DNA of 64,000 bases from Haloferula sp. BvORR071. Its GTDB lineage: Bacteria > Verrucomicrobiota > Verrucomicrobiia > Verrucomicrobiales > Akkermansiaceae. Positions 1 through 64,000 of the stretch are shown here, in pieces (positions within the stretch are counted from its first letter, which is position 1; every line of letters starts with the position of its first letter). A program made the translations under genes and the position numbers. Location: contig NZ_BATP01000025.1 in the NCBI RefSeq assembly GCF_000739615.1, positions 94,949 to 158,948 on the forward strand, in the 5' to 3' direction. Below the pieces are notes generated by a model. It was not told where the DNA came from. It was given only the letters and a program-made list of their open reading frames with translations, and made no database searches.

Positions 1-1028
1 AAGTTGTAGGCGAGGGCCCAGCCGTTGTCGCCGTTGGCGGTGTGGTTCACCGTCGCGCCGTTAATGTTGAAGGTATCGACCTTCGCGCCGGCGCTATAGC
101 CGAGGGCATTGGTGAAGCCGAGGGTCACAATGCCCGGGCTATTCGCGGTGAGCGTTCCGCGGATGACGCCGGTACCCCCCTTGTCAGTGGCGACGGCATT
201 GCCGAGCTGGAGGACCGCCGAATTGACCGTGGTGCCGCCGGTGTAGGTGTTGGAGTTGGTGAGAATGACAGCGGAATCGACACTGCCGCCACCATCTGCG
301 GAACGGGCGATGGTCACCGGGCTGCCAGTACCGGAGATCACACCGGTCAGGGTCAAGGTCTTGCCATTCCACTTGCTGCGCAGGGTGGCACCAGATGCGC
401 CGACGGTCAGATTGCCGGAAAGAGTGTGAGTGCTGTCCTCGTTGAGGATGTTGCCACCGTCGACCACGAGGGGGTTGGTGATAGTAAGGGCGGCGGCATT
501 GGCTTGAATCCACAGCTTCAAGGTGCCACCGGTGTTCACATTCACGGTGCCGCTGCCCAAAGCTCCGACCGTGGTGGAGGAAGCGGCCCCGGTGCCGACC
601 GCCAGGGTGCCGCCGTTGATGGTGGTGCCACCGGTGAAGGTATTGATGGTGGTGTTGGAAATCGTGAGCGTGCCGGTGCCGTTCTTGACGACCGTGCCGC
701 CAGTGCCGCCGAGAACACCCGCGCCATTCAGCACCCAGTTCCCGTTGTTGTTCACGGTGGTGGATGTCGGGGCAACGGTGCCCACCAGAGCGATGGTCTC
801 ACCGGTACCCGCATCAAGGATCGCCGCATTGGCGTCAGTCCATTGCGAGAGTGTGGTGCCGGCGTCGATAAACCAATTGGTATCACCGGCGGCGGTGCTC
901 CAGTTATTGGTCGTGCCAGCAACTTGCCACGTATAGTTGGCAGCAAGCAGGGGGGAGTTGGTGACGGATGCGACGACGGTGGCCGCCGCGATGGCACCCA
1001 AGCGGATGCGGATCGATGGGTTCTTCAT
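1..1028 (-). CDS. Autotransporter-associated beta-strand repeat exoprotein, N-terminal part
   Basis: The gene runs off the left edge; 342 codons are visible from ATG at 1028. It starts with a basic stretch and a hydrophobic Sec-type signal ending near SPLLAA, followed by a low-charge, Gly/Thr/Asn-rich body. The body repeats units such as NTFTGGTTINGGTLAVGTG and NTYTGGTTVNSAVLQLGNA, which is the pattern of the autotransporter-associated beta-strand (PATR) repeat, expected to fold as an extracellular right-handed beta-helix. In Verrucomicrobiota such proteins are usually over 700 residues and often carry a C-terminal PEP-CTERM-like anchor, which would lie outside the window. The substrate or ligand cannot be read from this part. 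The start is supported by the signal peptide; no clear Shine-Dalgarno sequence is seen. Confidence 0.82.
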   Translation of the reverse strand, partial: MKNPSIRIRLGAIAAATVVASVTNSPLLAANYTWQVAGTTNNWSTAAGDTNWFIDAGTTLSQWTDANAAILDAGTGETIALVGTVAPTSTTVNNNGNWVLNGAGVLGGTGGTVVKNGTGTLTISNTTINTFTGGTTINGGTLAVGTGAASSTTVGALGSGTVNVNTGGTLKLWIQANAAALTITNPLVVDGGNILNEDSTHTLSGNLTVGASGATLRSKWNGKTLTLTGVISGTGSPVTIARSADGGGSVDSAVILTNSNTYTGGTTVNSAVLQLGNAVATDKGGTGVIRGTLTANSPGIVTLGFTNALGYSAGAKVDTFNINGATVNHTANGDNGWALAYN

Positions 1029-1229
1029 GGGTTTATCAGGGGTCGTGGCAAAGGGCGGGTTTTCCCAATTGCCACTTTTATCCTTTCAGGAGAGCCCATG
1101 TAATCCAGTCGAAAGTGATCCGATGTCCAAAAATGAGGATTATAGCCGCCAATTTGTAAACACAGGCTTGCGCTTGAGCCCGTTAGAATGAGGCAGGATA
1201 CGGATTAAACCCGATATCATAAATGCGAA

Positions 1230-1264
1230 ATCCATGACCAAGCCTTCCGGGCCCGGTCATGGAT
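1230..1264 (-). terminator. Perfect 10-bp hairpin downstream of the S9 peptidase gene
   Basis: ATCCATGACC (1230-1239) and GGTCATGGAT (1255-1264) are perfect inverted repeats with a 15-nt GC-rich loop. The hairpin lies about 36 nt past the stop codon of the peptidase gene, so a terminator role is likely. There is only a weak T-rich stretch after it, so it may instead be an mRNA 3'-end stabiliser or an operator for the neighbouring beta-strand repeat gene, whose start is about 200 nt further on. Confidence 0.45.
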
Positions 1265-1300
1265 ATCAAAGAAACAGTATCGCCATGCGATACTCTTGTC

Positions 1301-3406
1301 TTACTTAAGTGTCGCTTCCAAGAATGCCCATTCTTCGGCGATGCGGTCGATCATCTTCGACAAGGCTGTGCCTGCGCCATGGCCGGCACTGGTATCGATG
1401 CGGATGAGCACCGGCGGGCCGTCCTTGGCTTGGCATTCCTGAAGACGGGCGGCGAACTTGAAACTGTGTGCGGGGACCACCCGGTCGTCGTGGTCGGCGG
1501 TAGTCACCAGGGTAGCGGGGTAGCGGGTGCCGGGCTTCAAGACGTGATACGGCGAATACTTGATGAGGGCCTTGAACTCCTCCGGATTCTCGGCGCTACC
1601 GTAGTCGCTCTCCCAGCCCCAGCCGATGGTGAACTTGTGGAAGCGCAGCATGTCCATGACACCGACCGCAGGCAGTGCGGCACCGAAGAGATCCGGGCGC
1701 TGGGTGAGGCAGGCGCCGACGAGCAGGCCGCCATTGCTGCCGCCCTGGATGCCGAGGCGTGAGGGCACGGTGTATTTCTCCTTCACCAGCCATTCACCGG
1801 CGGCGATGAAGTCATCGAATACGTTCTGCTTTCGCAGGCGGGTGCCGGCGAGGTGCCACTCGCTGCCGTATTCACCGCCGCCGCGGAGATTCGCCACGGC
1901 GAGGATCCCACCGCGCTCCAGCCAGACGGCGCGGCCGACCGAGAAGCCGGGGCTGAGGCTGATATTGAAGCCACCGTAGCCGTAGAGCAGGGTGCGGTGG
2001 CTGCCATCGAGCGTGATGCCCTTCTTGTGGGTGATGAAGACGGGGATCTTGGTGCCGTCCTTGCTGGGGACGAATACCTGCTTGGTCTCATAGGCGCTGC
2101 CATCGAAGCCGACCTTCGGGCGGTTCCAGAGTTTGCTTTCGCCGGTCTCGAGGTTGTAGCGGTAGATCGCGCCGGGATCGGTGAAGCTGGTGAAGGAGTA
2201 GAAGGTTTCCTTGTCGGTCTTCCAGCCTTGGAAGCCACCGGCATTACCAATGCCGGGCAGGCTCACTTCGCGCACGAGCTTGCCATCGAAGCCGTGGACG
2301 AAGACAGCGCTCTTGGCATCTTGCAGATACTCGCAGACCAGCTTGCCGCCAACGCTGCTGACGCCCTGGAGCAAGTCTTTGCCCTGCGGGACGATCTCTT
2401 TCCACTGCTCACGTGCCGGCTTCTTGACGTCGATGGCGATCACGCGGCGACGCGGCGCATCCAGATCGGTCTTGAAGAAGAAGGTATCGCCCTGGTTGTC
2501 GATGAAGTCGTAGTCGGCATCGGCATTGTTCAGCAGCTCGACGACGGGACCCTCCGGCTGCGACATGTCCTTGTAGAAGATCCGGCTCTTCGGATCGGTG
2601 CCATCCGCGACGTGGATGATAAGACGTTTGCCATCCTCGGTGAGGCCACCGCCGAAGGCCCAGCGTGGCTGGTCCTTGCGCTCATAGATCAGCTTGTCCT
2701 CCGCCTGCGGGGTGCCGATCTTGTGGAAGAAGAGCTTCTGGAACTCATTCTTCTGGGTGAGCGCGGCTCCGGGTGCGGGCTCATCGTAGCGGCTGTAGTA
2801 GAAGCCGCTGGCATCCTTGGTCCAGGAGATGCCGCTGAACTTGATCCACTTCAAGTGATCGCCGGTGTCCTTGCCCGTGGCGACGTCACGGACGAGAATC
2901 TCGTTCCAATCGCTGCCACCGCGGGAGATGGAGTAGCCGAGGAGCTTGCCGTCCTCGCTGGGCTCGAAACCGGCGAGTGCGACGGTGCCATCCTCGGAAA
3001 GCGTGTTCGGATCGAGCAGCACGCGGGATTCGCCGTCGAGGGTCTCGGAGACCTTGAGGACGGACTGGTTTTGCAGGCCGGTGTTATGGGAGAAGAACCA
3101 ACGTCCGCCGAATTCCTTCGGGGCTCCGGTACGCTCGAAGTTCCAGAGATCGGAGAGGCGTTTGCGGATCTCGTTGCGCTGAGGGATCGCATTCAGGAAG
3201 TCCTCGGTCACCTTGTTCTCGGCAAGGACCCAGGCCTTGGTTTCCTCGGAATTGTCGTCTTCCAGCCAGCGATAAGGATCGGCCACTTGGGTCCCGTGGA
3301 GTTCGTCCACGACGTCCACTTTGCGGGTCTGCGGATAGTCGATCGCGGCGGCAAGAGACAGCGAGGGAATCACAAAGCTTAAAAGGGAGGGAATATTGGC
3401 GTTCAT
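1301..3406 (-). CDS. Secreted prolyl oligopeptidase (peptidase family S9A)
   Basis: 701 aa from ATG at 3406, chosen because it gives a signal peptide (MNANIPSLLSFVIPSLSLAAA) directly before the conserved S9A start (YPxTRKVDVVDELHGTQVADPYRWLED). An upstream in-frame start would add 31 residues that do not look like the family. Residues ~25-400 form the beta-propeller, the rest the alpha/beta hydrolase domain. The catalytic triad is visible: Ser557 in GGSNGG, Asp in DHDDRVVP (about 640) and His676 in SAGHGAGT, near the porcine enzyme's S554/D641/H680. It should cleave after proline in short peptides in the periplasm or outside, consistent with a peptide-scavenging lifestyle. It is a single gene, divergent from the next one. 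Identification is secure; substrate range is inference. Confidence 0.95.
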   Translation of the reverse strand: MNANIPSLLSFVIPSLSLAAAIDYPQTRKVDVVDELHGTQVADPYRWLEDDNSEETKAWVLAENKVTEDFLNAIPQRNEIRKRLSDLWNFERTGAPKEFGGRWFFSHNTGLQNQSVLKVSETLDGESRVLLDPNTLSEDGTVALAGFEPSEDGKLLGYSISRGGSDWNEILVRDVATGKDTGDHLKWIKFSGISWTKDASGFYYSRYDEPAPGAALTQKNEFQKLFFHKIGTPQAEDKLIYERKDQPRWAFGGGLTEDGKRLIIHVADGTDPKSRIFYKDMSQPEGPVVELLNNADADYDFIDNQGDTFFFKTDLDAPRRRVIAIDVKKPAREQWKEIVPQGKDLLQGVSSVGGKLVCEYLQDAKSAVFVHGFDGKLVREVSLPGIGNAGGFQGWKTDKETFYSFTSFTDPGAIYRYNLETGESKLWNRPKVGFDGSAYETKQVFVPSKDGTKIPVFITHKKGITLDGSHRTLLYGYGGFNISLSPGFSVGRAVWLERGGILAVANLRGGGEYGSEWHLAGTRLRKQNVFDDFIAAGEWLVKEKYTVPSRLGIQGGSNGGLLVGACLTQRPDLFGAALPAVGVMDMLRFHKFTIGWGWESDYGSAENPEEFKALIKYSPYHVLKPGTRYPATLVTTADHDDRVVPAHSFKFAARLQECQAKDGPPVLIRIDTSAGHGAGTALSKMIDRIAEEWAFLEATLK

Positions 3407-3569
3407 TCGATTGCTTTCGATCTGCCTCGAAAGCGGTGCACAGGCGATCTTTTTTGCCTGAATTCCTTCACTTTTCCGCCACCTGCACCGCGACTCCAAA
3501 CTTGAGTAAAGGCGCAGATTGCACCGCTCATATCCATTTGTTGTGTTCCAAATGACTCAATACCAAGCC

Positions 3570-4193
3570 ATGAAAATGAAATCCCTCCGCACATTGCTGC
3601 TGGTCGCCGCCATGGCGCTGCCAGCCCTCCCCGCCAGCGCCACCGTGCCGGCGCCGCTGGTGCTAAATTTCACCTACTATGCGCAGGTGTCTGAAAACCT
3701 GGACGGAAACGGCAACGTCCATGGCGTCGTGCAAGCCGCTCGCCTCGACTCGAAGGCCTTGCTGAAGCTGCTCTCGCTAGAGACGGGAATCATCTTCCCG
3801 AAGGGTGCCAAGATCATCATCTATCCGGATGGAGACTCGGCCGTGGTCGACAAGCACGGCGAGTTCATCGTGGACACGACCGAGCTGCTGTTTGCGGACT
3901 TCGGCAATTCGCTTTTTGACGGATTTTTCAACGTCAACACCGACCACGAGAAGAGCAATATCTTCATGACCTTCACCCTGACTTTGGATCTACCGGAGCA
4001 AGGCTTGTTCCTGGAGATGACCGGACTGGCGAGAGAGAACTTCAAAGCCTCCAAGCCCGACAAAAACGACAACCAGAAACAGAAGGGCAGCATCAAGGTG
4101 AACGTTTCCGGTCAGGGCGCGCTTGAGGAGGAACTGATCCTCGGCGATGGCACGGTCAAGCTGAACGGCAAGGAAACGGTCAATGTGGACTAA
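3570..4193 (+). CDS. Exported protein of unknown function
   Basis: 207 aa from ATG at 3570 (a second ATG at 3576 is equally possible). The N-terminus is a clear Sec signal peptide, LRTLLLVAAMALPALPASA, so the mature protein is periplasmic or external. The mature part begins with beta-rich segments (LVLNFTYYAQVSENLDGNGNV), contains no cysteines and has a lysine/aspartate-rich stretch before the C-terminus (KASKPDKNDNQKQKG). I do not recognise a family. It is divergent from the peptidase gene (163-nt gap) and followed after 12 nt by another exported protein, so the two probably share a transcript. Confidence 0.7.
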   Translation: MKMKSLRTLLLVAAMALPALPASATVPAPLVLNFTYYAQVSENLDGNGNVHGVVQAARLDSKALLKLLSLETGIIFPKGAKIIIYPDGDSAVVDKHGEFIVDTTELLFADFGNSLFDGFFNVNTDHEKSNIFMTFTLTLDLPEQGLFLEMTGLARENFKASKPDKNDNQKQKGSIKVNVSGQGALEEELILGDGTVKLNGKETVNVD

Positions 4194-4205
4194 GCGTCGG
4201 GGACC

Positions 4206-4733
4206 ATGACAGCCTCCCGTAAAACACTTGCCGCGGGCATCTTGGTTTTGCTCGCGGCGGTGCTCCTGCCATGGGGTGTGAAGCAATTCTCCTCCCCTCC
4301 CCCCGGGGGGGAGAATGCAGCGCCATCCCATACCCGTACGGCCGCGACCACGCGGCCGACCGCCAAGCTCCTCGCCGCGGATGCATCCCTGCCCGCCCCC
4401 CAGATTTGCCCTCATCCTGCTGGATCCGAGGAGCACCGGACATGGTTGCAGGACCGCGGCGAGGCTCTGATGGATCTATCGTGGAATGACGACAAGGAGT
4501 CGCTCGACCTGATCCTGGCCGAGTTTTCGAATCCCGATCCAGAGATCCGTGCCGACGCCCTGCAAGCGACGCTCAACTTCGCCAGCCAGGATGCGATCCC
4601 ACGGCTGGAGAGAGTGGCGCTGGCGACGGACAGCGCCGAGGAACGCCAGAAGCTGCAAGACGCCGCGGAATATCTGAAGCTGCCATCGATCACGGAAGTC
4701 CTGGCGAAGCGGAAGAAGACCGACACCAAGTGA
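4206..4733 (+). CDS. Membrane-anchored HEAT-repeat protein
   Basis: 175 aa starting 12 nt after the previous stop. Residues ~8-25 are one hydrophobic segment (LAAGILVLLAAVLLPWGV), best read as a signal anchor. A Pro/Thr/Ala-rich linker follows. Residues ~95-165 form two HEAT-like helical repeats (NPDPEIRADALQATLNFASQDAIPRLERVAL), the arrangement typical of scaffolding HEAT domains. No catalytic residues are evident. The probable co-transcription with the exported protein upstream suggests a shared envelope function, which cannot be specified. Its downstream neighbour is separated by the leader element described next. Confidence 0.65.
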   Translation: MTASRKTLAAGILVLLAAVLLPWGVKQFSSPPPGGENAAPSHTRTAATTRPTAKLLAADASLPAPQICPHPAGSEEHRTWLQDRGEALMDLSWNDDKESLDLILAEFSNPDPEIRADALQATLNFASQDAIPRLERVALATDSAEERQKLQDAAEYLKLPSITEVLAKRKKTDTK

Positions 4734-4800
4734 GTGAGGTCTGGCCGTTGGGACTTCCTCAGGCGATCTGCCCCCAAAGCATGGTGCCCACGGCGCTCGC

Positions 4801-4903
4801 CTCCTCCTCTCCGGGGAGACCCAGCGCGAGCGTCGCGGTCGCCACGTGATGCCCAGCGGAGCCACCGGACGTCCTAACAGGAAGCGGCGGGCGCTTTCCT
4901 TTT
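4801..4903 (+). promoter_or_regulatory. Candidate molybdenum-cofactor riboswitch with terminator hairpin
   Basis: The leader of the molybdo-oxidoreductase gene carries a structured region. TCCGG (4810-4814) pairs with CCGGA (4865-4869), and the closing strand reads GCCACCGGA. The E. coli moaA Moco aptamer, as I recall it, has the same layout: a CCUGG strand, an AUGC-containing inner segment and GCCACCAGG. Here the inner part holds GTGATGCCC. Immediately downstream GGAAGCG (4880-4886) pairs with CGCTTTCC (4892-4899) with one bulged T, followed by TTTT, resembling an intrinsic terminator or the second Moco stem. The position, 35 nt before a molybdopterin enzyme gene, supports the assignment. 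A covariance-model search is needed; an unrelated terminator is the alternative. Confidence 0.5.
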
Positions 4904-4937
4904 GCGCCTCGCCGTAGTGGCCCTTAGCTTGCCTTTG

Positions 4938-7241
4938 ATGAGCGAGGGGGACGAAGGCAATTTCAAGAAGCCCAAGAAAGGCGCGGCGGGACTACCGGCG
5001 GTGGTGGCTTCGTTGAAGCATGTCTTCGGCAAGGATGGCGTGGTCCGCGGGACGAAGGCTCTGATGGGTTTGAATCAGGCTGGCGGCTTCGACTGTCCGA
5101 GCTGTGCTTGGCCTGATCCCGATCGTGACCGTTCGTTTGCGGAGTTCTGCGAGAATGGTGCGAAGGCGGTGGCCTCCGAGGCAATGAAGCGGACGATCGG
5201 GAAGGAATTCTTCGCGGAGCATTCGGTGGCGGACCTGATGGCGCAGACGGATGCCTGGCACGATGAGCAAGGGCGGCTGGCGGAGCCGATGGTGCTGTGG
5301 GAAGGCGCGAGCCATTATGAGCCGATCACCTGGGACGCGGCCTTCGGCATTCTGGCGGAAGAACTGCGAGCCCTGCCCTCGCCCGATCAGGCGATCTTCT
5401 ACACCTCCGGGCGGGCGAGCAATGAGGCGGCCTTCCTCTACCAGCTCTTCGTGCGGGCCTACGGGACGAACAACCTGCCGGATTGCTCGAACATGTGCCA
5501 CGAGTCGAGCGGGCTGGCGCTGAAGGAGGCAATCGGCGTGGGCAAGGGCACGGTGACGATGGATGATTTCCTGGAGGCGGAGGTGATTCTCTGCGTGGGC
5601 CAGAATCCGGGGACGAATCACCCGCGGATGCTGAGCACCTTGGAAGATGCGGTGAAGAAGGGCGCGAAGCTGGTGGCGATCAATCCGCTGAAAGAAGCAG
5701 GCTTGCTCGGCTTCGCCCACCCGCAGCATCTGACGGGCTTACTGGGAAGGGCCACGGCCTTGAGCTCCACCTACCTGCAGGTGAAGGTGAATGGCGATCT
5801 GGCTCTGTTCCGAGGGCTGGCGAAAGCATTGCTCGCGGCGGGTGCTGAAGATTCGGATTTCCTCAAGGAGCACACTGTGAGCTACGGCGAATACCGTAGC
5901 TTGGTGGAGGCCACCCCTTGGCCGGAGATCGAGGCCTTGTCGGGCATCGCCCGCGCAGACATCGAAAAGCTCGCCGGGCTGATGGCTGCGGGCGGCAAGC
6001 GCGTCATCACCTGCTGGGCGATGGGCCTGACGCAGCACCGCAATGCGGTGGCGACGATCCGCGAGATCGCGAACGTCCACCTGATCCTCGGCGCGGTGGG
6101 CAGGCCGGGCGCGGGCCTGTGTCCGGTGCGCGGCCATAGCAACGTGCAAGGCGACCGCACAGTGGGCATCTTCGAAAAGATGCCGGAGAGCTTCCTCGCA
6201 GCGCTGGAGAAGCAGGCGGGCGTCACCATACCGCGACAGCATGGCTTCGACACGGTGAACTCAATCCTGGCGATGCACGAGGGCAAGGCAAAGGTCTTCT
6301 TCGCACTGGGCGGAAACTTCGCACAGGCCACCCCGGACAGCGCCTTCACCGCGGCGGCCCTGCGCAAATGCCGCCTGACCTGCCACGTCTCGACCAAGCT
6401 GAACCGCAGCCATCTGATTCCCGGCCGGCGGGCACTGATCCTGCCCTGCCTCGGCCGCAGCGAGCAGGACGAGGGGCGCTTCGTCAGCACGGAGAATTCA
6501 ATGGGCATCGTCCAATCCTCCGAGGGCAAACTGGAGCCAGCGGCGGAGGACCTGTTGAGCGAAGTGGATATCGTCGCGCTGATGGCGGAGACGGTGATCG
6601 GCGATGTGGGCAATATCCGCTGGGGATGGTTGGCGGAGGACTACGATAGGATCCGTACTTGGATCGAGGCGGTGGTGCCGGGCTTTGACAACTACAACGA
6701 GCGCGTGCGGCAAGCCGGCGGCTTCTACCTGCCGAATGCCGCAAAGGAACGGCGCTGGAACACGCCGGACGGGAAGGCGCATTTCTCGGTCGCGACGATG
6801 GATGCCTTCAAGGTTCAGCCGGGACGTTTCCTGCTCCAGACCCTGCGCAGCCACGATCAATTCAACACCACGGTGTATGGCCTGAACGACCGCTACCGCG
6901 GGATCTCCGGCATGCGCGACATCGTCTTTGTGAATCCCGAGGATCTCGCGGCGCTAGGCATCAAGCCGGGCGAGCGGATCGATGTCACCAGCCATTGGGA
7001 CGATGGCGAGCGCCACCTGCGTGGCTTCCGGGCGATCCCCTATGAGATGCCGCGCGGCATGGCGGCGGCTTATTTTCCGGAAGCAAACGTGCTGGTGCCT
7101 GTGGGACATGTCGCTGAAGGCAGCAATACGCCCGCGAGCAAGAGCATCGAGGTGAGTCTCATGCCGGCGAATGCGGAAAGGAAGGAATCCGCCGGGCGGG
7201 GTGCGTTCTCGAAGGCCAAGGAGGGGAGCGTAATTTCCTAA
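4938..7241 (+). CDS. FdhF/YdeP-family molybdopterin oxidoreductase
   Basis: 767 aa from ATG at 4938, close to the ~760 aa of E. coli YdeP. An N-terminal motif DCPSCAWPDP (about residues 52-61) is the family hallmark replacing the usual Fe-S cluster binding box. The molybdenum site region reads PDCSNMCHESSG (about 181-192), followed by MGD-binding segments (GQNPGTNHPRM, NPLKEAG, GRPGAGLCPVRGHSNVQGDRT) and a C-terminal molybdopterin dinucleotide-binding domain (SGMRDIVFVNPEDLAALGI). No twin-arginine signal is seen, so it is cytoplasmic. These enzymes are formate-dehydrogenase-like but their physiological substrate is poorly known. FdhD encoded close by fits, since FdhD sulfurates the cofactor of such enzymes. 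Confidence 0.93.
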   Translation: MSEGDEGNFKKPKKGAAGLPAVVASLKHVFGKDGVVRGTKALMGLNQAGGFDCPSCAWPDPDRDRSFAEFCENGAKAVASEAMKRTIGKEFFAEHSVADLMAQTDAWHDEQGRLAEPMVLWEGASHYEPITWDAAFGILAEELRALPSPDQAIFYTSGRASNEAAFLYQLFVRAYGTNNLPDCSNMCHESSGLALKEAIGVGKGTVTMDDFLEAEVILCVGQNPGTNHPRMLSTLEDAVKKGAKLVAINPLKEAGLLGFAHPQHLTGLLGRATALSSTYLQVKVNGDLALFRGLAKALLAAGAEDSDFLKEHTVSYGEYRSLVEATPWPEIEALSGIARADIEKLAGLMAAGGKRVITCWAMGLTQHRNAVATIREIANVHLILGAVGRPGAGLCPVRGHSNVQGDRTVGIFEKMPESFLAALEKQAGVTIPRQHGFDTVNSILAMHEGKAKVFFALGGNFAQATPDSAFTAAALRKCRLTCHVSTKLNRSHLIPGRRALILPCLGRSEQDEGRFVSTENSMGIVQSSEGKLEPAAEDLLSEVDIVALMAETVIGDVGNIRWGWLAEDYDRIRTWIEAVVPGFDNYNERVRQAGGFYLPNAAKERRWNTPDGKAHFSVATMDAFKVQPGRFLLQTLRSHDQFNTTVYGLNDRYRGISGMRDIVFVNPEDLAALGIKPGERIDVTSHWDDGERHLRGFRAIPYEMPRGMAAAYFPEANVLVPVGHVAEGSNTPASKSIEVSLMPANAERKESAGRGAFSKAKEGSVIS

Positions 7242-7243
7242 GC

Positions 7244-7274
7244 ACCGCGGCTCCCCTTCCCCTCCTGCCGCGGT
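7244..7274. terminator. Bidirectional terminator hairpin between convergent genes
   Basis: ACCGCGG (7244-7250) and CCGCGGT (7268-7274) form a perfect 7-bp stem with a pyrimidine-rich loop. It fills the 32-nt space between the convergent oxidoreductase and hypothetical genes and touches the stop codon of the latter. Confidence 0.5.
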
Positions 7275-8032
7275 CAGGCTGTGGCGAGGATGACGTCTTC
7301 GTTCTTCAACTTGCCAATGTAGTCGCGACGGTAGACGTGGGCATTCGGATCGATCACCTGCATCGCGGCATCGATCTTCATGAAGCTATTCGCCAGACCG
7401 CCGCTTTCCTCCCAACGGGTCATCGTGAAGAGCCCCGGCTGATAGACCTGGCAATAGAGCGTATGATCGAAGTCCTCTTCCTCATGCACCTTGCCATCGT
7501 GGATGTGCACCGTGGGGAAGAACAACTCAGCTCCACGGCGGGTGGGAAAGGTGAAGGCCATGGGATGCACCTTGTGCTCACCCTTCCGCAGCTTGAACAC
7601 CGCGAAGCCATAGTCGGCATACTGCGGCAAGGCCTGCCAAGTGCCCTCGGGCAGGCGGAAGCGGGCATCCAGCCGGGCAAAGTCCTTCACGGTGGGAACG
7701 AAGGAGGCCTCAAAGGCCCCAACCTGCTTGACCTCCAGCACCGCGCTCGCGACCGCCGGTGCCGAGTTGCTATCGCTCGCGGCGCGCAGGGGCTTCGGCA
7801 TGGGGAATCCCTTCCGCAGGTCACTGAAGAAGTCCTCGTACTTGGAGAGATCGATGAAATTCACCGCCTTCTCGCCGCTGCCAAGCACGACCGGCAAGGG
7901 AAGGATCATCGCCAGATCCGCCTTGGCACCCATTTCCATTTGATAGACCAGCGCCTGACGGCCCGCTTCCGACATCCGCGCGAAGATCCGGGTTCCGCGC
8001 ACGAAATCAACATTTCCGCTGAAGCAACACAT
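7274..8032 (-). CDS. Conserved hypothetical protein (MCCFS N-terminus)
   Basis: 252 aa if started at ATG 8032, which gives MCCFSGNVDFVRGTRIFAR; an upstream ATG at 8065 would add 11 residues. I prefer 8032 because I recall proteins that begin with a similar cysteine-containing MC-FS segment. No signal peptide or membrane segment is present. The core holds beta-rich parts (YADYGFAVFKLRKGEHKVHPMAFTF cut short here) and a His/Asp/Glu cluster near FPTVHIHDGKVHEEEDFDH that could bind metal. It lies 45 nt after fdhD in the same direction, so co-transcription is likely, but no link to molybdenum metabolism is evident from the sequence. Function unknown. Confidence 0.75.
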   Translation of the reverse strand: MCCFSGNVDFVRGTRIFARMSEAGRQALVYQMEMGAKADLAMILPLPVVLGSGEKAVNFIDLSKYEDFFSDLRKGFPMPKPLRAASDSNSAPAVASAVLEVKQVGAFEASFVPTVKDFARLDARFRLPEGTWQALPQYADYGFAVFKLRKGEHKVHPMAFTFPTRRGAELFFPTVHIHDGKVHEEEDFDHTLYCQVYQPGLFTMTRWEESGGLANSFMKIDAAMQVIDPNAHVYRRDYIGKLKNEDVILATA

Positions 8033-8077
8033 GGGCTTGGCGTAGCAGGCGGGAAATCGGCGCACCAGACGAAAGCG

Positions 8078-8851
8078 CTAGAGGACGAGCCGTGCCGCCC
8101 CCGCATAGACACGGAAACCCGGCGGCCGGAGGAAGCCGACCAGCGCTTGGTTCGATTGCTCCGCGAACTCGATCGCCAGTGAGGAGGGTGCAGAGATCGC
8201 TGCCACCAGTGGGATGCCTCCTGCCAAGGCCTTCTGCATGATCTCAAAGGAGACTCGGCCGGAGACCAGGAGAAAGCACCGGGAAAGGTCGAAGCCTTCC
8301 CCCATCGACCAACCGAGAACCTTGTCCACGGCATTGTGGCGGCCGAGATCCTCACGTACGACGTGCATCGTACCATCGGCTCCGAAGATCCCCGCGGCAT
8401 GCACCCCGCCGGTGCGGGAGAAAACTGATTGGGATGCGGACAGGAGCGGCGGCGCGGAGAGCAGCGTTTCCTTCCCGAAAACCGCACCATCCGGCAGCGC
8501 CGGCAGAGAGCGCATCACCGCTTCGATGCTCGCCTTGCCGCATAGGCCACAGGAGGAGGCGCTGAAGACGTGGCGGGTCAGCTTGTCAAAATCCACCTCC
8601 ACCCCGTCCGCGAGGAAGACCAGCGCGTGATTCTCCCGGGAATCGACATCGATGCTCCGGACCTCCGTGGAGGAGGAGATCACGCCCTCGCTGCGCAGGA
8701 AGCCCAGCGCCAGCTCCGCATCGTGACCGGGCGTCCGCATGGTCACGGCGATGGAGCGGCCATCGACGATAATCTGGAGCGGTTCCTCGATCACCACCTG
8801 GTCCGGCTCCGCCCGGCCCGCGGCATTGGTCGTCATGACTTGCTTGTCCAT
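8078..8851 (-). CDS. fdhD: Formate dehydrogenase accessory sulfurtransferase FdhD
   Basis: 257 aa from ATG at 8851 (ATG 8836 also possible); a longer open frame upstream runs through the divergent phosphatase gene and is not used. The family signature SSCGLCGK is present with Cys101 and Cys104, the pair that receives sulfur from IscS and passes it to the molybdenum cofactor. Other conserved blocks are EEPLQIIVDG, MRTPGHDAELALGFL, FSRTGGVHAAGIF, REDLGRHNAVDKVLG and FLLVSGRVSFEIMQKA. E. coli FdhD is 277 aa. It acts in the cytoplasm on formate-dehydrogenase-type enzymes; the FdhF/YdeP-like gene nearby, on the opposite strand, is the obvious client. Confidence 0.96.
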   Translation of the reverse strand: MDKQVMTTNAAGRAEPDQVVIEEPLQIIVDGRSIAVTMRTPGHDAELALGFLRSEGVISSSTEVRSIDVDSRENHALVFLADGVEVDFDKLTRHVFSASSCGLCGKASIEAVMRSLPALPDGAVFGKETLLSAPPLLSASQSVFSRTGGVHAAGIFGADGTMHVVREDLGRHNAVDKVLGWSMGEGFDLSRCFLLVSGRVSFEIMQKALAGGIPLVAAISAPSSLAIEFAEQSNQALVGFLRPPGFRVYAGAARLVL

Positions 8852-8866
8852 CGCTGCAGTTTGGTT

Positions 8867-9403
8867 ATGCTCGCCCCCGTGAAACGGAAAGCCCCGTTTA
8901 TCCTCTCCCTCGCCGTCGGCCTCCTCCTCGCTGCTTGTTCCGCGCCCGCGAACTTGCACCGGGTGGATGTAAAGGTCTGGCGTTCCTCCCAGCCGCAGAA
9001 ATTCCAGTTCGATGCCTTGGCCAAGGATCAGGGCATCGGCGAGGTTCTCAGCCTGCGGCGTTTTCATTCCGATGAAGACAAGGTGGGCAGGCTTGAGCGG
9101 CATCAAGTGCGGATGAATGCCGGCAAGATCCGCGACCGAGACATCGTGGCCGCGCTGCGCGTGATAGCCTCCGCGGAGAAGCCGGTGCTGGTTCACTGCC
9201 TGCACGGCTCGGACCGCACCGGAGTGGTGGTCGCGATGTACCGGATGGTGGTGCAAGACTGGCCGCGCGAGAAGGCGATCGCGGAATTCACCGACCCGCA
9301 GTATGGCTACCACGACGGCTGGTTCCCGAATATCCGGGAGTATCTGGAGACCGTGGACGTGGCAGCGATCCGTCGAGAGGTCTATGCAACAGGCGCACAG
9401 TAG
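8867..9403 (+). CDS. Lipoprotein dual-specificity/tyrosine phosphatase-like protein
   Basis: 178 aa from ATG at 8867. Residues 8-24 form a lipoprotein signal with lipobox LAAC (Cys24), so the protein should be membrane-anchored in the periplasm. The P-loop HCLHGSDRTG contains the CX5R motif with Cys111 and Arg117, typical of tyrosine and dual-specificity phosphatases of the DSP/PTP type. Upstream blocks (KVWRSSQP, GIGEVLSLR) match the start of this fold. Bacterial lipid-anchored relatives are known but their substrates are mostly undefined; phosphoprotein, lipid or inositol phosphate are all possible. It is divergent from fdhD with only 15 nt between start codons, so their promoters must overlap the opposite reading frames. 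Confidence 0.88.
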   Translation: MLAPVKRKAPFILSLAVGLLLAACSAPANLHRVDVKVWRSSQPQKFQFDALAKDQGIGEVLSLRRFHSDEDKVGRLERHQVRMNAGKIRDRDIVAALRVIASAEKPVLVHCLHGSDRTGVVVAMYRMVVQDWPREKAIAEFTDPQYGYHDGWFPNIREYLETVDVAAIRREVYATGAQ

Positions 9404-9415
9404 GGCCACTGTCCT

Positions 9416-11005
9416 CTATTGACCCGCGGCGCTCATCTCCTTTTGCCATGCTTGGGCGGCGACGGAATCATCCGCCGACCAGGTGCTGACGATGCGGGCG
9501 ACCAGCTCCGGCTTGCGCGACGCCGCAGGCAAGGAAGCCGCCAAGCGCCCTGCCGCCTGAGGGTCCACCTGGATCAGACGATCCCAAATGAATTGGGCCG
9601 ACGACCCTGCAAGCCGCTCCGGAGACCGCGACAGGAAACGTAAGGTCTGCTCGGGATCGCGGGAGGCGTTGTCGTTCCGAGCAAGATCGTTCAACAGCTT
9701 CGTCCGCTTCTCTTCCGGCAGTGAATCCCACAGGCCTTCCGTTTCTTCCGGCGCGCTCTTCATCTGCGCGAGCACGGCATCGGCCTTCACGATTCCAGCA
9801 TCCGCAGACTCTCCTTCTTCCTGCGGGCCCTGCTCACCGAGCAAGGGCCGCAAGCTAGTCGCCTCTTCGGGAGACAAGTTCTCCATCAAGCCGGGCAACT
9901 TGCCGCTCCTTGCCTTGGCTTGCAGGAAGCTGGTCGCCGCGTCGGAGAATCGGCTCGTGGACGATGCTGGCTCGCTGGCCAATCGCTTCAAGACATCCTG
10001 AGGATGGCCTTGGATCCACGCGGCCATCGCGGTATCCTTGATGAGTGAGCTTTGATTCTTGGGGACATTGGCGTCGATCCAAGCCAGGCTTTCATCGAGG
10101 TTGCCATTTTCACGGGCCATGCGGCTCGCGATCCGGCTGGCGGCATTGTAGACGTGGTTCTTGTCGCTGATCTCCGGGACCATCTGAATGGCGGCGTCCA
10201 GATCGCGCTCCGCGAGTCCCTGTGCCAGTCCCGCGGCAACCCCGGGAGGAAGCGTCGAGTAACGTTGCTTCGCCCATGCCAGCGCCTTGGTCGGATCGCT
10301 CTGGGCCAGGGACGGCAGCATGGTTGCCAGATGCGAGGCCGGCACGGCGCGCGCATCGGCGATCTGTTTGAAGAAGCCGAAGACCTTCTCCGGATGGCTT
10401 GCCGCCACGCCTGCCAGGAATTGGTTGAAGGGCTCCGACCCCATGAAGACTCCCGGCTGCGACCGAGCGAGCGCTCCTCGCCGCTCCAGCATCCACTTCA
10501 AGCCAAGCTCGGGATTCTCGCGGCCAATGCCGCCGAAGTAGAGCGGCGAACTGCGGGTGAAGCTGTTAGAATCGCGCTTGATCGCGAAGGGCGGCTTGCC
10601 GTCCATCAGGAGAGGAAGCGCCCGCTCCGGATCCCAGGCACACCAAGTCGAGGCCAGGTATTTCGTCTCGAGCCCGTTGGCATTGAGCTCCCGGAAGATG
10701 GCTTCGGGGTCCGTGCGCAGCAGATGCTCGCCCAGCCAATCGCAGTCGAGTCCGCCACTCCCGGTCGCCATCCACTCGTCGAGCAGGGCCTGCTGTTTCA
10801 TGCCTGCATGCCTGCGCAAGGTGGCCCAGCTTTCGGGAGCTGAGGCTGCGCGCTGCCTTTTCTCCGGCTCGGAGCGGACCGTGGCTTTGGCAGGGATTTG
10901 CGGCGCCGCGGCGGGGGAGCGGGAATCGCGCGAGCCCGAGCTCAGCCCACCGGCAAGAAAGGCCAGGACCAGCGAACCGGCTACAATGATGATCTCCTTC
11001 TTCAT
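9416..11005 (-). CDS. Membrane-anchored helical-repeat protein, short paralogue 1
   Basis: 529 aa from ATG 11005, overlapping the stop of the long partner by ATGA, which implies translational coupling. The N-terminus (KKEIIIVAGSLVLAFLAGG) is a single membrane anchor; an Ala/Pro-rich linker follows. The rest is made of ~35-residue helical repeats with recurring DPxxA, W and LP elements: DPEAIFREL, WDPERALPLL, DPTKALAWAKQRY, HPQDVLKRL, DPEQTLRFLSR, DPQAAGRLAASLP. The nearest fold is a TPR/Sel1/HEAT-like solenoid, presumably in the periplasm. It is homologous to the genes at 13573-15162 and 17278-18827 along its whole length. No enzymatic motif is visible. Function unknown; the family appears lineage-specific. 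Confidence 0.85.
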   Translation of the reverse strand: MKKEIIIVAGSLVLAFLAGGLSSGSRDSRSPAAAPQIPAKATVRSEPEKRQRAASAPESWATLRRHAGMKQQALLDEWMATGSGGLDCDWLGEHLLRTDPEAIFRELNANGLETKYLASTWCAWDPERALPLLMDGKPPFAIKRDSNSFTRSSPLYFGGIGRENPELGLKWMLERRGALARSQPGVFMGSEPFNQFLAGVAASHPEKVFGFFKQIADARAVPASHLATMLPSLAQSDPTKALAWAKQRYSTLPPGVAAGLAQGLAERDLDAAIQMVPEISDKNHVYNAASRIASRMARENGNLDESLAWIDANVPKNQSSLIKDTAMAAWIQGHPQDVLKRLASEPASSTSRFSDAATSFLQAKARSGKLPGLMENLSPEEATSLRPLLGEQGPQEEGESADAGIVKADAVLAQMKSAPEETEGLWDSLPEEKRTKLLNDLARNDNASRDPEQTLRFLSRSPERLAGSSAQFIWDRLIQVDPQAAGRLAASLPAASRKPELVARIVSTWSADDSVAAQAWQKEMSAAGQ

Positions 11006-13029
11006 TGCTGGGCCTGATTGATGACTTCCTGGACCCCACCTCTCACGGTGTCCTTTCGCCACGAGGGCACCTGCATGCGGGGATCGTCCACCAAGGCGAG
11101 CGCGGCAGCCGGATCCCGCTTCGCCATCTCGGAGAGCAATTCGACGAGGCTGTCTATGCGGGTGTCCTGATTTTGAATCGCGAGGATGCCCGCGATCAGG
11201 TCAGGCGCGCTGGCGGGATCCTCCGCATAGAACTTCCCGGCGAGAACCCGCAGCGCACCGGCCCGCGCGACTTCATCCTCCGGCCCGAGGCCCTGCCACC
11301 ACTCGCGCACCTCATTCCACGACTCCTCTGCCCACGGAGTGAGTACCTGTTGATAGAGATTGGGATTCACCTCGGCGGGCGGCACCGCTGCCAGATAGGC
11401 CATGGCTGCCTGCGGCGAGGAGTTGGCCATGCTGCCGGCGATGTCGCCGTGGGCCTGCGGACGCCAAGCCTCGGGCAAGCGTTGGACTTCCTTGCTCGCA
11501 GCGGCGGGATCGGCCAGCGCCTGTTGCCGGATCGCCGATACCAACCAACGGGTGCGCAGTTGGTCGGGAAGCCCGTCCGCAATGCTCATGGCGGCGGCCG
11601 GATCGGCAGCCGCCAGCGACGCCGAGATGAAATTGGTCAGGTTGGTCGCGAAGTTTTCATCCTTGAGACCGCCAAGCATCTTGGCCGCACGGGCCGCAGC
11701 CTCCGGTGACATGCCGCGCAGCGCCTCTTGGAAGGGACCGACCACCGAGAGGAATCCGTATTCTTGGGCGGGCAGCGAGAGCAGCCAGCCCATGGCAGCC
11801 TCGGGATCCTTCGCCAGCCAGGTCCCGGCCGCCTTGGAGATCAGCAGCGTGCTGTCCGCCATCGAACTTTGGTTCGGCGGGCTGAGGTCATGCAGCATCT
11901 GCATCCCTTCCTGCGGAGCTTCTTCAAGCAACGCCATGGCCGCTTTCTCGAGCACCGCGGTCCGGCCCGGGAAGGTCCTGCCGAATTGATATCCTTGCAT
12001 GCCCATGGACTCCATCCCGCTGTTTCCCGCGGCGAGCAGGGAGATAACCTTGCGCGGATCGCTCTCGGCGATGGGCATCAGGACAAGCTGCAGCGCCGCC
12101 TGCTTGGCCGCGCCGTCCGGCAACTTCGCTTGAACCCACTCCAAGGCCGCCGCCGGATCGCGCTGCGCCCACCCCGCGGCGATCTCGATCGCGACCATAC
12201 TGCGGGCCCGCGAGGGCGGCAGGGAATCGTAGAGCGCCATCGCGAGCGTGGGATCGTCCCGGACCAGCACCTTGGCTAAAGTGGAAGCGATGGCATTGCG
12301 CAGCTCGGGAGTGCGGACTGAGGGCAGCAGCGCCTGCATCGCCGCCGGATTGGCAACTACCAGCCCGGGAACCAGCCGCGATAGATCGCCGATGCCAGAC
12401 TTACCCGAAGCGAGGATTTGCGAGAGATAGCGAATCGCCAATTCGGGGTCCGACTTCGCGAGCTGCGCGATCGCCGCATAGACGCCGCCATCCTTCCCGC
12501 CCGCCAGCCACTGCTCCAGGACCGGCACCGGCTCGACCGTAGGCAATGCAGAGCTGTCGACGTGAGCGAGCAGCTCGCGTAGGACTTCCTGCTGTGGGAT
12601 CGGCACGGAGGGATCGTCGATCCGCGCTTGCAGAAGCTCCGGTCGCTGGCGGGCCAGCCAGCCCAACCAGCGGCGCGAGGTGGAGATACCGTCGCCACCG
12701 CCGGGCAACTCGAAGATCAACCGGGCGAGAGTGGCCGGATCGATCTCCGCCAGGCGTAGTAGCAGAGCCTCGCGGAGCATGACCGGCAGCTTGTCCAAGC
12801 TTCGCCCGGCGAGGAGGGCCTCGCACTCGGCAAGGCTCGCGCCTTCCAGCCATCTCACCGTAGCGGCCACGTCACTGCTGGCAGCCATGGCGGCGGCCGA
12901 AGCCCGGCCAAGTACCGCCACGGGTGCGGTGGCATCGTGCTTCACAGGAGCCCCGGAGAACACCGCCCTGCCAGCAAAGAAGGCGCCCGGCAGAGTGGCC
13001 GCGAGCAAGGCATGTCTCCAGCGAAGCAT
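11002..13029 (-). CDS. Membrane-anchored helical-repeat protein, long paralogue 1
   Basis: 675 aa from ATG 13029. The start matches paralogues that begin with a WKS/WRH segment and a short hydrophobic anchor (LRWRHALLAATLPGAFFAGRA). Next comes a conserved block WLEGASLAECEALLAGRSL, then a solenoid of repeats such as IDPATLARLIFELPGG, DPELAIRYLSQIL, DPTLAMALYDSLPPSRAR and RDPAAALEWVQAKLPDGAA. It shares the motif DSLPPSRARSMVAIEIA with both other long paralogues. Its stop overlaps the short partner by ATGA. Because the two members always occur as a pair here, they probably act together, perhaps as a complex at the membrane; this is inference. No catalytic site is evident. Confidence 0.85.
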   Translation of the reverse strand: MLRWRHALLAATLPGAFFAGRAVFSGAPVKHDATAPVAVLGRASAAAMAASSDVAATVRWLEGASLAECEALLAGRSLDKLPVMLREALLLRLAEIDPATLARLIFELPGGGDGISTSRRWLGWLARQRPELLQARIDDPSVPIPQQEVLRELLAHVDSSALPTVEPVPVLEQWLAGGKDGGVYAAIAQLAKSDPELAIRYLSQILASGKSGIGDLSRLVPGLVVANPAAMQALLPSVRTPELRNAIASTLAKVLVRDDPTLAMALYDSLPPSRARSMVAIEIAAGWAQRDPAAALEWVQAKLPDGAAKQAALQLVLMPIAESDPRKVISLLAAGNSGMESMGMQGYQFGRTFPGRTAVLEKAAMALLEEAPQEGMQMLHDLSPPNQSSMADSTLLISKAAGTWLAKDPEAAMGWLLSLPAQEYGFLSVVGPFQEALRGMSPEAAARAAKMLGGLKDENFATNLTNFISASLAAADPAAAMSIADGLPDQLRTRWLVSAIRQQALADPAAASKEVQRLPEAWRPQAHGDIAGSMANSSPQAAMAYLAAVPPAEVNPNLYQQVLTPWAEESWNEVREWWQGLGPEDEVARAGALRVLAGKFYAEDPASAPDLIAGILAIQNQDTRIDSLVELLSEMAKRDPAAALALVDDPRMQVPSWRKDTVRGGVQEVINQAQQ

Positions 13030-13152
13030 GAGATAACATGCGCTGCGATGGAGCAGCAGCGTCAAGCGCCGATCAAAAAACCCGTGTAAAAAAGAGGTCA
13101 AATGCAATTGAGGCCCGCCATGCCATGCATGCTGGCCCGGATCGCGGGACCT

Positions 13153-13515
13153 CTACTTCTCCTTGTCCTCGATCAGGTATTGCTTGAGCGCCTTCACACG
13201 CTCCTGGGTCAGGCTGGCGCGGATGCCCTCATGGACAAGTGGCCACATGCTGCCGCCGCGCGCTTCGGCATCGGCCCGGAAGTCGGCTTCGGAATCACGG
13301 AAGAGCACCCAGGCTCGCTGCGAGCGCTTGAGCTTTTCCTTCGCCTCGTCGTCCAGCACATCGAGGACCTTGGCATAGACCTCGTTGAGTTCCTTGTCGG
13401 CCTTGGTGAACGCGGCCACGGCTTCGGCATTCATCTCCTGCTGCGTCTGGGCGGAGGAAGGCGCGATCGTGCCGGCAAGCAGCAGGGTCGAGAAGAAGAG
13501 GGGGCGGATGCTCAT
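13153..13515 (-). CDS. LprI/DUF1311-family exported protein
   Basis: 120 aa from ATG 13515, which places a signal peptide (IRPLFFSTLLLAGTIAPSSAQ) at the N-terminus. The mature part carries the DUF1311 (lysozyme-inhibitor LprI N-terminal) pattern: ADKELNEVYAKVL, LKRSQRAWVLFRDSEADF. Relatives in Proteobacteria and Mycobacterium are small periplasmic proteins, some of which inhibit lysozyme; the activity of this one cannot be inferred from the sequence. The gene lies between two copies of the long/short helical-repeat units, in the same direction, 57 nt after one and 123 nt before the other. It may therefore belong to the same transcript. Confidence 0.85.
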   Translation of the reverse strand: MSIRPLFFSTLLLAGTIAPSSAQTQQEMNAEAVAAFTKADKELNEVYAKVLDVLDDEAKEKLKRSQRAWVLFRDSEADFRADAEARGGSMWPLVHEGIRASLTQERVKALKQYLIEDKEK

Positions 13516-13572
13516 GCACCGATCATGGCGGAAGGTGGCGGACATGCAAGACGGGCCATGCCTGCGGCGGAG

Positions 13573-15162
13573 TCACTTCCCGCCGAGCATCTTTTCTTTC
13601 CAAGCCGTTGCCGAGGTCGAGTCGTCCACCTTCCAATTTCGCCAGACGCTATCGACGGCATTGCTCCGCGCTTCGCCGGGCGGCATCGCTTCCACCATCC
13701 GCACGGCTTCCGCGGAATCAAGTAGAGTCAAGCGGGCGAGGCCCTTGTGGCCTCCCTTGCGATCGATCCCATCTTTCGAAGCGCCCACAATCTTGAGCAT
13801 CAGGCGAGGATCGTCGCCAGCGGCGAAATTGTCGCCGTTCACCGTGCTGGCCAATTCTTCACGCTGATCTTCAGTCATCGACTTCAGGATTTCGCCAGCC
13901 GCCGCGGGATCCTTGCCCAGACGCTTGAGCCATAGGAAAGATGTGGTCGGATCAACCTCAGGATCCGGTGCCAGCAGGCCGTTGGCAGTCAGGAGTTCCC
14001 GGAGCTTGGTCGCTTGATCCGCGGGAAGGGCATCCACCACGGCGATCAAGTCCGCCTCGCGCCCCAGCGACTGAACGATGCCTAGCGTCTCCCCGCCCCG
14101 CGCTTCGCCCAGCAGTTCGGGTTGTTTGAGGATCCGCTCGATCGCTTCGTCCTTGTGATGCCATGCCCACATGCTCCAGGCATTTCCCTTGAGCTCCTCT
14201 ACTTTTCCCGGAGGCGCGTTGTCTTCGATCCACTTGTAGCTCGCGTCGATGCCGCGATCGGTAAGTGCTTGGGAAATCCAGTAGGCCGGTTCACGACGGT
14301 CATCCGCGTCGCCGGACATCATCCCCTGATAGATCTTTTCCGCCCTTTCCGGATCCGTCTTGGCCATGCCCTTCACGAGCTCGTGCGCTACCTTGTCCGG
14401 CAGCGTTCCGAAGTGTTGCTCCGCCCAATCGGTCGCGCGCGCGGGATCCGCCGCCGCCAAGGCTCCGAGCACAGTAGAGAGATTGGACTCGGGAATCTTG
14501 CCATCGGCGACGATGCGCTCGAAGTAGGCGGCCGCTTGCTCCGGATGGTCGGCCGCGATCCCGCCAAGCAGGCTGGCAAAGAAACCGGCGCTGCGCTGCT
14601 CCGGCGGCAGATCGAGGATCATCTTCAGCCCCTTCTCCGGAGCCAGTCGGCCCATCCCCGTGAAGCTCAAGGGTCCGCCCATGCTTCCGCCGTTAGAAGC
14701 CTTGCCGACAAGCGGCTTGGCCGCGAGCAGCGCGGTCAATGCGCCCTCCGGATCCCAGAGGCACCAATACAAGGTCACGTTGTCGGACTGGAAGTCCCGA
14801 CAGTGGTCGCGGACCTCACGCAGGGTTCCGGCGGGATCGACCTTCAGCAGATGCTGGAGCAGCCAAGCCTGCTCACCATTGAACACCGCTTGCGCACCGC
14901 CATTCACCAATGTGACAAGCTCCGCCTGCAATTCCGCCGGGCTGGCATGGGCCCGCTCCTTGAGTGCCTTCCATGTCCGGGGTGGAGCCAATGGACGCTT
15001 GATCCGCTCTTCACGGGTGGATGCCTTGGTGGGGGCCGCTGCTGTTTCCTTCTGAGGAGGGGCCATCGCCTCACTCCCTGCAGGTCCAGGAGATGAAGTC
15101 TTCCATCCCGCCAGGGCGGCCAGTGGCAAGAGAATGGCAGCAATGTAGAGGTCGCGCTTCAT
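13573..15162 (-). CDS. Membrane-anchored helical-repeat protein, short paralogue 2
   Basis: 529 aa from ATG 15162, which overlaps the stop of the long partner by ATGA. It starts with an anchor (KRDLYIAAILLPLAALAGW) matching the other short paralogues, then a Pro/Lys-rich linker and a solenoid: DPAGTLREVRDHC, WDPEGALTALL, LAPEKGLKMILDLPPEQ, HPEQAAAYFERIVADG, DPARATDWAEQHFGTLP, DPERAEKIYQGMM. The C-terminal block EAVRMVEAMPPGEARSNAV is shared with short paralogue 3 (AARLVEDMPPGESRDKMI). It has the same length as short paralogue 1. Function unknown; membrane-anchored, probably periplasmic, on the basis of the anchor. Confidence 0.85.
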   Translation of the reverse strand: MKRDLYIAAILLPLAALAGWKTSSPGPAGSEAMAPPQKETAAAPTKASTREERIKRPLAPPRTWKALKERAHASPAELQAELVTLVNGGAQAVFNGEQAWLLQHLLKVDPAGTLREVRDHCRDFQSDNVTLYWCLWDPEGALTALLAAKPLVGKASNGGSMGGPLSFTGMGRLAPEKGLKMILDLPPEQRSAGFFASLLGGIAADHPEQAAAYFERIVADGKIPESNLSTVLGALAAADPARATDWAEQHFGTLPDKVAHELVKGMAKTDPERAEKIYQGMMSGDADDRREPAYWISQALTDRGIDASYKWIEDNAPPGKVEELKGNAWSMWAWHHKDEAIERILKQPELLGEARGGETLGIVQSLGREADLIAVVDALPADQATKLRELLTANGLLAPDPEVDPTTSFLWLKRLGKDPAAAGEILKSMTEDQREELASTVNGDNFAAGDDPRLMLKIVGASKDGIDRKGGHKGLARLTLLDSAEAVRMVEAMPPGEARSNAVDSVWRNWKVDDSTSATAWKEKMLGGK

Positions 15163-17234
15163 GGCTTCGTGCTGACGCTCTCAATCCGCTGCTTCAGGTA
15201 TTCCAGATTCGAGGCGGACAGCTTCAGCTCCGGATTGGCGATCATCTCGTACGCAGCCTCGGGCGAGGTCTTCGCGATGCTCGCGGCCAGGTTGCTTGTC
15301 GCCTCCATGCGATATTGCTCGCTCGGCACGGCCAGGATCATGCCGACGATCTGTGGAGCAGTGGAAGGGTCGGCCTGATAGAGCCGGCCGACGACAAGTG
15401 GCAGGCTTCCGCTGCGGGCCTTGGACTCACCCGGCGGCAGGTTCTGCCACCACGCCATTGCATTGTCAGGCTGGCTCTCCAGCCAAGACCTGAAAACATC
15501 CTTATAGACCGTCGAGTTCTTGGCGTTGGCAGGCAAATTATCGAGGAAGGCAACGGCATCCTGTGGCGACTTGTCAGCCATCTGCCTGGCAATCGTGGCG
15601 TTGGCGTTGGGCCACTCTTTCTCCGGCAGACGCCCGACCTCTTTCGCCGCGGCCGCGGGATCCGTGATCATCATCTGATTGATCACCGCTCCCGTCCAAG
15701 CCGCGCGCAGCTCTTGGGGAAGCGTTTCAGCGATATCGAAGGCCGCTGCTGGATCGGCCCTGGTGAGTGCCGGCGCCATCGCTCGCACGAAATTGCGGGC
15801 AAGATAAGGGTCCTTGAAACGATCGAGGGCGGCGAGCCCCTCTCTCGCTCGCTCAGGGGACAAGTCATGGAGAGGCCCCGATAGCCGCCCTAGGATGGCC
15901 TGGCAAGTTTCAGCCGTCTGGGAACTCAGCCACGCAATGGCCGCAGCTGGATCATTCTTGAGCCATGCCCCCGCGGCCTTGGCTGCCAGTTCGCTCATCT
16001 CGATCACGGACCTCGGTTGGTCTTGGGAAATCGCGGCGATGCCTTGATCAAGGATCGCGAAAGCCGCGCGGGGATCGGAGTCCACAAGAGCGATCAGTGC
16101 CCGCTCCCTGAGAGCGTCGGGATTGTTATTGCCCACCCCACCTTCGCCGAATCCCATCCCGCCGAACTTTGTCTGATAGGAGTTGAAGTAGACTTGATCA
16201 TACTCGCCGTCAGTTCTGGCTCCCAGCAGAGCCAGCACCCGCTTCGGATCACTGGTGGCAAAGGGCGCCAGCGCAAGCGCCAGGGCCGAGCGCCGCACCG
16301 CCCCCTCCGGCAAACTCTTCTCAATCCATGCGAGCGCCGCATTCGGATCCTTCCGCGACCACGCCGAGACCAACTCCAGGGCCACCATGCTACGGCTGCG
16401 AGAAGCAGGCAGCGAATCGTAGAGCGCCACCGCCGCCGCGGGATCATCCTTCGCCAAAGTCCGCGCGAGCACGGATGCGATCGCCATGCTCGACTCAGGC
16501 GAGTTGGCCTTGCCGATCAGGGCCTGCACCCGGGCCGGATCCGCCTCTGCCATTTTCGCGAGAAAGGCCGGACCATCCAGGAGCACCGGCAACTGCCCGC
16601 CCTTCATGAGCAGCTCCAGATAGTCCAGCGCGAGATGCGGATCCGTCTCGGACAGCTTGTGGAGGGCAGAGAGGACCTGCCGGTCCTCGCCTTTCTCCAG
16701 CGCGGCTTCGAGGATCTTCCGCGGATCCTTGCGCTTCTCGGATTCGGCCGTTTGCAGCGACGCTATAAGGATCTCCTTGAGCGGGCCGGAGAGGGCCCCA
16801 TCCGCCAGCTTCTTCTCTAACAGCTCCGGATGAGCCAGAGCCAGCCACTTCATCCAAGTCTCCCAACTCGCGATTCGCGAGGGCGAGGACCCGAGAAGCA
16901 GCTCCAAGAGGCGCGCAGGGCTCAATTCCGCCAGCCGCAGGAACAAGGCCTCGCGGAGCAAGGGATCGAGGTCCTCCAGCTTGTGCGCGGCTAGCAGCGC
17001 CTCGCAGTCTGTTAGACTGGCGGCCTGCGCCCACGCGACCGCTGCCGCCGGGTCATCCGGGAGCGGCTTGGACGCGGCAGCTCCCTTCCCTGCCGCTGCC
17101 GACACAGCCCCGGCACCTCCCGCAAGAGGAGCGGATCTGGACAGGGCGCGAGCCCCGAAGAAAGACGCCGCAGCCCCAGCCGCGAGCAAAGCATGACTTT
17201 TCCAACGAATCACTGTGTTATCATGCCATGCCAT
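15159..17234 (-). CDS. Membrane-anchored helical-repeat protein, long paralogue 2
   Basis: 691 aa from ATG 17234; a GTG at 17213 would correspond to the start of long paralogue 1 and is an alternative. After the segment RWKSHALLAAGAAASFFGAR (anchor) comes AAAVAWAQAASLTDCEALLAAHKL, equivalent to the WLEGASLAECEALL block of paralogue 1, and then solenoid repeats: DPHLALDYLELLMKGG, DPARVQALIGKANSP, DPAAAVALYDSLPASRSRS, KDPNAALAWIEKSLPEGA, DPAAAIAWLSSQ, DPAAAFDIAETLP. The conserved motif YDSLPxSRxRSMVALE aligns with the other long copies. Translationally coupled to short paralogue 2 through ATGA. Function unknown. Confidence 0.85.
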   Translation of the reverse strand: MAWHDNTVIRWKSHALLAAGAAASFFGARALSRSAPLAGGAGAVSAAAGKGAAASKPLPDDPAAAVAWAQAASLTDCEALLAAHKLEDLDPLLREALFLRLAELSPARLLELLLGSSPSRIASWETWMKWLALAHPELLEKKLADGALSGPLKEILIASLQTAESEKRKDPRKILEAALEKGEDRQVLSALHKLSETDPHLALDYLELLMKGGQLPVLLDGPAFLAKMAEADPARVQALIGKANSPESSMAIASVLARTLAKDDPAAAVALYDSLPASRSRSMVALELVSAWSRKDPNAALAWIEKSLPEGAVRRSALALALAPFATSDPKRVLALLGARTDGEYDQVYFNSYQTKFGGMGFGEGGVGNNNPDALRERALIALVDSDPRAAFAILDQGIAAISQDQPRSVIEMSELAAKAAGAWLKNDPAAAIAWLSSQTAETCQAILGRLSGPLHDLSPERAREGLAALDRFKDPYLARNFVRAMAPALTRADPAAAFDIAETLPQELRAAWTGAVINQMMITDPAAAAKEVGRLPEKEWPNANATIARQMADKSPQDAVAFLDNLPANAKNSTVYKDVFRSWLESQPDNAMAWWQNLPPGESKARSGSLPLVVGRLYQADPSTAPQIVGMILAVPSEQYRMEATSNLAASIAKTSPEAAYEMIANPELKLSASNLEYLKQRIESVSTKP

Positions 17235-17277
17235 CTCATTCCCGCCGGAAGTCAAGACGGCGGGCCCGATTCCTCGG

Positions 17278-18827
17278 CTAGCTCTTGGGCGCCACCCGCT
17301 CGCCCCACTCGGTAGCGGCGGCTTCATCGTCCACTGCCCAGTTCTCGCGGAGCGCCTTGATCATCTTGTCGCGGCTCTCGCCGGGAGGCATGTCCTCCAC
17401 CAGACGCGCCGCGGCCCGGGGATCTGACAGGGAAAGCCGCCCGAGGGCCCTCCTCCCACCCTCCTTGCCTAGATCCGCTTTGGCTTCGACCAAGCGCTTG
17501 AGGACGAACGCAGGGTCGACCGGGAAGCCACTATCACTGTTCATCAATTCAATCATTTGTCCCCGCTGCTCCTCGCTGAAGGATTGCCACTGTGCCTCGG
17601 CTTTCTCCGGGTTCTGCCACATGAGGGTAAGAACCTGCTGGTGAGAGGGCTGCGCATCAGGCTCGGGCGGGGCGGCACCCACGATCTGCAGCGCCCGCTT
17701 CAAGGAAGCCGCCTGCTCCTCTGGCATCTGCTGCGCAAGGCCCATCAGTTCATCGCCCCGGCCGCTGGTCTTCACCAGCTTGGCGAGCTCGTAACTCCGG
17801 TCACTCGCGATCAGGTCGGGATTGGCAGAAGCCGTCCCATGGCCGCATCCGGATTCTTGCGCGCCCAAGCCACCAGTGCCTGGGCCTTTGCCCCGGCCAG
17901 ATTCGCGGGCTCGACGTTCCGCTCCACCCACTGCCAGGTGGCATCCAGATCGCTGCTCTTGCGCGCCAACTGCACTTGGATCTGATAAAGCGCGCTCCCT
18001 CCGGGCTTGGGCGAAGTTTCTTCATACAAGCTCGCGGAACCGGCGGGATCGTTCTTGGACATGCCCTCCAGCAAGCTCGCCATCAGCTTCGCAGGGACTG
18101 GATCATACTGGCCCTTCGCCCAGTTGAGGGCCGCCTGCGGATCGGCGCTCGCGACAAGCTGCACCATCCACCCGAGTTGGTTCGCGGGCGGCTCGCCCTT
18201 CGCCAGAATCCTCTCGAAGCAATCGAGCGCCTTCCCCGGCTCCGCACTGGCGACCCCCTCAAGCAAAGTCGAGTAGTCCCTTTCCCTGAGCTGGGATGCC
18301 GGCAGAGCGTCGATCATCGCCAGGCCCTTCTCTGGGTCCAGCGCACCCATCGCGGTGAAGCTCACCGGCGGACGCGGGTCGTAGAAGTCGCGGCCTTTCC
18401 ACGCGAAAGGCTCCTTCTTGCCCAAGAGCAGTGGTAGCGCCCGTTCAGGATCGGTCGTGCACCAACGCCGCGTCACCTCCGCCAGCATGCCGCCATCCGC
18501 GCGCCGGTAAATCTCGCGGAACAGCCGCTCCGGATCGGTGGCCAGCATCTGGTCGATCCGCCATGAATCGAACTGGTTTGCCCCTCCAACGAAGAGATCC
18601 TCCAGCAACTCATCGGTCGACATTCCGGCTCGCCGGCGAAGGATGCTCCATGCTGGCGATCCAGACTTGCCCGCGCCACGGCGCGACTCCGCCGTGCGGT
18701 CTCCTGCCTTGGTCGGTGCAGCAGTCTTGGCCGGAGTTTGCACTGAGTCTGGAGAGCCGCCACCGATCCGCCCGGCAAAAAATGCCAGCGGCAACACGAT
18801 CGCCCCGATGAGAAGATTCCGTTTCAT
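17278..18827 (-). pseudogene. Short helical-repeat paralogue 3, split by a 1-nt frameshift
   Basis: Reading from ATG 18827 gives an intact short paralogue (KRNLLIGAIVLPLAFFAG anchor, DPERLFREIYRR, LDPEKGLAMIDALP, DPQAALNWAKGQYDPVP) until codon 338, where it runs into TGA at 17811. The other reading frame continues the homology (NPDLIASDRSYELAKLV ... AARLVEDMPPGESRDKMI) to a stop at 17278. Adding one G in the CTGCC on the minus strand (plus 17824-17828) restores LLANPDL and makes the length 1551 nt, i.e. 516 aa, like its paralogues. The cause is either a real 1-nt deletion or a sequencing error; the absence of other damage favours a recent event or an error. It overlaps its long partner by ATGA. 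Confidence 0.82.
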
Positions 18828-20878
18828 CGCTGCTGCTGTTCCTCCAGGTAGCGCTGGAGCTTCGCCCGGGCTTTGCCGAGTCCTGCCTCCGGCAGTTCCA
18901 TGCCCGGTTGCGCCGCCAGCGCCTGTGCCGCCTGCGGATCCTTGCTCGCCATCCCCGTGATCAAATTCTGGAAGGCCTGCATGCGCAGACCTTCATCGGG
19001 TATCTGGCCGATCTCCCCGATCAGACGCTGGCCGGTGGCAGGATCGCTGCTGTAGATCCGCCCCGACATCATCGAAAGCGCGGCCGAGCGGGCGACCCCA
19101 TCCTGATCGGTGAGGCGGCTCCACCAGTCATTGACCTGCACCAAGCCGCCGGGAGACCAGCGTTCCAAGGCCTGCTGATAGAGCGCGATGTCCTGCTCGG
19201 CAGCAGGCATCTGCTGAAGGAAAGTGACGGCACGGTCAGCCTGCTCCTTGCTGGCGATCGTCTCGCTCAGCTTGCGGCGCTGCGCTTCCGTGAGCCGGTT
19301 GGCGGCAGCCGTGGCAAACGCAGGATCCGTCTCCAGGCATTTCGATATCGCTGCATTCAGCCAAGGCTGCTGGAGGGCATCGGGAAGTTTCTCCACTTCG
19401 CGAAAGGCCAAGGCGGGATCACTCAAGGCCATCGATGAGGCGAAGCTCCCGGCGAGCCGCGCGGCCACCTCCGGATTGCTCACCGAGCTCAAGCTGCCCG
19501 CTGCTTGGGCGATCGTTTGGATATCCAAGTCGGCCAGTGCGCGGGTGAATCCGGAGGAACCGCCCAAGGCCACGGCTTCCTCTCCTTGGGCCGCCGCGAT
19601 CCAGCGGATCGCCGCCGCAGGATCCCTGCCAAGCCACTGCGCCGCACCCTTGGCCAGCGTGCCCCAATCGGTCTGGCGACCATACTCGACCTTCGCGTTG
19701 CTGCGAACCAGCTCCAGGGCCGCATCCGGCTGGCTCGCCATCAGGGCCAGCAGCGCGCGGTCACGGACCGAGTTCGGGGGAGCATGATCACTACCGCCAC
19801 CGACCCCTTGGGAACCACTGCCGGTCATGTAATAGGCAAAGGTGCTTCCCGAACCCAGCTCCCTCGCCCGCGGCAGCAGTGCCAGGACCTTCAGCGGATC
19901 GCTCTCCGCAATCGGTGCCAGGTACAGCGCGAGCGCCGCACGCTTGGCAGCACCCTCTGGCAGCGTCGCCTGCACCCATGCCAGTGCCGCCGCCGGATCG
20001 CGCTTGGCCCAAGCATCTGCGATCTCGATCGCTGCCGTGCTGCGCGCCCGCGAGGGCGACATCGATTGATAAAAGGCCACCGCCAGCGCCGGATCGTCAC
20101 CCGCCAAGACCTTCGCCAGGGCAGTGGACGCCTGCATTTGCTCCTCCACCGAACGCATCAGCGGCAGCAGCGCCTGCATGGCCGCCGGATTGGCGCGGGC
20201 CAGGCGGAGATAGAACCCGGTCCCCAGGGAAACGGAGCGCCAGGCACTGCCTCCCTCCTTGAGAAACTCGGCAAGATAGTGGATCGCCTGATCGGGATCG
20301 CTCTCCGAGAGCTGAATGAGAGCCCCCCTCGCAGCCTCGCCTTGTTCAGCAAGAGCCTTGGCCAGGTCGGCCGGGGAATCCGGGAAACGGGTTCTCCCGA
20401 TCAAAATCGCATTCTCCAATGCATCGCGCAGCGCCGGAGAAAGACTCGCGTCCGCCAATTTCGCGTCGAGCAGCTCGGGATGCTCCCTGCCCAGCCAGAA
20501 GATCCAGCGCTGCCAGGAAGCGAAGACGCTGCCGCCGCCCTTTACGTCCATCAGCAGATCTGCCAGCCGCTCCGGAGCCACTTCGGAGAGTCGTTGCAAG
20601 AGGGCCTCCCCCGCCAACGGCTCGAGATCGCGCAGTCTGCGGCCTCCCAAAAACTCCTCGCATTCCGCCAAGCTGGCGCTTTCCAGCCGGCGCACCATCG
20701 CGACCCCACCCAGCTCGCTAGCCGGCCCCCCGGATACGGGTTTCGCCGCCCCGGCATTCCCTTGGGGCTCAACCCCCGATACCGGATCACCACCCGGACC
20801 ACGGGTCATCCGGCCCGCCGCAAAGGCCGCCACCGCTCCGGCGGCCAAAAGGGCATAACTTTTCCACTCCGGCATCAT
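18824..20878 (-). CDS. Membrane-anchored helical-repeat protein, long paralogue 3
   Basis: 684 aa from ATG 20878 (the next codon is also ATG; a TTG at 20893 would add five residues). The anchor EWKSYALLAAGAVAAFAAGRM resembles the other long paralogues. It is followed by RRLESASLAECEEFLGGRRL and repeats: APERLADLLMDVKGG, DPDQAIHYLAEFLKEGG, DPALAVAFYQSMSPSRARS, RDPAAALAWVQATLPEGAA, DPAAAIRWIAAAQ. It ends two bases into the ATG of short paralogue 3. It lies 45 nt downstream of the sugar ABC permease gene in the same direction, so read-through from the fucose operon is possible. Function unknown. Confidence 0.84.
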   Translation of the reverse strand: MMPEWKSYALLAAGAVAAFAAGRMTRGPGGDPVSGVEPQGNAGAAKPVSGGPASELGGVAMVRRLESASLAECEEFLGGRRLRDLEPLAGEALLQRLSEVAPERLADLLMDVKGGGSVFASWQRWIFWLGREHPELLDAKLADASLSPALRDALENAILIGRTRFPDSPADLAKALAEQGEAARGALIQLSESDPDQAIHYLAEFLKEGGSAWRSVSLGTGFYLRLARANPAAMQALLPLMRSVEEQMQASTALAKVLAGDDPALAVAFYQSMSPSRARSTAAIEIADAWAKRDPAAALAWVQATLPEGAAKRAALALYLAPIAESDPLKVLALLPRARELGSGSTFAYYMTGSGSQGVGGGSDHAPPNSVRDRALLALMASQPDAALELVRSNAKVEYGRQTDWGTLAKGAAQWLGRDPAAAIRWIAAAQGEEAVALGGSSGFTRALADLDIQTIAQAAGSLSSVSNPEVAARLAGSFASSMALSDPALAFREVEKLPDALQQPWLNAAISKCLETDPAFATAAANRLTEAQRRKLSETIASKEQADRAVTFLQQMPAAEQDIALYQQALERWSPGGLVQVNDWWSRLTDQDGVARSAALSMMSGRIYSSDPATGQRLIGEIGQIPDEGLRMQAFQNLITGMASKDPQAAQALAAQPGMELPEAGLGKARAKLQRYLEEQQQR

Positions 20879-20923
20879 GCGATGCCATATCAAAGCCGCC
20901 GCGAGTCAAGCTTGTCGCTTCGC

Positions 20924-21856
20924 TCAGGCTTTCCGGTGACGCAGGCGGTCGATGATCACGGCGACGATGATGATTACGCCGGTAATGATCTCCGTCCAGG
21001 GCGTCGGAATGCCGTTCAAATTGCAGCCCATGCGGATGGTGGTCATCAGCAGCGCACCGATCAGCGCACCGAGCACCGTGCCTTCACCGCCCGAGAGGCT
21101 GGCACCGCCGATCACCACGGACGCGATGACATCGAGCTCCAGACCCACCGCCGTGGTGGGATCACCCTGCGAGGACTTCGCCATCAGCATGATGCCGGAG
21201 AGCGCCGCGCAGACACCACCGATGATGTAAACCAGCAGCTTGGTCAGTGGCACATTCACACCGCAGAGCGTGGCGGTGTTTTCATTCGAGCCGACCGCAA
21301 AGACATGCCGGCCGAAGCGCGTGGAGCGCAGCACCAGGGTGAAGAGAATCACCAGCGCGATCATCATCCCGACGCCCCAAGGGATTCCCGCCCCACCCAT
21401 CCACGGCTTATAGGCGGTCACGTTGAAGGGCAGGTTCACCGGCGATCCCTCCGCCCCAACCTTCGCCGCGCCACGGAAGATCTGCATGGTGCCAAGCGTG
21501 ATGATGAAAGGCAGTTGCTTCAGCCCCGTTGTCAGGCCGCCATTCACCAGTCCGCAGAAGCCGCCGAAAGCGAGCGTTCCGACGAAGACCAGCGCGGGCG
21601 GATAGTTGTGCTTCACCAGCATGGCCGCGACCACGCTGCACAGCGCCACCACCGAGCCCGCGGAAAGATCGATACCACCGGATACAATGATCAGCGTCAT
21701 GCCAATCGCCGCGATGCCCACGATCACCGTCTGCGTGAGGATATCGCGCATCACCTCCGCATGGAACATGGCGGAATTGAAGGCCCCGAAGATACCGTAG
21801 ATCAGCAGCAGCGCGACAAAGGGACCGAGGATGGTGAGGAGCGATTTCAGGCGCAT
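20924..21856 (-). CDS. Ribose-type sugar ABC transporter permease (RbsC family)
   Basis: 310 aa with eight to ten hydrophobic segments. The family signatures are clear: GMTLIIVSGGIDLSAGSVVAL near the N-terminus and SVVIGGASLSGGEGTVLGALIGALL near residue 255, which contacts the ATPase. E. coli RbsC is 321 aa. It forms the inner-membrane channel of a carbohydrate uptake transporter of the CUT2 class with the ATPase encoded 15 nt upstream and the binding protein before that. The operon context (fucI first) suggests L-fucose or a related deoxysugar as substrate, which is inference. Start at ATG 21856 is the first after the ATPase stop. Confidence 0.94.
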   Translation of the reverse strand: MRLKSLLTILGPFVALLLIYGIFGAFNSAMFHAEVMRDILTQTVIVGIAAIGMTLIIVSGGIDLSAGSVVALCSVVAAMLVKHNYPPALVFVGTLAFGGFCGLVNGGLTTGLKQLPFIITLGTMQIFRGAAKVGAEGSPVNLPFNVTAYKPWMGGAGIPWGVGMMIALVILFTLVLRSTRFGRHVFAVGSNENTATLCGVNVPLTKLLVYIIGGVCAALSGIMLMAKSSQGDPTTAVGLELDVIASVVIGGASLSGGEGTVLGALIGALLMTTIRMGCNLNGIPTPWTEIITGVIIIVAVIIDRLRHRKA

Positions 21857-21871
21857 GGGAGAGAGGGAAGA

Positions 21872-23392
21872 TCAGGGGAGGTCGACGGCCTTGCCGGTGG
21901 CCACCAGCATCACGTCATGCGGCGTCAGCTTCTCCACCGCCACGGCGCGGGTCAGGCGGCCCTGGCTCATCACCGCGATGCGGTCACAAACGCCGAAGAG
22001 CTCGGGCAGATAACTAGAAATGATCACCACCGCACGCGGCCGCTTGGCATCGGTGACGACTTCATTGATCGCTTCGTAGATCCGCGCCTTCGCCGCGATG
22101 TCGATGCCGCGGGTCGGCTCATCTAACAGCAGCACGTCGACGTCGTATTCCAAGAGGCGCGCAAAAGCTGCCTTCTGCTGGTTGCCGCCGGACAGCGCGC
22201 CGATTGCCTGCGCGGGGCCCTGGCACTTGATGCCGAGGCGCTCGATCCAGCGAGCGGTTGCCTGCTTCTGCCGGGAAGGGAAAACGGTGCCCACCTTGCC
22301 GAAGCGATCCAAGCAAGGCAACGTCACATTGTCCGCGATCGAGAGATTCAGCGCGAGGCCCTCCTCCTTGCGGTTCTCGCTGAGCATGCCGACGCCCTGC
22401 TTCCAGCGCTTGCGCGGCTTCGAGTGCTCGCCGCCGGCAGCACCACTGATCTTCACCGAGCCGGACTTCACCGCATCCAGGCCGAACAAGGCGCGCAGGA
22501 ATTCGGTGCGCCCGGAGCCGATCAGGCCGGCAATGCCCACCACTTCGCCGCGGCGCAGTGTCATGCTGGCATCGGCAGGCTTCTTCTGCCCCGCGAGTCC
22601 GGAAATTTCTAACAAGGCGTCACCCGGCGTGCGTTCACTGCGCGGATAGAGATCCTCTACATCGCGGCCGACCATCATCGAGACGATCTCCTCGGGTGCG
22701 GTCGTGGCCACATCCCGGGTCCCCACCACCGAGCCATCGCGCAACACGGTCAGGCGCGAAGCGAGACGCTTCACCTCCTCCAGGAAGTGCGAGATGTAGA
22801 TGATCGAAATCCCCTGCCCCTTCAGGCGGTCGATGAGTTGGAACAAGCGCTCGATATCCTTCTGCGCCAGCGAGGAAGTCGGCTCGTCGAAGACCAGCAG
22901 CTTGCAACCCATCGCCAGCGAGCGGCCGATCTCCACCAATTGCTGCGCCGAGACCGACAGCTTGCCCGCCTTCACCTCCGGGCGGATCTCGGGATGATCG
23001 AAATGCGCCAGTGCCTCAAGCGCCCGCGCCCGCATCATCTTGCGATCCACAAAGGGGCCCTTCCGCGGCTCCATCCCGAGCACGATGTTCTCCTCCACCG
23101 TCAGGTGCGGCGCGATCGAGAGCTCCTGATAGATCATCCCCACCCCGCGCGCCCGCGCATCGAGCGGATGCCGTGGCTGGTAGACTTGGCCATCGAAGCT
23201 CATCTCGCCCGCATCCGGCGCATGAGCACCGGAGAGCACCTTCATCAGCGTGCTCTTGCCCGCACCATTCTCACCGACCAGCGCATGCACCTCCCCCGGC
23301 AAGACCTCAAGGTCCACCCGGCCGAGCGCGATGGTCGGCCCGAAGGTCTTGCGGATGCCCCGCATTACCAAGCGTGGAGGAGTATCGGACAT
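21872..23392 (-). CDS. Sugar ABC transporter ATP-binding protein (RbsA/CUT2 family)
   Basis: 506 aa from ATG 23392, chosen over an upstream in-frame start because the family begins close to RLVMRGIRKTFGPTIAL. It has two fused ATPase domains. The first has Walker A GENGAGKST, signature-like LSVSAQQLVEI and Walker B LLVFDEPTSSL. The second is degenerate at Walker A (GLIGSGRTEFL), as is usual for CUT2 ATPases, but keeps LSGGNQQK and VLLLDEPTRGID. It powers sugar import through the permease encoded just downstream. The length matches E. coli RbsA (501 aa). The 5' gap contains a long inverted repeat, so expression may be uncoupled from the binding-protein gene. Confidence 0.95.
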   Translation of the reverse strand: MSDTPPRLVMRGIRKTFGPTIALGRVDLEVLPGEVHALVGENGAGKSTLMKVLSGAHAPDAGEMSFDGQVYQPRHPLDARARGVGMIYQELSIAPHLTVEENIVLGMEPRKGPFVDRKMMRARALEALAHFDHPEIRPEVKAGKLSVSAQQLVEIGRSLAMGCKLLVFDEPTSSLAQKDIERLFQLIDRLKGQGISIIYISHFLEEVKRLASRLTVLRDGSVVGTRDVATTAPEEIVSMMVGRDVEDLYPRSERTPGDALLEISGLAGQKKPADASMTLRRGEVVGIAGLIGSGRTEFLRALFGLDAVKSGSVKISGAAGGEHSKPRKRWKQGVGMLSENRKEEGLALNLSIADNVTLPCLDRFGKVGTVFPSRQKQATARWIERLGIKCQGPAQAIGALSGGNQQKAAFARLLEYDVDVLLLDEPTRGIDIAAKARIYEAINEVVTDAKRPRAVVIISSYLPELFGVCDRIAVMSQGRLTRAVAVEKLTPHDVMLVATGKAVDLP

Positions 23393-23409
23393 CAGCGGTT
23401 CAAATTGAT

Positions 23410-23521
23410 AGGCACCACGAATCACACCAATCCAACGAATCCCAAACAGAAGGCATCGAGTAGGTTTTGCTCCCCGCGAGGCCCTTCTTCATTCGTAAGA
23501 TTCGAAAGATTCGTGGTGCCT
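23410..23521. repeat. Intergenic hairpin element A (ACGAAT-type arms)
   Basis: AGGCACCACGAATC (23410-23423) and GATTCGTGGTGCCT (23508-23521) are 14-bp perfect inverted repeats. An inner ACGAAT/ATTCGT pair (second arm near 23491-23496) extends the stem. The element fills the gap between the binding-protein and ATPase genes and belongs to a family also seen at 24625, 30160 and, as a half copy, 41598. Confidence 0.75.
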
Positions 23522-23531
23522 TCCTTTGTCT

Positions 23532-24509
23532 TCAAGGAACCTGCGTCTTGATCAGCGCAGCCACCTTCGCATCTTCCAGATTCGCCGCCGTGATCAGAGT
23601 CGCCCCGGTATCGATCACCGGCTCCACCTTCTCGCCCTTGAGCTTCGCCACCGCGGTCTTCACGCCGAGGTAGCCCATGTTCACGGGATCCTGCAGCACG
23701 CTGCCCTGCATCTCGCCCTTCTTCAGCGCATCGATGAAAGTCGCATCGCAGTCGAAGCCGACGAACTTGACCTTGCCGGCCTGGTTCTTGCCGCGCAGCG
23801 CCTGGAGCATCCCGTAGGTGCTGGTCTGGTTGCTGGCGAAGATCCCCTGCACCGTCAGGCTGTCACCCGAGGTGAGGCGGGTCAGCAGGTTGGTCGCGGT
23901 GTCCTGGGCCTGGCTGGCGGTGGCACCCGCATACTGCTCGGAGCTTACCACCTCGATGTCCGGATAGTTCGCGATCTCCTTCAGGAAGCCTTCCTCGCGC
24001 TGCTCGGTGGAGGCACTGCCCTGCGCATAGCGCAGCACGGCGACTTTGCCCTTCTTGCCCAAGCTTTCGGCCAGCGCCTTGGCAGCGATCTTCCCGCCCT
24101 CGCGGTTGTCGGTCGCCACGTAGCTCGAAATGAAGTCCGCGCTATCGGCCAGTGAGGAGTCAATGATCACCACCGGCTTCTTCGCCGATACTTCCTTCAC
24201 CACATCGCGCAGCGCAACCGCATCGAGCGGCGCGACGACAATCGCGTCGTTCTGCAGCGCCTGGTTCTTCACCAGGTCGATCTGCTGGCTGCGGTCGTCC
24301 TCCTTCTGCGGCCCGATGAAGGTGACCTTCACGCCGAGTTCGGTGGCAGCCTTCTGCGCGCCCGCTTCCACGGACTTCCAGAAGATGTGGGTGGTCCCCT
24401 TCGGGATCACGGCGATGCGGGTTTGGCCAGAGCCGCCTCCGGATTTGTCATTGTTGCAACCGGCTAACAGGGCGGCCGCGGTGAGGGCGAAAAGCGTGGT
24501 GGATTTCAT
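23532..24509 (-). CDS. Sugar ABC transporter substrate-binding lipoprotein
   Basis: 325 aa from ATG 24509. The signal ends in a lipobox LLAGC with Cys18, so the protein is lipid-anchored; a Gly/Ser linker (NNDKSGGGSGQ) follows. The rest is a type I periplasmic binding fold: RIAVIPKGTTHIFWKSVEAG, KNQALQNDAIVVAPLDAVAL, VVIIDSSLADSADFISSYVATDN broken across blocks, VKFVGFDCDATFIDALKKG and GSVLQDPVNMGYLGVKTAV, all typical of ribose/xylose-type binding proteins. It should deliver sugar to the permease. It sits between fucI and the ATPase gene, flanked on both sides by hairpin repeats. The sugar is probably L-fucose, inferred from context only. Confidence 0.94.
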   Translation of the reverse strand: MKSTTLFALTAAALLAGCNNDKSGGGSGQTRIAVIPKGTTHIFWKSVEAGAQKAATELGVKVTFIGPQKEDDRSQQIDLVKNQALQNDAIVVAPLDAVALRDVVKEVSAKKPVVIIDSSLADSADFISSYVATDNREGGKIAAKALAESLGKKGKVAVLRYAQGSASTEQREEGFLKEIANYPDIEVVSSEQYAGATASQAQDTATNLLTRLTSGDSLTVQGIFASNQTSTYGMLQALRGKNQAGKVKFVGFDCDATFIDALKKGEMQGSVLQDPVNMGYLGVKTAVAKLKGEKVEPVIDTGATLITAANLEDAKVAALIKTQVP

Positions 24510-24624
24510 CTTGGGTTATCGATCTATCCGAAACTTGGGCAATGGATTCCGGAAAGTCACGCATACGGGTGACCCGGCCGGAAACTCTCGGCTGTGTCAG
24601 GAGGCAGCCATAAACAGATTTAAA

Positions 24625-24733
24625 CCGCGAATGGACGCCAATGGGCGCGAATGAAAAGCCCCTTTTGCGGGGACGCGGTACCCCTTCGGGTAGTCCTTTC
24701 TCTCTTCATCTCAAAATTCGCGTCCATTCGCGG
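24625..24733. repeat. Intergenic hairpin element B (CGCGAATGGACGC arms)
   Basis: CCGCGAATGGACGC (24625-24638) and GCGTCCATTCGCGG (24720-24733) are 14-bp perfect inverted repeats about 80 nt apart. Inside is a second partial copy of the motif (GGGCGCGAATGAA). It lies between fucI and the binding-protein gene and ends 10 nt from the fucI stop codon. Confidence 0.75.
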
Positions 24734-24742
24734 CTTCAAAAC

Positions 24743-26524
24743 TCAAGCCCTCCCGTAAAGCGGGCCGTAGTTCGCGCAGGCCCGGAAATCCGCTCCTTCC
24801 AGATCCGCGGTCCCGAAAGCCCGCCATGCCGCCGGGCGGAAAACCCGCTCCTCGCTGACATTGTGCATATAAACCGGGATCCGGAGCATCGCCGCCAGCG
24901 TGATGTAGAGGTGGCCGATGTGGCCGTGGCTCATGACACAATGATTCGCACCCCAGTGGTTCATCACCTCGTAGGCGCTGCGGAAGGCTCCCTTGCCGGT
25001 CAGGATCGGGGCAAACCAAGTGGTCGGCCAAGTCGGATTCGTCCGCTGGTCGAGCGCGTCATGCACATCCTCCGGCAGGTCGATGGTGTGGCCCTCGGCG
25101 ATCTGCAGCGCGGGGCCGAGACCATCGACGAGATTGAGCCGGATCATCGTGGCCGGCATGCCGCCGCGGGTGCGGAAGCGCGTGCTCAGGCCACCGCCGG
25201 GGAAGTATTCGGTGATCGAGGGATGCCAGGTGGTGGCCTTCAGGCACTTCTCCACCTCCGCCTCGCTGATATCCCAGAAGGGCTTCATCGCGGGAACACC
25301 ATCAACTTCCTGCTGACCGGTGCCATCCAGCGCCGCCGGGCCGGAATTGATCAGGTGCAGGATCCCATCCGCCACCAACGGATGACTGAAGGACTTGCCG
25401 CTTGCACGCTCGATGGCCGCTCCACTCCAGTAGGTCCGCAGGTCCGCGAAGATCTGCGCGGTATGGGTGAGCAGCGAGCCGAAGAGCATGCCCGCACCGT
25501 TCAAAGCATCGTTCTCTGTCGCCAGAATGTAGGGCGCGCGCTTGCCATTCCAGTCGAAGGAGGAATTCAGGATCGCCTCCATGAAGTCACCGTTCGGGAA
25601 GTGGTCAGTCCACTGTCGCTGGCCCTGGAAGCCCGCGGCGATCGCATTGTGGCCTTGGGCCTGCTCACCGAGACCCATTGCTGCCAGCTTCGGATTCCCC
25701 GCCATCAGGTCGCGGGCAATCAGAGCCATCTTCACGCTGTCCTCCCACTCGGAATCGATCTGCTCGCGGCTGCGCGTGGTCTCCGGCGAGTTGTAGTCCT
25801 TGCCCTCCGGGCAGTTGGCCTTCACCCAGGCGAGCGCCTTCGCATACTCCTCTTGGTCGTACCAGCCCTTGCGCATGCGCCCGGCGAATTCGCTCATGTC
25901 GACCGCCTCGACCCGCATGCCGAGCCACTTCTCCCACATCGCGGGATCCACCACCGAGCCGGCAATCCCCATCGAGGTGCCACCCATCGAGAGGTAGCTC
26001 TTGCCGCGCATCAGCGCGACCGCCAGGCCGCAGCGGATGAAATCGAGGAGCTTGCCGCGCACATCATCCGGGATCTCCGTATCGGTCGCCGCCTGCACAT
26101 CCTGGCCGTAGATTCCGAAGGCCGGCAGGCCCTTCTGCGCATGGCCCGCGAGCACCGCCGCGAGGTAAACCGCGCCTGGCCGCTCGGTGCCATTAAAGCC
26201 CCACACCGCCTTCGGCAGATGCGGATCCATGTCCATGGTCTCCGAGCCGTAGCACCAGCAAGGCGTCACTGTCAGGGATACGCCCACGTTCTCACGCCGG
26301 AATTTGTCCGCGCAGGCCGCCGCTTCCTTCACCCCGCCGATGCAGCTGTCCGAGATCACGGACTCCACCGGGCTGCCATCGGGATAGCGCAGCTCGCGGG
26401 CGATCAACTCGGCCACAGCACGGGCCTGTTGCATGGTGCGTTCTTCAAGCGATTCGCGGACGCCGCCGAGACGACCATCGATCGCCGGGCGAATGCCCAC
26501 CTTGGGATAGGGCGCAGGGTTCAT
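24743..26524 (-). CDS. fucI: L-fucose isomerase
   Basis: 593 aa from ATG 26524, matching E. coli FucI (591 aa); an upstream in-frame start adds 12 unrelated residues. The enzyme converts L-fucose to L-fuculose with a divalent metal. Conserved blocks include [71 protein letters not shown] and the metal-binding Glu in [16 protein letters not shown], Asp in ATENDALNG and His in MSHGHIGHL. It is the first gene of a minus-strand operon continuing into an ABC sugar transporter, and is divergent from an AraC regulator and a class II aldolase. Together they give uptake, isomerisation and aldol cleavage of fucose; a kinase is not in the window. Confidence 0.96.
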
Positions 26525-26529
26525 GCTCC

Positions 26530-26595
26530 GGAAATAGTGGAACGGAAGCGCACTTGTCACTCCAGAAATGGATAAATTTGCTTAGACTATTTTCC
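26530..26595. promoter_or_regulatory. Candidate AraC-type operator between fucI and its regulator
   Basis: The 74-nt divergent gap holds GGAAATAGT (26530-26538) and the inverted ACTATTTTCC (26586-26595), which match except for one extra A. A related half, CCAGAAATGG, lies between them. Inverted half-sites next to both start codons fit control of the two divergent transcription units by the AraC-type protein. This is a pattern-based inference. Confidence 0.4.
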
Positions 26596-26598
26596 TTA

Positions 26599-27564
26599 AT
26601 GGAGCCCTATCGGCGATTTCCACTCACCAACATGGATGTTTTTGCTTCCAATTCATCACAACCATGGAATAGCAAATCCATCGTGTCGCCCGCCCCTGAT
26701 CCCACTCCCGCCTTCCTGTCACGTCAGGTGGAGTCGTCACGGGTCTTCTTCTTCGATGATCCGGACAGCTCCGGCTTCGAGGTGAAATGCGGTGGCATCG
26801 AGCATTGCCAGCCGGACTACCGCATCGACCGCGAGAACTTCCCTTGGTTCCTGCTCGAGTTCGTGCACGGCGGCCGGGGGACTCTCGCGCTCGGCGAACA
26901 GGAAGCCTCGCTGAAGCCGGGTGTCTTCTTCCTCTACGGGCCGGGAATGCCGCATCACATCGCCACCGATCCGGCCAAGCCGCTGGTGAAGTACTTCGTC
27001 GGCTTCTCCGGCAGCGAGGCCGCAGCCTTCCTGGAACGCTACGACCTCCAGCCCGGCACCATCTCCCAGTGCCTGAAGGCCGAGCCGATCCGCCGCGCCT
27101 TCGATTCCCTGATCGAGCGCGGCTCGCGGAACTCCAGCTACTCGCGCCCACTCTGCACCGCGATCGTCCAGCAGCTCCTCTTGATGTGCCGCGAGGACGC
27201 CGTCGATGCCGAGGGCACCGACACCCGCGCCTTCGCGACCTTCAGCCGCGTGAAAGCGCACATCGAAGGCCACTTCCTCGAACTCGCCTCGCTGGAATCG
27301 GTCGCCACCGCCTGCGAACTCGACGCGCCCTACATCTGCCGGCTCTTCAGCCGCTTCCACGACGAGAGCCCCTACCAGTTCCTCACCCGCCTGCGCATGC
27401 AGCACGCCGCGGTGCTGCTGCTGGAGGAAGGCACCAGCGTGAAGGAAGTCGCCCACGCCACCGGCTTCCCCGATCCCTTCCACTTCTCCCGCGTTTTCAA
27501 ATCCATCCACCGCGTGCCGCCCTCGCGTTTCCGCCAGGCGATCCACGCCAAGCAACCGCGCTAA
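26599..27564 (+). CDS. AraC-family transcriptional regulator of the fucose genes
   Basis: 321 aa from ATG 26599; ATG 26632 (MDVFASNSSQ) is an alternative start. Residues ~60-170 form an AraC cupin-like sugar-sensing domain (FLLEFVHGGRGTLALGEQ, GVFFLYGPGMPHH). The C-terminal ~100 residues hold two helix-turn-helix motifs: LASLESVATACELDAPYICRL and TSVKEVAHATGFPDPFHFSR, followed by the signature FKSIHRVPPSRFRQ. It lies directly upstream of the aldolase gene (3 nt) and divergent from fucI, so it most likely activates the fucose operons in response to the sugar. The inducer is inferred from the neighbours. Confidence 0.92.
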   Translation: MEPYRRFPLTNMDVFASNSSQPWNSKSIVSPAPDPTPAFLSRQVESSRVFFFDDPDSSGFEVKCGGIEHCQPDYRIDRENFPWFLLEFVHGGRGTLALGEQEASLKPGVFFLYGPGMPHHIATDPAKPLVKYFVGFSGSEAAAFLERYDLQPGTISQCLKAEPIRRAFDSLIERGSRNSSYSRPLCTAIVQQLLLMCREDAVDAEGTDTRAFATFSRVKAHIEGHFLELASLESVATACELDAPYICRLFSRFHDESPYQFLTRLRMQHAAVLLLEEGTSVKEVAHATGFPDPFHFSRVFKSIHRVPPSRFRQAIHAKQPR

Positions 27565-27567
27565 GCC

Positions 27568-28332
27568 ATGTCCACTGCCGCCACCCTCCAAGAACTCGTC
27601 CAGCTCTCCCGCGAACTCGGCCGCGAAGACCGCCATCTCGCGATCCTCGGCGAGGGCAATACCTCCTCCGATCTTGGCGACGGCAGCTTCCTGGTAAAAG
27701 CCTCCGGCACCTCCCTGAGCACCATGTCCGCGGATGGCTTGTCCCGCGTTTCGCACGCGAAGGTGGATGCCCTGTTAGATCGCAGCGACCTCAGCGAGCA
27801 GGACATCGAGGACGGCTTGGTCGCCTGCCTCGCGGACCCCACTCACAAGAAGCCATCGGTCGAAACCTTCCTCCACTCGCTCTGCCTGCGCGAGCCCGGC
27901 GTGAAATGGGTCGGCCACACCCACACCGTTTCCGTGCTCTCTATTCTGGCGAGCAAGCTGGGCTCCAAGCCCTTCCTCCGCCACGTCTGCCCGGATGCCA
28001 TCGTCGTCTGCGGCCGCCATGTACTACTGATCCCGTACATCAATCCCGGCCTCGACCTCGCCATCGCCATCCGCGACGGCCTCGCCCGCTTCCGCGCCGA
28101 GCATGGCAAGCCACCCAAGGTCATCCTTATGGAGAACCACGGCCCAGTCGCCCTCGGCTCCAGTAGCGCGGAAGTCCTGAACATCATGCTGATGCTCGAC
28201 AAGTGGGCCCGCGTGCTCCTCGGCAGCTTCGCCGCCGGCGGCCCGAACTTCCTCTCCGAGGAAGACGCCGCCAAGATCGACCAACGCCTCGACGAAGCCT
28301 ACCGCCGCAAGATGATCGAGGCGAAGGCGTGA
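27568..28332 (+). CDS. Class II aldolase/epimerase, probable L-fuculose-phosphate aldolase
   Basis: 254 aa. The class II aldolase/adducin fold is shown by GEGNTSS near residue 27 (phosphate-binding loop), KASGTSLS, ETFLHSLCL with the catalytic-type Glu and a Zn ligand, GHTHT (two Zn-ligand His) and ENHGPVALG with a third His. In E. coli FucA the Zn ligands are His92, His94 and His155, with Glu73 as base; the same residue types are present here. It starts 3 nt after the AraC regulator. It probably cleaves L-fuculose 1-phosphate to dihydroxyacetone phosphate and L-lactaldehyde, but no fuculokinase gene is present, so a different phosphorylated or even non-phosphorylated sugar is possible. Confidence 0.88.
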   Translation: MSTAATLQELVQLSRELGREDRHLAILGEGNTSSDLGDGSFLVKASGTSLSTMSADGLSRVSHAKVDALLDRSDLSEQDIEDGLVACLADPTHKKPSVETFLHSLCLREPGVKWVGHTHTVSVLSILASKLGSKPFLRHVCPDAIVVCGRHVLLIPYINPGLDLAIAIRDGLARFRAEHGKPPKVILMENHGPVALGSSSAEVLNIMLMLDKWARVLLGSFAAGGPNFLSEEDAAKIDQRLDEAYRRKMIEAKA

Positions 28333-28453
28333 AGTGCTTCAGCCGAACAGCGCCCTAACACCCGGGTGCCTCTTAGCCGGGTGCGCGGAGCCACTGGCCC
28401 GCAGAACGGTCCCCAACTGCCCGCAGCCCCATCCAGCTCCGTAGACCCCAAGC

Positions 28454-29596
28454 TCAGAAGCCGTAATTCACCGCTAGTTTCCGTTCCGGCTTGCGAACCG
28501 GCTTCCCGGTCGCATCGATCAAAACCGGCGTGACCGCGACCGCAACCCGCGAACCGTCGGGCAGCGTTTGCACCGACAGGCGGGTGCCGAAGTCAGGCGC
28601 ATAGCCCGCGTCCTCAATGTGCACGTGCTTGCCGCCATTGGTCCTGCCTGCGGTATCCGAATAGGATGTTTTCAGAAGATGGCCTCCTCCCAAGCTTCCC
28701 GCTTGCATGCGAAGAACCTTGCCACCCATGGGAGATCTCGTGTCTTCGCTCCAGTCGCACAGGCCAACCTCATACTGACGAGTCGTGATCGAGGGAATTG
28801 TCTGAACCTTCACCCCTCTGCTCCTTTCCAAATCCTTGAGCAAGCGCTTCGCGGTCTTCTCGTCAAAGCCACCACCAGAGGGAGCGGTCCACTTGGATCC
28901 CGCAGGAATTTCGAAGACCTGCGCCTGCATCTGAAATTGCACCGGCAAGTCACCGATGGTCCCGGCGATCGCCGAAGAAACGGCGAGCACATCCCCGGCG
29001 CTACGGGTTTCCATGCTCAGCTTGCTCCCTGTAAGCGAAAACCGGGTGGAATCGTCGAGATCGATGCCGAAGTTGGTCAAGGCGCTGCGCACATCCCTCG
29101 CATTCCCCTTTTCACCCAAGCGCGCCACAAAGTCAGGCGGCACCGAGAAGGTCTCTTTCACCAGCTCCCCGTTTTCCTGCACACGCGGGGCCTTGAAGCG
29201 GTAGGTGCTACCATCTCGCTCCACGGTCATTTCCGCGGCAGCGGCGATGACCCTGACGGAATTGTCCAAGGTCCGGGGTGCCTCCAGCTTGACCCGAAGG
29301 GGCTTCTCCGGTCCCGGCGGCAGCTCGAAAGCGAGCTTCAGGGGCTTTTCACCGGTCTTGCTGCAGAGCTGCTCATAAGAGACCCGCACCTTGTCCAAGG
29401 CGGCCGATGGCGTCAGCCCGCTGACCTTGATCTCCTCCACCAAATAGAAGTTCTTCAATGGATCGGCCTTGGAGGAGGCCATCGCCTTCCCACCGGACTG
29501 GCTATTCTGCGCCGCACCAAATCCACAGCTACTGCCGGTCCACACCCACGCGAAGGAAGTCAACGCGATGCCCGCGGTCGCCAACAAGTTCTTCAT
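28454..29596 (-). CDS. Exported protein with weak secretin-like features
   Basis: 380 aa from ATG 29596, which gives a signal peptide (KNLLATAGIALTSFAWVW). Residues ~40-110 (NFYLVEEIKVSGLTPSAAL, YEQLCSKTGEKPLKLAFEL) resemble short secretin/TonB N-terminal-like beta-alpha domains. The middle part has paired RSALTNFGIDLDD and LSMETRSAGDVL segments like secretin N1 modules. Near residue 255, GVKVQTIPSITTRQYEVG recalls the secretin core motif. The final part has a beta-rich DGSRVAVAVTPVLIDATGKPV. It is too short for a full secretin. It may be a secretin-derived envelope protein; function unknown. Single gene, separated from the aldolase by a 121-nt gap in which I see nothing notable. Confidence 0.65.
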   Translation of the reverse strand: MKNLLATAGIALTSFAWVWTGSSCGFGAAQNSQSGGKAMASSKADPLKNFYLVEEIKVSGLTPSAALDKVRVSYEQLCSKTGEKPLKLAFELPPGPEKPLRVKLEAPRTLDNSVRVIAAAAEMTVERDGSTYRFKAPRVQENGELVKETFSVPPDFVARLGEKGNARDVRSALTNFGIDLDDSTRFSLTGSKLSMETRSAGDVLAVSSAIAGTIGDLPVQFQMQAQVFEIPAGSKWTAPSGGGFDEKTAKRLLKDLERSRGVKVQTIPSITTRQYEVGLCDWSEDTRSPMGGKVLRMQAGSLGGGHLLKTSYSDTAGRTNGGKHVHIEDAGYAPDFGTRLSVQTLPDGSRVAVAVTPVLIDATGKPVRKPERKLAVNYGF

Positions 29597-29640
29597 AACT
29601 CGCCATGCTGCCGGGAACTCATCCCTTGGCAAGCAGGCTC

Positions 29641-30105
29641 TCAGTCTTCGAAACCCGCATCCACCAGCAGGTTCCGCCCGGTCGCCGCACCCACCGCGAG
29701 CACATCACAACGCTCGTTCTCCTTGTGACCCGCGTGCCCGCGCACCCATTTCCAGGTCATCTTGTGGATGTCCGCCGCAGCGGAAAGACGCAGCCACAGA
29801 TCCTGGTTCTTCACCGGCTGGTTGGAGGCCGTACGCCAGCCCTTCGCCTTCCAGCCCTTGATCCAGTTCTTCACCATCGCATCGATGACGTAGCGCGAAT
29901 CGGACAGCAGCTCGACCTCGCATGGCTCCTTCAAGGTCTCCAGCGCCACAATCGTCGCCAGCAGCTCCATCCGGTTGTTCGTAGTGCGAGTGTAGCCCTT
30001 CGCCAGCTCCAGGCGGTGCTTGCCGCAGACCATCACCACTCCATATCCGCCCGGTCCGGGATTTCCCCGGCAAGCCCCATCGGTATGGATCGTCACGCGC
30101 CGCAT
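29641..30105 (-). CDS. rnhA: Ribonuclease HI
   Basis: 154 aa, the usual length for bacterial RNase HI (E. coli 155 aa). It cleaves RNA in RNA/DNA hybrids, removing R-loops and primers. The four acidic active-site residues are visible: Asp in HTDGACRGNPGPGGYG, Glu in NNRMELLA, Asp in LSDSRYVIDAM and Asp in NERCDVLA, plus the conserved His in RGHAGHKENER. The handle region KNWIKGWKAKGW is of the E. coli type. It overlaps nothing and begins 45 nt after the exported protein's ATG on the same strand. Confidence 0.96.
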   Translation of the reverse strand: MRRVTIHTDGACRGNPGPGGYGVVMVCGKHRLELAKGYTRTTNNRMELLATIVALETLKEPCEVELLSDSRYVIDAMVKNWIKGWKAKGWRTASNQPVKNQDLWLRLSAAADIHKMTWKWVRGHAGHKENERCDVLAVGAATGRNLLVDAGFED

Positions 30106-30159
30106 TAGCGCGCGGAGGGAAGCGGGGATTTCACCCCTCGGCTAGGCTTAAAGGCAGTG

Positions 30160-30260
30160 AACCGCGAAAAACGCGAAACTCCGCGAAATCCAAACAACCA
30201 TCAAAGGCATCCCTGCTTCCTGCCTTTCAAATTTCGCGGCCTTTCGCGTTTTTCGCGGTT
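30160..30260. repeat. Intergenic hairpin element C (long CGCGAA hairpin)
   Basis: AACCGCGAAAAACGCGAAA (30160-30178) is perfectly inverted at 30242-30260. Inside it CCGCGAAAT (30181-30189) pairs with 30231-30239, and AAAGGCA (30203-30209) with TGCCTTT (30221-30227). The whole 101-nt element can fold into one hairpin with 35 bp. It fills the gap between rnhA and the nucleoside transporter gene and has the same motif grammar as elements A and B. Confidence 0.8.
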
Positions 30261-30381
30261 AAGAATCCGGCCCCCCTACTACTCCGTAACCGAAGAGAAC
30301 TTGGCGGCCATCCAAGGATTTGCGAAGAAGCCGATGCTCCCGGCCCGTTCCCTGCTAGCGCCTCCCGCCGCCTAACCGCCT

Positions 30382-31674
30382 ATGCTCATCGATATCGCCC
30401 GCGCCATCCTCGGTCTCGCCGTTCTGATAGCTTTGGGCGTGGCCTTCTCGGAAAACCGGCGGGCCATCGATTGGAAATTGGTCGGCGGCGGGCTCCTGCT
30501 CCAGCTCATCCTCGCCCTGCTCTTCCTGGTCGTTCCCGGCGGCAATTGGATCTTCGACCAGCTCGCCGCCTTCTTCATCTGGGTCACCGACTTCTCCCAA
30601 GAGGGAGCGAAGTTCGTCTTCGGCCCGCTCGCGGATCCGGCTTCGCTCGGCCCCGTCTTCGGCGGCGGCAAGGCCGTCGTCTTCGCCTGCTACGTGCTCC
30701 CCACCATCATCTTCTTCTCCGCACTGTGCTCGCTGCTCTACTACTGCGGCATCTTGCAGAAGGTGGTGTGGGCCTTCGCATGGGTGACCAAGCGCTTCAT
30801 GAAGCTCTCCGGCGCGGAGTCGCTGGCAGCGGCGGCGGAGATCTTCCTCGGCCAGACCGAGTCGCCGCTGATGATCAAGCCCTACATCGACCGCATGAAC
30901 CGCAGCGAGATCTTCGCGCTTATGACCGGCGGCATGGCCACCATCGCCGGGGGCGTGCTGCTGGCCTACATCGGCTTCCTCGGCGGCAATGATCCGGCGC
31001 AAAAGATCGCCTTCGCCAAGTTCCTGCTCTGCGGCTCCTTCATGGCCGCACCCGCCTCGCTGGTGGTCGCCAAGCTCCTGATCCCCCAGACCGAGCAGAT
31101 CGATGACTCGCTGCACGTGCCGAAGGACAAGCTCGGCGCGAACCTGCTGGATGCACTGGCCAATGGCACTTCAGAGGGCCTCAAGCTCGCCGCCAATGTC
31201 GGCGCCATGCTTATTGCCTTCATCGCCTTCGCCGCGCTGGTGAATGGCTGCCTGGCGAAGATCCACCCGAACCTCTCGCTCGATATCCTGCTCGGCTACC
31301 TCTTCGCCCCCGTCGCTTGGATCATCGGCGTGGAAACCGCGGACATCTCGAAGGTCGGCTCCCTGATCGGCACCAAACTGGTCTTCACCGAATTCCTCGC
31401 CTACGAGCAACTCGGGAAGCTGAAAGCCGCCAGCGGCTTGGCCCCGAAATCGATCTTCCTCGCCACCTTCGCGCTCTGCGGCTTCGCGAACTTCGCCTCG
31501 ATCGGAATCCAGCTCGGCGGCACCGGCAGCATCGCCCCCGGCCAGCGCCCGACCATCGCGGCACTGGGCTTCAAGGCGGTCCTCGCCGGCACCATGGCCA
31601 CCCTGATGACCGCCACCCTGGCGGGCGCAATGTATCACTGGGCGGCGGGCGCGATGTATCAACTCGCAAAGTAA
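30382..31674 (+). CDS. NupC-type concentrative nucleoside transporter
   Basis: 430 aa with about ten hydrophobic segments. Family marks are the N-terminal LLLQLILALLFLVVPGG, CYVLPTIIFFSALCSLLYYCG, the substrate/cation-site motif FLGQTESPLMIKPYI, and a C-terminal FALCGFANFASIGIQLGG. These define the CNT family (NupC), which imports nucleosides with H+ or Na+. E. coli NupC is 400 aa. It is a single gene preceded by hairpin element C and followed after 79 nt by a histidine kinase gene. The ion used cannot be read with certainty. Confidence 0.94.
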   Translation: MLIDIARAILGLAVLIALGVAFSENRRAIDWKLVGGGLLLQLILALLFLVVPGGNWIFDQLAAFFIWVTDFSQEGAKFVFGPLADPASLGPVFGGGKAVVFACYVLPTIIFFSALCSLLYYCGILQKVVWAFAWVTKRFMKLSGAESLAAAAEIFLGQTESPLMIKPYIDRMNRSEIFALMTGGMATIAGGVLLAYIGFLGGNDPAQKIAFAKFLLCGSFMAAPASLVVAKLLIPQTEQIDDSLHVPKDKLGANLLDALANGTSEGLKLAANVGAMLIAFIAFAALVNGCLAKIHPNLSLDILLGYLFAPVAWIIGVETADISKVGSLIGTKLVFTEFLAYEQLGKLKAASGLAPKSIFLATFALCGFANFASIGIQLGGTGSIAPGQRPTIAALGFKAVLAGTMATLMTATLAGAMYHWAAGAMYQLAK

Positions 31675-31753
31675 GCCTGACAGCCTTTCCCACATTTCGG
31701 ATTTTCAGGGGGCCCTCAGGACGCTAAGCAAGCGCCCCCTCCCCGGGATACGC

Positions 31754-33406
31754 ATGAGCGCCGAAGCTTCAGATCTGCAGCGGCCGGCCAGCGAGCAGCT
31801 TGACTCGCTGATCGAGCGCATCGGCGTGGTGCCGCTCGAGGAAATCGTCCGCGACCTGCTGCAGCACAGCGCAAATGCCCTCCAAGTCGAGCGGGTCGGC
31901 TACTGGAGTATGGAAGGCGGCGGCCGCGCGATCTGCCGCGAATACCAGTTCGAACTCTCCGGCAACCGCTTCGACAGCGACAAGCTGCGCCTCGAATCCG
32001 CCGATTTCCCCTCCTATTTCAAGGCCCTCCACCACGGCTCGAACCTCGTCGTGTCCGACGACACGATGGAGGACCCGCGCCTGACCGAGTTCCGCGAGAC
32101 CTACTTCAGGCCGCTCGGCATCCGCGCCATGCTCGATGCGCCGGTCCACCGCCATGGCCGGCTCTTCGGCGTGGTCTGCCACGAACACGTCGGTGAGACC
32201 CGCCACTGGGCGCCTTCCGAGGTCGATTTCGCCCGCTATGTCGCCCAGTGGGTCGCCTTGGCGGTGGAAATCGATGGCCGCCAGCGGGCCGAAATCGCCC
32301 TCCGCGAGAGCCAGGCACGCTACCGGATGGTGCTCGAGCACTCGCCGACGCCGACCTTGGTGCTCGATCTGGAAGAGAACGGCCGCTTCTTGGAGGCCAA
32401 TGACGCCGCGGCACGCTTCTACGGGGTCACCCGCGAGCAATTGCTGGCGGGCGGCCCGGTCGATTTCAGCCCGGAATTCCAGCCGGACGGCCGCGCCAGC
32501 ACCGAGTCCGCCCGCGAAAAAATCAGCCTCGCCCTCGACGGCGAGGAGCCGCGCTTCGATTGGGTCCACCTCCATGGCGACGGCCACCTGATCCCCTGCT
32601 CCGTCCACCTCGCCCGCATGCCAGGCCGGATGAACCCGCGGGTAATCGCCACGGTCATCGACAAGACCGAGCAACTGCGCACCGAGGAAACCATGCGCCG
32701 GGCGCTGGAGAATGAACGCGAGCTGAGCGACCTGCGCTCCCGCTTCACCGCCATCGTCTCCCACGAATTCCGCACTCCGCTCGGCGTGATCATGTCCGCC
32801 ATCGAGCTGCTGCGGAACTACCACGACCGCCTGGACGTGGACCGCCGCAGCGATCTCTTCGAGGACATCCACACCGCCACCAAACGGATGGGCGACCTGA
32901 TGGAGCAGGTGCTGGTGCTGGGCGGCGCAGACGCCGGCAAGCTGGCCTACACCCCGGAGCCGATGGACTTGGCAGCGGTCTGCGAGAAGCTGATCGACGA
33001 GTCGCTCTCCGCCACCGTCCGCAAGTGCCCGATCGAGACCTCCTTCGCTCCGGATCTAACCGGCGCGACCGGCAGCGAGTCGCTGCTCCGGCATATCTTC
33101 TCCAACCTCCTCTCGAACGCCGCGAAATACTCCCCTGCAGGGACCCCCGTGGAATTTTCGGTGCAGCGCGATGACGACCATGCCGTCTTTACCGTCCGCG
33201 ACCGCGGAATCGGCATCCCGGCAGAAGACCAACCGCGGATGTTCGAAGCCTTCCACCGCGCGCGGAATGTGTCGGACATCGCGGGCAGCGGCCTCGGCCT
33301 GCTGATTACCAAGCGCTGCGTGGAACTCCACGGCGGCAGCATCGGCTTCGAATCAGCGGCCGGTGAGGGCACCGCCTTCACCGTGCGATTGCCGGTATTT
33401 GCTTAA
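31754..33406 (+). CDS. GAF-PAS sensor histidine kinase
   Basis: 550 aa, cytoplasmic (no membrane segments). Residues ~20-185 form a GAF domain (LQVERVGYWSMEGGGR, LDAPVHRHGRLFGVVCHE). Residues ~190-315 are a PAS domain (SQARYRMVLEHSPTPTLVLDLEENG cut here, FLEANDAAARFYGVTREQLL). The HisKA segment has the phospho-acceptor His337 in FTAIVSHEFRTPLGVIM. The ATPase domain shows the N box IFSNLLSNAAKYSP and G boxes DRGIGIPAEDQPRMFEAFHR and GSGLGLLI. It probably phosphorylates the response regulator encoded at 33926. A globin gene on the opposite strand lies between them, so an oxygen- or NO-related input is possible, but the ligand is not evident. Confidence 0.95.
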   Translation: MSAEASDLQRPASEQLDSLIERIGVVPLEEIVRDLLQHSANALQVERVGYWSMEGGGRAICREYQFELSGNRFDSDKLRLESADFPSYFKALHHGSNLVVSDDTMEDPRLTEFRETYFRPLGIRAMLDAPVHRHGRLFGVVCHEHVGETRHWAPSEVDFARYVAQWVALAVEIDGRQRAEIALRESQARYRMVLEHSPTPTLVLDLEENGRFLEANDAAARFYGVTREQLLAGGPVDFSPEFQPDGRASTESAREKISLALDGEEPRFDWVHLHGDGHLIPCSVHLARMPGRMNPRVIATVIDKTEQLRTEETMRRALENERELSDLRSRFTAIVSHEFRTPLGVIMSAIELLRNYHDRLDVDRRSDLFEDIHTATKRMGDLMEQVLVLGGADAGKLAYTPEPMDLAAVCEKLIDESLSATVRKCPIETSFAPDLTGATGSESLLRHIFSNLLSNAAKYSPAGTPVEFSVQRDDDHAVFTVRDRGIGIPAEDQPRMFEAFHRARNVSDIAGSGLGLLITKRCVELHGGSIGFESAAGEGTAFTVRLPVFA

Positions 33407-33828
33407 GCCGCCGCCGCATGCTGCGCCACATAGCCCAGCATCGTCCCCGCAATCCTGTGGTAAAGCGCCACCCATGCCTGGCGGACTTCGAGCGTGTAAG
33501 TCTCGCCAAGCACCTCCTCCAGCATCGTGGTCAAGGCGCTGCCGATGGTGGCGTAGTGCCGCGGCCGGAGGCCGTATTCCGAGAGACGGGAGCCGAGCTC
33601 AATCAGCGTTTCTTCCAGCTCAGCCGGCGCATCGAGGAGCTCGACGGCACTGCCAAGCATGGACATCAGCTTGATCGATTGCAGTTCCACATCGGTCTTG
33701 AACAGCGGGCTCAGACCCGGGTCGAGTGCGAAAAGCTGTTCATAAAACAAGGGGGCGGCGAGCTCCGCGTTGCGTTCCAGTTGGTGGAAAGACTTGCGAA
33801 GCCGGCGAATTTGTTCTGCGGTCATCAC
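33403..33828 (-). CDS. Single-domain globin
   Basis: 141 aa, the length of a bacterial single-domain haemoglobin. The globin pattern is present: AAPLFYEQLFALDPGLSPLF (helices A-C with the CD-corner Phe), LMSMLGSAVELLD (E helix region) and YGLRPRHYATIGSALTTML, where His91 is the proximal haem ligand of the F helix. The C-terminal helices read EVRQAWVALYHRIAGTML. There is no reductase domain. It would bind O2, NO or CO and may act in NO detoxification or as part of a sensor. The gene is antisense to its neighbours: its stop overlaps the histidine kinase stop by four bases and its start faces the response-regulator gene. Confidence 0.92.
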   Translation of the reverse strand: MMTAEQIRRLRKSFHQLERNAELAAPLFYEQLFALDPGLSPLFKTDVELQSIKLMSMLGSAVELLDAPAELEETLIELGSRLSEYGLRPRHYATIGSALTTMLEEVLGETYTLEVRQAWVALYHRIAGTMLGYVAQHAAAA

Positions 33829-33925
33829 GGTTACAGCAGAGCAGAACGGCGGGATCTACGCACTACGACTTTGGTCGGATGCTCTGTCTCCAGCTTCGGC
33901 CTGCCACAACTGTCCCGCCCCAGCC

Positions 33926-34579
33926 ATGAAGAAGATCCTCGTGATCGAAGACCAGCCGCAGATGCTCCGCAATCTGGCGATGATGCTCGGCTTCGAAGGA
34001 TATGAAGTGACCACTGCTCCCAACGGCCAAGCCGGGGTGGAGCAAGCTCTGGCTGCACCGCCGGACCTGGTGATCTGCGACGTGATGATGCCGGAGCTCG
34101 ACGGCCACGGCGTGATCCAGACGCTTCGGAAAAATCCCGCCACCGCCACCGTCCCCTTCATTTTCCTGACCGCCCGCAGCGACCGCGAGGATGTCCGCAC
34201 CGGCATGAATTCCGGCGCGGATGACTATTTGGTCAAGCCGGTGCCGCGGGAGGAATTGCTGGCTGCCGTCGAGGCCCGTTTGACCCGCTCCGAGGCCGTG
34301 GAAGCCCGGATCCTGGCCGCGGCCACCGCCGGCGGCTTCGCCCCCGATTTCTCCTCCCACGAGCCGCTGCTCTCCTTGGGCCTGACCAACCGCGAGGCGG
34401 AAGTGCTGCTCTGGGTCTCGCAGGGCAAGAGCAATGCCGACGTGGCCTCGATCCTGGGGATGAGCGAAAAGACGGTGAAGCAGCACCTCGGCAGTATTTT
34501 TACGAAATTAGGGGTAGAAAACCGCAACGCGGCGGCGCTTCAAGCGGTTGAAGTGCTCGGCAAGCCCAAGGCCGTCTAA
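33926..34579 (+). CDS. NarL/LuxR-type response regulator
   Basis: 217 aa from ATG 33926; an open frame further upstream overlaps the globin gene antisense and is not used. The receiver domain (residues 1-~120) has the acidic pocket VIEDQ, the phospho-acceptor Asp52 in VICDVMMPELDG, Thr in FLTARSD and Lys in DDYLVKPVP. The C-terminal LuxR-type helix-turn-helix reads LTNREAEVLLWVSQGKSNAD followed by VASILGMSEKTVKQHLGSIF. It is the likely partner of the GAF-PAS kinase encoded 520 nt upstream. Targets are unknown; autoregulation or control of the divergent globin gene (97-nt gap) is plausible. Confidence 0.95.
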   Translation: MKKILVIEDQPQMLRNLAMMLGFEGYEVTTAPNGQAGVEQALAAPPDLVICDVMMPELDGHGVIQTLRKNPATATVPFIFLTARSDREDVRTGMNSGADDYLVKPVPREELLAAVEARLTRSEAVEARILAAATAGGFAPDFSSHEPLLSLGLTNREAEVLLWVSQGKSNADVASILGMSEKTVKQHLGSIFTKLGVENRNAAALQAVEVLGKPKAV

Positions 34580-34711
34580 ATCGCTGCGGAAATTTTCGGA
34601 TTTCACGATTCCGGGAGTCGCGTAACGTTTTCGTAACCTTCGGCCGCCAAGCTCGTATTCCCCCGGGCCTAAAATCGGCGTCCCCCGGGTTCCGCTCGCA
34701 CCCACCCCTGC

Positions 34712-37700
34712 ATGAAATCCCTGCTCGCACTCGCGGCTGGCGCCCTGATGGCTCTGGCGCTTCCGGCTAGCGCCACGCTGCGCCTGAACGAGATCCACTC
34801 GAACCCCGCCGGGGCCGATATCGTCGGCACCAATAATTACGAGTACATCGAGATCATCAGCAGCACTCCTCAAGAGAGTTGCAATACGTGGCAGGTCATC
34901 TTGATCGACAATGACGGCGGCAGTATCGGCCGGGTCGATGCGATCTGGAGCCTCGACGGTATGACTACCGGGACTAATGGGATTCTGCTTCTGGGAGTAA
35001 ACTACGGGGTGGCGCCGAAGGGGGGCCCATGGGCCGCGCAGGTCCCCGCAGCCACAGAGTGCCGGAGCATTGCGATCCCCGCTGGTAAGGACGGCCTGAT
35101 CGAGCCAAACCGTGCCTATGCGATCCTGCTGGCACAGAACTACACCGGCGTGGTGGGTTCCGACCTCAGCACCCTCGACGTAAACATCAATACCACCTTC
35201 AAGAATAATAACTTGCGGGATTCCGTCGGCCTTAACGAATACAAGTTCAATACCTCGGACCAAGTGCCGCCGGGCCCGGTCGCCAATCTTAGCCAGTCGA
35301 ATTACTCCCCCGGCAATGTCTCGCGGCTGGTGGGGAATTCCACGGTCAACAGCGCCTCCGCATGGTTCGGCGGAACGGTGATAGGCAACACCGGGACCTC
35401 GGTTTCCTTCGATCCGGTCCAGCGCTTCGGCACGCAGGTGAATCCGGTAGCCACGCCCGGAGCACCCAATACTCCGCCAACCATGGCCGATGTGCGGATC
35501 AACGAAGTCCACGTCGATCCGGGCGGCCCTGACAACAACAACGAGTACATCGAACTGCTCAAGGTCGGCGGCGATGCATCCACCGGTGAAGGCTACCACC
35601 TGCTGGTCATCAATACGGACGCCAACAGTGACACGAGCTGCGGCACGGACCGCTCGCAGGGCGTGATCGTCGAGGCCTGGGACCTCTCGCAGGTCCAGTT
35701 CGGCTCGAACGGCCTGGCGATGATCGGCCAGGACTACGACAAGGGTCTTTCGCCGTGGCGTGACCATGTCGCCGCCGGGACCATCCTGTCTGACATCGGC
35801 AGCAGCACGGACGCAGCCGCCATCAAGCTCGGGAGCGACGACATCGGCAACGAGATCTGGACCAAGGTCGCCAACGTCTGCCAACTGGACCGTACCAACA
35901 GCGGCTTCACCCTGCTGCTGGTAAAAGGCTTCACCGGCACGCCCTTGCAGGACTTGGACCTCAACAACGACGGAATCCTGGATGCCACGCCGTGGACAGA
36001 GATCACCGACAGCGTGGGCTACAATGGCAGCGGCAATACCTACGCCCCGGCCAACGTGAGCCAGGCTGGCTACCTGCCCGACAACATCTCGCGCAAGGCA
36101 GGCAATACCACCGCTAACAGCGCCGCCGCCTTCTACGGCGGATCCATGGGCGGGAACAGCCCCTACGATCTGGATTTCAGCTCGGAATTCTTCGGCGGCT
36201 TTCGTGGCCAAGCGACCCCCGGCCGCTTGAACCTGTCCGCCGCGGTCACGACACCCGCGCCCCTCCGGATCAACGAGGTGAACTTCGATCCGCCTGCGGA
36301 CGCCGCGGAATTCATCGAACTCGCCAGTAACGGCACGGATGCCATCATCCCGACCCAAGGCTACCACCTGCTGATAGTCTCCACCGCAGCGGCCGATCGC
36401 GGCACCCTGCTGCAGGCTTACGACCTTTCCGGCTATTCGACCGGGCCGAACGGGCTGCTGCTTCTCGGCGACAACTTCCCGGCGACGATCGGCACGCTCT
36501 TCCCGCCCCACACGGTCCGCGCCGATACGGCGGTCGAGAGCGGCCCGCCCGGCTTCACGGCCGGTCAGCTTCCGGACCAGGACTTCGCGGTCCTGCTGGT
36601 CACCGGCTTCAGCGGCGCGCCGGGAATGGACCTGGACGCCAACAACGACGGCAGCATCGACGCCGGGCTCGGCTTCACCATCGTCGATGGCGTGTCGCTC
36701 GGCACCCTGATCCACCCGGCAGTGACCAATCTCGCCGCCGGCACCGAGCTAGACAATATCTCGCGGATTCCAGGCAGCTCGAACTGGTATGGCGGCACGA
36801 TCTCCAGTGGCCTCGCCTTCAATGCGCAGGGAGCCTACGGCCCATGGACGGGCAGCGTAACCCCCGGCCAAGGCAACCACGCCGCCGCACCCGCGGCCAC
36901 GCCGGTCCTGATCAACGAAGCCAACGTCAATCCGCCGGGCGATGACCTGAACTACGATTTCGTCGAGCTGCTGGCCACCGGCCTCAAGGCGCAGTCCACC
37001 AATGATCTGACCTTGCTGGTGATCGACACCAGCGCAGGCGACACCGGGACCGGCAACATCGGCGAGATCAACCGGGTCTGGAACCTGGATTCGTTGGCGA
37101 CCGGGGAGAATGGCTTGCTCCTGCTCGGCAATGGCTACACCCAAGCCCCCGCTGGCGGCCCCTTCGCCGCATTGAAGGCCGCGCTCACCGCCACCGGTGA
37201 CCCGCGCGGGATGGACAGCGACGCCCTGGCGAGCAACGATGGGATCGCGCTGGTCTTGGTGAAAGGCTTCAGCGGCAAACTCGGCCAGGATCTCGACTTG
37301 GAAAATGACGGGATCCTTGATGGCTCCCCACCCTGGACCCAGGTGGTGGATGCCTTTGTCTTCAGCTTGCCCACGTCCGGTGCCACCTATGGCTTCCCCA
37401 ACCTGAACCAAGGGACCTACCATCCGGACAACCTCTCACGCGGCAGCCGCGCCGCGGACTGGGTGGCCAATAGTGTGAACGCGTGGTACGGGGGCAGCCT
37501 GACCGGCGGCACGGGAGATTCCACCATCTACAACACCGCCAAGGTCTTCGATAACACCGGCGTGATCGCCAACCCGGCGGCAACCCCCGGCTTCCACAAT
37601 CTGGGCGGCAACCCGAATGATGAGGTGGACAATGACCTCGACGGCCAGGTCGACCTCATGGAGCAGGCTTTCGGCACCAACCCGGGCCTGCGCAGCTCGA

Positions 37701-37996
37701 TCCGCTACCCCCAACCGAGCCTGGTCGAAGTCAGCGGCCAGCGCTATCAGGCCTACACCTTCCCGCGCCGCAAGAGCGGCACCGGAACCGCTGCGGATTA
37801 CAGCGCCGGCGGCTACCGGTATCAGATCGAGCTGTCCACGAACCTGGCCACCTGGACACCCGGCGGTGCCGGAGTGGTCCAGGTTTCCGCGGTCGACGAC
37901 GGCAACGGAACGACTGAAACCGTCACCGTTAGGCTTGCCACGCCCGCCACCAACGATACTAAGGGATTCCTGCGCCTGAAGACCACCCGCCCATGA
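34712..37996 (+). CDS. Secreted four-repeat lamin-tail-domain protein
   Basis: 1094 aa with a signal peptide (KSLLALAAGALMALALPASA). Four modules of ~215-255 residues each begin with the lamin-tail-like signature RLNEIHSNPAG (about residue 24), RINEVHVDPGG (262), RINEVNFDPPAD (516) and LINEANVNPPGD (731), followed by EYIE/EFIEL and a GxNGLLLLG strand. Each ends with a NISR/NVSR segment and Y/WYGGS. Such modules are extracellular beta-sandwiches seen with CotH-type and nuclease proteins. After residue ~968 come a Ca-binding-like NDLDGQVDLMEQAFGTNPG and a beta-rich tail. Its stop overlaps the ATG of the next gene (ATGA). It likely acts at the cell surface; ligand unknown. Confidence 0.88.
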   Translation: MKSLLALAAGALMALALPASATLRLNEIHSNPAGADIVGTNNYEYIEIISSTPQESCNTWQVILIDNDGGSIGRVDAIWSLDGMTTGTNGILLLGVNYGVAPKGGPWAAQVPAATECRSIAIPAGKDGLIEPNRAYAILLAQNYTGVVGSDLSTLDVNINTTFKNNNLRDSVGLNEYKFNTSDQVPPGPVANLSQSNYSPGNVSRLVGNSTVNSASAWFGGTVIGNTGTSVSFDPVQRFGTQVNPVATPGAPNTPPTMADVRINEVHVDPGGPDNNNEYIELLKVGGDASTGEGYHLLVINTDANSDTSCGTDRSQGVIVEAWDLSQVQFGSNGLAMIGQDYDKGLSPWRDHVAAGTILSDIGSSTDAAAIKLGSDDIGNEIWTKVANVCQLDRTNSGFTLLLVKGFTGTPLQDLDLNNDGILDATPWTEITDSVGYNGSGNTYAPANVSQAGYLPDNISRKAGNTTANSAAAFYGGSMGGNSPYDLDFSSEFFGGFRGQATPGRLNLSAAVTTPAPLRINEVNFDPPADAAEFIELASNGTDAIIPTQGYHLLIVSTAAADRGTLLQAYDLSGYSTGPNGLLLLGDNFPATIGTLFPPHTVRADTAVESGPPGFTAGQLPDQDFAVLLVTGFSGAPGMDLDANNDGSIDAGLGFTIVDGVSLGTLIHPAVTNLAAGTELDNISRIPGSSNWYGGTISSGLAFNAQGAYGPWTGSVTPGQGNHAAAPAATPVLINEANVNPPGDDLNYDFVELLATGLKAQSTNDLTLLVIDTSAGDTGTGNIGEINRVWNLDSLATGENGLLLLGNGYTQAPAGGPFAALKAALTATGDPRGMDSDALASNDGIALVLVKGFSGKLGQDLDLENDGILDGSPPWTQVVDAFVFSLPTSGATYGFPNLNQGTYHPDNLSRGSRAADWVANSVNAWYGGSLTGGTGDSTIYNTAKVFDNTGVIANPAATPGFHNLGGNPNDEVDNDLDGQVDLMEQAFGTNPGLRSSIRYPQPSLVEVSGQRYQAYTFPRRKSGTGTAADYSAGGYRYQIELSTNLATWTPGGAGVVQVSAVDDGNGTTETVTVRLATPATNDTKGFLRLKTTRP

Positions 37997-38685
37997 TCGC
38001 GAAAATCCTGCCCCACTGGCTGACCCACGGGACCCACGACTTCTCGGGCATCCTTTTGTCCATCAGCGTGACTCTGGTGCTGAGCTTGGGCGTCGCAGCC
38101 CTTCATCGCTTCACCTCGCGGGGTTCCGGCCACACCCAGGACTACTCGCACACGCTGATCCTGATCGGCGTGGTGACCGCGGTACTGGCGGCGGTGATCG
38201 GCCGCCACGGGCACGTCGGCGTGGCCATGTTCGCTGCCTTCTCCCTCGTCCAGTTCCCTGCGAACCTGCGGCGCTCGATGGATATGGCCTTCATGTTCTT
38301 CACGATTGCCTTGGCGATCGTCGCCGGAACCGGCCACTACCAGCAGGCAGTTGTCGTGGCGCTGCTGGGCGGCGGGCTGATCTATGTGCTGCACCGCAAG
38401 AATGCCTTCGCACCGGCGCACGCCAGCCACACGCTCACCGTCACCCTGCCGGGCGATGCCGATTTCGAAGCCGTCCTCTCGCCGGTCTTTAGTGAGCACA
38501 CCGCCAGCAACACATTCCTCAACTCGATTCCACAAATCGGGAAGGACATGAGCCTGATCCGCTATGGCCTGGTCCTGAAGGAAGAGACCCGCCTCCCGGC
38601 CTTCATCGAAGCCCTCCACTCGGCTTGCGGGAACGAACGGGTGCACCTGGAAACGGAGCAGACGGAGTTTGATATAGAGAGGTGA
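37993..38685 (+). CDS. DUF4956-family membrane protein
   Basis: 230 aa, translationally coupled to the lamin-tail gene through ATGA. The N-terminal half has four hydrophobic segments (ILLSISVTLVLSLGVAAL, LILIGVVTAVLAAVIG, VAMFAAFSLVQFPANL, FMFFTIALAIVAGTG). The SLVQF/FMFF pattern corresponds to the DUF4956 signature of a polar-hydrophobic loop before a transmembrane helix. The C-terminal ~85 residues form a soluble ACT-like domain (HTLTVTLPGDADFEAVLSPVF). In other genomes DUF4956 genes sit with CotH kinase-like and polyphosphate polymerase (VTC) genes and with lamin-tail exoproteins; the latter association holds here. Role unknown, possibly surface phosphorylation or export. Confidence 0.82.
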   Translation: MIAKILPHWLTHGTHDFSGILLSISVTLVLSLGVAALHRFTSRGSGHTQDYSHTLILIGVVTAVLAAVIGRHGHVGVAMFAAFSLVQFPANLRRSMDMAFMFFTIALAIVAGTGHYQQAVVVALLGGGLIYVLHRKNAFAPAHASHTLTVTLPGDADFEAVLSPVFSEHTASNTFLNSIPQIGKDMSLIRYGLVLKEETRLPAFIEALHSACGNERVHLETEQTEFDIER

Positions 38686-38704
38686 GCCAAGCGGCCCGGC
38701 TGCG

Positions 38705-39031
38705 ATGGAAGCACTAGGTTTGGAATCCATCGCCCCCGCCCTCACCGGCCAAGGCTACTTCGTGAAGTGCATCGCGACCCAGTCGGTCGCGGTGTTCTTT
38801 CCGGGAACGATCCAGCACCGCGACGTCAAGCGCGACGGAGTCTCTTACGAGGACGACTATCGCGGCAATGCGCTGGCGGCCACCATCACACCCGGGATGA
38901 TCGACGTGCGGTTTCACCAGGGCTATGCGGATCCCTTGGTGAAGGCGCTGTTCGATCAACTGCTGGCCCTTCCTGAGATGAAGTGGGCAGCTGGCTTCAC
39001 GGTCCGTTATCAGGGGCGGATATTGAGATGA
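38705..39031 (+). CDS. Small cytoplasmic protein of unknown function
   Basis: 108 aa without a signal or membrane segment. It contains an alternation of beta strands (YFVKCIATQSVAVFFPGTI, DDYRGNALAATITPGMIDVRF) and a short C-terminal FTVRYQGRILR. I do not recognise a family. It follows the DUF4956 gene by 19 nt in the same direction, so the three genes from 34712 probably form an operon. The stop at 39031 is followed by the structured region at 39129. Confidence 0.6.
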   Translation: MEALGLESIAPALTGQGYFVKCIATQSVAVFFPGTIQHRDVKRDGVSYEDDYRGNALAATITPGMIDVRFHQGYADPLVKALFDQLLALPEMKWAAGFTVRYQGRILR

Positions 39032-39128
39032 AACGAGGGCTCCCTCCATCCCGCAACCATCATCCCCATCCCGAACAACGCCTCTTTGACGCCAAACAAC
39101 CAAGGCAAGAGGCCGCTACGGCAATACC

Positions 39129-39215
39129 GGCCGCCGGGATCTGTGCGGGGGCTTCGGGTAAACCCGGGGCCCTGCCGCGACCGGCGGTCGGATTTATAAT
39201 ACTAGAAAGCTAGTA
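39129..39215. other. Strong multi-stem RNA structure between convergent genes
   Basis: GGCCGCCGG (39129-39137) pairs with CCGGCGGTC (39181-39189, one G-U). Inside, GCGG (39145-39148)/CCGC (39175-39178), GGGC (39149-39152)/GCCC (39169-39172) and CGGG (39155-39158)/CCCG (39163-39166) stack below a TAAA loop. A separate hairpin TACTAG-aaag-CTAGTA follows at 39200-39215. It may be a bidirectional terminator, but it is more elaborate than needed and could be a structured RNA. The rest of the 261-nt gap is unremarkable. Confidence 0.55.
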
Positions 39216-39292
39216 GGCGAATCCCCAAAGGGCGGCGTGAGTTGCGAGCACTTTGAAGGGAAGCGCGATGCAGCCGTTCTCGGAGTCGGCCT

Positions 39293-41233
39293 TCAGTTTT
39301 GCCCCCCTGGGGTCGGGGTTGCGGAAAACGTCCAGTCGATGGCGGCGTTATCGGTCTCGCTGCCATTGGGCGCACGGCTGAGACTGCCGGTGGAGTTGGT
39401 GTCGGCCACGCTGGCGGGGAGCACGGTGCCTTCCGCGAGGTTATAAGTGCCCGCAGTGCCGGCGACGGTCGCGGCAGTGATGGCACCCTCGTAGGAGAAG
39501 GCATCCACGGCGAGCTGGGTGGAGGTATTGAGGAGCAGCAAGCCGTCCGGAGCTCCATTTTGAATCATGTCTTGGCTCGACCAGTTAGGTGGTGTGTAGC
39601 GGATGGATGGGGCGGGGACGGTCACGCCGCCGCCCGCGATGACCAGATAGCCGTTGGCCGGTATGCTCCCGCAGGGAGCGAGATCCACGCGGTAGTATTC
39701 GCTCGCGGTGGCTCCATTGATGAAGACCAAGGCCTGATTCGCAAGATTGATGGGAGCGGAGGTGGGATTGTAAATTTCCACGAACTCCGCGGTATCGGTG
39801 CCCGGATTGTCGTAGTCCACTTCATTGATGACAAGGTGGCTGGGGGCGGCGAGCGTGATCAGCGATTGGTGGGAGAAGGCTCCCAGCGTTGCCGTCACCG
39901 TGACTTCCCCGGCAGAGCCGGAGCCGGTGAAGGCAAACGTCGCCGAGGATTGCCCGGTGGGCACGGTGACGCTGGGGGGCGCAGTCCCTAGAAGGGGATT
40001 TGAAATGCTCAGGCTGACCGTAGTGTCCGCCACTGCCGGTGCTCCCAAGGTTATCGTCAGAAAGGTGCTGGCGTTGGGGGGCAGCGTCGCCGCATTCGGC
40101 GTCAGCGTGAAGCCACCGGCGTCCGGCGTGGTGGGCAGCTCGACCTTCACGGAAGCGAAAAGCCTGTCCGGCGGAGTGCTGCCAAGTGATTCCGCCACTA
40201 CCACCCTTTCCCAAGCGCCGTCGATGGTCGTGACGGATTCGGCAGCGCTGAAGGGAATGAATGAGCTGAGCGTGGAACTGAGCTGCGGGGTGTAGACCAG
40301 ACCGGAATTCCGCCGTCGCAGGTACTCCACGCTCAAGGTGGTCCCAGCTCCACTGCCTCCATGGATGATGGCGGGCAGGCCCTGGATCCCAGTGCCCGGC
40401 GTCAAGGTGCGTCTATCCGGATTGCTGCCATCGAGATTGAAGGCGTATTTCAAGAGGTTCGACACGCCATCGTGATGCGGCTCCGCCCATGTCAGGGCAT
40501 CCCCACCTGTGAGAAACGCACTTGCCGCCCATTGCTGGTAGCTCTGTAAGGTGGCATTGGGCGGCGGGCCTGCCGGGTTCGGGAGATCCGCTGCATCCCG
40601 GGGTTCTACTTTCGCGACACCGTCGCGGATCGCCAGCGGTCCGGTGACGCTGGTGAAGATCCGCCCCTCCCAAGGGAAGGGATTGGCTAGGTAGAACAGG
40701 TCATCCACCCGCAGGCCGGCATCGACCAGGAACTCATTTCCCGCAGGATCCAAGGAGGCCACCGTCACTTGGTTCACCTGCACCAGCACTCCCTCCAGCT
40801 GATGGCTCCGTGGACCGCCGGTGGCGATTTGGGCAGCGGTCACGACCACTGGTGCAGGCGGTGCCTCGATTACCTGGCTGCTGATTACCGGGGTGGCATC
40901 CGTCAGGCGGATTCCGTCGCCGACATACACAACCGTGGCGGCGGGGATCTGGATACGCTGTCCAGGCAATACCGGGAAATTGCCTGCCAGGAAAATCCCG
41001 GAATAGTCGGCCCCGGTGTAGCCATTGTCGCCCTGCTTGACCTGAAGGAAACACCCTTCATCACTGCGCGCCGTAATCAGGGCATCGCTCAATGAGACGG
41101 ATTCGCCCTCCGGAATCGTGCCCATCTTGATCTGATAGATCGATGCGGGAATGCTCGCCAGGGCGGGGGAAAAGCCGAGAGCCAGGCAGGAAGAGAGATG
41201 CACTACGACGGAGCGGAGAGAGGCCGGGTTCAT
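39293..41233 (-). CDS. Secreted lamin-tail-domain protein with N-terminal OB-like domain
   Basis: 646 aa from ATG 41233, giving a signal peptide (HLSSCLALGFSPALASIP). Residues ~30-215 form beta-rich domains like the OB-fold segments found before bacterial extracellular nucleases (FLQVKQGDNGYTGADYSGIFL; LEGVLVQVNQVTVASL). Residues ~225-365 include a PNATLQSYQQWAASAF...LLKYAFNLDG segment common at the C-terminal part of verrucomicrobial exoproteins. A Big/Calx-like sandwich follows (SVTVPTGQSSATFAFTGSG), and the last ~160 residues are a lamin-tail domain (LVINEVDYDNPGTDTAEFVE). No nuclease motif is present. A surface adhesin or matrix protein is likely. It is the second lamin-tail protein within 5 kb. 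Confidence 0.83.
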   Translation of the reverse strand: MNPASLRSVVVHLSSCLALGFSPALASIPASIYQIKMGTIPEGESVSLSDALITARSDEGCFLQVKQGDNGYTGADYSGIFLAGNFPVLPGQRIQIPAATVVYVGDGIRLTDATPVISSQVIEAPPAPVVVTAAQIATGGPRSHQLEGVLVQVNQVTVASLDPAGNEFLVDAGLRVDDLFYLANPFPWEGRIFTSVTGPLAIRDGVAKVEPRDAADLPNPAGPPPNATLQSYQQWAASAFLTGGDALTWAEPHHDGVSNLLKYAFNLDGSNPDRRTLTPGTGIQGLPAIIHGGSGAGTTLSVEYLRRRNSGLVYTPQLSSTLSSFIPFSAAESVTTIDGAWERVVVAESLGSTPPDRLFASVKVELPTTPDAGGFTLTPNAATLPPNASTFLTITLGAPAVADTTVSLSISNPLLGTAPPSVTVPTGQSSATFAFTGSGSAGEVTVTATLGAFSHQSLITLAAPSHLVINEVDYDNPGTDTAEFVEIYNPTSAPINLANQALVFINGATASEYYRVDLAPCGSIPANGYLVIAGGGVTVPAPSIRYTPPNWSSQDMIQNGAPDGLLLLNTSTQLAVDAFSYEGAITAATVAGTAGTYNLAEGTVLPASVADTNSTGSLSRAPNGSETDNAAIDWTFSATPTPGGQN

Positions 41234-41471
41234 GGAGGCTTCAGGAGAATTGGAGCGGATCCGCCACTGACAGTTTCCGCATCATGAAAATCCAAGGACG
41301 GGAATCGTGCGCACACTAGAGTATCAGAAATAGTTGAACAGCCTTTACTAATATTGCCGCGCCATACAGGCAACCAAGCGCAGGCGAAGCGCACTCGCTC
41401 AAGGTGCTGCCTCGACACTCTTCGTCCCAACGGCACAGCTCAGAATGCGCGCTAATTAAAGGACCTCTACC

Positions 41472-41552
41472 GCGCCGAAGGTGCATCCTATCGTAGCCCG
41501 GGGCATCGTCCCGGGAATCCCGTATCGGCGACCACAAGAGCACTGAAAGTGC
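41472..41552. repeat. Three-hairpin intergenic element with GAA loops, copy 1
   Basis: GCGCC-gaa-GGTGC (41472-41484), a central CCCGGGGC-atc-GTCCCGGG (41497-41515) and GCACT-gaa-AGTGC (41540-41552) form three hairpins in 81 nt. The same plan, with TAGCC before the central stem, recurs at 50769. The rest of the 41234-41560 gap shows no gene. Confidence 0.65.
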
Positions 41553-41597
41553 GACCTAACGGGGCGATTCCTCGGATTATCGGGGCCTTCTTGCCTT

Positions 41598-41632
41598 TGA
41601 TTCGTGTGATTGGGTTTTATTCGTGGTGCCTC
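41598..41632. repeat. Half copy of the ACGAAT hairpin element
   Basis: The stretch with GATTCGTGTGATTGGG and then ATTCGTGGTGCCTCC matches the inverted left arm of element A (GGATTGGTGTGATTCGTGGTGCC in two pieces) but has no opposite arm nearby. It appears to be a truncated member of the family. Confidence 0.5.
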
Positions 41633-41672
41633 CTGCCTTTGGCAATAGTCACCTCGACCATCGGACTTGGTA

Positions 41673-41772
41673 TTAAATCACCCCCTCCTTCGCCGTCTCC
41701 ACAAACGCCTCGATCCCCTTGTCCAACTGCTCGCGCGTATGCGCCGCGCTGATCTGCGTCCGAATCCGCGCC
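41673..41772 (-). pseudogene. Displaced 3' end of a kbl gene
   Basis: Read on the minus strand this encodes [19 protein letters not shown] then IEAFVETAKEGVI and a TAA stop. The intact kbl downstream on the same strand ends [19 protein letters not shown] then [14 protein letters not shown]. The 33-codon match is nearly identical at the DNA level in its centre (41703-41756) and keeps the reading frame and stop, but there is no start or upstream part. It lies about 500 nt from the kbl stop, with a small membrane-protein gene in between. It looks like the original or duplicated kbl end displaced by an insertion. Confidence 0.8.
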
Positions 41773-41780
41773 CTTCCTTC

Positions 41781-42119
41781 CTACCGCCGTGTCGGAGCCT
41801 CCCGGAGACGCTGAATCCGGCGGGACATCTCTTGTTCCTCGCGGAGCTCGAAGGTGAATCCGAGGATCGCCACCAGCAGCAATGCGAAGGCAACGATCCG
41901 CTGGACTCTCGACCCCGCGACCAAGGCCACGGCGGCACAAACGCCCATGCACGCAAAAAATCCCGGGCACGAGCAGCCCGCAAATAACGCGAGAGGGAAA
42001 ATCACGCCATAGATCACAAATGCGCAACGGGCGACGCTGCGCTGCAAGGGCGTGGGATCGCGCTTCTGCGAAATCCCCGCGGGATCCTCCTTCGGGCTAC
42101 TATAGGGATCTTCCGTCAA
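41781..42119 (-). CDS. Small membrane protein between the two kbl ends
   Basis: 112 aa if started at TTG 42119, giving LTEDPYSSPKEDPAG, a leader like those of other small verrucomicrobial membrane proteins; no ATG is available and a TTG at 42155 is also possible. Residues ~35-85 hold two or three hydrophobic segments (VIYGVIFPLALFAGCSCPGF, GVCAAVALVAGS, IVAFALLLVAILGF), and the C-terminus is charged (ELREEQEMSRRIQRLREAPTRR). No family recognised. It is located between the kbl gene and its displaced 3' copy, so it may have arrived with the rearrangement. Confidence 0.55.
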   Translation of the reverse strand: MTEDPYSSPKEDPAGISQKRDPTPLQRSVARCAFVIYGVIFPLALFAGCSCPGFFACMGVCAAVALVAGSRVQRIVAFALLLVAILGFTFELREEQEMSRRIQRLREAPTRR

Positions 42120-42168
42120 TCCACGACTCTTACACCGCGGGCTGAACGGGGACAAGGAAGAGCCGGGC

Positions 42169-43365
42169 TCAGATCACCCCCAGCTCTTTCCCGGTCTTCA
42201 CAAAGGCCTCGATCCCCTTGTCCAACTGCTCGCGCGTATGCGCCGCGCTGATCTGCGTGCGGATCCGCGCCTTGCCCTGCGCCACGACCGGGAAGAAGAA
42301 GCCGATCGCATACACTCCATGCTCCAGCAGCTTGTCCGCGAACTCCTGCGAGAGCGCCGCATCACCCAGCATCACCGGGGAGATCGGATGATCCTTCCCA
42401 GCGATCGTGAAGCCGGTACCCGCCATCGCATTGCGGAAATACTCGGTGTTGGCCTTCACGCGGTCGGCTAGTTCGGTCGAGGCTTCGAGCATCTCGAAAA
42501 CCTTCAGCGAGGCGGCCACGATCGGCGGTGCGATGGTGTTTGAGAACAGGTAGGGTCGCGAGCGCTGGCGCAGCAGCTCAATGATCTCCTTCTTGCCGGA
42601 GGTATAGCCTCCGGAGGCACCGCCAAGCGCCTTGCCCAAGGTGCCAGTGGTCACATCGATCTTGCCGAAGAGGCCGCAGTGCTCGTGCGTGCCACGGCCG
42701 CGCGCTCCGAGGAAGCCGGTCGAGTGGCAATCATCGAAGTGAACCAGCGCGTTGTATTTGTCCGCAAGGGCGTGCACCTGGTCGAGGTCGCAGATGATGC
42801 CATCCATCGAGAAGACACCATCGGTGGTGATCAGCTTGAAGCGCGCGCCATCGGCATCGGCGGCCTTGAGCTGGCCCTCGAGGTCGGCCATGTCGTTGTT
42901 CGCATAGCGGAAGCGCTTGGCCTTGCAGAGGCGCACGCCATCGATGATCGAGGCATGGTTGAGCGCATCGGAGATCACCGCATCTTCCGCGCCTAACAGA
43001 ACTTCGAAGAGCCCGCCGTTCGCATCGAAGCAGCTCGGGTAGAGGATGGTGTCCTCGGTCCCGAGGAACTCCGAGATCTTCTCCTCAAGCTGCTTGTGGA
43101 TCGTCTGGGTGCCGCAGATGAAGCGCACGCTGGCCATACCCACGCCCCAGCGGTCCACGGACGCGCGCGCGGCGGCGACGACTTCCGGGTGGTCGGCGAG
43201 GCCGAGGTAGTTGTTCGCGCACATGTTGATCACCTCGCGGCCGTCCTTGAGGCGCACGATCGAGTTCTGCGTCGAATCGATCAGGCGCTCGCGCTTGTAG
43301 AGCCCGGCGGATTCGATTTCGGAGAGCGTCGTGCGGAGGTGGGAAGCGAGCGCGTCGGAATACAT
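42169..43365 (-). CDS. kbl: Glycine C-acetyltransferase (2-amino-3-ketobutyrate CoA ligase)
   Basis: 398 aa from ATG 43365, exactly the length of E. coli Kbl; upstream in-frame starts are possible but lack homology. This PLP enzyme cleaves 2-amino-3-oxobutyrate with CoA to glycine and acetyl-CoA in threonine degradation. Signatures of the alpha-oxoamine synthase family are [49 protein letters not shown] and the PLP lysine in [15 protein letters not shown]. The usual partner, threonine dehydrogenase (tdh), is not next to it. The last 33 codons are duplicated downstream in the displaced fragment. The start is in a 135-nt gap shared with a divergent exported-protein gene. Confidence 0.95.
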
Positions 43366-43500
43366 GGCGGCCTCAGCTTGAACGGCAAACGGGGCCGACG
43401 GAATGCTGATTTCGCGCAGAGAAGCTGCGGAAACGGTGCGGCTGCGCATTTTGACCGAATAGATCACGGGCGGCATCCGTTTCAGACAACATCCCCATCT

Positions 43501-44259
43501 ATGAAAACCTTGCTCCCCCTTGCGCTCTGTCTCTTGCTCCCGTCCATCGCCCCGGCCCAAGAGGCGGTACAGGATCCCTTCGCCCCCACGCCCGCCACGC
43601 CGGCGCCGGTGGTGGACCAAAATCCGCCGGTCCGGCTGCGCCTCGAAACTTGGGAGGCCCCGGCGCTGGAGGTGGCAAGGAAGCTCGACGAGGTCGTGAC
43701 CGCCAAGGATCTGGCGAATCTGCGGGAGCAGTGCCTGGGCGGCGCGCCGGGGGTCGCGCTGGTGCTGAGCAGCGCCATCACCTCCGCCACGCCGTCCAAG
43801 GTCAGCGCGGAATCGATCACCGAGAGAATCTACCCGACGGAGTATGAGCCGCCCGAACTACCCGGCAGCTTCTCGGGGGAACCCGACAAGAAAGATCCCG
43901 CGAAAATTTGGCCTCAAATCGTAAACGAGGCCCTTCAGAACACGACGCCGACTTCCTTCGAGACCCGCAACACCGGTCTCACCCTGGAAGCTGAAATCAC
44001 CTCGATCCCGGATATGGACAAGACCTGGAGCGTCCGGATCGCGATGGACGATGTGCACCATATCGGCACCGATCACTTCGGTGTGGATCTCCTGAAGGTC
44101 GAGATGCCGATCTTCAATAGCTTCCGCAACACCGGCGAACTCCGCCTCAAGGAGGGCGAGTGGCAGATCCTATCCGTGATGGAGCCGCCGCGCGGGCTGG
44201 AGAACAAGCCCTCCGACAAGCGCTGGGTCACCTTGGTCCGACTGGATGCGCTGCGGTGA
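43501..44259 (+). CDS. Exported protein, paralogue A of a tandem pair
   Basis: 252 aa from ATG 43501, with a signal peptide ([19 protein letters not shown]). The mature part contains [49 protein letters not shown], IEMPxF-like [19 protein letters not shown] and [19 protein letters not shown]. All of these blocks recur in the gene that follows. The RNTG-TLE segment resembles the core of secretin-like and pilus-assembly beta domains, but the similarity is weak. Function unknown; probably periplasmic. Confidence 0.72.
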
Positions 44260-44300
44260 ATCGATGGAAACGGAAGCCCCCTTTTTTCTCCAATCATCCG

Positions 44301-45137
44301 ATGAGAACCTACCCTCTGCTCCCACTGCTGGTCCTGTTCCCGGTCTTGGCCCTCGCCCAAGACAACAACAAGCCGGCGGAAGCCCGCACCCCGGTGCCTG
44401 CCGACGGCACGAAGAGCGATGAGGGCAATGCCGATCCCTTCGCCGGAGGAGGCAAAGCCACCAATCTGCCGATCAATGCCGACCGCGCCACCCAAACACG
44501 GGCACCGCTGCAGTTCCGGATGGAAACCTGGGAGATCACCGCGCTGGACTCGGTCCGCTGGCTGGATGGCGTGAAGGATCCCGCGGCCCTCGCGAAGCTG
44601 CGGGATGATTTCCTCACGACGAAGCTGCCGGCCAAGCTCATCTTCAGTCCGGTGATGGCGATCGACCAATCGACGAAGGGCAGCAACGAATCGATCGCGG
44701 AGTGGATCTATCCCACCGAATACGAACCACCGGAACTCCCGGCCGCCCCGCCCGCCGGAGGAGCAGCGAAGCCCCCGAATGAATGGCAGAAATGGCTGGA
44801 GTCCACAGCCGGCAAATTCGCCTGCCCCACTTCCTTCGAAACGCGGAACACCGGCCAAACCCTGGAGGTCGAAGCCCAACCCGTGACGATCGATGCCAAG
44901 AAGTGGGACCTCGCCATCAGCTTCGACTGTGTCGAGGCCCCGGGCTCCCTTCACTATGGCGAGAAGGATTCGCTGATCGAGATGCCGATGTTCCAGAGCT
45001 TTCGCACGGGCGGTCTGGTGCGGCTGAAGGAAACCCAGTGGCGCCTGCTCTCCGTGATGGAGCCGCCGCGCGGGCTCGACGGAAAGCCATCCGACAAGCG
45101 CTGGATCACACTGGTGCGGATCGATCCCTCGGAGTGA
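44301..45137 (+). CDS. Exported protein, paralogue B of a tandem pair
   Basis: 278 aa from ATG 44301 (signal RTYPLLPLLVLFPVLALAQ), 41 nt after paralogue A. It shares with A the blocks [70 protein letters not shown] and [18 protein letters not shown]. It has a longer Pro/Gly-rich linker (APPAGGAAKPPNE). The pair clearly arose by tandem duplication and is probably one transcript. No known domain; function unknown. It ends 3 nt before the convergent DUF4328 gene. Confidence 0.72.
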   Translation: MRTYPLLPLLVLFPVLALAQDNNKPAEARTPVPADGTKSDEGNADPFAGGGKATNLPINADRATQTRAPLQFRMETWEITALDSVRWLDGVKDPAALAKLRDDFLTTKLPAKLIFSPVMAIDQSTKGSNESIAEWIYPTEYEPPELPAAPPAGGAAKPPNEWQKWLESTAGKFACPTSFETRNTGQTLEVEAQPVTIDAKKWDLAISFDCVEAPGSLHYGEKDSLIEMPMFQSFRTGGLVRLKETQWRLLSVMEPPRGLDGKPSDKRWITLVRIDPSE

Positions 45138-45140
45138 ATC

Positions 45141-45959
45141 TCAGGCCTCGCCGCCTTCCGGCTCCACGGGCGCCGGGGCGGCTCGCCGTGGCGGCGGCGG
45201 TGGCACCAGGCGCCCGGCCGGCGGTTTCACCGGCCGAGGTGCTGTAGGCATGACATTCGGCAGCATCCGCGGGCGGCCATCGGCGGATGCCGCAGGCACC
45301 GGGCGAACGACGGAGCCGGCAGGAAGCGGCGGCACATAGGTGGGCCGCTCATGATCGGGCAGATCCGTCCAGCGGAAGGCCGCTTGGGTGATGCTGATCC
45401 GCGCGATCAGCCAAGTGACAGCTCCCGCAGCGGTGAGAACCGCGCCGATGGAAACCCAAGCCGCCTTCGCATCGGCATCCGACCATCTTAGGGAAACATT
45501 CCAGGTCAGGAAGGAGATCCACCAGACGATGGGGACATAGGACATTTCGCGGGCCGGACGATGACGGAAGGTCGATTTCACCACTTCTATCATCACCAGG
45601 CAGGGTGCAGCCCAATTCACGAAAGGGATGAAGAAGCAGCCGACGGCCCAGCCCGGACTGCTCACGCCACCGCCACGGTGCATCTTCTTCGCGTTGGTGG
45701 CGCAGGCGTGGAACCAAACCAGAAAGGCCACGATGGCGATCAGGCGACTCCCGGTCAGCAGGGCCGAGAGGATATCCCGGTCATACCACGACGGCGGCAC
45801 GAAGGCGCTGCTGAGAAAGATCAGCAAATTCACCAGGATCATCCCGGCGGCAAAACCGCCGCGCAGCCGCGGATCGATCAGCGGCCCCTTCTCCTCCGGG
45901 ACTGGCGGCGACGCCGTGACCGGCGGGAGATAGGGATTGTTCGCGTCTTCGGGATCCAT
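45141..45959 (-). CDS. DUF4328 membrane protein
   Basis: 272 aa from ATG 45959, giving MDPEDANNPYLPPVTA, a leader type common in this group. Four hydrophobic segments follow (GGFAAGMILVNLLIFLSSAF, LIAIVAFLVWFHACATN, GWAVGCFFIPFVNWAAPCLV, VSIGAVLTAAGAVTWLIARI). The GWAVGCFFIPFVNWAAPCLVM motif is the hallmark of DUF4328, a family of small membrane proteins common in Actinobacteria and Verrucomicrobiota. The C-terminal ~70 residues are Pro/Arg-rich and probably disordered. Function unknown. Confidence 0.82.
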   Translation of the reverse strand: MDPEDANNPYLPPVTASPPVPEEKGPLIDPRLRGGFAAGMILVNLLIFLSSAFVPPSWYDRDILSALLTGSRLIAIVAFLVWFHACATNAKKMHRGGGVSSPGWAVGCFFIPFVNWAAPCLVMIEVVKSTFRHRPAREMSYVPIVWWISFLTWNVSLRWSDADAKAAWVSIGAVLTAAGAVTWLIARISITQAAFRWTDLPDHERPTYVPPLPAGSVVRPVPAASADGRPRMLPNVMPTAPRPVKPPAGRLVPPPPPRRAAPAPVEPEGGEA

Positions 45960-46098
45960 GCAAAGGCGGGCATCCCTTGGCATAAATCTCCGGGATATGC
46001 ACGACTTGTCTGAATCGTCACAATAACGCGGGGCGGATTTCTCTGCAACTTCACACGGCCCTCATGCAATCTCGCCGCGCCCTCGTTCCACTTGCCGC

Positions 46099-48408
46099 AT
46101 GCAACGCCATCTCCTCGCCAGCCTCTTGCTCCTGCCAATCGTCTCCCAAGGCGGTGACTACATCCGGGAATTCTACGGGGCCCGCGAACTTGAGAAGAGC
46201 GGGAATCTGGAAGCCGCGACAGCGGGAATGCAGCGCAGCTTCGAGCTCGCAATCGCAGATGGCAATACCGACTACGCAACTGCCGCCGGTGCGAATGTCT
46301 GCGAGTTCCTCTATCGTAACGGCAAGGTGATCGAGAGCGGCAAGTCCGCCCGCACCGTGCTGGACGCGCTACAGGCATTCCCGGCGGACAATAAGACCGA
46401 CCCGCGACTCTCGACGATCTTCGGCTATTTGGAGCGCGGCCTCAATGCCGAGGGCAAGCTCGGCGCGGCATGGCAGGCGAACCGAGCCGGATATTTAACC
46501 CTGGGCGGCGGACATCCGGCCGCCACCGCAGACGGCTCGTCGATCACCCTGGATCATGTGAAGTGGCTGTCGCCCGCCCTACGCAGCCGTGGCTGGCGTC
46601 TGCTTGAGCGGGAGTCGGAATACTTGGACTATGCCGGGCGCTCCGTGGAGGCACGTGCGCTCTTGGATAATGCGGCTGTGCATCTCAAAGCGCAGTGGAG
46701 CCGGTTGGACAAGAACGAGCGCTTCTACGGCTTCAAGGTGCTCGCCAGCCGAGCAATGCTGTTGGATTTCCTCGGCTACGAGGCGGAGGCCATCGCCGCC
46801 CAGCGCGAGCTGCTGGACCTTCCCGCTGAAAACGAAGACGAGTCCAGGCAGCGGCTCAATCTGCGCCTGAATCTGCTCCGCAATCTCTCCCAGTGGGAAG
46901 GCCCCTCCGAGAAGATCCTCGAGGAGGCACGCGGCATCGCCGGGATCCTGGCGGCGGATCACAATCGCGACACCGAGCGCTTGATCGCCAAGATGGAGCT
47001 CGATCTCAAGGAATCACAGGCGGCCCGCGACGCCCTCGCCGCAGATGCCAAGCGCCACGCCGCGGAAGGCTACGAGACCGATGCCGCCTATGCTGGCCGC
47101 GATAGCCTGATCGCCCGCGCGGAGCATGGCGAAGACAATCTCGATGCCGAGTTCGCCACCCTGCTCACCAAGATGCGCGCGCTCGGCAGCAAACGCGGCG
47201 AGCCCTTCCTCTACCGCGAATACGGCGAGTATCTGCTCGATCGCGGCCGACCTGCGGAAGCGATCCCGATGATCACCGAGGCGCTGCGCTTGACCCGCGC
47301 CTTCCACTGGACCCTCCACGAACCCGCCCTTCTTCACGATCTCTTCAACGCGCGCCTCAAAGCCGGAGATACCGATGGCGCCCGCGCGGTGCTGGCGGAA
47401 CTCGAAGCCTGGCTGAAAGCCAATCCGGACGCACCCGCCGGACGCCGCTCCCGCGCCCTGAACTTGATCGCCCTAGAGAAGGCGCGACTCGGGGACAAGG
47501 ACGGAGCGCATGCCGCCTACGAACAAGCCCGCGCCGCAGCGCATGACCTACCCGACTACCAGAAGCGCTATCTCACCCCCGAGCTGGAGAAAGAGGCGCT
47601 CGCAGAGGCACCTACCGCACCGCTCCCACCAGCAACCGAAGCCCCCCAAGTGCGCCTACAACCCGTGGAGGTCCACAGCATCGCCGCACCCGGCCAAGCC
47701 GCACGCACCCGCTTCGTCGCCTTCAACCCCGCGGCCACCGCGACACACGGCGAGCTGGTGATCGAAGGCCCCGGCGCAGAAGCCAGCGGCAACAAGCTAC
47801 ACTTCCACGCTGGCTCGCCCGTGAAGGCACTCAAGATCCCACAGACCATCTCCGGAGGAGGAGAATCGGTGCTGCCGGTCACCATCGCCGCGAACGAAGG
47901 CGTGACCGAATCGCAGGTGAAGCTCTCGTGGACCAGCGCGGGAAACAGCATCCCCGCAAGCACTTGGTCTATTCGCTGGACCTCGGATGCGAAGGAAACT
48001 GTGGTCCTGGATGCAAGTTTGCTGGAGGCCAATCCCTTCCGCTCGGTCTCGCTCTTCCACGAGATCGGCATGCCAGTGGGCCAAGCCGCCGCCATCCCCT
48101 TCCGCCTGCGCTCCAAGTCGGCCTTGCGTTTCGAATACTATGACTCCCGTAGTGGCGAGCTGCTGGCCATCGACGCGAATGGCAACGGCGACTTCACCGA
48201 GGCCGGCGACCTGCACATGAGCAGCATGGACGGCGTAGCCGCCGCAATCCTGCCACGCGGACCGGGCAAGGATCTGCCGGGCGTGGAAGTCCGGATCTTC
48301 TCACCCAACGGCGAAGCCCTGCCCTTCGTCTCCCCCGCCCTGCCGCTGCAGTCGGAGGTCTATCGCGACGGCGAATGGATAACTGAGGCCGACAACTTGC
48401 TGCGCTAA
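46099..48408 (+). CDS. Exported TPR-repeat protein
   Basis: 769 aa with a signal peptide (QRHLLASLLLLPIVSQGG). Residues ~25-500 are tetratricopeptide-like helical pairs: FYGARELEKSGNLEAATAGM, NEDESRQRLNLRLNLLRNLS, YGEYLLDRGRPAEAIPMITE, ARLGDKDGAHAAYEQARAAA. The C-terminal ~250 residues are beta-rich (TRFVAFNPAATATHGELVIEG) with features of a bacterial Ig-like or hinge domain, and end in a short region with an EF-hand-like DANGNGDFTEAGDLHMSS. It probably works as an envelope scaffold or assembly factor. It is a single gene; the 5' gap of 139 nt has nothing recognisable. Confidence 0.78.
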   Translation: MQRHLLASLLLLPIVSQGGDYIREFYGARELEKSGNLEAATAGMQRSFELAIADGNTDYATAAGANVCEFLYRNGKVIESGKSARTVLDALQAFPADNKTDPRLSTIFGYLERGLNAEGKLGAAWQANRAGYLTLGGGHPAATADGSSITLDHVKWLSPALRSRGWRLLERESEYLDYAGRSVEARALLDNAAVHLKAQWSRLDKNERFYGFKVLASRAMLLDFLGYEAEAIAAQRELLDLPAENEDESRQRLNLRLNLLRNLSQWEGPSEKILEEARGIAGILAADHNRDTERLIAKMELDLKESQAARDALAADAKRHAAEGYETDAAYAGRDSLIARAEHGEDNLDAEFATLLTKMRALGSKRGEPFLYREYGEYLLDRGRPAEAIPMITEALRLTRAFHWTLHEPALLHDLFNARLKAGDTDGARAVLAELEAWLKANPDAPAGRRSRALNLIALEKARLGDKDGAHAAYEQARAAAHDLPDYQKRYLTPELEKEALAEAPTAPLPPATEAPQVRLQPVEVHSIAAPGQAARTRFVAFNPAATATHGELVIEGPGAEASGNKLHFHAGSPVKALKIPQTISGGGESVLPVTIAANEGVTESQVKLSWTSAGNSIPASTWSIRWTSDAKETVVLDASLLEANPFRSVSLFHEIGMPVGQAAAIPFRLRSKSALRFEYYDSRSGELLAIDANGNGDFTEAGDLHMSSMDGVAAAILPRGPGKDLPGVEVRIFSPNGEALPFVSPALPLQSEVYRDGEWITEADNLLR

Positions 48409-48490
48409 GGATTCGATATTCCCAGCCCGCTCCAAAGCGCGCGACGCTTTTTTGGTGCCGGAAGGCCCTGGCCGTCGTAAGGATCAGGCA

Positions 48491-48931
48491 ATGCTTGCCT
48501 GCACCCTGCCAAGCGATACCCCGGTGACCCTGGGGCTCGCGGCTCCCAGCGAAACTGCCCTGATTGAAGAGGTCGCCGCCACGCTGGCCGGCCATCCCGC
48601 GGTCTCGGACCACCGGCGCTTTGTCCACGCAGTGCTGGAGCGCCAAAAGGAGAACCCGCCGCTGTTAGGCAACGGGGTGGCACTGCCACACGCGCGGACT
48701 CCGGCGGTGAAGGAGATCGTCTTCGCAGCCGCGCGCTGCGCGGAACCCGTGCTCTTCGGTGAAACCCCGGTGCGCCTCGTCTTCCTCTTCGGCGTGCCGC
48801 CTCACCGCATCGCGGAGTATCTGGCGATGACCGCCTTCCTCGCCCGCCGCCTGCGGGATCCGGCGGTGTTGCAGGCCTTGCTCGATGCTCCGGATGAGGC
48901 ATCATTCCGGCAGCATCTTCAGGGATCATGA
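48491..48931 (+). CDS. PTS EIIA (Ntr/fructose-type) domain protein
   Basis: 146 aa from ATG 48491; an upstream in-frame start is less likely. The EIIA fold is seen in LIEEVAATLAGH, the phosphorylatable His67 in LLGNGVALPHARTPAV (the classic GVALPHAR box) and the following strands VRLVFLFGVPP and FLARRLRDPAVLQALLDAP. It ends in ATGA overlap with a ClC channel gene. No PTS EIIB/EIIC sugar permease is nearby, so a regulatory, PtsN-like role is likely: it may sense the phosphorylation state of the cell and modulate the adjacent chloride channel. This coupling is inference from gene overlap. Confidence 0.88.
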   Translation: MLACTLPSDTPVTLGLAAPSETALIEEVAATLAGHPAVSDHRRFVHAVLERQKENPPLLGNGVALPHARTPAVKEIVFAAARCAEPVLFGETPVRLVFLFGVPPHRIAEYLAMTAFLARRLRDPAVLQALLDAPDEASFRQHLQGS

Positions 48932-50703
48932 GCTTGCCCGCCGGAACGCCCGCCGAATTGGGCACTAGCACCCGCCGCCTGGTCCGGCTGCGGATCTGGC
49001 TGGCCGAACGGCTGCGGGTGGGCGATTCGCAGCTCACCTTGCTCTGGGCGGCGCTGGTCGGCCTCGCGGGCGCATGGACATCGATCGGCTTCAAGGAGGC
49101 CACCGAGTGGCTCCACGCGCTGCTCACCGGCGGCCATGCCGAGAGCTATGTCGAAAGCTTCAAAGGACTGCCGGATTGGAAGCGGATCGCAGTGCCCGCA
49201 TTCGGCGGCCTGCTGGCAGGCACCACGCTCTGGCTCGGCAGCCGCTACAAGGCGAAGGCCCACTCGGCGGACTACATGGAAGCCGTGGTCGTCGGCGATG
49301 GCAATCTGGCGGTGCGGGTCAGCCTGGTGAAGTCCGTCTCAGCGTGGTTCTCCAGTGCCTCAGGCGCATCGATCGGTCGCGAAGGCCCTCTGGTGCAACT
49401 CTCCTCGCTCGCCGCATCGCTCGCCGGCCGCTGGCTCTCATTCCCCCTCGCCCGCAAGCGCCAACTCGTCGCCTGCGGTGCCGCGGCAGGGATCGCGAGT
49501 GCCTACAACGCACCCATCGCCGGAGCCTTCTTCGTGGCGGAAATTGTCCTCGGTTCGATGGCGATGGAGGCCTTCGGGCCACTGGTGATTGCCTCGATCG
49601 TGGCAACCTTGGTCACGCGCTCCTTCTATGGAACAGAGGCCATCTATCCGGCGCCGGTCTTTGTAATGAACTCAAACGCCGAGCTGCTCGCCTACCTCCT
49701 GTTAGGCTTGGCCAGCGGCTTACTCGTACCGGTCTTCCTGCGCCTCTTGAAAGCAGGCGAGGCCTGCTTCGACCTTCTCCGCCTGCCGGCACCCGCGCGC
49801 TTGATGCTCGGCGGGCTCGTGGTGGGAGGGATCGCGATCTTCCACCCTGAGGTCGTGGGAAATGGCCGCGCGCTGGTTTACTCGGTGCTACACGGCCCCG
49901 GTGCATGGCAGCTTCTCGCGGTGGCGCTGGTCTGCAAGCTGCTCGCCACCGCCGCGACCTTCGGCTCCGGCGCTGTGGGCGGGGTCTTCACTCCTACACT
50001 CTTCGCCGGCGCGGCCTGGGGCTATCTGGTGGGCGTCGCGAGCGCCGCGCTTTTCCCATGGGCCGGGTTGAATCCGGACTACTTCGCGCTGGTCGGCATG
50101 GGTGCCTTCCTCGCCGCCTCCACCGGTGCCCCGGTGATGGCCATCATCATGCTCTTCGAGCTGACCCTGAACTACCAGGTGCTGATTCCCGCGGTGATCG
50201 CCAGCGGCGCCGGCTACTATCTCTGCCGTAGCATGGGCGTCCGTCCGCTCTACGGCGAAGCACTCGAACGCAAGGGCGCCGCCGCTGTGGCCCAACACCT
50301 CGCAACCCTCAAGGTCGGCGAACTCGTCGCGAAAGACAGCACCTGCCTGCCCCCGCAAGCCAGCTTCGGCGATGTCGCGAAGGCCTTCCTCCAAAGCCGG
50401 CATGATTCATTGCATGTCGTCGATGCGAGCGATCGCTTCCTCGGCATCGTCTCCTTGCACGACATCAAGCCTTACCTCGACCAGCCCGAGCTCGAATCAC
50501 TCCTGATCGCACGGGACGTCATGCACGAAGAAACACCGCGGCTCGCCCCCGGCCACACCATGAGCGAGGCACTCGACCTCTTCTCCGCCGCAGACGTCGG
50601 CAGACTACCAGTAACCGCACCGGATGGCTCCTTCCTCGGCGCCGTCACCCGCTCGGACATCCTCCTCTTCCTCGCCGGCAAGCCGCGTTCAGCAGAGGCA
50701 TAA
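48928..50703 (+). CDS. ClC-family chloride channel/antiporter with CBS domains
   Basis: 591 aa, overlapping the EIIA gene by ATGA. The membrane part (residues ~20-430) contains the ClC gates: GREGPLVQL with the gating Glu near residue 152 and GSGAVGGVFTPTLFAGAAWGY near 347-366. Between them is AGIASAYNAPIAGAFFVAEI. The C-terminal ~150 residues carry a CBS pair (VAKAFLQSRHDSLHVVDASDR; MSEALDLFSAADVGRLPVTAPDG) that may bind adenine nucleotides. Bacterial ClCs with the gating Glu are usually Cl-/H+ antiporters, used in acid resistance or ion homeostasis. The EIIA coupling suggests control by the PTS, which should be tested. Confidence 0.93.
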   Translation: MSLPAGTPAELGTSTRRLVRLRIWLAERLRVGDSQLTLLWAALVGLAGAWTSIGFKEATEWLHALLTGGHAESYVESFKGLPDWKRIAVPAFGGLLAGTTLWLGSRYKAKAHSADYMEAVVVGDGNLAVRVSLVKSVSAWFSSASGASIGREGPLVQLSSLAASLAGRWLSFPLARKRQLVACGAAAGIASAYNAPIAGAFFVAEIVLGSMAMEAFGPLVIASIVATLVTRSFYGTEAIYPAPVFVMNSNAELLAYLLLGLASGLLVPVFLRLLKAGEACFDLLRLPAPARLMLGGLVVGGIAIFHPEVVGNGRALVYSVLHGPGAWQLLAVALVCKLLATAATFGSGAVGGVFTPTLFAGAAWGYLVGVASAALFPWAGLNPDYFALVGMGAFLAASTGAPVMAIIMLFELTLNYQVLIPAVIASGAGYYLCRSMGVRPLYGEALERKGAAAVAQHLATLKVGELVAKDSTCLPPQASFGDVAKAFLQSRHDSLHVVDASDRFLGIVSLHDIKPYLDQPELESLLIARDVMHEETPRLAPGHTMSEALDLFSAADVGRLPVTAPDGSFLGAVTRSDILLFLAGKPRSAEA

Positions 50704-50768
50704 GGAGCAGCGACATTTTTGTCGCTGGCACCGCCCGGGCAGAGCAATTCTGGTGGCAGCCCTTCCTC

Positions 50769-50867
50769 CGATCCCGATAGGGATCGAAGCTACAGTAGCC
50801 GGGGGTTGAGGCGAAGCCGACACCCCCGGTTTGCCGCGATAAAAACGACTCGATCCCGAAGGGATCG
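50769..50867. repeat. Three-hairpin intergenic element with GAA loops, copy 2
   Basis: CGATCCC-gata-GGGATCG (50769-50786) and CGATCCC-gaa-GGGATCG (50851-50867) flank a central stem CCGGGGGT (50799-50806)/ACCCCCGG (50822-50829) that contains a small GGC-gaa-GCC. It has the same plan as the element at 41472. It lies in the 212-nt gap between the convergent ClC and RT genes. Confidence 0.72.
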
Positions 50868-50915
50868 CAGCGCGTTCCGATTCACCAAACGTTCTCCACG
50901 GAAGCAGCTCAACCC

Positions 50916-52472
50916 CTACTTCTTCCCGAACCACCTCATCACCTTCGAAAGCAGCCCACCACCTGACTCCTGCACCTCACCCCCGGCCTTCTTCTCCTCC
51001 GCCCGCTTCACATAAGTCCCCGGCGGCAGCGGCGGCGGCACATCCACCTTCTTCGCCGGATGCCGGATCTCGTGCCGGTAGCCATGCTTCGCCGCCAGCT
51101 TCATCGCCTGATCATACAGCGGCGCATAGCGCTTCTCATCCACCATGCTCAGGAAGTTCGCGAATCCACTGACCCGCGCCAAAATCCTCTCCCCGCTTCC
51201 ACGCCAAGCACAAGCGGCAGGCCCCTTCGCCTCCAAACGATGCAACAAGGCCCGGAAGGCCCGCACATCCTCGCGCGGCACCGATAACTTTTGATTCACC
51301 ACCACCCCGGTGACTTCGTGGCGGCGGCCCTTGCCCATCGTCCGCAGCTTGTCCGGATGGATCTGGAAGCCTTCCTCCTCGATCACCCGGCGCACCTGCC
51401 ACAACAACTTCCGCCCCGCATCGCGATCCCCGCCTTGCGTGGAGAAAGTCAGATCATCCGCATAGCGCGTATAAGCAAACCCATGCTTCTTCGCGATCCC
51501 CGTCATCCGCGCATCCATGCGCCTACAAAGCAAATTCGTGATCGCCGGACTCGTCGGTGCCCCCTGCGGCAAATGCCTTACGCCCGTAGCCACCTGCCAT
51601 GTCTCACCATCGAGATCCACTTCCTCCACCGGCGGCTCGGTGCAAAGCTGCGCGAAGATCGTCGCAATCGAACGCGAATACCCGAGCGCATGAAAAAGCC
51701 CGAACACCCGCGGCCAGGTGATATTCGGGAAGAAGTCGCGCAGATCGAGATTGATCATCAGCGAGGCCCCGATGTGCGGCCCCGCATTTGTTAGAATCGA
51801 ATGCTCCGTCCGGAAGCCATGGGCCGCCGCGTGCACCGGCACCTTCTCCAGGATCTGGTGCAGGATCCAGTGCTGCGCCTGCTTGAGCCGCGGCATCGGC
51901 GCCGAGATCAAGCGATGCCCGCCGGTCTTCTTCGGCATCAGGAAACGGCGGTAGTGCCCGCCCTTCGCCACCTTGCGGCCATAAGCCAGGAAACGCAGCT
52001 CCCCGATATTGGTAAGCATCGCCTGCGCCAGCGCGCGGTGCGTCGCAAAGTCCGGCAGGCCGTGGCGCAAGAGATGCCCGACACGCGACTCGATCTTGTT
52101 GAGCTGTGTCGATGCACCTTCGCCGAGGAAGAGGATCTCGTCCTGCTTGCGTCGCTCCCACGCGGCCGCCTTGTCGGCACGCGCCTGTTCGCGCTTCGCC
52201 TTGTTCTCCTTCTGCTTCTGGCGTGAAGCTGCCAGCCGCTCGCGGCGCATCTCCTTCAGCGCCGCCTCGCGATTCTTGTAGAGCCGCTGCTTCTCGTTGA
52301 GCTCCCGCAGCTCCTTGACCAGCTCCCCCTCACGGCGGATCAGCTCCTCGGAAGCCTTGGTCTCGGCTTGCCCCGGCTTCCAGAAGCCGGTGCGCACCAT
52401 CTCCTCCAGGGTATACTGGTCCTTGCCCCCGCGGGCGCGGATCTGGTCGTAGAGTTCCTGGCGGCTGGGCAT
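50916..52472 (-). CDS. Retron-type reverse transcriptase with N-terminal coiled-coil extension
   Basis: 518 aa from ATG 52472. Residues ~30-110 are a highly charged, probably coiled-coil extension (RREGELVKELRELNEKQRLY...KQKENKAKREQARADKAAA). The RT domain follows: RRFLMPKKTGGHRLI, NLDLRDFFPNITW (first catalytic Asp near 242), GVRHLPQGAPTSPAITNLLC, the active site YTRYADDLTFS (YADD 337-340) and VTGVVVN near 387, which is the retron-type VTG motif. There is no maturase or endonuclease, so it is not a group II intron RT. It should copy the msd of the adjacent non-coding RNA into msDNA. It is the third protein gene of an operon with a WH-SWIM protein and a WGR/ARM-repeat protein, which I take for the retron effectors. 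Confidence 0.94.
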   Translation of the reverse strand: MPSRQELYDQIRARGGKDQYTLEEMVRTGFWKPGQAETKASEELIRREGELVKELRELNEKQRLYKNREAALKEMRRERLAASRQKQKENKAKREQARADKAAAWERRKQDEILFLGEGASTQLNKIESRVGHLLRHGLPDFATHRALAQAMLTNIGELRFLAYGRKVAKGGHYRRFLMPKKTGGHRLISAPMPRLKQAQHWILHQILEKVPVHAAAHGFRTEHSILTNAGPHIGASLMINLDLRDFFPNITWPRVFGLFHALGYSRSIATIFAQLCTEPPVEEVDLDGETWQVATGVRHLPQGAPTSPAITNLLCRRMDARMTGIAKKHGFAYTRYADDLTFSTQGGDRDAGRKLLWQVRRVIEEEGFQIHPDKLRTMGKGRRHEVTGVVVNQKLSVPREDVRAFRALLHRLEAKGPAACAWRGSGERILARVSGFANFLSMVDEKRYAPLYDQAMKLAAKHGYRHEIRHPAKKVDVPPPLPPGTYVKRAEEKKAGGEVQESGGGLLSKVMRWFGKK

Positions 52473-52504
52473 GGCGCTACTCTGCAGGAGAGAAGAGAGA
52501 AACG

Positions 52505-52729
52505 GACAGCGGCGGGCGGCGTCTTCGTACAACTCGGAGGACCGGGCTGCTCAACTCGAGCGACCCCTCACTGGTGTCGCTATTTCGCCTCACGGAGGCA
52601 GCCCCGGAAATAGCGACACCAGTGAGAAGGGTCGCATAGTCACGAGCTGATCGGTGAAGCGTTGCTAGGCTGTGAACATGGACGGCGAAACGCCGACCGG
52701 ATGGCAAGATCCACACCCCCGCCGCTGTC
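52505..52729 (-). ncRNA. Retron msr-msd non-coding RNA
   Basis: On the minus strand the RNA begins with a1 GACAGCGGCGGG (plus 52718-52729) and ends with a2 CCCGCCGCTGTC (plus 52505-52516), a perfect 12-bp match. Between them the msr part (52636-52717) contains a hairpin CGGCG-TTT-CGCCG and a GGAT...ATCC stem. Then follows the msd hairpin: 19 bp, perfect (52568-52586 with 52607-52625), extended after a small internal loop by GCGACCC/GGGTCGC (52560-52566 with 52629-52635) and tipped by GCCTC-acg-GAGGC. The a2 end is 33 nt before the RT start codon, and the preceding gene ends 63 nt before a1. The branching guanosine could not be fixed. Confidence 0.9.
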
Positions 52730-52792
52730 TGAAATGATTTACGCCGCGCGCTCCGCACGGCGGAAGGAAAATATGTCTCCACAGTTGTCATT

Positions 52793-54442
52793 TTACTTCG
52801 TGGCTGTGGAGGGCTGCTTCGACTTCGCGATGCGCAGCGCGATGATGTGCGCGCAGGGCCCCTTGCGAAGCTGGTTCTGTTGATAGAAATTGCAGGAGCA
52901 CTTGGCCTTCACCAGGCGCTCGTCGGCATCGATCGTGGCATCCACCTGATGGTGATACTTGCCATCGGTCACAGTGCCCTGGAGATAGCGGCCATCTAGG
53001 CGCTGTTCCTCGCGCGCCATCACCCCGCCATGCTTCACCAGAATGCGGGCATTTGCCTCCAGTTCATTGGAGAAGCGCAGCTTGTCGAGCGGCAGCGGCT
53101 CGCGGCTCAAGGCCCGGGCGCGCCACAGATCACTGTTGGAATCCTTCACCACCAGCCCCGCTTGTGTGCCTGCGATCAGTGCACCCAGCACATCCGCCTG
53201 CGCCATCCCCAGCTCCGCGGCCAACGCGGATGCTGGCGAAAACCACTTCCGCCCCAACGCCCCGAGCACCATCTCCGTCGCCTCCGTGGAGACGGCATGG
53301 CGCGGCGCGAGCAAATCGAACATCCCGTCGCGCGACCAGTCGTTCGCGGTCCAGCCGGAGAGCCCGAGCGTGAAGTTCATCTCGCCCATGTCCACCTCCC
53401 AGAAGGAGGGCATCCCGTAGCCTAACAGATTCACCCGCACCCGCCTTGCGACCGGAATCATCTGCTCCAGCACCAGCAAACGGCGGCGGCCCCACAGGCG
53501 GATCTCCACCTTCTCCGTGGCGTGATGATGCGAGCGACGGCAGACAATCTCCGTGCCCCAAGGATCCACCGTGATCACCGGTGGCTGGCCCGGCGTAAGT
53601 TGGAAACGCAGCGAGCGAGGCCCCTTCTTCTCCTTGCGCCGCTTCAGGGGGAAACAGATCGCATGGAAGTCCATCGGATCGAGATCCACCGTCGTGCCAT
53701 CGAGCGTGATCGCCGAGCTGACTTGCAGGAAACCGCGCACCCAGGAGTCAGGCACATCGATCTTCACCTCGCGGTGCGCAGGATCGGGGCCGGTTTGAAC
53801 CTCGAATCCCTCCGGATCAATCGCCAGCTCCGTCTCCTTGTAATCGCGGATTTTACGAAACTCATCGTACAAAGGCGCGGAGTAGTCGATGTTCGTGGTG
53901 CCGCAGGTAAAGTCGCCGATGCTCTGGAAAACCTCATGCTTGCAGGAGAGCCGCGCGTAGCTCGATTCATCCTGGCTGAAGCACTCGAAGAAGACCTGAT
54001 CCGGATGCACCGTGATCACGGGATCGAGGATGAACCACAGGTCGCGGTCCGTCTTGTAGATATGGTCCCAGTAGCGCTTCCGCGCATCGTGGAAGGCCTT
54101 CATCATCCCCATCTTGCTCTTCCGGACCTCAGAGAGCTCCAGGTTCACGGCGGCCACCCGGCCCTTGATATCCGCGCTCTTCGCCATGAACTCGGCGAGC
54201 CATGCCTCCTCCTGCGTCGCAGCCCACTCCTTGTAGTCGCCTCGTTCCTTCGGCTTCCAACGCAGATCGCCCACCACCACTTCATGCAGCGCGCAGATCG
54301 CCTCGCGGAAGGGCAGCTTGCTGCGCAGGCGGCCCTTGAAGCCCATCGGCGGTCGGTTGCCGTCAGGCACGAAGCTCATCGCCGTCGCGCGCGGAGTCGC
54401 GTGTACCTTGCTGAAGCCGCGGTATTGATACTGGAAGATCAT
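52793..54442 (-). CDS. Winged-helix/SWIM zinc-finger protein (retron accessory)
   Basis: 549 aa from ATG 54442, which overlaps the stop of the WGR/ARM gene by ATGA; the open frame extends much further upstream inside that gene and is not used there. The large N-terminal region is of no known family (FQYQYRGFSKVHATPRATAM; LPFREAICALHEVVVGDL). Residues ~380-450 look like a winged helix (MVLGALGRKWFSPASALAAE, LGMAQADVLGALIAGTQAGL). Near the C-terminus is a SWIM zinc finger KCSCNFYQQNQLRKGPCAHI, with CxC...CxH at about residues 515-532. WH-SWIM proteins are listed, as I recall, as a component of type XIII retrons. It may bind DNA or msDNA. Confidence 0.88.
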   Translation of the reverse strand: MIFQYQYRGFSKVHATPRATAMSFVPDGNRPPMGFKGRLRSKLPFREAICALHEVVVGDLRWKPKERGDYKEWAATQEEAWLAEFMAKSADIKGRVAAVNLELSEVRKSKMGMMKAFHDARKRYWDHIYKTDRDLWFILDPVITVHPDQVFFECFSQDESSYARLSCKHEVFQSIGDFTCGTTNIDYSAPLYDEFRKIRDYKETELAIDPEGFEVQTGPDPAHREVKIDVPDSWVRGFLQVSSAITLDGTTVDLDPMDFHAICFPLKRRKEKKGPRSLRFQLTPGQPPVITVDPWGTEIVCRRSHHHATEKVEIRLWGRRRLLVLEQMIPVARRVRVNLLGYGMPSFWEVDMGEMNFTLGLSGWTANDWSRDGMFDLLAPRHAVSTEATEMVLGALGRKWFSPASALAAELGMAQADVLGALIAGTQAGLVVKDSNSDLWRARALSREPLPLDKLRFSNELEANARILVKHGGVMAREEQRLDGRYLQGTVTDGKYHHQVDATIDADERLVKAKCSCNFYQQNQLRKGPCAHIIALRIAKSKQPSTATK

Positions 54443-57400
54443 GACGGCACGTGAATGGGAACGCTCACCGGCTTGAGCGGATTCGGGATCGCTGGCCACT
54501 GCCGGCGGATCGCATCCAGGATGCGGATCATCTCCGCCTTGTCCTGGATCGCCACCGTGCCGGACTGACGGGCGAGCAAGGGGGTGACCTGCCCGGCGAT
54601 CGCTTCGGCAGCCAGCGCTTCCCTTTCCAGGAAAGCCAGCACCCGCTGCTTCGCAATGCGGCCTGCACCGATGCGCGACAGCACGGTGCGGAAATAAAGA
54701 TCCAAGCTTGCGATCCGCTCCGCCGATCCGCTGGCAAAGCGCTCCAGGTAGTTCGTAGCGAAAAGCTGGATCTCCGTCGATGGATGCTGGCTGAAGCGCG
54801 CGAGGTAGAGCGGCCCGTCCTGCTCTTGGAAGAGCCGCGTGACCAACTCCCGCCCGAAATCGCGGACGCGCTGCTGGTTCGAGTCGCAAATGGCCACCAG
54901 CGCTTCCGGCGTCCAATCGCCATCGCGGATCTCGCGGCGGCAGAAAGCGAAGGCGCGCTCGCGGGTGTCATCGAAATCGCTCTCCAGCAAGCCGAGCACC
55001 ATCCCGGGATCGTCGCGCAACTTCTGCGGGCTGCGCTCCAGCCGCTCGAAGGCCCACTCGCGCAAGGCCACCAGCGAATGCACCGCCCATTCGGCAAGTT
55101 GCTCGGTATCGTGATTGTCCGTCTGGCGCTTGAGGATCTCGAAGCCCAGCGATTGGCCGTAGCCGTACTTCGACTCCAGCATCCGCGGATAAGAGTCAGC
55201 AGGGATCACATCCAGCTCCGCTACGAAGGGCCCGGAGAGCAAGCGATAGACCGATTGATGCAGCCCCTCGAAGCTCTCCGCGCGGAACAGCAGCGGATAC
55301 CACTGGATCACCAGCTCGCGCGCGGCCTCGCGATTGTAAGCCGCAGCGCGCCCCAACAATGGCTCGGCACCTTCGCGAAGTTCGGGATGCGTTGAGACCG
55401 CACAAGCAGCCAAGGTCTCCGTGCGCTCGGCCAACTCGTGGGCGGACAACTTGCCTAGCAGCTCCATCCCGAGCTTGCGCACCGCGGGAAATTCCGACGA
55501 CAGCGCGGCCAGCAGGATATTCTCCGGCAGGCCCGAAACCGAGGGCCTCTTCAACAGGATCTGCACCGCCAGCAACTGGCAGGCCTCCAGCGGATGCGCC
55601 GCGAGCTCGGCGAGATGGGTGACAGGCAGCGCCGCGACTTCATCCGGTGCCAGCAAGAGCAGGAAGTCCACCGCCGTGCCGGACTGTGGCGCATCCTCCG
55701 GGTCCATCGCCAGCAGCGCGGAGATCACGCGCGCCGTGAAGTCACGCTGCACCTGCGGATCGATCCGCGTCGCGCGCAGGATGTCCCGCACCGCGATCCG
55801 CGCGTCCTCATGCGCCAGGAAAGCCGCGGAGGCCAAAAAGTTCGCATCCGTGGTGGCGGTCGATTGGCAGGCACTGAGCCAGGCGATGCCATGCACCCGC
55901 GCCTCCCCCAGCCCGGACGCCAGCATCGCATGCAGCAGCAAAAGATCCGGCGAACCGGGATTCCAGCGCGCCTTCGCGATCTCCAACCCGAGGGCACTCG
56001 TCTCTGCATGCCATGAACCTAACAAGTCTGCGATGAAGCTGATGTCCGCCTCCTCCAGGAAGACCGGATTCGCGCGCCAGATCCGCAGCGCGAACTTCTG
56101 CACCACCGCGCTGCGCGCATGCCGCAGCAGGTGCATGATTGCATCCGGTGCCTGATCCCAGAGTTCCGGGAAAGCCTCCTCGCGCCCGACCAACTCGCTG
56201 CGCCGCCCTCCGGCATAACGCCACGAGTTCTGCCGCGGATTCAGCTCCACCGCATCGAGCCCTCCCCGCAACAACCACAGGAAGCCGAGGCTCTGCTTGT
56301 GGGCCGGATAGTAGCTGCGGACTTGCACGCTGCGCCGCGCGGCGCGGTCGTAGGTCCAGTTCTCGATGAAGGTCTCATCGGGAGAATCCACCGAGTCGTC
56401 GTAGGCAAGCAGCAGCCCGGTCGCCAAGGGCACGAACAGCGCAGCCTCTCCGCTCTCTCCGGCGGTCTTGAGGAAGCGCATCGGCCGCCGCCGCAGGTAG
56501 TTCCGCGTATTCGGCATGAAGGCCGGCTTGGGGGCGTTCCTCGACCTGTAGTCGTAAAGCGGGCTGTTCGGACTGCTGAGATCGAAACGCCGTATCACCT
56601 GGCCATAGAGCTCCGCATCCAGCTTGAACTCCGATGCCTTTAGTACTTGGCGGAAGAAGGGCATCGTCCCGCGCCCGACCGGCAGCAGGCGGATCATCTC
56701 ATGGACGATCTCCCGCACCCAGCTGCTGCGGCTCGCGAGCAGCAGCAACTTGGCCGGAAATTCCACATCGCCGATGTTGCGCAGGAAGGGCTCCACCACC
56801 GCGCGGAAAGCCTGCGGATCACCGCTGGAGTAGGCCTCGCCAACGCTACTTGGCAGCGATTGAGCCACCTTCTCTTCGAAGCTGCCATCATCCGGCGTCA
56901 GGGCAGCCCGCGCCTCGGCGACCATGATCCGCACCCACGCTTTCTTATCGCTGGCACGATCGGCCAAAAGATCCATGGCGACGGCATGGCGGGCCTCGCC
57001 GCAACGCCCGAGCGCCCACGCGGCACACCACAGGTCCATGGGATCCGTCAGCCGGGCACACAGCCCGGCGATCGAATCCGCCGCCTCCCGCATCCGCCAG
57101 GCCCCTGCCCGCCAGATCACGCGCGAGAGCTTCCAAACCCGCTGCCCCTTCTTGAGCGGCTTCGGGGACTTGCCCTCCGCCTCTTCAGCCAAGCGCTTCA
57201 GAATCGCCCGGCGCTTCGGATCATCCACCGCCGGTGCCGATGAAGCAGCCCCCACCGGGATCTCCTCCCGCATCCCCGCCTCACCCTCCACCCGATAGCC
57301 CTTGCGGGTCTTCTCCCCGACCAGATCATCGAAAATCTGCTCCGCCTTCGCCCGCGATTCCGGAAAGGGCGTCTTCGTCCCATCCCGCAGCGCCGCCCCC

Positions 57401-57522
57401 CGCCGCCCATAGCGGAAATTCACCAGGAACTCCCCCGCCCCCGCCTCGCACAAATCCACCTCATAGACCTTGTCGGAATTCCCCTCGCGGAAAAAGAGAC
57501 GGCTTTGACGGACGAGCTTCAA
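54439..57522 (-). CDS. WGR-domain ARM/HEAT-repeat protein (retron accessory)
   Basis: 1027 aa from TTG 57522; there is an in-frame stop shortly upstream and no ATG before the conserved WGR start, so TTG is chosen. Residues ~1-75 form a WGR domain (FFREGNSDKVYEVDL, FLVNFRYGRRG), which binds nucleic acid ends or partner proteins in PARPs. A Lys/Glu-rich linker follows. From ~90 to the end the protein is an ARM/HEAT solenoid (ALGRCGEARHAVAMDLLADR; LLAALSSEFPAVRKLGMELL; LFATNYLERFASGSAERIAS). Its stop overlaps the start of the WH-SWIM gene. The pair plus a retron RT corresponds to the ARM + WHSWIM composition recalled for type XIII retrons. Confidence 0.9.
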   Translation of the reverse strand: MKLVRQSRLFFREGNSDKVYEVDLCEAGAGEFLVNFRYGRRGAALRDGTKTPFPESRAKAEQIFDDLVGEKTRKGYRVEGEAGMREEIPVGAASSAPAVDDPKRRAILKRLAEEAEGKSPKPLKKGQRVWKLSRVIWRAGAWRMREAADSIAGLCARLTDPMDLWCAAWALGRCGEARHAVAMDLLADRASDKKAWVRIMVAEARAALTPDDGSFEEKVAQSLPSSVGEAYSSGDPQAFRAVVEPFLRNIGDVEFPAKLLLLASRSSWVREIVHEMIRLLPVGRGTMPFFRQVLKASEFKLDAELYGQVIRRFDLSSPNSPLYDYRSRNAPKPAFMPNTRNYLRRRPMRFLKTAGESGEAALFVPLATGLLLAYDDSVDSPDETFIENWTYDRAARRSVQVRSYYPAHKQSLGFLWLLRGGLDAVELNPRQNSWRYAGGRRSELVGREEAFPELWDQAPDAIMHLLRHARSAVVQKFALRIWRANPVFLEEADISFIADLLGSWHAETSALGLEIAKARWNPGSPDLLLLHAMLASGLGEARVHGIAWLSACQSTATTDANFLASAAFLAHEDARIAVRDILRATRIDPQVQRDFTARVISALLAMDPEDAPQSGTAVDFLLLLAPDEVAALPVTHLAELAAHPLEACQLLAVQILLKRPSVSGLPENILLAALSSEFPAVRKLGMELLGKLSAHELAERTETLAACAVSTHPELREGAEPLLGRAAAYNREAARELVIQWYPLLFRAESFEGLHQSVYRLLSGPFVAELDVIPADSYPRMLESKYGYGQSLGFEILKRQTDNHDTEQLAEWAVHSLVALREWAFERLERSPQKLRDDPGMVLGLLESDFDDTRERAFAFCRREIRDGDWTPEALVAICDSNQQRVRDFGRELVTRLFQEQDGPLYLARFSQHPSTEIQLFATNYLERFASGSAERIASLDLYFRTVLSRIGAGRIAKQRVLAFLEREALAAEAIAGQVTPLLARQSGTVAIQDKAEMIRILDAIRRQWPAIPNPLKPVSVPIHVPS

Positions 57523-57740
57523 GGAGTTGAGGAGTCGTGAGGATCAAGGAGATAGGCCACAGAGCTGTTAGACACCACCCCTGCGCACCTGTGTATCGCC
57601 CCCATACCAAGCAGCTCCGCCCCCACACGGACAAGCCCAAAGGGCCACGAAAGCCGCGATCACGGAATCTTCACATAAACGATCACCAAGGGTTGCTTTC
57701 GCCCCTCGACGCATTCAATCCGGTTCTTCAATTCCGTCGT

Positions 57741-58472
57741 ATGCCTGCGCCTTATCAGCAACCTCACTGGAACGCCTTCATTGAGATTCCTCCAAACGCC
57801 CAGCGGGCGGTGGGCCATGCGCCCGCGTGCTGGGCAAGCAAGCTGCCGGATGTTCCTCCTCATTACATGCTGCCGACGGGCCCTCTGCCCCGGACTCAGC
57901 TCCGGCGGATCTGTCGGGATCCCCGGACTCCTGTTTTGATTGCATACCTCTGCGTGATGGCTTGGGGAGGCCAGGGGCCAGCCAATGCCGTCCTGACATG
58001 GAAAAGCCGGACTCTTATCGAGCCGATCCTGACAAAACTCAGAGCCGGAGGCTTGGACGGGTTACAAGCATACCAACTCTTCACGGCCGGAAGGAAGTCG
58101 CGTTTTCCCGGACTCGGGCCGTCCTACTTCACCAAGCTGATCTACTTTTTCAGTCCGCCGGGACGGAGTCTCTACATTGTGGACAACTACGTCCTGGCTT
58201 CCATCGAGATCCTTACCGGCTTGCCTCACCGTTACCGGGCCACTCCTGGAGGCTATGTGGCGGCCTGTCGTGAGATCGATGGGATGCGGAAGATTCTCAG
58301 TGGATCCGGAGCCCGGATGGAGGCCCGCCTGTTCTCCGGAAAAAACAAAGACTGGCGCCGGCATGCTAACCAGCAGGTGCTATCGAGGTCGGGAGCGGAT
58401 GGATACCGCAATCAGATGATGCAGGTCTATTCCACTGGTAAAGATCCCATCCCTCCCGCGGCATTCTGGTAA
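57741..58472 (+). CDS. OGG-fold (8-oxoguanine glycosylase-like) HhH protein
   Basis: 243 aa from ATG 57741; an in-frame start 68 codons upstream encodes Pro/Arg/Lys-rich sequence without similarity and is not used. Conserved segments are IAYLCVMAWGGQGPANAV, FTAGRKSRFPGLGPSYFTKL and SLYIVDNYVLASIEIL. GLGPSYFTK looks like a helix-hairpin-helix with a following Lys, and the Asp in VDNYV sits where OGG1 has its catalytic VDVH Asp. The family is annotated as 8-oxoguanine glycosylase OGG-fold protein and is often found near defence genes. It may excise modified bases, perhaps phage-modified ones. It is divergent from the retron operon with a 218-nt gap that shows nothing notable. Confidence 0.75.
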   Translation: MPAPYQQPHWNAFIEIPPNAQRAVGHAPACWASKLPDVPPHYMLPTGPLPRTQLRRICRDPRTPVLIAYLCVMAWGGQGPANAVLTWKSRTLIEPILTKLRAGGLDGLQAYQLFTAGRKSRFPGLGPSYFTKLIYFFSPPGRSLYIVDNYVLASIEILTGLPHRYRATPGGYVAACREIDGMRKILSGSGARMEARLFSGKNKDWRRHANQQVLSRSGADGYRNQMMQVYSTGKDPIPPAAFW

Positions 58473-58628
58473 GCTCAGGGCGTCAATCGGCCCCAAAAGA
58501 ACCAACATCTATCGGTGCCACTTCAGGTCGTGATCGGCTGAAGCCATTGGCGAGCCGGATAATATTCTAGCAAGACCGTTCCCAGTGGAGCGTTCGTCTG
58601 ATATGACCCCAATCTAACAACACAACCC

Positions 58629-60557
58629 ATGCCGATCGAGGAATCGCCCGCCGCGCCGACATTTGAATCCATCTTTCTGGGGGACGGTGGCCCGAGGCTG
58701 ATCCGGATCCCGGACTACCAGCGCGCCTTCACTTGGGAGAAGAAGCAGATCGATCTATTCGTCGGGGATCTCGCGAAATTCAGGCCGCGCCCGGATGACT
58801 ACTACTACGGTCACTTCATCATTGAGGCGGAGAAGGGGACCTGGGAGCTGGTGGACGGCCAGCAAAGGATCACGACCTTCATCCTTTTCCTGATGGTGTG
58901 TCGTCACTTGGCTCCCGCCACCGGGCACCGGGCGCTCGGCTTGATCGAGCGCTTTGCCACGGTGAACTATGACCGGCGGGCGCTGGAACTCATCCAAAAC
59001 AACCTGGGTGCCCTCTTCGAACTGGGTGCCACGCTTTCCGGGAAGGATGAACACGCCGATAAGGAAATTTGTGAGGCCTGCCGGCTCGATCAGAGGGAAT
59101 TCACTCGCTCCCAGAAAAGAATCGTGTTGGCCTTGGCCCGCTTCCACGAGGCCTTTGCCTCGGCGACTTTGGATCGCGCTGAGATCGCGGCCTACATCGA
59201 CGTGGTGACGCGTTCCAACTGCTCCTATCACCCGGCGAAAAGCAAGGCGGTGGCGGTGAGTGTCTTCGAGATGCACAACACCCGCGGCGTGGGGCTGACC
59301 ACCATCGAGATCGTGAAGGCCAAGCTGACCCGCTTCGTCTACGATCACCTGGAAGGGGATCGGGACGCTGCGGTGGCGGAGATCCAAGCCCACTTCGGGG
59401 AAATCTATCAGATGGAGGAGCTGCTCGAGCAAAGTTCCTTCCGCGGCGATCTGACCTTGGAGCAGCTTCTGCGCCTGCACCTGCGGGTCATCGACGACGG
59501 GACCAAGAACGGGGAGAAGATGTTTGAATCCCCGGCTGTGAACGCCAGTGTCGACGATCTGATCGAGTATTTGGAGAAGCGGCTGCACTTTGTGGACCTG
59601 GACAAGAAGCAACCTAGGTCCAAAGCTTCAGGTGTCGAATATGCCCGCGCGGTGGCCCGCGAGTTCAAGCAATCCGTCCGCTTGGCCAGCAGCTTCCTGC
59701 CAGCATGGGATGATGGAGAGCGGCTGGTGGGTGATGTCCTGATCCTGGAGCGGGAACTCAGTTGCCAGTTTTTCCTGCTGATGGCGCGGAGGATTGCTCC
59801 GGAGGCTGGCGAATCTTTTGGAAAGCTGGGGCGGCAGGTGCTGGTCCTCTGGGAGCGGCTCCTCTTCACCCGGGATTTCCACGACAAGTACTACCGCCTG
59901 AGCTATCGCGACAATTTCCCAGGGCTCTTCGAGGAGCTTTGCCGGGAAGGCGCGGATCCGGCGACGGTGCTCATGAGCTACGTGAAAGATGGCTTCCGAG
60001 GCGGTGACGTGACCAAGGATCTCCAAAAGGTGGTGTTGGACTATGCAACCACCTACAAGCCGCACGTCCTCAACAACGCCTTTTACTGGTGGCGGGAAAA
60101 GATGATCTACGTGATCTACAAGTTCGAGATCCGGGCCGGAGCGAAAGTCCGCCAGACCATGAAGAGGGTCATTTCGGTGGAGCACATTCTTCCCCAAGAA
60201 TGGGATTGGAAGTGGATTGACGGTTATGGGGGAGACGCTGGCGAGCCCGGCGAGGAGCTGAAGGAAAAGCTCCTAAAGGAAATCGGTGCCTTCATTAACG
60301 GCATCGGCAATCTGCTGCTCCTGACCCGCGGCGAGAATTCATCGGTGGGCAATCTTCACCCGGCGAAGAAGACGTATAGCGAGAGATATGACGGCGGCAC
60401 CTACACGGCGCATCTGGAGTCGCGGGAGAAGTGGCTCCAATCCTCGCAATGGCAGCCCCTCATCCTCCAGCGCGGCACGGAGATTTGGGACTTCATGGTA
60501 CGGGAGATGATCGGGATTCCCATGGAATCGCCTGACACGGCCAGCAGCGGGAACTAA
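58629..60557 (+). CDS. DUF262/DUF1524 (GmrSD-like) restriction-type protein
   Basis: 642 aa. The N-terminal DUF262 (ParB-like, GmrS) domain shows IPDYQRAFTWEKKQIDLFVG and the nucleotide-binding LVDGQQRITTFILFLM. The C-terminal DUF1524 (GmrD, HNH-like) domain has VISVEHILPQEW and a later INGIGNLLLLTRGENSSVGN. Fused DUF262-DUF1524 proteins are type IV restriction enzymes of the GmrSD type that cut modified phage DNA using NTP; the middle region of ~350 residues is specific. The gene stands alone, 156 nt after the OGG-like gene and in the same direction, and belongs to the same defence island. The exact modification target is unknown. Confidence 0.9.
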   Translation: MPIEESPAAPTFESIFLGDGGPRLIRIPDYQRAFTWEKKQIDLFVGDLAKFRPRPDDYYYGHFIIEAEKGTWELVDGQQRITTFILFLMVCRHLAPATGHRALGLIERFATVNYDRRALELIQNNLGALFELGATLSGKDEHADKEICEACRLDQREFTRSQKRIVLALARFHEAFASATLDRAEIAAYIDVVTRSNCSYHPAKSKAVAVSVFEMHNTRGVGLTTIEIVKAKLTRFVYDHLEGDRDAAVAEIQAHFGEIYQMEELLEQSSFRGDLTLEQLLRLHLRVIDDGTKNGEKMFESPAVNASVDDLIEYLEKRLHFVDLDKKQPRSKASGVEYARAVAREFKQSVRLASSFLPAWDDGERLVGDVLILERELSCQFFLLMARRIAPEAGESFGKLGRQVLVLWERLLFTRDFHDKYYRLSYRDNFPGLFEELCREGADPATVLMSYVKDGFRGGDVTKDLQKVVLDYATTYKPHVLNNAFYWWREKMIYVIYKFEIRAGAKVRQTMKRVISVEHILPQEWDWKWIDGYGGDAGEPGEELKEKLLKEIGAFINGIGNLLLLTRGENSSVGNLHPAKKTYSERYDGGTYTAHLESREKWLQSSQWQPLILQRGTEIWDFMVREMIGIPMESPDTASSGN

Positions 60558-60634
60558 GCAACCGCCACACGCGGCATCGACATGTGCCGCGTGGGATGCC
60601 ATGACCTCCCTGTTAGTCCCGCGAATTCCCCATC

Positions 60635-60840
60635 AGCCAGATCGGCAAATCCGAAAGCAAGACCCAGCGACGGGTGATCCGCTTGTCTGTGGAGGAGCTG
60701 GGCTACCGCTATGCCGGAGACTGGCGGGACCGTCTGGGAAACTCGAACATTGAGCCGGAGTTGCTCGGGGCACATCTGGCGGGGCTGGCTACAGTGCCGA
60801 TCAGATCGCCCGGGCACTGAAGGTGCATCAAATCTCGTGA
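60635..60840 (+). pseudogene. Remnant of the N-terminus of a type I restriction subunit (hsdR)
   Basis: The + strand reads SQIGKSESKTQRRVIRL then SVEELGYRYAGDWRDRLGNSN and IEPELLGAHLAGL, the conserved N-terminus of type I R subunits (RKTQxRVVxLFxxELGYxYLGNWEDRxxNSNIEEELL). Near 60790 the frame shifts and continues as GYSADQIARALKV, matching the following GYSxxLIxRAL. No start codon precedes it in frame and the homology stops after 60840, so only about 65 of roughly 1000 codons survive. This is a decayed hsdR in the defence island. The remaining 60558-60994 sequence has no other gene. Confidence 0.8.
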
Positions 60841-60994
60841 TCGCAGTGCCCGACGCAACATCAAACCGAAATGGAAACCGGCTGGAGTCGCGCAAATCGA
60901 TCGGGTTGAGCCGCCCCTTTCACGTCCCCAACAATTCCCCTCTGGGTTGAAACCAAATACTCGCAATCAGCAATTCAAGGAGGCACTTTAGCTA

Positions 60995-61519
60995 GTGCTC
61001 CCAATGAAACACCGCTTCCAAAAGCAATTTTTGCCTTGGATCGCCTGTCTCGCAACTACCGCGATCCATCTTCCTCTCCAGTCGAGCGCCGGGGAACAGG
61101 TCGCACCCACCGGCATCTCCATCGACGTTGCAGTCACCGAGGAATGGGGAGCAGGACGTCCCATGGTCCGGCTCCACAATCATACGGATCACACCATCAG
61201 CTTTCTGAGCTACGGGGTTACAGGCGCATGGAAGGTCCGCGTCTTCAACAAGGAAGGCACTGAAATCGGATCCGCCGGGTTCCAACCATTTAAAGGCGGA
61301 AGCAATGCAACGCGTCGGATCAAACCGGGAGAAACCGACCAGATGCTACTCGATATCCGCTGGGGCATCCTCAAGGACACTGACATCCCGCCAGTGTGCC
61401 GGGTCGAAATCGAGACCCCTCCCTTCTTCGGTGAAGAAGACGCCCACACCTCGGCGAAGCTCGTCGTTCCCATGAAGCTGCTGGAAGAACCACCGCCAGC
61501 CAAGCCCCCCGGCGAATGA
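60995..61519 (+). CDS. Exported protein of unknown function
   Basis: 174 aa if started at GTG 60995, which has a strong Shine-Dalgarno AAGGAGG at 60977-60983 (11-nt spacing); ATG 61004 gives 171 aa but 20-nt spacing. The N-terminus (KQFLPWIACLATTAIHLPLQSSA) is a signal peptide. The mature part is beta-rich (GISIDVAVTEEWGAGRPMVRL; HTISFLSYGVTGAWKVRVFN) with the look of an Ig-like domain and a Pro-rich end (EEPPPAKPPGE). No known family. It is convergent with the glycosidase gene. Confidence 0.7.
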   Translation: MLPMKHRFQKQFLPWIACLATTAIHLPLQSSAGEQVAPTGISIDVAVTEEWGAGRPMVRLHNHTDHTISFLSYGVTGAWKVRVFNKEGTEIGSAGFQPFKGGSNATRRIKPGETDQMLLDIRWGILKDTDIPPVCRVEIETPPFFGEEDAHTSAKLVVPMKLLEEPPPAKPPGE

Positions 61520-61536
61520 CTCGGCGCCAATCGCCC

Positions 61537-62652
61537 TCACTTCCCCTTCACCTTGTCCGCCGCTTTCCAAAACTCCTTCCCCTCCGGCGTGGAGTGATCC
61601 ACCAACAACCACAACTCCCGCGCCAATGACGCCTCTGTAATCAGATCCTCCGCCGGACCCTCCTTCCACTTCGCGTAATGCGCCTCCGCATCGGAGATCG
61701 CGCGCTTGAGGTAAACGTCCTGCCCCGTGTGGCGATAAAGCTCCAGGTCCGCCTCCACCATCAGGTGTGACCACTTCAGCGGATCGCGGTATATCTTCTT
61801 CTGCCCGTCCAGCATGCCATCCGCGGCCTTGCCCATGCGCAGGGCTTCATCGAGGTAGAATTCCTGCCCGGTGCGTGTGTGCAACGAGAGGAAATTCCGC
61901 AGCATCAGCGCTGAGTTGTAGGTGAGCTGGCCTCCATTCACCTTCCCGGTGGACACATCAATGTTGTCGCCGAACAGACCGTTGTCGCCCTGCAGGGTCT
62001 TCACCGTCCACACCACGATCTTCTCGCCCTGCGCATTCCACTTCGCCGCTTCCGGCTCCTTCTTCCATCGTGCCAGGCGGAAGCAACCGAGGGCCGCTGG
62101 CGCATTCACGCAGGTGTTCTTGCCGTTGCCCTTGTGCTTCTCGTGCCACCAGATGCCACCGCCTGCTTCCTCATCCCAACCACTCAGGACGAAATCCAGC
62201 GTCTCCTCCGCCCGCTTCAGGTACTTCGACTCCTTCGTCGTCTCGTAGGCTTCCAGGAAGGTCAGCACCATCCACGCGTTGTCGTCATAGTACTTGTCGC
62301 TGCCGCCCTGGGTGCGTGCCGGCTCGTAGCCGGGGATCTTCACCTTCACGTCCCAATAGGCATCCATCGCCTCGAAGAAATCGCGCTGGATCGAACGGAA
62401 GCGTTTGTCGTGGCGGGCAGCCGCGACCAACGAGGAGAACATCACGCCATTGCCCCAGATCAGCTCGGGATCCTTGCCCCCCGCCTTGGCCGAATAGAGG
62501 TGCGACTTGCGGTCCCAGAACTTGTCCTGGATGTGATCGGAAACTTCCGTTGCCTTCGCCAGGAAAGGCGACGCGGTCTGCGCGCCCAGCGGCAACACCG
62601 CAAGCAACAGAGCCAATCCAGCACGGAACCAAGAACAGCGGGGCGTTTTCAT
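61537..62652 (-). CDS. Secreted glycoside hydrolase family 76 (alpha-1,6-mannanase-like)
   Basis: 371 aa from ATG 62652 with a signal peptide (FRAGLALLLAVLPLGAQ). The (alpha/alpha)6-barrel of GH76 is shown by FWDRKSHLYSAKAG, WGNGVMFSSLVAAARH, the active-site pair in KYYDDNAWMVLTFLEAY, GGIWWHEKHKGNGKNTCVNA and NGGQLTYNSALMLRNFLSL. In GH76 two adjacent Asp of the YYDDNAW type act as nucleophile and acid/base. It would hydrolyse alpha-1,6-linked mannan backbones, e.g. from fungal walls or bacterial polysaccharides, outside the cell or in the periplasm. It stands alone, with no SusCD-like partner nearby. Confidence 0.9.
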   Translation of the reverse strand: MKTPRCSWFRAGLALLLAVLPLGAQTASPFLAKATEVSDHIQDKFWDRKSHLYSAKAGGKDPELIWGNGVMFSSLVAAARHDKRFRSIQRDFFEAMDAYWDVKVKIPGYEPARTQGGSDKYYDDNAWMVLTFLEAYETTKESKYLKRAEETLDFVLSGWDEEAGGGIWWHEKHKGNGKNTCVNAPAALGCFRLARWKKEPEAAKWNAQGEKIVVWTVKTLQGDNGLFGDNIDVSTGKVNGGQLTYNSALMLRNFLSLHTRTGQEFYLDEALRMGKAADGMLDGQKKIYRDPLKWSHLMVEADLELYRHTGQDVYLKRAISDAEAHYAKWKEGPAEDLITEASLARELWLLVDHSTPEGKEFWKAADKVKGK

Positions 62653-62721
62653 CGGAGGAGAGTCCCTCTCTAGCCAGCGCCGCGGAAAAACCCAGCGCCA
62701 AGCGTGCCCGCTTCTTTCCGC

Positions 62722-63456
62722 TTATCGGCTCTCCTCCGGCAACGCCGGGGCCGATTCCGCGGCGAAGCTGGCGATGATGTCGTTGAAGTCCCGCTCCGCC
62801 GCGCTGCGGTGCGAGAAAATCGTCCACATCAGCATCTGATAATAGGTGCTGTGGGTCTCGATCACCACTTGCTCGTAGGCGGTACGATGGCCGCCTTGGA
62901 CCCCGGTGATGCTGCGGCGGATCGCCCGGTAACCACCCACCTGGATCGTCTTCGGCTCGGAGACCTTGCTGTCCTGCAGCGCCTTGCCGAGACCTTCCGT
63001 CACGAAGACATCGAAGTCCGACAGGCTGGTCGGGAAGCTCGCCCGACCAGTCGGCAACACCATCACATACTGCTCATGCATCTTGTCGCCGACGGCGATC
63101 ACCGCAGCCGGATGCAGCTCCGGCATCTCGGACCATGAGCCCGGAATCTTGATCGAAACCTTGCCGTCCGCGCTGGCCACCTCCCGCGGCAGCGCTGCTG
63201 CCTTCCCGGTCTTCGCCGCACTGGCCACCGCCTCGGTCACCATCGAGACAGCCCAAGTCAGACCACCCAGCATCGCCAGCCCGGACAGTGCCGCGGAGAG
63301 CATCCAGCCCCGGGTGCGCAGGCGCGCTGCCTTCACCACCGCCACCACGAAGAAGATCAGGGCACAGAAACTGAAGCCCAGCAGCACCACCACTCCCAGC
63401 AGCCGGCTGTAGTTCTCGCTCGCCTCAGGAGAGACCGTTTCCGCGATCCATTGCAC
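62722..63456 (-). CDS. Membrane protein with a C-terminal soluble domain
   Basis: 244 aa from ATG 63456. Two hydrophobic segments (LLGVVVLLGFSFCALIFFVV; LSAALSGLAMLGGLTWAVSM) are joined by a short positive loop (KAARLRTRG). From residue ~90 a soluble part follows (GKVSIKIPGSWSEMPELHPA; EKxx-free VVIETHSTYYQMLMWTIFS) that resembles PsbP/DUF1795-like domains (SIKIPGSW...). Such domains are typically periplasmic. Function unknown. It begins close to the right end of the window, 69 nt upstream of the mannanase gene and in the same direction. Confidence 0.65.
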   Translation of the reverse strand: MQWIAETVSPEASENYSRLLGVVVLLGFSFCALIFFVVAVVKAARLRTRGWMLSAALSGLAMLGGLTWAVSMVTEAVASAAKTGKAAALPREVASADGKVSIKIPGSWSEMPELHPAAVIAVGDKMHEQYVMVLPTGRASFPTSLSDFDVFVTEGLGKALQDSKVSEPKTIQVGGYRAIRRSITGVQGGHRTAYEQVVIETHSTYYQMLMWTIFSHRSAAERDFNDIIASFAAESAPALPEESR

Positions 63457-63541
63457 CCGCGCGGATTAGCCCCCGGGGCTTGCAGCCACAAGCCAAATGG
63501 CCCCCGGAAACGGCTCACAAAACTAGATGCTTGCCATTTTA

Positions 63542-63558
63542 ACTTTGTGATACAAAGT
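63542..63558. promoter_or_regulatory. Palindromic operator ACTTTGT-gat-ACAAAGT
   Basis: ACTTTGT (63542-63548) and ACAAAGT (63552-63558) are perfect 7-bp inverted repeats with a 3-nt spacer in an AT-rich stretch, 60 nt upstream of the IspH-like gene start. A TTGCCA at 63531-63536 could be a -35 element. The size and symmetry fit a binding site for a dimeric repressor such as a GntR or PadR type protein; no such gene is visible in the window. Confidence 0.5.
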
Positions 63559-63617
63559 AAGTCCGATTTTGCACCTCACGACCAATCTGCGCCCCGGAAC
63601 TTTGCCCCACAAAGCCC

Positions 63618-64000
63618 ATGCCTGCAAGCATTTCACCCACACACTATGAATTCCGCCGCGCCCAAACCTCCGGCCACAGCCCCGAAACCCGCGCCGCCCT
63701 CGCCAAACTCGACCTGCGCCTGAAGCGCGGCGCGGTCACCATGCTCGGCCCCCTCGCCCCCGATGCCGCGCTCTGCGAGTTCTACCGCCGCCGCGGAGTG
63801 CTCGAAGGCAGCGCCACCGAATACCGCGCCCCCACCCACACTGTGGTGGTGCCCCTGACCGGCCTGCCGAAGGCCTGCCTCCGCAAGTGGCGCGACCATG
63901 GCCACGATGTCCTCGACCTAACCTTGCCAGCAGTGAAGCGCGCCCAAACCTCGCTGGCCCTGCTCGGCCTCGAGCACTGCAAGCAAGTGGTGATCGGCAG
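63618..64000 (+). CDS. IspH (LytB)-like protein, N-terminal part, cut by window end
   Basis: 127 codons from ATG 63618, running off the right edge. The segment HDVLDLTLPAVKRAQTSL resembles the IspH block DATCPxVxKxH with the Fe-S Cys replaced by Leu, and the following CKQVVIG resembles the strand after it. No GFCFGV-type first cysteine box is present; the N-terminus reads HYEFRRAQTSGHSPETRAAL. If related, it is a divergent paralogue without the canonical cluster ligands and hence not the isoprenoid enzyme itself. A remote Rossmann-like protein is the alternative. The palindrome at 63542 lies upstream. Confidence 0.45.
   Translation, partial: MPASISPTHYEFRRAQTSGHSPETRAALAKLDLRLKRGAVTMLGPLAPDAALCEFYRRRGVLEGSATEYRAPTHTVVVPLTGLPKACLRKWRDHGHDVLDLTLPAVKRAQTSLALLGLEHCKQVVIG

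What the first reader, a model, noticed from the sequence alone, without database searches (positions are those of the whole stretch)
50916..57522. Complete retron operon of apparent type XIII (WGR/ARM + WH-SWIM + RT) in a verrucomicrobial genome
Three coupled genes on the minus strand encode a WGR plus ARM/HEAT-repeat protein (1027 aa), a winged-helix/SWIM zinc-finger protein (549 aa) and a retron-type RT (518 aa) with YADD and VTGVVVN. The first two overlap by ATGA and the ncRNA lies between the second and the RT. I recall that published retron classification lists an ARM protein with a WHSWIM protein as the hallmark of type XIII; the composition here matches. How this type senses phage and kills is, to my knowledge, not well established, so the locus could be a good model.
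Basis: partly seen in the sequence, partly recalled or inferred. Interest (0 to 1): 0.95.

Follow-up and report, generated by a model that had tools for sequence, protein, structure and literature searches.

The report
Type XIII retron with clamp-fold partner
This stretch of a bacterial chromosome holds a complete type XIII retron, a likely anti-virus system that is predicted to copy a small RNA into DNA, and one of its partner proteins is predicted to fold like the sliding clamps of DNA replication, which would give a first testable idea of how this little-studied kind works.

The parts
54439..57522 (-). WGR plus HEAT/ARM-repeat protein, 1027 aa
   Evidence: PADLOC WGR_XIII 1031.5 bits, HEAT-ARM_XIII 97.9; Pfam WGR; AlphaFold2 mean pLDDT 90.3, WGR domain then a helical solenoid
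57283..57486 (-). WGR domain (residues 13-80)
   Evidence: Pfam PF05406, 27.4 bits, cut-off 22
52793..54442 (-). winged-helix/SWIM protein, 549 aa; overlaps the WGR gene by ATGA
   Evidence: PADLOC SWIM_XIII 714.8 bits; Pfam SWIM
53345..54343 (-). part of the SWIM gene for residues 34-366: predicted PCNA-type sliding-clamp fold with a helical insertion (about residues 58-140)
53117..53287 (-). winged-helix-like segment (residues 386-442)
   Evidence: secondary structure of the model; named by inspection, no separate fold search
52823..53065 (-). SWIM zinc-finger segment (residues 460-540), CxC...CxH ligands C515, C517, C530, H532
   Evidence: Pfam PF04434 at 503-536; C515, C517, C530 invariant and H532 at least 90% in 76 sequences
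50916..52472 (-). retron reverse transcriptase, 518 aa, with a conserved ~140-residue N-terminal extension
   Evidence: PADLOC RT_XIII 591.6 bits; Pfam RVT_1; alignment A2
51774..51788 (-). NAxxH motif (NAGPH, residues 229-233)
   Evidence: N229 and H233 invariant, A230 at least 90% in 16 RTs; motif name recalled
51453..51464 (-). YADD catalytic motif (residues 337-340)
   Evidence: invariant in 16 RTs
51306..51314 (-). VTG motif (residues 387-389)
   Evidence: invariant in 16 RTs
52505..52729 (-). predicted msr-msd ncRNA, a1 to a2
   Evidence: fold z -6.25 of the whole gap; covariance model R1 hit 158.1 bits, E 3.7e-40 at 52519-52712 (the window is one of the 46 sequences in the model)
52718..52729 (-). 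a1 arm GACAGCGGCGGG
   Evidence: 12 of 12 complementary to a2
52505..52516 (-). a2 arm CCCGCCGCTGTC
   Evidence: 12 of 12 complementary to a1
52705..52705 (-). candidate branching G, directly after the inner a1/a2 stem
   Evidence: invariant in 46 of 46 aligned RNAs (TTGC; coordinate); role inferred from classical retrons
52680..52698 (-). msr hairpin
   Evidence: helix 2 of the consensus, 98.4% of cells paired, 5 of 8 pairs with double changes (coordinates)
52562..52633 (-). msd hairpin: variable paired stem with better conserved apical part (52582-52611)
   Evidence: helices 6-10 of the consensus, all 20 pairs with double changes; information content; coordinates

Best explanation
This is a type XIII retron whose RT likely makes msDNA from the predicted msr-msd RNA, and that RT-msDNA complex would hold the WH-SWIM protein, predicted to have a sliding-clamp fold, together with the WGR-HEAT protein, in check until a phage disturbs it. 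Shown here: the three genes, their type XIII family membership, the RNA and its covariation, and the strict co-occurrence of RT and SWIM in 80 sampled cyanobacterial genomes. Predicted: the clamp fold (about 0.9) and the branch G and msDNA extent (about 0.8). Inferred: a phage enzyme that cuts, copies or binds the msDNA hairpin frees the SWIM protein; with its clamp domain, winged helix, SWIM finger and the DNA-end-binding type of WGR domain it then engages DNA and blocks replication, stopping phage and host together (abortive infection). The defence role itself is inferred from other retron types. Confidence is about 0.97 for the identity and about 0.3 for this mode of action.
For: Type-specific PADLOC hits for all three proteins. 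Retron rather than group II RT. RNA: z -6.25; 46-sequence alignment with 32 of 42 pairs doubly changed and 91.9% of cells paired against 74.6% in shuffles and 34-47% when slid; the model finds the RNA in 75 of 80 loci (counted), including 35 of the 40 loci that gave nothing to the model (some of them near-copies of members). a1/a2 complementarity above 95% of mismatched flanks in 71 of 92 units. Clamp fold. Co-inheritance: Mantel r 0.86-0.92 in 56 systems. SWIM and RT in the same 23 of 80 genomes. RT, SWIM, WGR and RNA matches in 11 of 11 looked-up genomes whose SWIM locus showed no RT in the fetched stretch. A GmrSD-like restriction gene lies next door, as in defence islands.
Against: No sequence-level sign of PCNA. 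Foldseek's own TM-scores to PCNA are modest (0.27-0.34 by query, mostly 0.53-0.70 by target) with loose rmsd. The four helices that would line a clamp ring are not clearly positive (net charges -0.4, -1.6, +0.9, +1.9), so a DNA-encircling ring is not supported. No clamp loader in the operon. Parts of the model are weak (mean pLDDT 77.6; homologues all at least 53% identical to the query). No catalytic effector domain was recognised, so killing is unexplained. Some co-occurring genes in other genomes carry in-frame stops in the matched stretch (7 of 23 RTs, 3 of 23 SWIMs, 1 of 11 WGR genomes), so some systems may be decaying. The scattering of genes in cyanobacteria and near-absence from plasmids and phages would also suit a resident, non-defensive role.
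Confidence: 0.5

Rival explanations
1. The WGR-HEAT protein is the toxic effector and the clamp-fold SWIM protein is only the sensor or adaptor that ties it to the msDNA.
For: WGR-HEAT is the largest and fastest-diverging partner (mean identity 0.36 against 0.60 for SWIM and 0.53 for RT), as might be expected of a part under arms-race pressure; WGR domains bind DNA ends in PARPs (recalled).
Confidence: 0.25
2. The system is not (or not mainly) anti-phage but a resident DNA-replication or repair function that uses msDNA.
For: In 11 looked-up genomes (nine cyanobacteria, two Cytophagales by title) SWIM and RT persist as single matches although often unlinked; one of 72,556 plasmid records (a 2.8-Mb replicon) and no phage record hold the SWIM protein; clamp fold and an OGG-like glycosylase gene next door.
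Against: Patchy presence: an RT at E up to 1e-60 in 5 of 96 other genomes in the family/order sample and SWIM in 23 of 80 in a cyanobacterial order, typical of accessory functions; a GmrSD-like defence gene adjoins it.
Confidence: 0.2
3. The clamp-like fold is real but unrelated to replication: the domain is an RNA- or protein-binding scaffold of the retron complex.
For: Weak inner-helix charge; no sequence kinship to PCNA; a shared fold shows no function.
Against: Match covers nearly the whole clamp (222 of 245 residues), and the listed rows of the PDB and viral libraries are filled with clamps.
Confidence: 0.3
4. The RT is not a retron RT, or the locus makes no msDNA.
For: None found; msDNA itself was not testable and no RT tree was built.
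Against: PADLOC, NCBIfam and motifs; covarying RNA with a1/a2 arms.
Confidence: 0.03

Closest known systems
Retron type XIII (PADLOC RT_XIII, SWIM_XIII, WGR_XIII/HEAT-ARM_XIII; ARM + WHSWIM of the Mestre 2020 classification, recalled)
   Same: All three proteins, gene order, and an RNA before the RT
   Different: None in gene content; the clamp fold, RNA family, RNA arrays and split relatives described here did not turn up in the paper searches made; the 2020 paper itself was not held
PCNA-type sliding clamps (for example Sulfolobus PCNA, 2ix2_B)
   Different: No sequence similarity, helical insertion, extra winged helix and SWIM finger, weakly charged inner helices
Classical retrons such as Eco1/Ec86 (recalled)
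   Same: RT motifs, a1/a2 arms, msr then msd order
   Different: Two large partners without a recognised catalytic domain instead of one recognisable catalytic effector
GmrSD/HEC-06-like restriction gene next door (58629-60557)
   Same: A possible defence-island neighbour
   Different: Separate gene on the other strand, not part of the retron

Membership tests
Retron type XIII | RT of the RT_XIII family | tested here: met
   591.6 bits, next best 323.4
Retron type XIII | WH-SWIM partner | tested here: met
   SWIM_XIII 714.8 bits over residues 1-541
Retron type XIII | WGR/HEAT-ARM partner | tested here: met
   WGR_XIII 1031.5 bits, HEAT-ARM_XIII 97.9
Retron (any type) | NAxxH and VTG motifs and YADD in the RT | tested here: met
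   residues 229-233, 387-389, 337-340; conserved in 16 RTs; motif definitions recalled
Retron (any type) | msr-msd RNA with a1/a2 inverted repeats | tested here: met
   in silico only:
Retron (any type) | RT placed inside the retron clade of an RT tree | not tested
   only family-profile scores were compared
Retron (any type) | msDNA with 2'-5' branch | not testable with these tools
   needs RNA/DNA work
Retron (any type) | anti-phage activity | not testable with these tools
   needs phage assay
PCNA / sliding clamp | clamp fold | tested here: met
   predicted model only:
PCNA / sliding clamp | PCNA sequence family (Pfam PCNA_N/C) | tested here: not met
   no Pfam hit at E 0.1; no PCNA_N match in the own genome while 4 of 14 control genomes ring; profile search of PDB sequences gave no clamp
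PCNA / sliding clamp | positively charged inner helices | tested here: inconclusive
   net charges -0.4, -1.6, +0.9, +1.9 over 76 sequences; helices assigned by inspection
PCNA / sliding clamp | ring assembly and loading on DNA | not testable with these tools
   needs biochemistry

The most novel reading that the evidence does not exclude
Type XIII is a sliding-clamp retron. Its effector carries a PCNA-like clamp that msDNA locks, and phage DNA metabolism unlocks it so that it jams replication. The msd stem is a fast-changing decoy, diversified in arrays of up to four RNAs per operon, and in cyanobacteria the retron works as a genome-wide split system in trans.
Probability: 0.3. Interest if true: 0.92.

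Novelty: new member of a known kind. Interest (0 to 1): 0.72.

Why it matters
How type XIII retrons sense and kill is, as far as the paper searches made here show, open. A predicted clamp fold in the partner protein gives a concrete handle: mutate it, look for polymerase, clamp or clamp-loader partners, and solve its structure. The covarying RNA gives the exact stretch to clone for msDNA tests and a search model for the type across phyla. Stem turnover with pairing kept, RNA arrays and retrons split in trans are features that, to my knowledge, have not been described for retrons; they would show that RT, RNA and partners need no linkage to work together.

Tried and rejected
Rfam: no family matches the RNA; two chance-level hits (mir-616, SOX2OT) far below cut-off. 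PCNA by sequence: no Pfam or PDB-profile signal, and no PCNA_N gene in the own genome. DNA-encircling ring by charge: not supported. WGR-HEAT fold: generic HEAT/ARM solenoids. An added effector between SWIM and RT in loci with long gaps: the inserted genes looked at are unrelated to one another (RTX-like, NYN plus RNase III in two cyanobacteria, glycoside-hydrolase-like, GMP synthase on the other strand; named by eye). A host target of the msd stem: the 16-mer has no perfect match in the own genome outside the two arms of the hairpin, and with up to 3 mismatches there are fewer matches than for the reversed control (12 and 15 against 22 and 25). Viral spread: of 19 pattern matches in viral contigs one encodes a weak 35% fragment; none in phage records, one plasmid record. 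A second RT in the genome (C44, 38%) scores best as RT_other/outgroup, with RT_XIII third. Defence neighbours: of ten window ORFs given to PADLOC, the GmrSD-like one had strong hits, a histidine kinase one weak hit, eight none.

Dropped rows and limits: R1 hits were counted at E 1e-6 (95 hits), which leaves out one weak hit in L007 (E 0.00095). Of the 87 sources, L006, L036, L072, L073, L082, L086 and L002 gave no hit; the rerun used only the 79 sources with hits. A6 used 46 of the 54 units gathered; near-duplicates and long or deviant units were left out. Held-out loci include near-copies of model members (for example L041/L034, L053/L028, L067/L066, L077/L076). One copy in L019 and the hits in L043 and L065 are cut by contig ends. 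The model's calibration is short, so its E-values are rough. 17 of 80 loci showed no RT in the fetched stretch; I looked up the genomes of 11 and left out L014, L019, L030, L043, L065 and L087, whose contigs end within 1.4 kb after SWIM. Among the 11, L086's contig also ends 0.7 kb after SWIM and L082's 4.5 kb after, so nearby linkage is not excluded there. Genomes with SWIM and RT on different contigs may partly reflect assembly breaks; four cases lie far apart on one contig (G097, G099, G100, G151). Two of the five other genomes (L006, L007) have distant RTs; L006 has a 34% SWIM relative and no RNA hit, L007 has in-frame stops and no SWIM match in its short stretch, so they may not be type XIII.

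Full report
OBSERVATION. PADLOC's type XIII models win for each: RT_XIII 591.6 bits (next 323.4), SWIM_XIII 714.8, WGR_XIII 1031.5. Pfam sees RVT_1, SWIM and WGR above its cut-offs. NCBIfam scores the RT 219 and 210 bits for retron families (below their own cut-offs) and 52.5 for group II maturases, and lists no model for the other two proteins. NAGPH (229-233), YADD (337-340) and VTG (387-389) are conserved over 16 RTs. The host is likely a Luteolibacter: the nearest named relative is Luteolibacter arcticus, and same-genus genome G009 has a contig of exactly the length (878,983) listed for that species' protein.

THE RNA. The gap folds at -152.9 kcal/mol, z -6.25. It holds a 12-bp perfect a1/a2 duplex (52718-52729 with 52505-52516), an inner stem, an unpaired G (52705) that is invariant in 46 of 46 aligned units, an msr hairpin and a long msd hairpin. 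A scan of named genomes with the SWIM alignment kept 80 loci, the best of 569 relatives, themselves from a capped list; judging by record titles they come from Verrucomicrobiota, Bacteroidota, Cyanobacteriota, Myxococcota, Planctomycetota and Pseudomonadota. From 46 RNA units RNAalifold finds 42 pairs, 32 with compensatory double changes. 91.9% of cells pair, against 74.6% in column shuffles (0 of 500 reach it) and 34-47% in slid structures. The structure was derived from this alignment, so the slid control leans in its favour, and related sequences inflate the shuffle control. A covariance model scanned over 87 sources gave 96 hits at E up to 1. All are on the sense strand of the system; the window, itself in the model, scores 158.1 bits, E 3.7e-40. 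The RNA is present in 75 of the 80 loci, starting within 300 nt after SWIM in 67 and ending within 300 nt before the RT match in 54; three have it in neither place. Of the 40 loci that gave nothing to the model, 35 have it, some of them near-copies of model members. a1/a2 duplexes exceed 95% of duplexes between mismatched loci in 71 of 92 units with both flanks; 21 do not. Rfam has no such family. The own genome holds one copy.

STEM TURNOVER AND ARRAYS. Conservation is uneven: mean information is 1.4-1.7 bits in the branch region and msr hairpin, 0.95 in the msd tip and 0.32-0.36 in the outer msd stem. Yet each stem pairs with itself: mean 19.0 bp in 46 units (minimum 16), against 11.0 bp when arms of different loci are crossed. 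Fourteen of the 79 sources with the RNA carry more than one copy, up to four in L015; in L052 the second copy is distant, in L083 about 1 kb away, and in L019 cut by the contig end. In four loci whose copies were compared, copies are 86-91% identical outside the stem but 29-63% inside it (all 1,035 unit pairs average 64% and 35%); own arms pair with 16-19 bp and crossed arms with 6-13. The stem therefore changes on both sides together. The window itself has one copy.

GENE ORGANISATION. 62 of 80 loci hold all three genes and the RNA within the fetched stretch (53 of the 61 with at least 3.5 kb left and 3 kb right); in four the RT precedes the WGR gene. RT, SWIM and WGR distances correlate (Mantel r 0.86, 0.92, 0.91 in 56 systems, 0 of 2000 permutations); shared ancestry contributes to this. 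17 loci showed no RT in the fetched stretch. I looked up 11 of those genomes (nine cyanobacteria and two Cytophagales by title): each has one RT match, one SWIM match, a WGR match (in G105 partial and with two in-frame stops) and one or two RNA matches. On single contigs RT and SWIM lie 5.7 Mb (G099; 2.6 Mb the other way round if the 8.26-Mb contig is circular), 1.15 Mb (G097) and 1.2 Mb (G100) apart; in G101 they lie 10 kb apart. In 80 genomes of a cyanobacterial order (the centre genome included), SWIM (E up to 1e-60) and RT (E up to 1e-100) occur in the same 23 genomes and in none of the other 57. Of the 23, 7 have them within 10 kb, 3 further apart on one contig (28 kb, 0.64 Mb, 5.7 Mb) and 13 on different contigs, some perhaps through assembly breaks. 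In-frame stops lie in the matched stretch of 7 of the 23 RTs and 3 of the 23 SWIMs. Phylogenetic relatedness inflates this co-occurrence, but often unlinked genes that were never found without each other in this sample speak for an obligate partnership. In the family/order sample of the window, 5 of 96 other genomes have an RT at E up to 1e-60, 2 of 17 in the genus; two of the five may not be type XIII. The SWIM protein is almost absent from plasmids (1 of 72,556 records) and absent from phage records.

MECHANISM. In other retrons the RT-msDNA complex restrains a toxic partner until phage activity releases it (recalled, and so described in the abstract of PMC12548924 as listed). Applied here, the only candidates for the toxic part are two proteins with nucleic-acid-binding-type domains and no recognised enzyme. 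The most economical reading is that the freed clamp-fold WH-SWIM protein, with WGR-HEAT, engages DNA and stops replication. The better conserved msd tip would be the part recognised and the variable stem the part that evades phage enzymes. These steps are inferred and none is tested here.

LITERATURE. Papers on retron with type XIII: one passing mention (listing only). None for WHSWIM, for msDNA with XIII, for retron with WGR and SWIM, or for WGR domain with SWIM and MolR. Retron with sliding clamp gave seven papers, none about such a link as far as the listing shows. SWIM zinc finger with PCNA gave none. In PMC9252829 and PMC12548924 only passages were read; the search found no XIII in either main text. 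The Mestre 2020 classification and a 2024 retron census were not held and were not read. PADLOC has msr-msd models of its own, which could not be tested here, so whether one covers this RNA is not known. Preprints and subscription papers are mostly outside the library, so absence from print is not shown.

VERDICT. The finding is real and correctly named: a canonical type XIII retron, a new member of a known kind. Its value rises because the comparison it prompted predicts a clamp fold for the partner protein and shows an RNA family with fast-changing paired stems, RNA arrays and retrons that appear split in trans.

Noticed in passing
window 58629-60557 (+): GmrSD_N/GmrSD_C (DUF262-type) gene with PADLOC HEC-06/Orf5 similarity beside the retron: a possible small defence island.
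   Followed up: partly
window 57537-58472 (+): OGG-like DNA glycosylase (PF21790) divergent from the WGR gene; the called start leaves only 14 bp between them, so the true start is probably further in.
   Followed up: no
own genome G000:C44:209735-210634 (L002): A second, retron-like RT (PADLOC RT_other/outgroup best, RT_XIII third) with no SWIM_XIII relative in the genome beyond the window's; its neighbours were only glanced at in the DNA.
   Followed up: partly
L021 9263-11245; L027 8508-10168: In two related cyanobacteria genes that look like an NYN-type nuclease and an RNase III sit between the retron RNA and the RT (named by eye); an RNase III could process the RNA.
   Followed up: no
L013, L014, L061, L070: Outer msd stems change wholesale on both sides between tandem copies while pairing is kept; the process that swaps both arms is unexplained.
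   Followed up: partly
L091, L092 (G009, G012): Homologues of the window's GH76 gene (61537-62652; in L092 only a 36-aa piece at the end of the stretch) and, in G012, of the 46099-48408 gene lie near the retron in two same-genus genomes: partly shared neighbourhood, hinting at vertical inheritance or a shared hot spot.
   Followed up: partly
L006 (G076): A distant relative with a 34% SWIM protein only about 37 nt before an RT and no hit of the RNA model: perhaps a sister arrangement with its RNA elsewhere.
   Followed up: no
RT residues 1-140 (window 52053-52472): A conserved N-terminal extension with invariant positions (for example M25, G29-F30-W31) precedes the RT domain in the 16 aligned type XIII RTs; possible docking site for the partners.
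   Followed up: no
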